From Anaerolineae bacterium (GTDB taxonomy: Bacteria; Chloroflexota; Anaerolineae; JAFGEY01), in the NCBI GenBank assembly GCA_016929205.1, contig JAFGJF010000633.1:1-7517 (forward strand): a stretch of DNA of 7,517 nucleotides, given 5' to 3'. Of this stretch, positions 1 to 7,517 are shown one piece after another. Numbering within the stretch: the first letter of the stretch is position 1; each line of letters starts with the position of its first letter. Position numbers and translations under genes: made by a program. The notes beneath the pieces were generated by a model. The model saw nothing but the letters and a program-made list of their open reading frames with translations. It made no database searches and was not told the origin of the DNA.

Positions 1-1
1 C

Positions 2-754
2 GTCCTGGTCCCGGTTGTCGCGGCGATCGGCCTGCCCGTTTTGCTGCCTCACCTGGCCAACCTGTCCGCGATGGGAAGCTCTGCCGGCCTGCCCTCGAAC
101 GCGCGCCCCTCGACGGTCAACAGCCTGATCGCCATGATGCCCCTGTGGATGTGGGGCATCCCGGCCGCCTACCTGGCTGCATTATCCATTTCTCTGCTCA
201 AACCACTGGGCAAAATCGGAACCCGGCTCCTGTTTTTGTTGATCTTGATGGGCAGTGCCGTGCCTGTTCGACTTTTGCTGCTGCCCTTTCTCGATGCCGT
301 CCGTTGGCTCCAGCTGATCGGCACGACGGTCGGGTTGATGTTTCCCTACCTGGTCAGCGGCGCGGCGTTTTACGTGTTCAAGCTCTTTTTTGACGGGCGG
401 GAGCAGGCATGGCGGCAAGCGGCGCGAGACAAGGTCGGCGCGTCGCCAGCCGGCGTCTTTTTTCAGCAGATCATCCTGCCCTCCCTGCCTGTCCTGCTGT
501 TGGTGATGGTTGCCGTCGCTTTTGCTGCCGCCATCGGCGGGCTGGACTGGATGTGGGCCTCTATGACCCGATCAGATCGGGTGACTTATCCGTTGATCTT
601 GGTGATGCTGGGCAGCCAAATGCGGGCCAATCAAGCTGCCCTCGCCGCGTATGCCCTTCGCTGGACGGTGATGGTTTTTGGCTTGCTGGTCATCCCTGCC
701 GTGCTGCTGCAGATCTTGTTCGTCGATAGGCTGGCGCTGGTGGGAAAGGACTAA
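2..754 (+). CDS. ABC transporter permease, CUT1/MalG-like (3' part, start outside window)
   Basis: The reading frame is open from the left edge to TAA at 752-754, so about 250 C-terminal residues of a membrane protein are visible and the true start lies upstream. The product is very hydrophobic, with about five membrane segments separated by short polar stretches. Bases about 401-481 encode a cytoplasmic loop reading AARDKVGAS followed by QQIILP. This resembles the EAA loop (EAA-x3-G-x9-I-x-LP) by which importer permeases dock on the ATPase, though the spacing is one residue longer and the leading Glu is separated from the AA. The tail (LLQILFVDRLALVGKD) matches the usual end of MalG-type sugar permeases, where a final helix is followed by a short basic stretch ending in G-x-VKG or similar. 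From family knowledge it would be one half of an inner-membrane channel for a sugar or related solute. The ATPase and binding-protein partners are not in view, so the substrate cannot be named. Confidence 0.72.
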   Translation, partial: VLVPVVAAIGLPVLLPHLANLSAMGSSAGLPSNARPSTVNSLIAMMPLWMWGIPAAYLAALSISLLKPLGKIGTRLLFLLILMGSAVPVRLLLLPFLDAVRWLQLIGTTVGLMFPYLVSGAAFYVFKLFFDGREQAWRQAARDKVGASPAGVFFQQIILPSLPVLLLVMVAVAFAAAIGGLDWMWASMTRSDRVTYPLILVMLGSQMRANQAALAAYALRWTVMVFGLLVIPAVLLQILFVDRLALVGKD

Positions 755-971
755 AGTCGCTCGCGGTCCAGGGGGCAATACAGAAGGTATCGGCGATGTT
801 CGATGGGTCCACGCAATGGACGAACTGGCGCTGAATCTCGGCCAGGGTCTTGAGTGCATCAGTCACCGGCAGCCCATCCGCTACATTCGGCACGTGGCGT
901 CGCAGTGGTGTACTGAGCTTGAGATTGAGGTGGTCGATGGATAGTCCCCCTGTTGAGAGTTGTTCCTCGTT
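690..971 (-). pseudogene. Possible minus-strand gene fragment
   Basis: A minus-strand frame is open from 971 (just after a TAG at 972-974) to 690. Its conserved-looking part lies at about 780-960, with stretches such as GLSIDHLNLKL, RRHVPNVADGLPVTDALK and RQFVHCVDPSNIADTF. It has no good start codon with a ribosome-binding site: the only plausible start is GTG at 893, without Shine-Dalgarno. At its 3' end it simply runs into the antisense of the permease gene. I do not recognise the family. The amino-acid texture (few prolines and arginines for a chance frame) makes a decayed gene piece conceivable, but a chance open frame is equally possible. Confidence 0.2.
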
Positions 972-1042
972 CTACTGGCCTGGACCGATGGAATAGGCAG
1001 CTGAAATGTGCTTTTTGTCGTATCCAGACGGCTCCTTTGGTG

Positions 1043-1059
1043 GTACAATTAGACTGTAC
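1043..1059. promoter_or_regulatory. Inverted repeat overlapping a TACAAT -10-like box
   Basis: GTACA (1043-1047) and its exact complement TGTAC (1055-1059) flank a 7-nt AT-rich spacer. TACAAT at 1044-1049 looks like a -10 hexamer, which would place the palindrome over a promoter as an operator might be. No good -35 is present at 17 nt (the nearest, TTGTCG at 1015-1020, is 23 nt away), and the nearest gene start is over 100 nt downstream. Palindromes of this length also occur by chance. Confidence 0.25.
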
Positions 1060-1159
1060 AGTTTGCGGCAGAGCCTTGTCCATCATGGTCATTGGGTTGT
1101 TTTCAGTGACTGCCCAAGTACTAGAGTTTCTCGTCGCACTATAAATGAGGCGAAACCAT

Positions 1160-1166
1160 AAGGAGG
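1160..1166 (+). promoter_or_regulatory. Ribosome-binding site that sets the DUF1801 start
   Basis: AAGGAGG lies 5 nt before ATG at 1172. An in-frame ATG at 1145 has no such site, and the Shine-Dalgarno would fall inside its coding region, so 1172 is the preferred start. Confidence 0.85.
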
Positions 1167-1171
1167 TTTCT

Positions 1172-1639
1172 ATGAGCCAAAAAAAGGAAACGCACAAGTC
1201 CGCCAAGAGCGGCACAGAGTCCACCGGATTCACGGACGAGGAAAAAGCCGCGATGAAGGAGCGCGCCAAGGAGCTAAAGGCGGAAGAGCGCGCAAAGAAG
1301 GACAAGGCAGCCGGGGAAGAGGATGTGCTCGCCAAGATCGCCGAGATGCCGGAACCGGATCGCGCCATGGCCGAGCGGCTCCACACGATCATCAAGGCCA
1401 GCGCGCCGGCCCTCTCGCCGAAAACCTGGTATGGGATGCCCGCGTATGCCAAGGACGGCAAGGTCGTCTGCTTTTTCCAAAGCGCGACCAAGTTCGGAGC
1501 GAGATATGCGACGTTGGGCTTTAGCGACACGGCGAACCTCGACGAAGGCGCTATGTGGCCCACCTCCTTTGCGCTGAAAGAGTTGACTGCTGCCCAAGAG
1601 TCAAGGATCATCGCGCTCGTAAAAAAAGCGGTGAGCTGA
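1172..1639 (+). CDS. DUF1801 domain protein (YdhG/YjbR/CyaY-like fold)
   Basis: This encodes 155 residues with a very good Shine-Dalgarno. The first 50 or so residues are highly charged (Lys/Glu-rich, low complexity) and probably form a disordered or helical tail. The rest matches the DUF1801 family. It contains the segment around [20 protein letters not shown], then [17 protein letters not shown], then a short acidic loop before a C-terminal helix ending in LVKKAVS. Members are small soluble proteins, often stand-alone, sometimes annotated as iron-chaperone-like by fold similarity to CyaY; their biochemical role is not settled. There is no signal peptide or membrane segment. Neighbours are unrelated and far away, so it is probably transcribed alone. 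Identification of the family is confident; function is not. Confidence 0.88.
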
Positions 1640-1937
1640 GGACTGATCGCAAGTGTAGGGAACCCCGGCGGCAATATCGTCGGGGCAATCAGTAGCCGTG
1701 AGCGCGACAGCGACAAATCTATATTCGCTCGCGCGCACTGTGGGGAACAGGCGTGACGCTTGATAACCCAAGTCTGGTAGAGTAGGCGCTCGACTGTTGA
1801 TCGATTACCGATTTACAGTGGCGTCTTGGTGGCGAACAGGCGGCATCGAAAGCACCTTGGGCATCGTATTTGAGACGTCGTTTACCTACTTGGAACGAGG
1901 CAACCAGTAGTAATCCAGATGTTGGAGGAACTCTGTC
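1640..1937. other. Intergenic stretch between the DUF1801 and DHFR-family genes
   Basis: This is about 298 bases. It holds the hairpin at 1663-1685 and, at its end, the Shine-Dalgarno GGAGG (1924-1928) for the next gene. I found no convincing promoter with a good -35/-10 pair. Minus-strand frames across this stretch have no ribosome-binding sites and no family resemblance I can see. Confidence 0.4.
1663..1685 (+). terminator. Hairpin after the DUF1801 gene, without T tract
   Basis: CCCCGGCG (1663-1670) pairs with CGTCGGGG (1678-1685), giving 8 bp with one G-U pair around a 7-nt loop, 24 nt after the stop codon. It is not followed by a run of T, so it is a weak intrinsic terminator at best. 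It may instead be a decayed palindromic repeat: it is preceded by GTAGGG, as is the inverted-repeat element near 3297. Confidence 0.35.
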
Positions 1938-2534
<597 letters not shown>

Positions 2535-2562
2535 CGGACCCCAAAAACTGATTGTTCCTCTT

Positions 2563-2591
2563 TTGAGTGTTGATAGGAAATGGTGTATGAT
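2563..2591 (+). promoter_or_regulatory. Strong sigma70-like promoter
   Basis: TTGAGT (2563-2568) and TATGAT (2586-2591) are separated by exactly 17 nt. Transcription would start near 2598 and run into the small ORF at 2627, about 30 nt downstream, which has its own good ribosome-binding site. Confidence 0.7.
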
Positions 2592-2626
2592 CAAGTCACA
2601 CGCTATCGACAAACAAGGAGAGGAAA

Positions 2627-2701
2627 ATGATCGAGTTTGCCCAAGTGGGTGACTTTTGTCCAAATGAGACCTGTTCTCAAGTAGGCCCAAATTGCCGCTA
2701 A
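2627..2701 (+). pseudogene. 24-residue Cys-containing ORF, probable transposase N-terminal remnant
   Basis: ATG at 2627 is preceded by AAGGAGAGG with GGAG ending 6 nt before the start, and by a strong promoter, so the peptide is well placed to be made. It reads MIEFAQVGDFCPNETC, then SQVGPNCR, then TAA. The motif FCPNE-x-C resembles the N-terminal zinc-finger part (CPNxxC...) of IS1-type transposases, in which more Cys residues and a long body follow. Here the frame ends after 24 codons and I see no transposase body in any frame before the next gene. The likeliest reading is the promoter end and first codons of an insertion sequence whose remainder has been lost. The alternative is a genuine Cys-rich small protein. 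The family resemblance is from memory and short. Confidence 0.42.
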
Positions 2702-2704
2702 ATC

Positions 2705-2738
2705 AGGCGTTGGAGATTGTCTCGGACAAAAAACGCCT
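2705..2738 (+). other. Nested hairpin after the small ORF
   Basis: AGGCGTT (2705-2711) pairs with AACGCCT (2732-2738), and inside it TTGTC (2717-2721) pairs with GACAA (2725-2729) around a TCG loop. There is no T tract after it. It begins only 4 nt after the small ORF's stop, so it could cap that transcript or be an element end. Confidence 0.4.
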
Positions 2739-2777
2739 TCGCAATGACAAAATGCAGGGTGGCTGGTTGCCGCGACG

Positions 2778-2796
2778 TGTAACCCGATTGTAACCC
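2778..2796 (+). promoter_or_regulatory. Direct repeat TGTAACCC x2, 11-bp period: candidate OmpR/PhoB-type binding site
   Basis: TGTAACCC occurs at 2778-2785 and again at 2789-2796, exactly one helical turn apart. OmpR/PhoB-family regulators classically bind tandem direct repeats with this period upstream of a -10. A TAGAAT hexamer lies at 2816-2821 with no recognisable -35 at 17 nt, as expected for an activator-dependent promoter. The gene driven would be the receiver-domain protein at 2861. This is a pattern match; no binding data are available. Confidence 0.42.
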
Positions 2797-2799
2797 AAA

Positions 2800-2821
2800 A
2801 GCGCCCCAAATGCGCTAGAAT
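2800..2821 (+). promoter_or_regulatory. Inverted repeat abutting a TAGAAT -10 box
   Basis: AGCGC (2800-2804) and GCGCT (2812-2816) form an inverted repeat with a 7-nt spacer, and its last base is the first base of TAGAAT (2816-2821). The same surroundings (CCCCAA..CGC.CTAGAATA) recur at the tRNA-Leu promoter near 7413-7432, which supports TAGAAT as a real -10. Whether the palindrome is an operator is unknown. Confidence 0.4.
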
Positions 2822-2860
2822 AGGCATATACAGACCGATTCTAGATTGGAGTGCCGGACC

Positions 2861-3274
2861 ATGGTTCAGCGAATTTTGATCGTCGAAGACGAACCTGCGG
2901 TGCGCAGGGTTTTGGAGCGGGCCTTGCAGATCAAGGGATATGAGGTGCACACGGCGGTGGACGGCCCAAGTGGGTTGGGCATGTTCCAGGCTGTCTGCCC
3001 GCACCTGGTCGTGCTCGATCTGATGATGCCCAAGATGAGCGGCTGGGAGGTGTGCCGGCGGATTCGAGAGATGTCGCCGGTGCCGATCATCGTCACCACC
3101 GCGTGCAACACCGAGCAAGATATGGACAGGGCAGTCGAGATGGGGGCCGATCATTACCTGGTCAAACCGTTTCGCCCCTCCGAACTGCAGGCCTGGGTCA
3201 AGGCGCTGCTCAAGCGCGCCGCGACGCCCGTTGCGGAAGAAACGGGCTGCCTTTCCCTGGCGATCGCGACGTGA
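2861..3274 (+). CDS. Receiver-only response regulator, probably a truncated OmpR-type regulator
   Basis: The product is 137 residues, read from ATG 2861 (GGAG at 2848-2851, 9 nt upstream) rather than the upstream TTG at 2846. It is a complete CheY-like receiver. The acidic cluster is Glu9-Asp10-Glu11, the phospho-acceptor Asp53 sits in VVLDLMMPKMSGWEV, the switch Thr is Thr80, the aromatic is Tyr99 and the conserved Lys is Lys102 in YLVKPF. The usual post-switch helix runs to about residue 120. After that come only 17 residues with no output domain. The sequence style (RR with GWEVC and LVKPFRPSEL) is that of OmpR/KdpE-type regulators, which normally continue into a winged helix. Just before the stop, another frame reads like the start of that domain, so the gene may be a frameshifted remnant. 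It could still work as a phosphate-shuttling single-domain protein. No histidine kinase is in the window. Confidence 0.9.
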   Translation: MVQRILIVEDEPAVRRVLERALQIKGYEVHTAVDGPSGLGMFQAVCPHLVVLDLMMPKMSGWEVCRRIREMSPVPIIVTTACNTEQDMDRAVEMGADHYLVKPFRPSELQAWVKALLKRAATPVAEETGCLSLAIAT

Positions 3275-3296
3275 TCGTCGATCGGCAGCCGATTTG
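3259..3296 (+). pseudogene. Possible remnant of a winged-helix domain in a shifted frame
   Basis: Adding one base in the codon at 3257-3259 would continue the receiver protein as ...CLSLGDRDVIVDRQPI up to the MITE-like element. That resembles the first strands of an OmpR C-terminal domain (typically LxxGDLxIDxxxRxV). Only about 12 residues remain before the element, so the resemblance is suggestive and no more. Confidence 0.35.
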
Positions 3297-3397
3297 TAGG
3301 GGCGATGCATTCCAGGAAATCGAATTCGTCGACAAATCATGTAAAACGATGCAACATGGCACTCTTGCAAGCAAATTCAGGGAATGCATCGCCCCTA
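3297..3397. mobile_element. MITE-like element with perfect 17-bp terminal inverted repeats
   Basis: TAGGGGCGATGCATTCC (3297-3313) is repeated exactly, inverted, at 3381-3397, around 67 bp without any coding potential. Both ends start with TA, so the element may be the 97 bp from GGGGCG to CGCCCC flanked by a TA target duplication, the signature of IS630/Tc1-mariner-type insertion. It is non-autonomous: no transposase is nearby. It lies 22 nt after the receiver gene's stop, where the DNA-binding domain of an OmpR-type regulator would be expected. Alternatively it is a bidirectional palindromic repeat of the kind scattered in many genomes. Confidence 0.65.
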
Positions 3398-3436
3398 TTA
3401 TTTCCGAACCATCCCCATAAAACGTCAAAACTCGTC

Positions 3437-3466
3437 GGTGATTACCCATACGTGTGGGCAATCACC
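3437..3466. repeat. 30-bp imperfect palindrome
   Basis: GGTGATT (3437-3443) pairs with AATCACC (3460-3466), and CCCA with TGGG inside, separated by one mismatch and a 6-nt loop. It is followed by seven A on the plus strand, so it is not an intrinsic terminator for plus-strand transcription. It sits 12 nt before the leuS promoter's -35. It may be a small repeat element or a boundary hairpin. Confidence 0.5.
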
Positions 3467-3477
3467 AAAAAAAGGTC

Positions 3478-3506
3478 TTGATTTCCAGCTCGAGTTGTGG
3501 TAAAAT
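3478..3506 (+). promoter_or_regulatory. Promoter of the leuS leader transcript
   Basis: TTGATT (3478-3483) and TAAAAT (3501-3506) are separated by 17 nt. Initiation near 3512-3514 would give a leader of about 400 nt before leuS, containing the leader peptide ORF beginning some 23 nt into the RNA. Confidence 0.75.
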
Positions 3507-3535
3507 AGGAACAACTTTGACAGAAAGATGATGCG

Positions 3536-3634
3536 ATGCCAGGCCAACCTGTTGTTCACCAACTGAACAGCCTTCTTCTTGCCAACCTCCTCCTCGAGAG
3601 GGGGCATTTGCGCTTGGGAGAGGGCCGGAGGTAG
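3536..3634 (+). CDS. Leucine-rich leader peptide upstream of leuS (candidate attenuator peptide)
   Basis: This ORF runs from ATG 3536 to TAG 3632-3634 and encodes 32 residues: MPGQPVVHQLNS, then LLLANLLLERG, then HLRLGEGRR. Nine of the 32 are leucine, including two runs of three. The codons are CTG, CTT x3, CTC x3 and TTG x2. Leucine-codon clusters in a short ORF between a promoter and an intrinsic terminator ahead of a leucine-related gene are the hallmark of ribosome-mediated attenuation, as in the leu, ilv and his leaders. When charged tRNA-Leu is scarce, a ribosome stalled on the clusters would change the downstream fold and allow read-through into leuS. The ribosome-binding site is weak (only GAAAG at 3523-3527, 8 nt upstream), which leaves the start somewhat uncertain. 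ATG at 3528 or 3531 opens a different frame of about 12 codons with only two leucines. The regulatory role is inferred from architecture; no family match is claimed. Confidence 0.68.
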   Translation: MPGQPVVHQLNSLLLANLLLERGHLRLGEGRR

Positions 3635-3639
3635 CCGGC
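3624..3639 (+). promoter_or_regulatory. Hairpin carrying the leader-peptide stop codon
   Basis: GCCGG (3624-3628) pairs with CCGGC (3635-3639), and the 6-nt loop AGGTAG contains the leader TAG. A ribosome terminating here would melt it. GGAGG at 3627-3631 within it can pair instead with CCTCC inside the leucine-codon region (3586-3590 or 3589-3593) or with CCTCC in the ascending arm of the terminator (3670-3674), the kind of mutually exclusive pairing an attenuator needs. Each of those pairings is only 5 bp. Confidence 0.5.
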
Positions 3640-3664
3640 AGGTAAGCAGGTTCGTTTGTGTTTC

Positions 3665-3696
3665 AAGAGCCTCCCCAGGCGGGGGGCTCTTTTTTT
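3665..3696 (+). terminator. Strong intrinsic terminator in the leuS leader (attenuator)
   Basis: AAGAGCC (3665-3671) pairs with GGCTCTT (3685-3691) and CCCC (3673-3676) with GGGG (3681-3684), with one bulged T and an AGGC loop. A run of seven T (3690-3696) follows directly. It stands between a promoter and leuS on the same strand with no gene ending just before it except the leader peptide, 31 nt upstream. A premature-termination role is therefore the natural reading. Confidence 0.88.
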
Positions 3697-3720
3697 GTTC
3701 TCTTGTAGGAAAGGCTATCT

Positions 3721-3784
3721 GCTCTGAGCCCCGTCCACGGGGCGACACTCCGACACGGAGTCGCGAGCAGAGCAAGCATTTTTT
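3721..3784 (+). promoter_or_regulatory. Branched RNA structure followed by six T in the leuS leader
   Basis: GCTCTG (3721-3726) pairs with CAGAGC (3768-3773). Inside are two further stems: GCCCCG/CGGGGC (3728-3733 with 3738-3743, loop TCCA) and ACTCC/GGAGT (3747-3751 with 3757-3761, loop GACAC). This would be a three-way junction. Six T follow at 3779-3784, five nt after the outer stem. It could be a second, weaker terminator in tandem with the first or a structured regulatory RNA. It does not fit the tRNA cloverleaf and I do not recognise it. Confidence 0.5.
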
Positions 3785-3805
3785 GATCTGAAAGGAGATG
3801 TGAAC

Positions 3806-3856
3806 ATGGGGCTTACGAGATGCGTAACCCAACCGTTGTTGTCCAAAATGGCCTGA
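3806..3856 (+). CDS. 16-codon upstream ORF before leuS
   Basis: ATG at 3806 has an excellent Shine-Dalgarno, AAAGGAG at 3791-3797, 8 nt away, better than that of leuS itself. The frame reads MGLTRCVTQPLLSKMA and stops at TGA 3854-3856, in a frame different from leuS. The stop codon is part of the first arm of a hairpin (GGCCTGA, 3850-3856) that ends 10 nt before the leuS ribosome-binding site. This arrangement suggests that translation of the short ORF opens the structure and affects leuS initiation. It contains a TTG TTG leucine pair (3836-3841). No homologue is recognised; the peptide itself may have no function. Confidence 0.45.
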   Translation: MGLTRCVTQPLLSKMA

Positions 3857-3891
3857 ACGACTGCCAGCGCTCCGCTCTGGCGGGTCAGGCC
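3850..3891 (+). promoter_or_regulatory. Long hairpin between upstream ORF stop and leuS RBS
   Basis: GGCCTGA (3850-3856) pairs perfectly with TCAGGCC (3885-3891). Within it GCCAG (3863-3867) pairs with CTGGC (3877-3881), capped by a further GC/GC pair around TCC. The structure includes the upstream ORF's TGA and lies immediately before the leuS Shine-Dalgarno at 3902-3908. Confidence 0.55.
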
Positions 3892-3901
3892 CACTCACCA
3901 G

Positions 3902-3908
3902 AAGGGAG
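3902..3908 (+). promoter_or_regulatory. Ribosome-binding site that sets the leuS start
   Basis: AAGGGAG ends 7 nt before ATG 3916, an ideal distance, but only 1 nt before the in-frame ATG at 3910. A further in-frame ATG at 3820 has no site. The start is therefore taken as 3916. Confidence 0.7.
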
Positions 3909-3915
3909 CATGACC

Positions 3916-6450
3916 ATGCAGCCGTACGATCCGCAAACGATTGAAGCCAAATGGCAGAACCGCTGGGCCGAAACGGGCATTGATCGGACCCCGGAGCCGG
4001 GTGACGCCCGGCTGTCCGCAGACGCCCGGCTGTCCGCAGACGCCCGGCTGTCCGCAGACGCCAACACCTTTTATTGCCTGGATTTTTTCCCCTATCCCTC
4101 CGGCGCGGGGTTGAGCGTCGGGCACGGGCGTAATTACGTGCCCACCGACGTGATCTCGCGCTACCACCGCATGCGCGGCGACGCCGTGCTGCATCCTATG
4201 GGCTGGGATGCCTTTGGCCTGCCCGCCGAAAATGAGGCCATCAAGCGCGGCATCCATCCTCGCGAGACGACCACGCGTTACGCGGCCAATTACCGCCGCC
4301 AGATGAGTTTGATGGGCTGTTCTTACGACTGGGAGCGCGAGATCGATTCGAGCACGCCCGACTTTTACCGCTGGACGCAGTCTTTCTTTTTGCTGCTGTA
4401 CGAGCGCGGCCTGGCCTATCGCGACGTGGGCCAGCAGTGGTGGTGCCCCGGCTGCAAGACCGTCCTGGCCGACGAGCAGGTCGATGCCGGCGGCGTCTGC
4501 TGGCGCGGCCACGCCGGCGTCACCAAGCGCGACCTGGAGCAGTGGTATTTTCGCATTACCGCCTATGCCGACCAACTGCTGGACGACCTGGAGACGCTGG
4601 ATTGGCCGGAGCACATCGTGGCCATGCAGCGCAACTGGATCGGGCGCAGCGAGGGTATCGAATTTGAGATGCGGGTCGACGGCCTGGATCGCGCGTTCAC
4701 GGTCTATACCACGCGGCCGGATACCGTATACGGCATACGTTTTGCCGTGCTGTCGCCGGAACACCCCCTGGTCGACGCGATCACGACCGGGGACCGCCGC
4801 GCCGAGGTGGCGGCCTACTGCCAGGAGGCCCGGCGTCGCAGTGAGGTGGATCGCCAGCAGGCCGGACGCGACGGCGTGTTCACCGGCGGGTACGCGATCA
4901 ATCCCGTCAACGGCGACCGGGTGCCGGTCTACGTGGCCGATTACGTGCTGATGAGCTATGGCGGCGGGGCGATTATGGCCGTGCCGGCCCACGACGAGCG
5001 CGATTTCGACTTTGCCACGCGACGTAATGCCGTCGCCCGGCACAGTATCCCGGTCACGGTGGTCATCGCCCCGCCGGGATGGGATGGTCGCCCGTTCGAG
5101 GCCGCCTATACCGGGCCGGGCACCATGGTCCAATCCGGGCCGTGGGACGGCCTGCCCTCCCAGGAGGCGCGGGAGCGGATCGCCGGTTGGATGGTGGAAT
5201 CGGGAATCGGCCGGCGCAAGGTGCACTATCGCATCCGCGATTGGCTGATCTCGCGGCAGCGTTATTGGGGCGCGCCGATCCCGATCGTGTACTGCGCAAA
5301 CTGCGGCACGGTGCCCGTGCCAGGAGAAGCGCTGCCGGTGCGGCTGCCGCACATCGAAGACTGGCAGCCCGGCCAGGACGGGCGCTCGCCGCTGGCCAAC
5401 ATCGCCGAGTTTGTCCAGACCCCCTGTCCCCGCTGCGGCGCGCCGGCCAGGCGCGAGACGGACACCATGGACGGCTTTGCCTGTTCGAGCTGGTACGCGC
5501 TGCGTTTTGTCAGCCCGCGCTACGAGCAGGGCCCGTTTGACCCGGCGGCGCTGGCGCGTTGGGGCGCGCCGGACCTGTACGTCGGCGGGGCAGAGCACGC
5601 GACCATGCACCTGCTGTACGCCCGCTTTTGGACCAAGGTGATGGCCGACGCCGGGATCGTGCCTTTCCGGGAGCCGTTCCCGGTGCTGCGCAGCCAGGGG
5701 GTGATGCACGCCCGCGATCCGCTGAGTGGCATGGTCACCCGGATGTCCAAATCAACGGGCAACGTGGTCACGCCGGACGAGGTGGCTGCCTCAGAGGGGG
5801 CCGACGCGTTGCGTGTTTACCTGTTGTTTATGGCGCCCTTTGAAAACAACACGGTGTGGGACGAGGAAGGGATCACCGGCGCGCGGCGCTTTTTGGAGCG
5901 CATCTGGCGGCTGGTCCATACCATCGCCGGCCGGGCGCCGGTTGGCCGCCAGGGCGGGGAAGCGGCGACGCGGTTGGCCGGCCAACTGCACCGCACCATT
6001 CAACGCGTGACCGCCGACATCGAAGCGTTCAAATTCAACACGGCGATCGCGGCCATGATGGCCTGCCTGAACGACATGACGGCCTATCATCAAGCGCACG
6101 GCGCCACCGAGGAACTGGCGCGATCGGCGCGCACGTTTGTCCTGCTGTTGGCTCCCTTTGCGCCGCACATCGCCGAAACGTTGTGGGCGCGTCTGGGGGG
6201 AGCGTACAGCGTCCACCAGCAGCCGTGGCCGGTCTGGGATGCGTCGTTCATCGTTCAGGACACGGTCACTCTGCCCGTCCAGGTCGATGGCCGGGTGCGC
6301 GACCGGATCGAACTGCCCGTCGGCGCCGGCAGAGAGCAGGTCGAAGCGTTGGCCTTGCAGAGCGACGGCGTTCGCCGCCACCTGGACGGGCGGCGCGTGG
6401 CGCGGGTCGTCTATGTGCCCGGAAAACTGATCAACGTGGTCACAGCGTGA
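3916..6450 (+). CDS. leuS: Leucyl-tRNA synthetase
   Basis: The enzyme (844 residues) attaches leucine to tRNA-Leu using ATP, in the cytoplasm; E. coli LeuRS is about 860 residues. The class I signature is seen as FFPYPSGAGLSVGH at 57-70 (the HIGH motif reads SVGH) and RMSKS at 609-613. WDAFGLPAENEA follows the first signature. The CP1 editing domain shows the threonine-rich TTRPDT (265-270) and MAVPAHDERD (about 354-363), so hydrolysis of mischarged tRNA should be intact. A zinc-ribbon-like segment has CPGC (177-180) followed by CWRGH (195-199). Further on are DWLISRQRYWG, a second Cys pair set, and DTMDGFACSSWY (516-527). The C-terminal part is the anticodon-binding helical domain and the small terminal domain ending VPGKLINVVTA. 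Little separates the catalytic core from RMSKS, so the leucine-specific insertion seen in E. coli is short or absent. An 18-bp tandem repeat lengthens the N-terminal region. Expression is probably controlled by the leader described above. Confidence 0.98.
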   Translation: MQPYDPQTIEAKWQNRWAETGIDRTPEPGDARLSADARLSADARLSADANTFYCLDFFPYPSGAGLSVGHGRNYVPTDVISRYHRMRGDAVLHPMGWDAFGLPAENEAIKRGIHPRETTTRYAANYRRQMSLMGCSYDWEREIDSSTPDFYRWTQSFFLLLYERGLAYRDVGQQWWCPGCKTVLADEQVDAGGVCWRGHAGVTKRDLEQWYFRITAYADQLLDDLETLDWPEHIVAMQRNWIGRSEGIEFEMRVDGLDRAFTVYTTRPDTVYGIRFAVLSPEHPLVDAITTGDRRAEVAAYCQEARRRSEVDRQQAGRDGVFTGGYAINPVNGDRVPVYVADYVLMSYGGGAIMAVPAHDERDFDFATRRNAVARHSIPVTVVIAPPGWDGRPFEAAYTGPGTMVQSGPWDGLPSQEARERIAGWMVESGIGRRKVHYRIRDWLISRQRYWGAPIPIVYCANCGTVPVPGEALPVRLPHIEDWQPGQDGRSPLANIAEFVQTPCPRCGAPARRETDTMDGFACSSWYALRFVSPRYEQGPFDPAALARWGAPDLYVGGAEHATMHLLYARFWTKVMADAGIVPFREPFPVLRSQGVMHARDPLSGMVTRMSKSTGNVVTPDEVAASEGADALRVYLLFMAPFENNTVWDEEGITGARRFLERIWRLVHTIAGRAPVGRQGGEAATRLAGQLHRTIQRVTADIEAFKFNTAIAAMMACLNDMTAYHQAHGATEELARSARTFVLLLAPFAPHIAETLWARLGGAYSVHQQPWPVWDASFIVQDTVTLPVQVDGRVRDRIELPVGAGREQVEALALQSDGVRRHLDGRRVARVVYVPGKLINVVTA
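4003..4062 (+). repeat. In-frame 18-bp tandem repeat (3.3 copies) inside leuS
   Basis: GACGCCCGGCTGTCCGCA occurs at 4003-4020, 4021-4038 and 4039-4056 without a mismatch, followed by a partial GACGCC to 4062. It encodes (DARLSA)x3-DA at residues 30-49, between the N-terminal helix and the catalytic FYCLDFFPYPSG strand, where other LeuRS have a short variable linker. The perfect identity indicates recent expansion by slippage or unequal exchange. Copy changes would keep the frame. Confidence 0.95.
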
Positions 6451-6469
6451 TCGGTCGGACCTTCACTTG

Positions 6470-6498
6470 TTGTCAAAATGGGGAAAACATAGTACAAT
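6470..6498 (+). promoter_or_regulatory. Promoter of the OmpR-family regulator gene
   Basis: TTGTCA (6470-6475) and TACAAT (6493-6498) are separated by exactly 17 nt, starting 19 nt after the leuS stop. Initiation near 6505 leaves a 5' leader of about 170 nt. Confidence 0.78.
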
Positions 6499-6523
6499 AA
6501 AACAAGCGTGGTGGTTTGAGATG

Positions 6524-6655
6524 TTCCGGCGGATGGCGGCCATCTTGGTTCGGGGTGGGTGCCGTCTGCCGGAAAAATGGGAGAGCTCGGGGTTACGTTG
6601 GCCGGATTGGCAGTCCGGCCTGGTTCAATCGGGACACGCTCGTAACGGACCGGGC
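6524..6655 (+). promoter_or_regulatory. Highly structured 5' leader of the response-regulator gene
   Basis: Two large structures can be drawn. First, TTCCGGCGGATGGC (6524-6537) pairs with GCCGTCTGCCGGAA (6561-6574) over 14 bp with two G-U pairs and a 23-nt G-rich loop. Second, GCTCGG (6585-6590) with CCGGGC (6650-6655) and GTTACG (6592-6597) with CGTAAC (6641-6646) enclose a perfect hairpin GGCCGGA/TCCGGCC (6600-6606 with 6614-6620). The last pairing ends 11 nt before the AGGAGG of the gene. It matches no riboswitch consensus that I know. A cis-acting regulatory RNA or a small RNA made from the promoter are both possible. Confidence 0.5.
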
Positions 6656-6678
6656 TTTGGAACAAGAGGAGGTGGTCT

Positions 6679-7386
6679 ATGGCGCGCGTTCTTGTTGTTG
6701 ACGACGACTTGAGCGTTGCCTCAACAATCGATCGCTTGCTTCGCAGCCGGGGGCACGAGACCGTCGTCGTCCATAATGGGCGGGACGCGATCAAGGCCGC
6801 CAAAGAGGCAAAGCCAGACCTGGTTATCCTGGACGTCATGATGCCGGAAATGAACGGCATCGAGGCCTGCAAGATCATGCGCAGCGACCTGGAGACGGCT
6901 CATCTGCCGATCATTTTTCTCACCGCCAAGGCCATGATCGACGACAAGATCGAGGGGTTTGAGGCCGGCGCCGATGATTATCTGACCAAGCCGTTTGACA
7001 TTCAGGAACTGGCCCTGCGGGTGCGAGCACTGCTGCGGCGCGTGCAGTTGGGCGCTTACCAACTCGAGCACGATGATCCCGTCCTCGCCGTGGGCAATCT
7101 CCAGTTGAACCGGCAGACGTTTGAAGTGACGACGCCCGATCACACCGTGTTGTTGACGCCGATCGAGTTCGAAGTGTTGTTTCACCTGATGAAGCACGAA
7201 GGCGAGGTCTTTTCCAGCGATCGCCTGCTGGAAGAGATTTGGGCCTATCCGCCGGGGACGGGCGACCCGGCCCTGGTGCGGATGCACATCCGCAACCTGC
7301 GGGCCAAGATCGAACCCGAGAATGCGCCGGACCCGGTGTACATTCGCACCGTGAGCCGGCACGGCTACACCGTGCGTCCTGGATAG
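6679..7386 (+). CDS. OmpR-family two-component response regulator
   Basis: The product has 235 residues, a typical OmpR-family length, with AGGAGG (6667-6672) 6 nt before ATG. The receiver domain (about 1-118) has Asp8-Asp9-Asp10, phospho-acceptor Asp52 in LVILDVMMPEMNG, switch Thr82 in FLTAK, Tyr101 and Lys104 in DDYLTKPF. A linker of about 15 residues leads to a C-terminal winged helix (about 133-235). There LLTPIEFEVLFHLMKHEGEVFSSDRLLEEIW is the start of the DNA-binding fold, VRMHIRNLRAKIEP is the recognition helix, and YIRTVSRHGYTV is the closing hairpin wing. On phosphorylation by a partner histidine kinase it would dimerise and bind direct-repeat DNA. No kinase is in the window, so the signal is unknown. 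It has its own promoter and a long structured leader, is separate from leuS, and is followed directly by a tRNA promoter with no visible terminator. Confidence 0.96.
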   Translation: MARVLVVDDDLSVASTIDRLLRSRGHETVVVHNGRDAIKAAKEAKPDLVILDVMMPEMNGIEACKIMRSDLETAHLPIIFLTAKAMIDDKIEGFEAGADDYLTKPFDIQELALRVRALLRRVQLGAYQLEHDDPVLAVGNLQLNRQTFEVTTPDHTVLLTPIEFEVLFHLMKHEGEVFSSDRLLEEIWAYPPGTGDPALVRMHIRNLRAKIEPENAPDPVYIRTVSRHGYTVRPG

Positions 7387-7402
7387 CTGGCCTAATCCCA
7401 TT

Positions 7403-7431
7403 TTGACTTTTCACCCCAATCGCACTAGAAT
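7403..7431 (+). promoter_or_regulatory. Promoter of the tRNA-Leu gene
   Basis: TTGACT (7403-7408) and TAGAAT (7426-7431) have a 17-nt spacer. The tRNA begins 9 nt after the -10, so transcription would start at or just before the mature 5' end. Confidence 0.82.
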
Positions 7432-7440
7432 ACACCTCGT

Positions 7441-7517
7441 GGGGCGGTGGCGGAATGGCAGACGCTGCGGACTTAAACTCCGCTGGCCTTAACGGCCGTG
7501 TGGGTTCGACTCCCATC
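7441..7517 (+). tRNA. tRNA-Leu(UAA), 3' end beyond the window
   Basis: All arms of a class II tRNA can be drawn. The 5' acceptor strand is GGGGCGG (7441-7447). The D stem is GCG/CGC. The anticodon stem is GCGGA/TCCGC (7467-7471 with 7479-7483) with loop CTTAAAC and anticodon TAA at 7474-7476. The long variable arm has GGCC/GGCC, and the T arm is GTGGG-TTCGACT-CCCAT (7500-7516). The last base, C7517, would be the first of the 3' acceptor strand CCGCCCC, so roughly 7-10 bases are missing. It decodes UUA and UUG and is a substrate of the LeuRS encoded in this window. Confidence 0.95.

What the first reader, a model, noticed from the sequence alone, without database searches (positions are those of the whole stretch)
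3478..3915. Leucine-responsive attenuator candidate controlling leuS
A promoter (TTGATT-N17-TAAAAT), a 32-codon ORF with nine leucines in two triple runs, a hairpin whose loop holds the ORF's stop codon, and an intrinsic terminator with seven T stand in this order before leucyl-tRNA synthetase. Each piece is directly visible. Leader-peptide attenuation is well known for amino-acid biosynthetic operons (leu, ilv, his, trp) and for pheST; for a leuS gene it is unusual, since Gram-positive-type bacteria generally use T-box RNAs. The stop codon lies 31 nt before the terminator, so a ribosome finishing the peptide would leave the terminator free, while one stalled at the leucine runs would expose GGAGG at 3627-3631 for pairing with the terminator's ascending arm. 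The weak ribosome-binding site and the short (5-bp) alternative pairing are the soft points.
Basis: partly seen in the sequence, partly recalled or inferred. Interest (0 to 1): 0.85.

Follow-up and report, generated by a model that had tools for sequence, protein, structure and literature searches.

The report
Two-layer leucine sensor controlling leuS
In this uncultured bacterium, apparently a Chloroflexota, the gene for a leucine-charging enzyme sits behind a leucine-sensing RNA switch and, right at its start, a conserved site where the ribosome seems to slip back one letter at a leucine codon to make the enzyme; if true, this could be the first known natural use of 'hungry-codon' slippage to switch on a gene that starvation calls for.

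Summary
The attenuator is real. A Leu-rich peptide ORF (3536-3634), a hairpin over its second Leu run, an antiterminator and a terminator recur before leuS in 11 relatives; antiterminator strands co-vary (53 of 60 pairs against 45.8 permuted, P = 0.002). A model of this leader hits 129 of 396 genomes of the class; of 62 hits read, 53 precede ilvB, ilvD or leuA. No Rfam family covers them.

The larger find lies just downstream: SD-ATG-GGG-CTT (3791-3814). In 5 of 5 sequences that have it, leuS lies in the -1 frame, open from that site; in two of them no ATG/GTG/TTG follows the site. Of the 120 nearest database LeuS proteins, 8 show [N/H/D]GAY, the expected read-through signature, and 25 start only within or after the HIGH-motif region. 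Codon 3 is a CUY leucine codon, as in the leader runs; the window's leuS uses none (0 of 54).

Best reading: scarce Leu-tRNA first prevents termination, then stalls the ribosome at codon 3, which slips -1 on G-GGG and makes LeuS. The frame relation is well supported; slippage and its control by leucine are inferred. leuS attenuators were predicted before in Streptomyces.

The parts
3478..3506 (+). promoter-like -35/-10 with extended -10
   Evidence: similar boxes can be read by eye before the ORF in L001, L006, L082, L083, L086
3536..3634 (+). leader peptide ORF MPGQPVVHQLNSLLLANLLLERGHLRLGEGRR*
   Evidence: Leu-containing counterparts in 11 relatives
3572..3580 (+). first Leu run CTT CTT CTT
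3587..3604 (+). second Leu run CTC CTC CTC (3587-3595) and the partner strand GAGAGGGGG of the protector hairpin
   Evidence: local hairpin in 12 of 12; strand-swap test P = 0.03
3611..3623 (+). antiterminator 5' strand CGCTTGGGAGAGG
3670..3681 (+). antiterminator 3' strand CCTCCCCAGGCG = ascending arm and loop of the terminator
3665..3696 (+). intrinsic terminator
   Evidence: a terminator stands at this place in all 12 aligned leaders
3791..3797 (+). Shine-Dalgarno AAAGGAG, 8 nt before ATG and 11 nt before the slip codon
   Evidence: 9-14 nt is the distance given for -1 stimulation in PMC5009743 (passage)
3806..3814 (+). ATG GGG CTT: start codon, slip codon, hungry Leu codon
   Evidence: the five SD-ATGGGGCT[TC] sites before leuS all have leuS in the -1 frame
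3806..3856 (+). zero-frame mini-ORF MGLTRCVTQPLLSKMA*
   Evidence: MGL..., 5-16 aa, in all five
3806..6450 (+). leuS read through the -1 shift (MG-AYEMRNPTVV...); ordinary in-frame ATGs also at 3820, 3910, 3916

Best explanation
Expression of this LeuS is gated twice by charged Leu-tRNA reading CUY codons. Layer 1, transcription: with charged Leu-tRNA a ribosome finishes the leader peptide, covers the antiterminator strand and lets the terminator at 3665-3696 form. A ribosome stalled on the CTC run leaves 3611-3623 free to pair with 3670-3681, so RNA polymerase reads on. With no translation, the terminator is the final optimum. Layer 2, translation: ribosomes start at ATG 3806. With charged Leu-tRNA they read GGG CTT in frame 0 and stop after 16 codons. 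When Leu-tRNA is short the A site at CTT stays empty, the peptidyl-tRNA on GGG slips one base back onto the overlapping GGG, and reading continues GCT-TAC... into LeuS. SHOWN by sequence: ORF, hairpins, co-varying antiterminator, -1 frame relation, lack of a canonical leuS start after the site in two relatives, CUY avoidance. INFERRED: that slippage happens, that Leu-tRNA governs it, that termination responds to leucine, and that this is an auxiliary LeuS held in reserve.
For: Leader in the window and 11 relatives. Antiterminator duplexes: self -19.7 kcal/mol against -17.9 for swapped strands, P = 0.0037; 53 of 60 anchored pairs standard against 45.8 +/- 2.0, P = 0.0019, with two-sided changes at pair positions 2-4. 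Stall simulation: antiterminator before the 3' arm is made in 11 of 12; terminator as final optimum when the ribosome sits on the stop or is absent in 12 of 12. Frameshift: SD-ATGGGGCT[TC] in W, L001, L006, L083, L086; leuS in the -1 frame 5 of 5, no stop in between; product of chance openness 0.0032, times (1/3)^4 = 4e-5. L001 has no ATG/GTG/TTG for leuS; L086 only a TTG upstream of the site, before the terminator. The seven leader-bearing leuS without the site have no ATGGGG upstream and do have in-frame starts, mostly with an SD-like stretch before them. 8 of 120 database proteins carry GAY before the catalytic region, in 8 of 8 after N, H or D (residues with xAT codons), and 25 of 120 start only within or after the SVGH motif. 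CUY: leuS 0/54 against 27/113 in five other window genes, P = 1e-5; 50/597 in ten attenuator-bearing leuS against 357/1429 in T-box leuS. The Ala codon after the slip is GCT in all five, a rare Ala codon in three of these genes (2/96, 2/91, 4/62; also 17/89 and 12/86), but GCT was part of my search pattern. In 5 genomes, of 18 matches to GGAG-N6-12-ATGGGGCTY, four precede leuS and have a -1 frame of over 500 codons to the end of the locus. The frameshift members lie in one supported sub-clade at large divergence.
Against: No expression, ribosome or proteome data. Only five DNA sequences show the slip site; close relative L082 has the leader but a plain ATG start, and L084, L085, L112, L149, L153, L252 lack the site. 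In the window and L006 an internal start with SD-like letters before it (ATG 3916; GTG in L006) could make LeuS without slippage; in L083 the frame-0 stop overlaps a leuS-frame ATG, so re-initiation is possible. [quoted passage not shown] L084 does not form the antiterminator in the simulation. Once the 3' arm is made, the optimum under stall is the terminator in 8 of 12 (free from just after the Leu run) or 7 of 12 (free ten bases later), so kinetics must decide; and in 3 of 12 (L082, L083, L252) the antiterminator also forms without a ribosome before the 3' arm is made. CUY avoidance could partly follow phylogeny or expression level. Two other matches to the slip pattern (L318, 166 codons; L323, 256 codons) also have long -1 frames; both have starts in that frame upstream, L323 looks like an ABC transporter gene by eye, L318 was not identified.
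Confidence: 0.68

Rival explanations
1. Attenuator only: leuS is controlled by the leader peptide alone; ATGGGGCTT opens a second mini-leader (MGL...) that affects leuS translation by coupling or re-initiation, without frameshifting.
For: Internal starts exist in the window and L006; in L083 the frame-0 stop overlaps a leuS-frame ATG. The frame-0 peptides of the window and L006 share QPLL and end at TGA inside a hairpin-capable stretch (by eye).
Against: L001 and L086 offer no canonical start downstream of the site in the leuS frame; 25 of 120 database LeuS start only within or after the HIGH-motif region and 8 read [N/H/D]GAY in the leuS frame; leuS sits in the -1 frame 5 of 5.
Confidence: 0.18
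2. Transcriptional slippage: RNA polymerase adds a G at GGGG, so part of the mRNA has ATG in frame with leuS.
For: Same frame arithmetic; GGGG present in all five.
Against: Four G is short for polymerase slippage (recalled), and this does not predict a Leu CUY codon after the run.
Confidence: 0.06
3. Constitutive -1 shift: the shift is needed for translation but is not tuned by Leu-tRNA; it sets a low fixed LeuS level.
For: SD 11-14 nt before the slip codon would favour -1 shifts by itself.
Against: CUY codon in frame 0, the same codon class in the leader runs, and avoidance of CUY in leuS.
Confidence: 0.12

Closest known systems
Classical leuS attenuators predicted in Streptomyces avermitilis and S. 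coelicolor (Seliverstov 2005, PMC1262725)
   Same: leader peptide with Leu codons, antiterminator and terminator before leuS (abstract and passages seen)
   Different: another phylum; no slip site is described in the passages seen; homology was not tested
Leader-peptide attenuators of ilv/leu/his/trp operons and pheST
   Same: stall on cognate codons decides between antiterminator and terminator (recalled; his and pheST also)
   Different: no Rfam 15 family reaches its cut-off in the leader of the window (Phe_leader 22.5 bits against 55) or in 18 ilvB/ilvD/leuA/leuS loci of the family
prfB (RF2) autoregulatory frameshift
   Same: shortage of what decodes the A-site codon raises shifting into the gene that cures the shortage; SD stimulator (passage)
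   Different: sense Leu codon instead of UGA, -1 instead of +1, at codons 2-3, and the initiating SD doubles as stimulator
Hungry-codon frameshifting (Gallant and co-workers)
   Same: P-site slip next to an empty A site
   Different: a starvation effect studied in E. coli; [quoted passage not shown]
T-box leuS leaders
   Same: sense uncharged tRNA-Leu to control leuS
   Different: tRNA-binding RNA without a peptide; T-box motif in 43 of 133 distinct Chloroflexota-type leuS loci scanned, some with short upstream, and before the second leuS of G002 and G276, but no Rfam T-box match in the window

Membership tests
ribosome-mediated transcription attenuator | short ORF rich in codons of the cognate amino acid | tested here: met
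   9 Leu of 32; Leu-containing ORFs in 11 relatives
ribosome-mediated transcription attenuator | intrinsic terminator before the gene | tested here: met
ribosome-mediated transcription attenuator | exclusive antiterminator that a stalled ribosome permits | tested here: met
   co-variation; simulation 11 of 12 before the 3' arm is made, L084 failing; final optimum reverts in 7-8 of 12
ribosome-mediated transcription attenuator | read-through rises on starvation | not testable with these tools
   needs RNA data
Rfam Phe_leader RF01859 | reaches gathering score | tested here: not met
   22.5 against 55 bits
T-box riboswitch | T-box match before leuS | tested here: not met
   no T-box among Rfam matches of the window up to E 5
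programmed -1 ribosomal frameshift | two overlapping ORFs in -1 relation, conserved | tested here: met
   5 of 5; protein signature
programmed -1 ribosomal frameshift | X XXY YYZ heptamer | tested here: not met
   G GGG CUY: only the P-site tRNA can re-pair
programmed -1 ribosomal frameshift | SD 9-14 nt upstream | tested here: met
   11 nt in four, 14 in L001, counted by eye; range
programmed -1 ribosomal frameshift | 3' stimulatory structure | not tested
   hairpin-capable stretches downstream in the window and L006 seen by eye only
programmed -1 ribosomal frameshift | trans-frame product detected | not testable with these tools
   needs mass spectrometry or reporter

The most novel reading that the evidence does not exclude
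A natural hungry-codon switch: a start-proximal -1 frameshift (SD-AUG-GGG-CUY) makes LeuS only when Leu-tRNA for CUY codons is short, stacked on a leader-peptide attenuator reading the same codons, while the enzyme's own gene avoids them. It would be a sense-codon counterpart of RF2 autoregulation and a candidate first case of hungry-codon frameshifting used to express a starvation-needed protein.
Probability: 0.58. Interest if true: 0.93.

Novelty: new variant of a known kind. Interest (0 to 1): 0.85.

Why it matters
Hungry-codon frameshifting has been studied in starved E. coli, and a 2016 review states that no examples are known of trans-frame proteins made this way with a function specific for starvation (PMC5009743, passage; later work was covered only by the searches). 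This locus gives a concrete, testable candidate with built-in logic: the shift depends on the codon whose shortage LeuS relieves. It also points to a common family of branched-chain amino-acid attenuators in Anaerolineae without an Rfam entry, and suggests that automatic annotation cuts off the N-terminus of many such LeuS proteins.

Tried and rejected
T-box: no match. First alignment A1 used wrong minus-strand coordinates for L083, L149 and L252 and was discarded for A2. A scan of viral contigs gave no relative. Two protein searches with only the N-terminal part found nothing useful: two LeuS with ordinary starts and none. A search for the slip pattern in five genomes gave 18 matches; four precede leuS, and of the other 14 none was shown to be a similar case, though L318 and L323 have long -1 frames. 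The five frameshift sequences come from the window; further searches by class, order and phylum added none. The loci were scanned for slip site and missing starts only, those for starts, T-box and slip site, seven of 30 being read by eye; leaders could be missed there. More distant Anaerolineae leuS leaders (L009, L011, L012, L014, L037, L087, L094, L097) have Leu-containing ORFs and terminators of another sequence type and were not aligned with the twelve. Of 80 regions fetched, L118, L123, L146, L161 and L187 gave under 550 bases; L146 was too short to scan. L149 and L153 gave no data in the codon count and are not in the tree. The looser protein scan also hit P0067 (AGAH), left out of the eight GAY proteins.

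Full report
WHAT IS THERE. Downstream lies leuS, 844 aa from ATG 3916 (Pfam). The nearest relatives in the genome collection are two Anaerolineae MAGs, L001 and L006, 71% identical. No whole genome is held for the window.

LAYER 1, THE ATTENUATOR. Upstream regions of 133 distinct Chloroflexota-type leuS loci were scanned by script for a T-box (43 have one) and the rest, as far as long enough, for Leu-rich ORFs and terminators; many were read by eye. Ten relatives carry the window's unit: L001, L006, L082, L083, L084, L085, L086, L112, L149, L153; L252 was added later. Each has a Leu-containing ORF whose second Leu run (mostly CTC/CTT) forms the 5' arm of a hairpin, then a conserved stretch around TGGG, then, 42-57 nt after its start, a terminator such as GCCTCCC...GGGAGGC with a T run. 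In L084 and L112 the RNA stretch CGTGGG is kept although the peptide frame reads it differently, so the constraint seems to be on RNA (by eye). Pairing between that stretch and the terminator's ascending arm and loop is better within than between genomes: mean -19.7 against -17.9 kcal/mol, P = 0.0037. Of 60 pairs in a register that I anchored, 53 are standard, against 45.8 +/- 2.0 when strands are dealt among genomes, P = 0.0019. Two-sided changes occur at pair positions 2, 3 and 4, for example T:A to C:G in L083 and to G:C in L085, L112 and L153; the seven misfits are in L084, L085, L086, L112 and L149. A hairpin over the Leu run forms in 12 of 12 local folds (swap test P = 0.03).

STALL SIMULATION. 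With a ribosome on the second Leu run and the terminator's 3' arm not yet made, the antiterminator is in the optimum in 11 of 12 (not L084). Once the 3' arm is made, it remains the optimum in 4 of 12 (W, L082, L086, L153) if the RNA is free from just after the run, and in 5 of 12 (W, L001, L082, L086, L252) if free from ten bases later; in the rest the terminator wins, so timing must matter there. With the ribosome on the stop or absent, the terminator is the final optimum in 12 of 12; without a ribosome the antiterminator still appears before the 3' arm is made in 3 of 12 (L082, L083, L252).

A WIDER FAMILY. A covariance model of the twelve (R1) matched 129 of 396 genomes of the class at E <= 1e-3 (rough E-values). 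Of the 30 loci returned I left out 8 known leuS leaders and read 22 (two of them, L280 and L283, also known leuS). I added 40 hits chosen from the list, all better than E 1e-5 except L330 and L331. By comparison with four reference proteins the 62 are 33 ilvB, 14 ilvD, 6 leuA (L331 at only 23% identity), 3 leuS (one new, L304) and 6 other. Their leaders are rich in Leu, Ile and Val. So the leuS leader belongs to a branched-chain attenuator family of this class. Rfam 15 has no match at its cut-offs in the window's leader or in 18 loci of the family. In print: a search for leader peptide, attenuation, Chloroflexi and leucine gave no paper; of the 20 listed of 26 papers and the 20 listed of 24, none holds both 'leader peptide' and Chloroflexi, Chloroflexota or Anaerolineae by the printed counts. 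Subscription papers are not held.

LAYER 2, THE SLIP SITE. Between terminator and leuS the window has AAAGGAG-8 nt-ATG GGG CTT ACG (3791-3817). In frame 0 this is MGLTRCVTQPLLSKMA*. The leuS frame is the -1 frame and is open from there. The same ATGGGGCT[TC] behind a strong SD stands before leuS in L001, L006 (the same genome as L081), L083 and L086. In 5 of 5 leuS is in the -1 frame without a stop; the other frame-0 products are MGLTK*, MGLANRSQPLLNRPA*, MGLGTPTMK*, MGLKM*. Chance that all -1 stretches are open (dinucleotide shuffles, product) is 0.0032, times (1/3)^4 for frame agreement 4e-5. In L001 the only codons between the upstream in-frame stop and the conserved LeuS start are GAA AAT GGG GCT TAC CAA ATA; no ATG, GTG or TTG. 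L086 has none after the site and only a TTG upstream of it, before the terminator. The window, L006 and L083 do have internal starts, so there a second, shift-free route is possible. The seven other leader-bearing leuS have no ATGGGG within 250 bases upstream and do have in-frame starts, mostly with SD-like letters before them. A scan that did not use the slip pattern flagged only L001 (and its copy L111) as lacking any early start.

DATABASE PROTEINS. Of the 120 best LeuS relatives listed (64-77% identity; 7554 passed the threshold), 25 start only within or after the SVGH motif (24 with M, V or L, one named partial), as a gene caller would do when it finds no start upstream. The first script printed 27, of which P0048 and P0077 do contain the motif region. 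Twelve of the 25 lie on contigs over 10 kb. Eight others carry GAY before the catalytic region, in 8 of 8 after N, H or D (P0005, P0013, P0034, P0046, P0057, P0059, P0107, P0111), as xAT-GGG-GCT-TAY would read; P0013 also reads EPPQAGGSFF, which fits the terminator sequence.

CODON LOGIC. The leader's second runs and the slip site use CUY codons. In the five slip sites the codon read after the shift is GCT, rare among Ala codons of three of these leuS genes (2/96, 2/91, 4/62) and less rare in two (17/89, 12/86); GCT was in my search pattern, so this is weak support. The third base of the Leu codon was free in that search and is T or C in 5 of 5. The window's leuS uses CUY in 0 of 54 Leu codons against 27 of 113 in five other window genes, P = 1e-5. 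In ten attenuator-bearing leuS the count is 50/597. In T-box leuS it is 357/1429 (24 of 25 loci with data) and in leuS with neither 111/472 (7 of 11 with data). ORFs in these counts are mechanical and phylogeny is not corrected. The SD lies 11 nt (14 in L001) before the slip codon (by eye), inside the 9-14 nt range for -1 stimulation; one SD serving both initiation and frameshifting is on record for an IS element (PMC5009743, passages).

WHICH LEUS. With the LeuS family model, 9 of 10 genomes examined hold a second LeuS (not G001, a MAG of unknown completeness; in G249 only a fragment below the cut-off). A T-box stands before it in G002 and G276; none was seen before L236, L234 and L235 had under 300 bases upstream of the motif, and four loci could not be read. 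The window-type LeuS carries SVGH where the second LeuS of G002 and G276 has HIGH. In the tree of 38 LeuS, nine of the ten attenuator-bearing rows form one supported clade (99/99) and the five frameshift members lie in a sub-clade of six (100/99) whose sixth member, L082, lacks the site. L252 branches elsewhere. So the site is old, kept over large divergence, and probably lost once. An auxiliary, inducible LeuS is the natural reading; I recall auxiliary antibiotic-resistant synthetases under attenuation in Streptomyces (TrpRS), which no call here confirmed.

VERDICT. The attenuator is a well-supported new member of a known kind, in a family of its own in this class. The -1 start-proximal slip site is strongly indicated by frame, missing starts and protein signatures. 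Its control by Leu-tRNA is inferred from codon choice. Together they make a two-layer leucine sensor.

Noticed in passing
L287, L288, L293-L309, L328-L367: A family of Leu/Ile/Val leader-peptide attenuators before ilvB, ilvD and leuA in Anaerolineae, hit by model R1 in 129 of 396 genomes; no Rfam match in the 18 loci tested.
   Followed up: partly
window 3716-3785: A possible three-way junction (CTGCTCTG...CGAGCAGAG) followed by TTTTTT between terminator and leuS, perhaps a second terminator; L001 has a related outer pairing around a different insert.
   Followed up: no
window 3999-4060: 18-nt unit GACGCCCGGCTGTCCGCA repeated three times inside leuS, encoding DARLSA repeats near the N-terminus.
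   Followed up: no
window 3297-3400: Inverted repeat GGGGCGATGCATTCC...GGAATGCATCGCCCC just upstream of the leuS promoter, like a mobile repeat.
   Followed up: no
window 7441-7517: tRNA gene cut by the window end (Rfam 37.5 bits); anticodon loop and long variable arm suggest tRNA-Leu(UAA); ARAGORN lists none.
   Followed up: no
leuS of the window and relatives: The HIGH motif reads SVGH in the attenuator-bearing LeuS and related forms, HIGH or HMGH in most of the T-box forms in the tree (L251 and L255 are T-box loci with SVGH).
   Followed up: partly
L012, L013, L017, L037 (variants in L011, L014): More distant Anaerolineae leuS show TCGTCTT far upstream and AAGACGAGGA at the Shine-Dalgarno, a possible long-range SD-hiding pair with a GC hairpin between (by eye); the leaders of L012 and L037 use TTA for Leu.
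   Followed up: no
L085, L112 between terminator and leuS: A different small ORF (MTRRWLAPEEVISRMPG..., MKRLWSRAMIGTKGREVMHRLPG...) that looks related between the two (by eye).
   Followed up: no
L292: The same leader type stands before a gene that looks like an MFS transporter, with few Leu codons.
   Followed up: no
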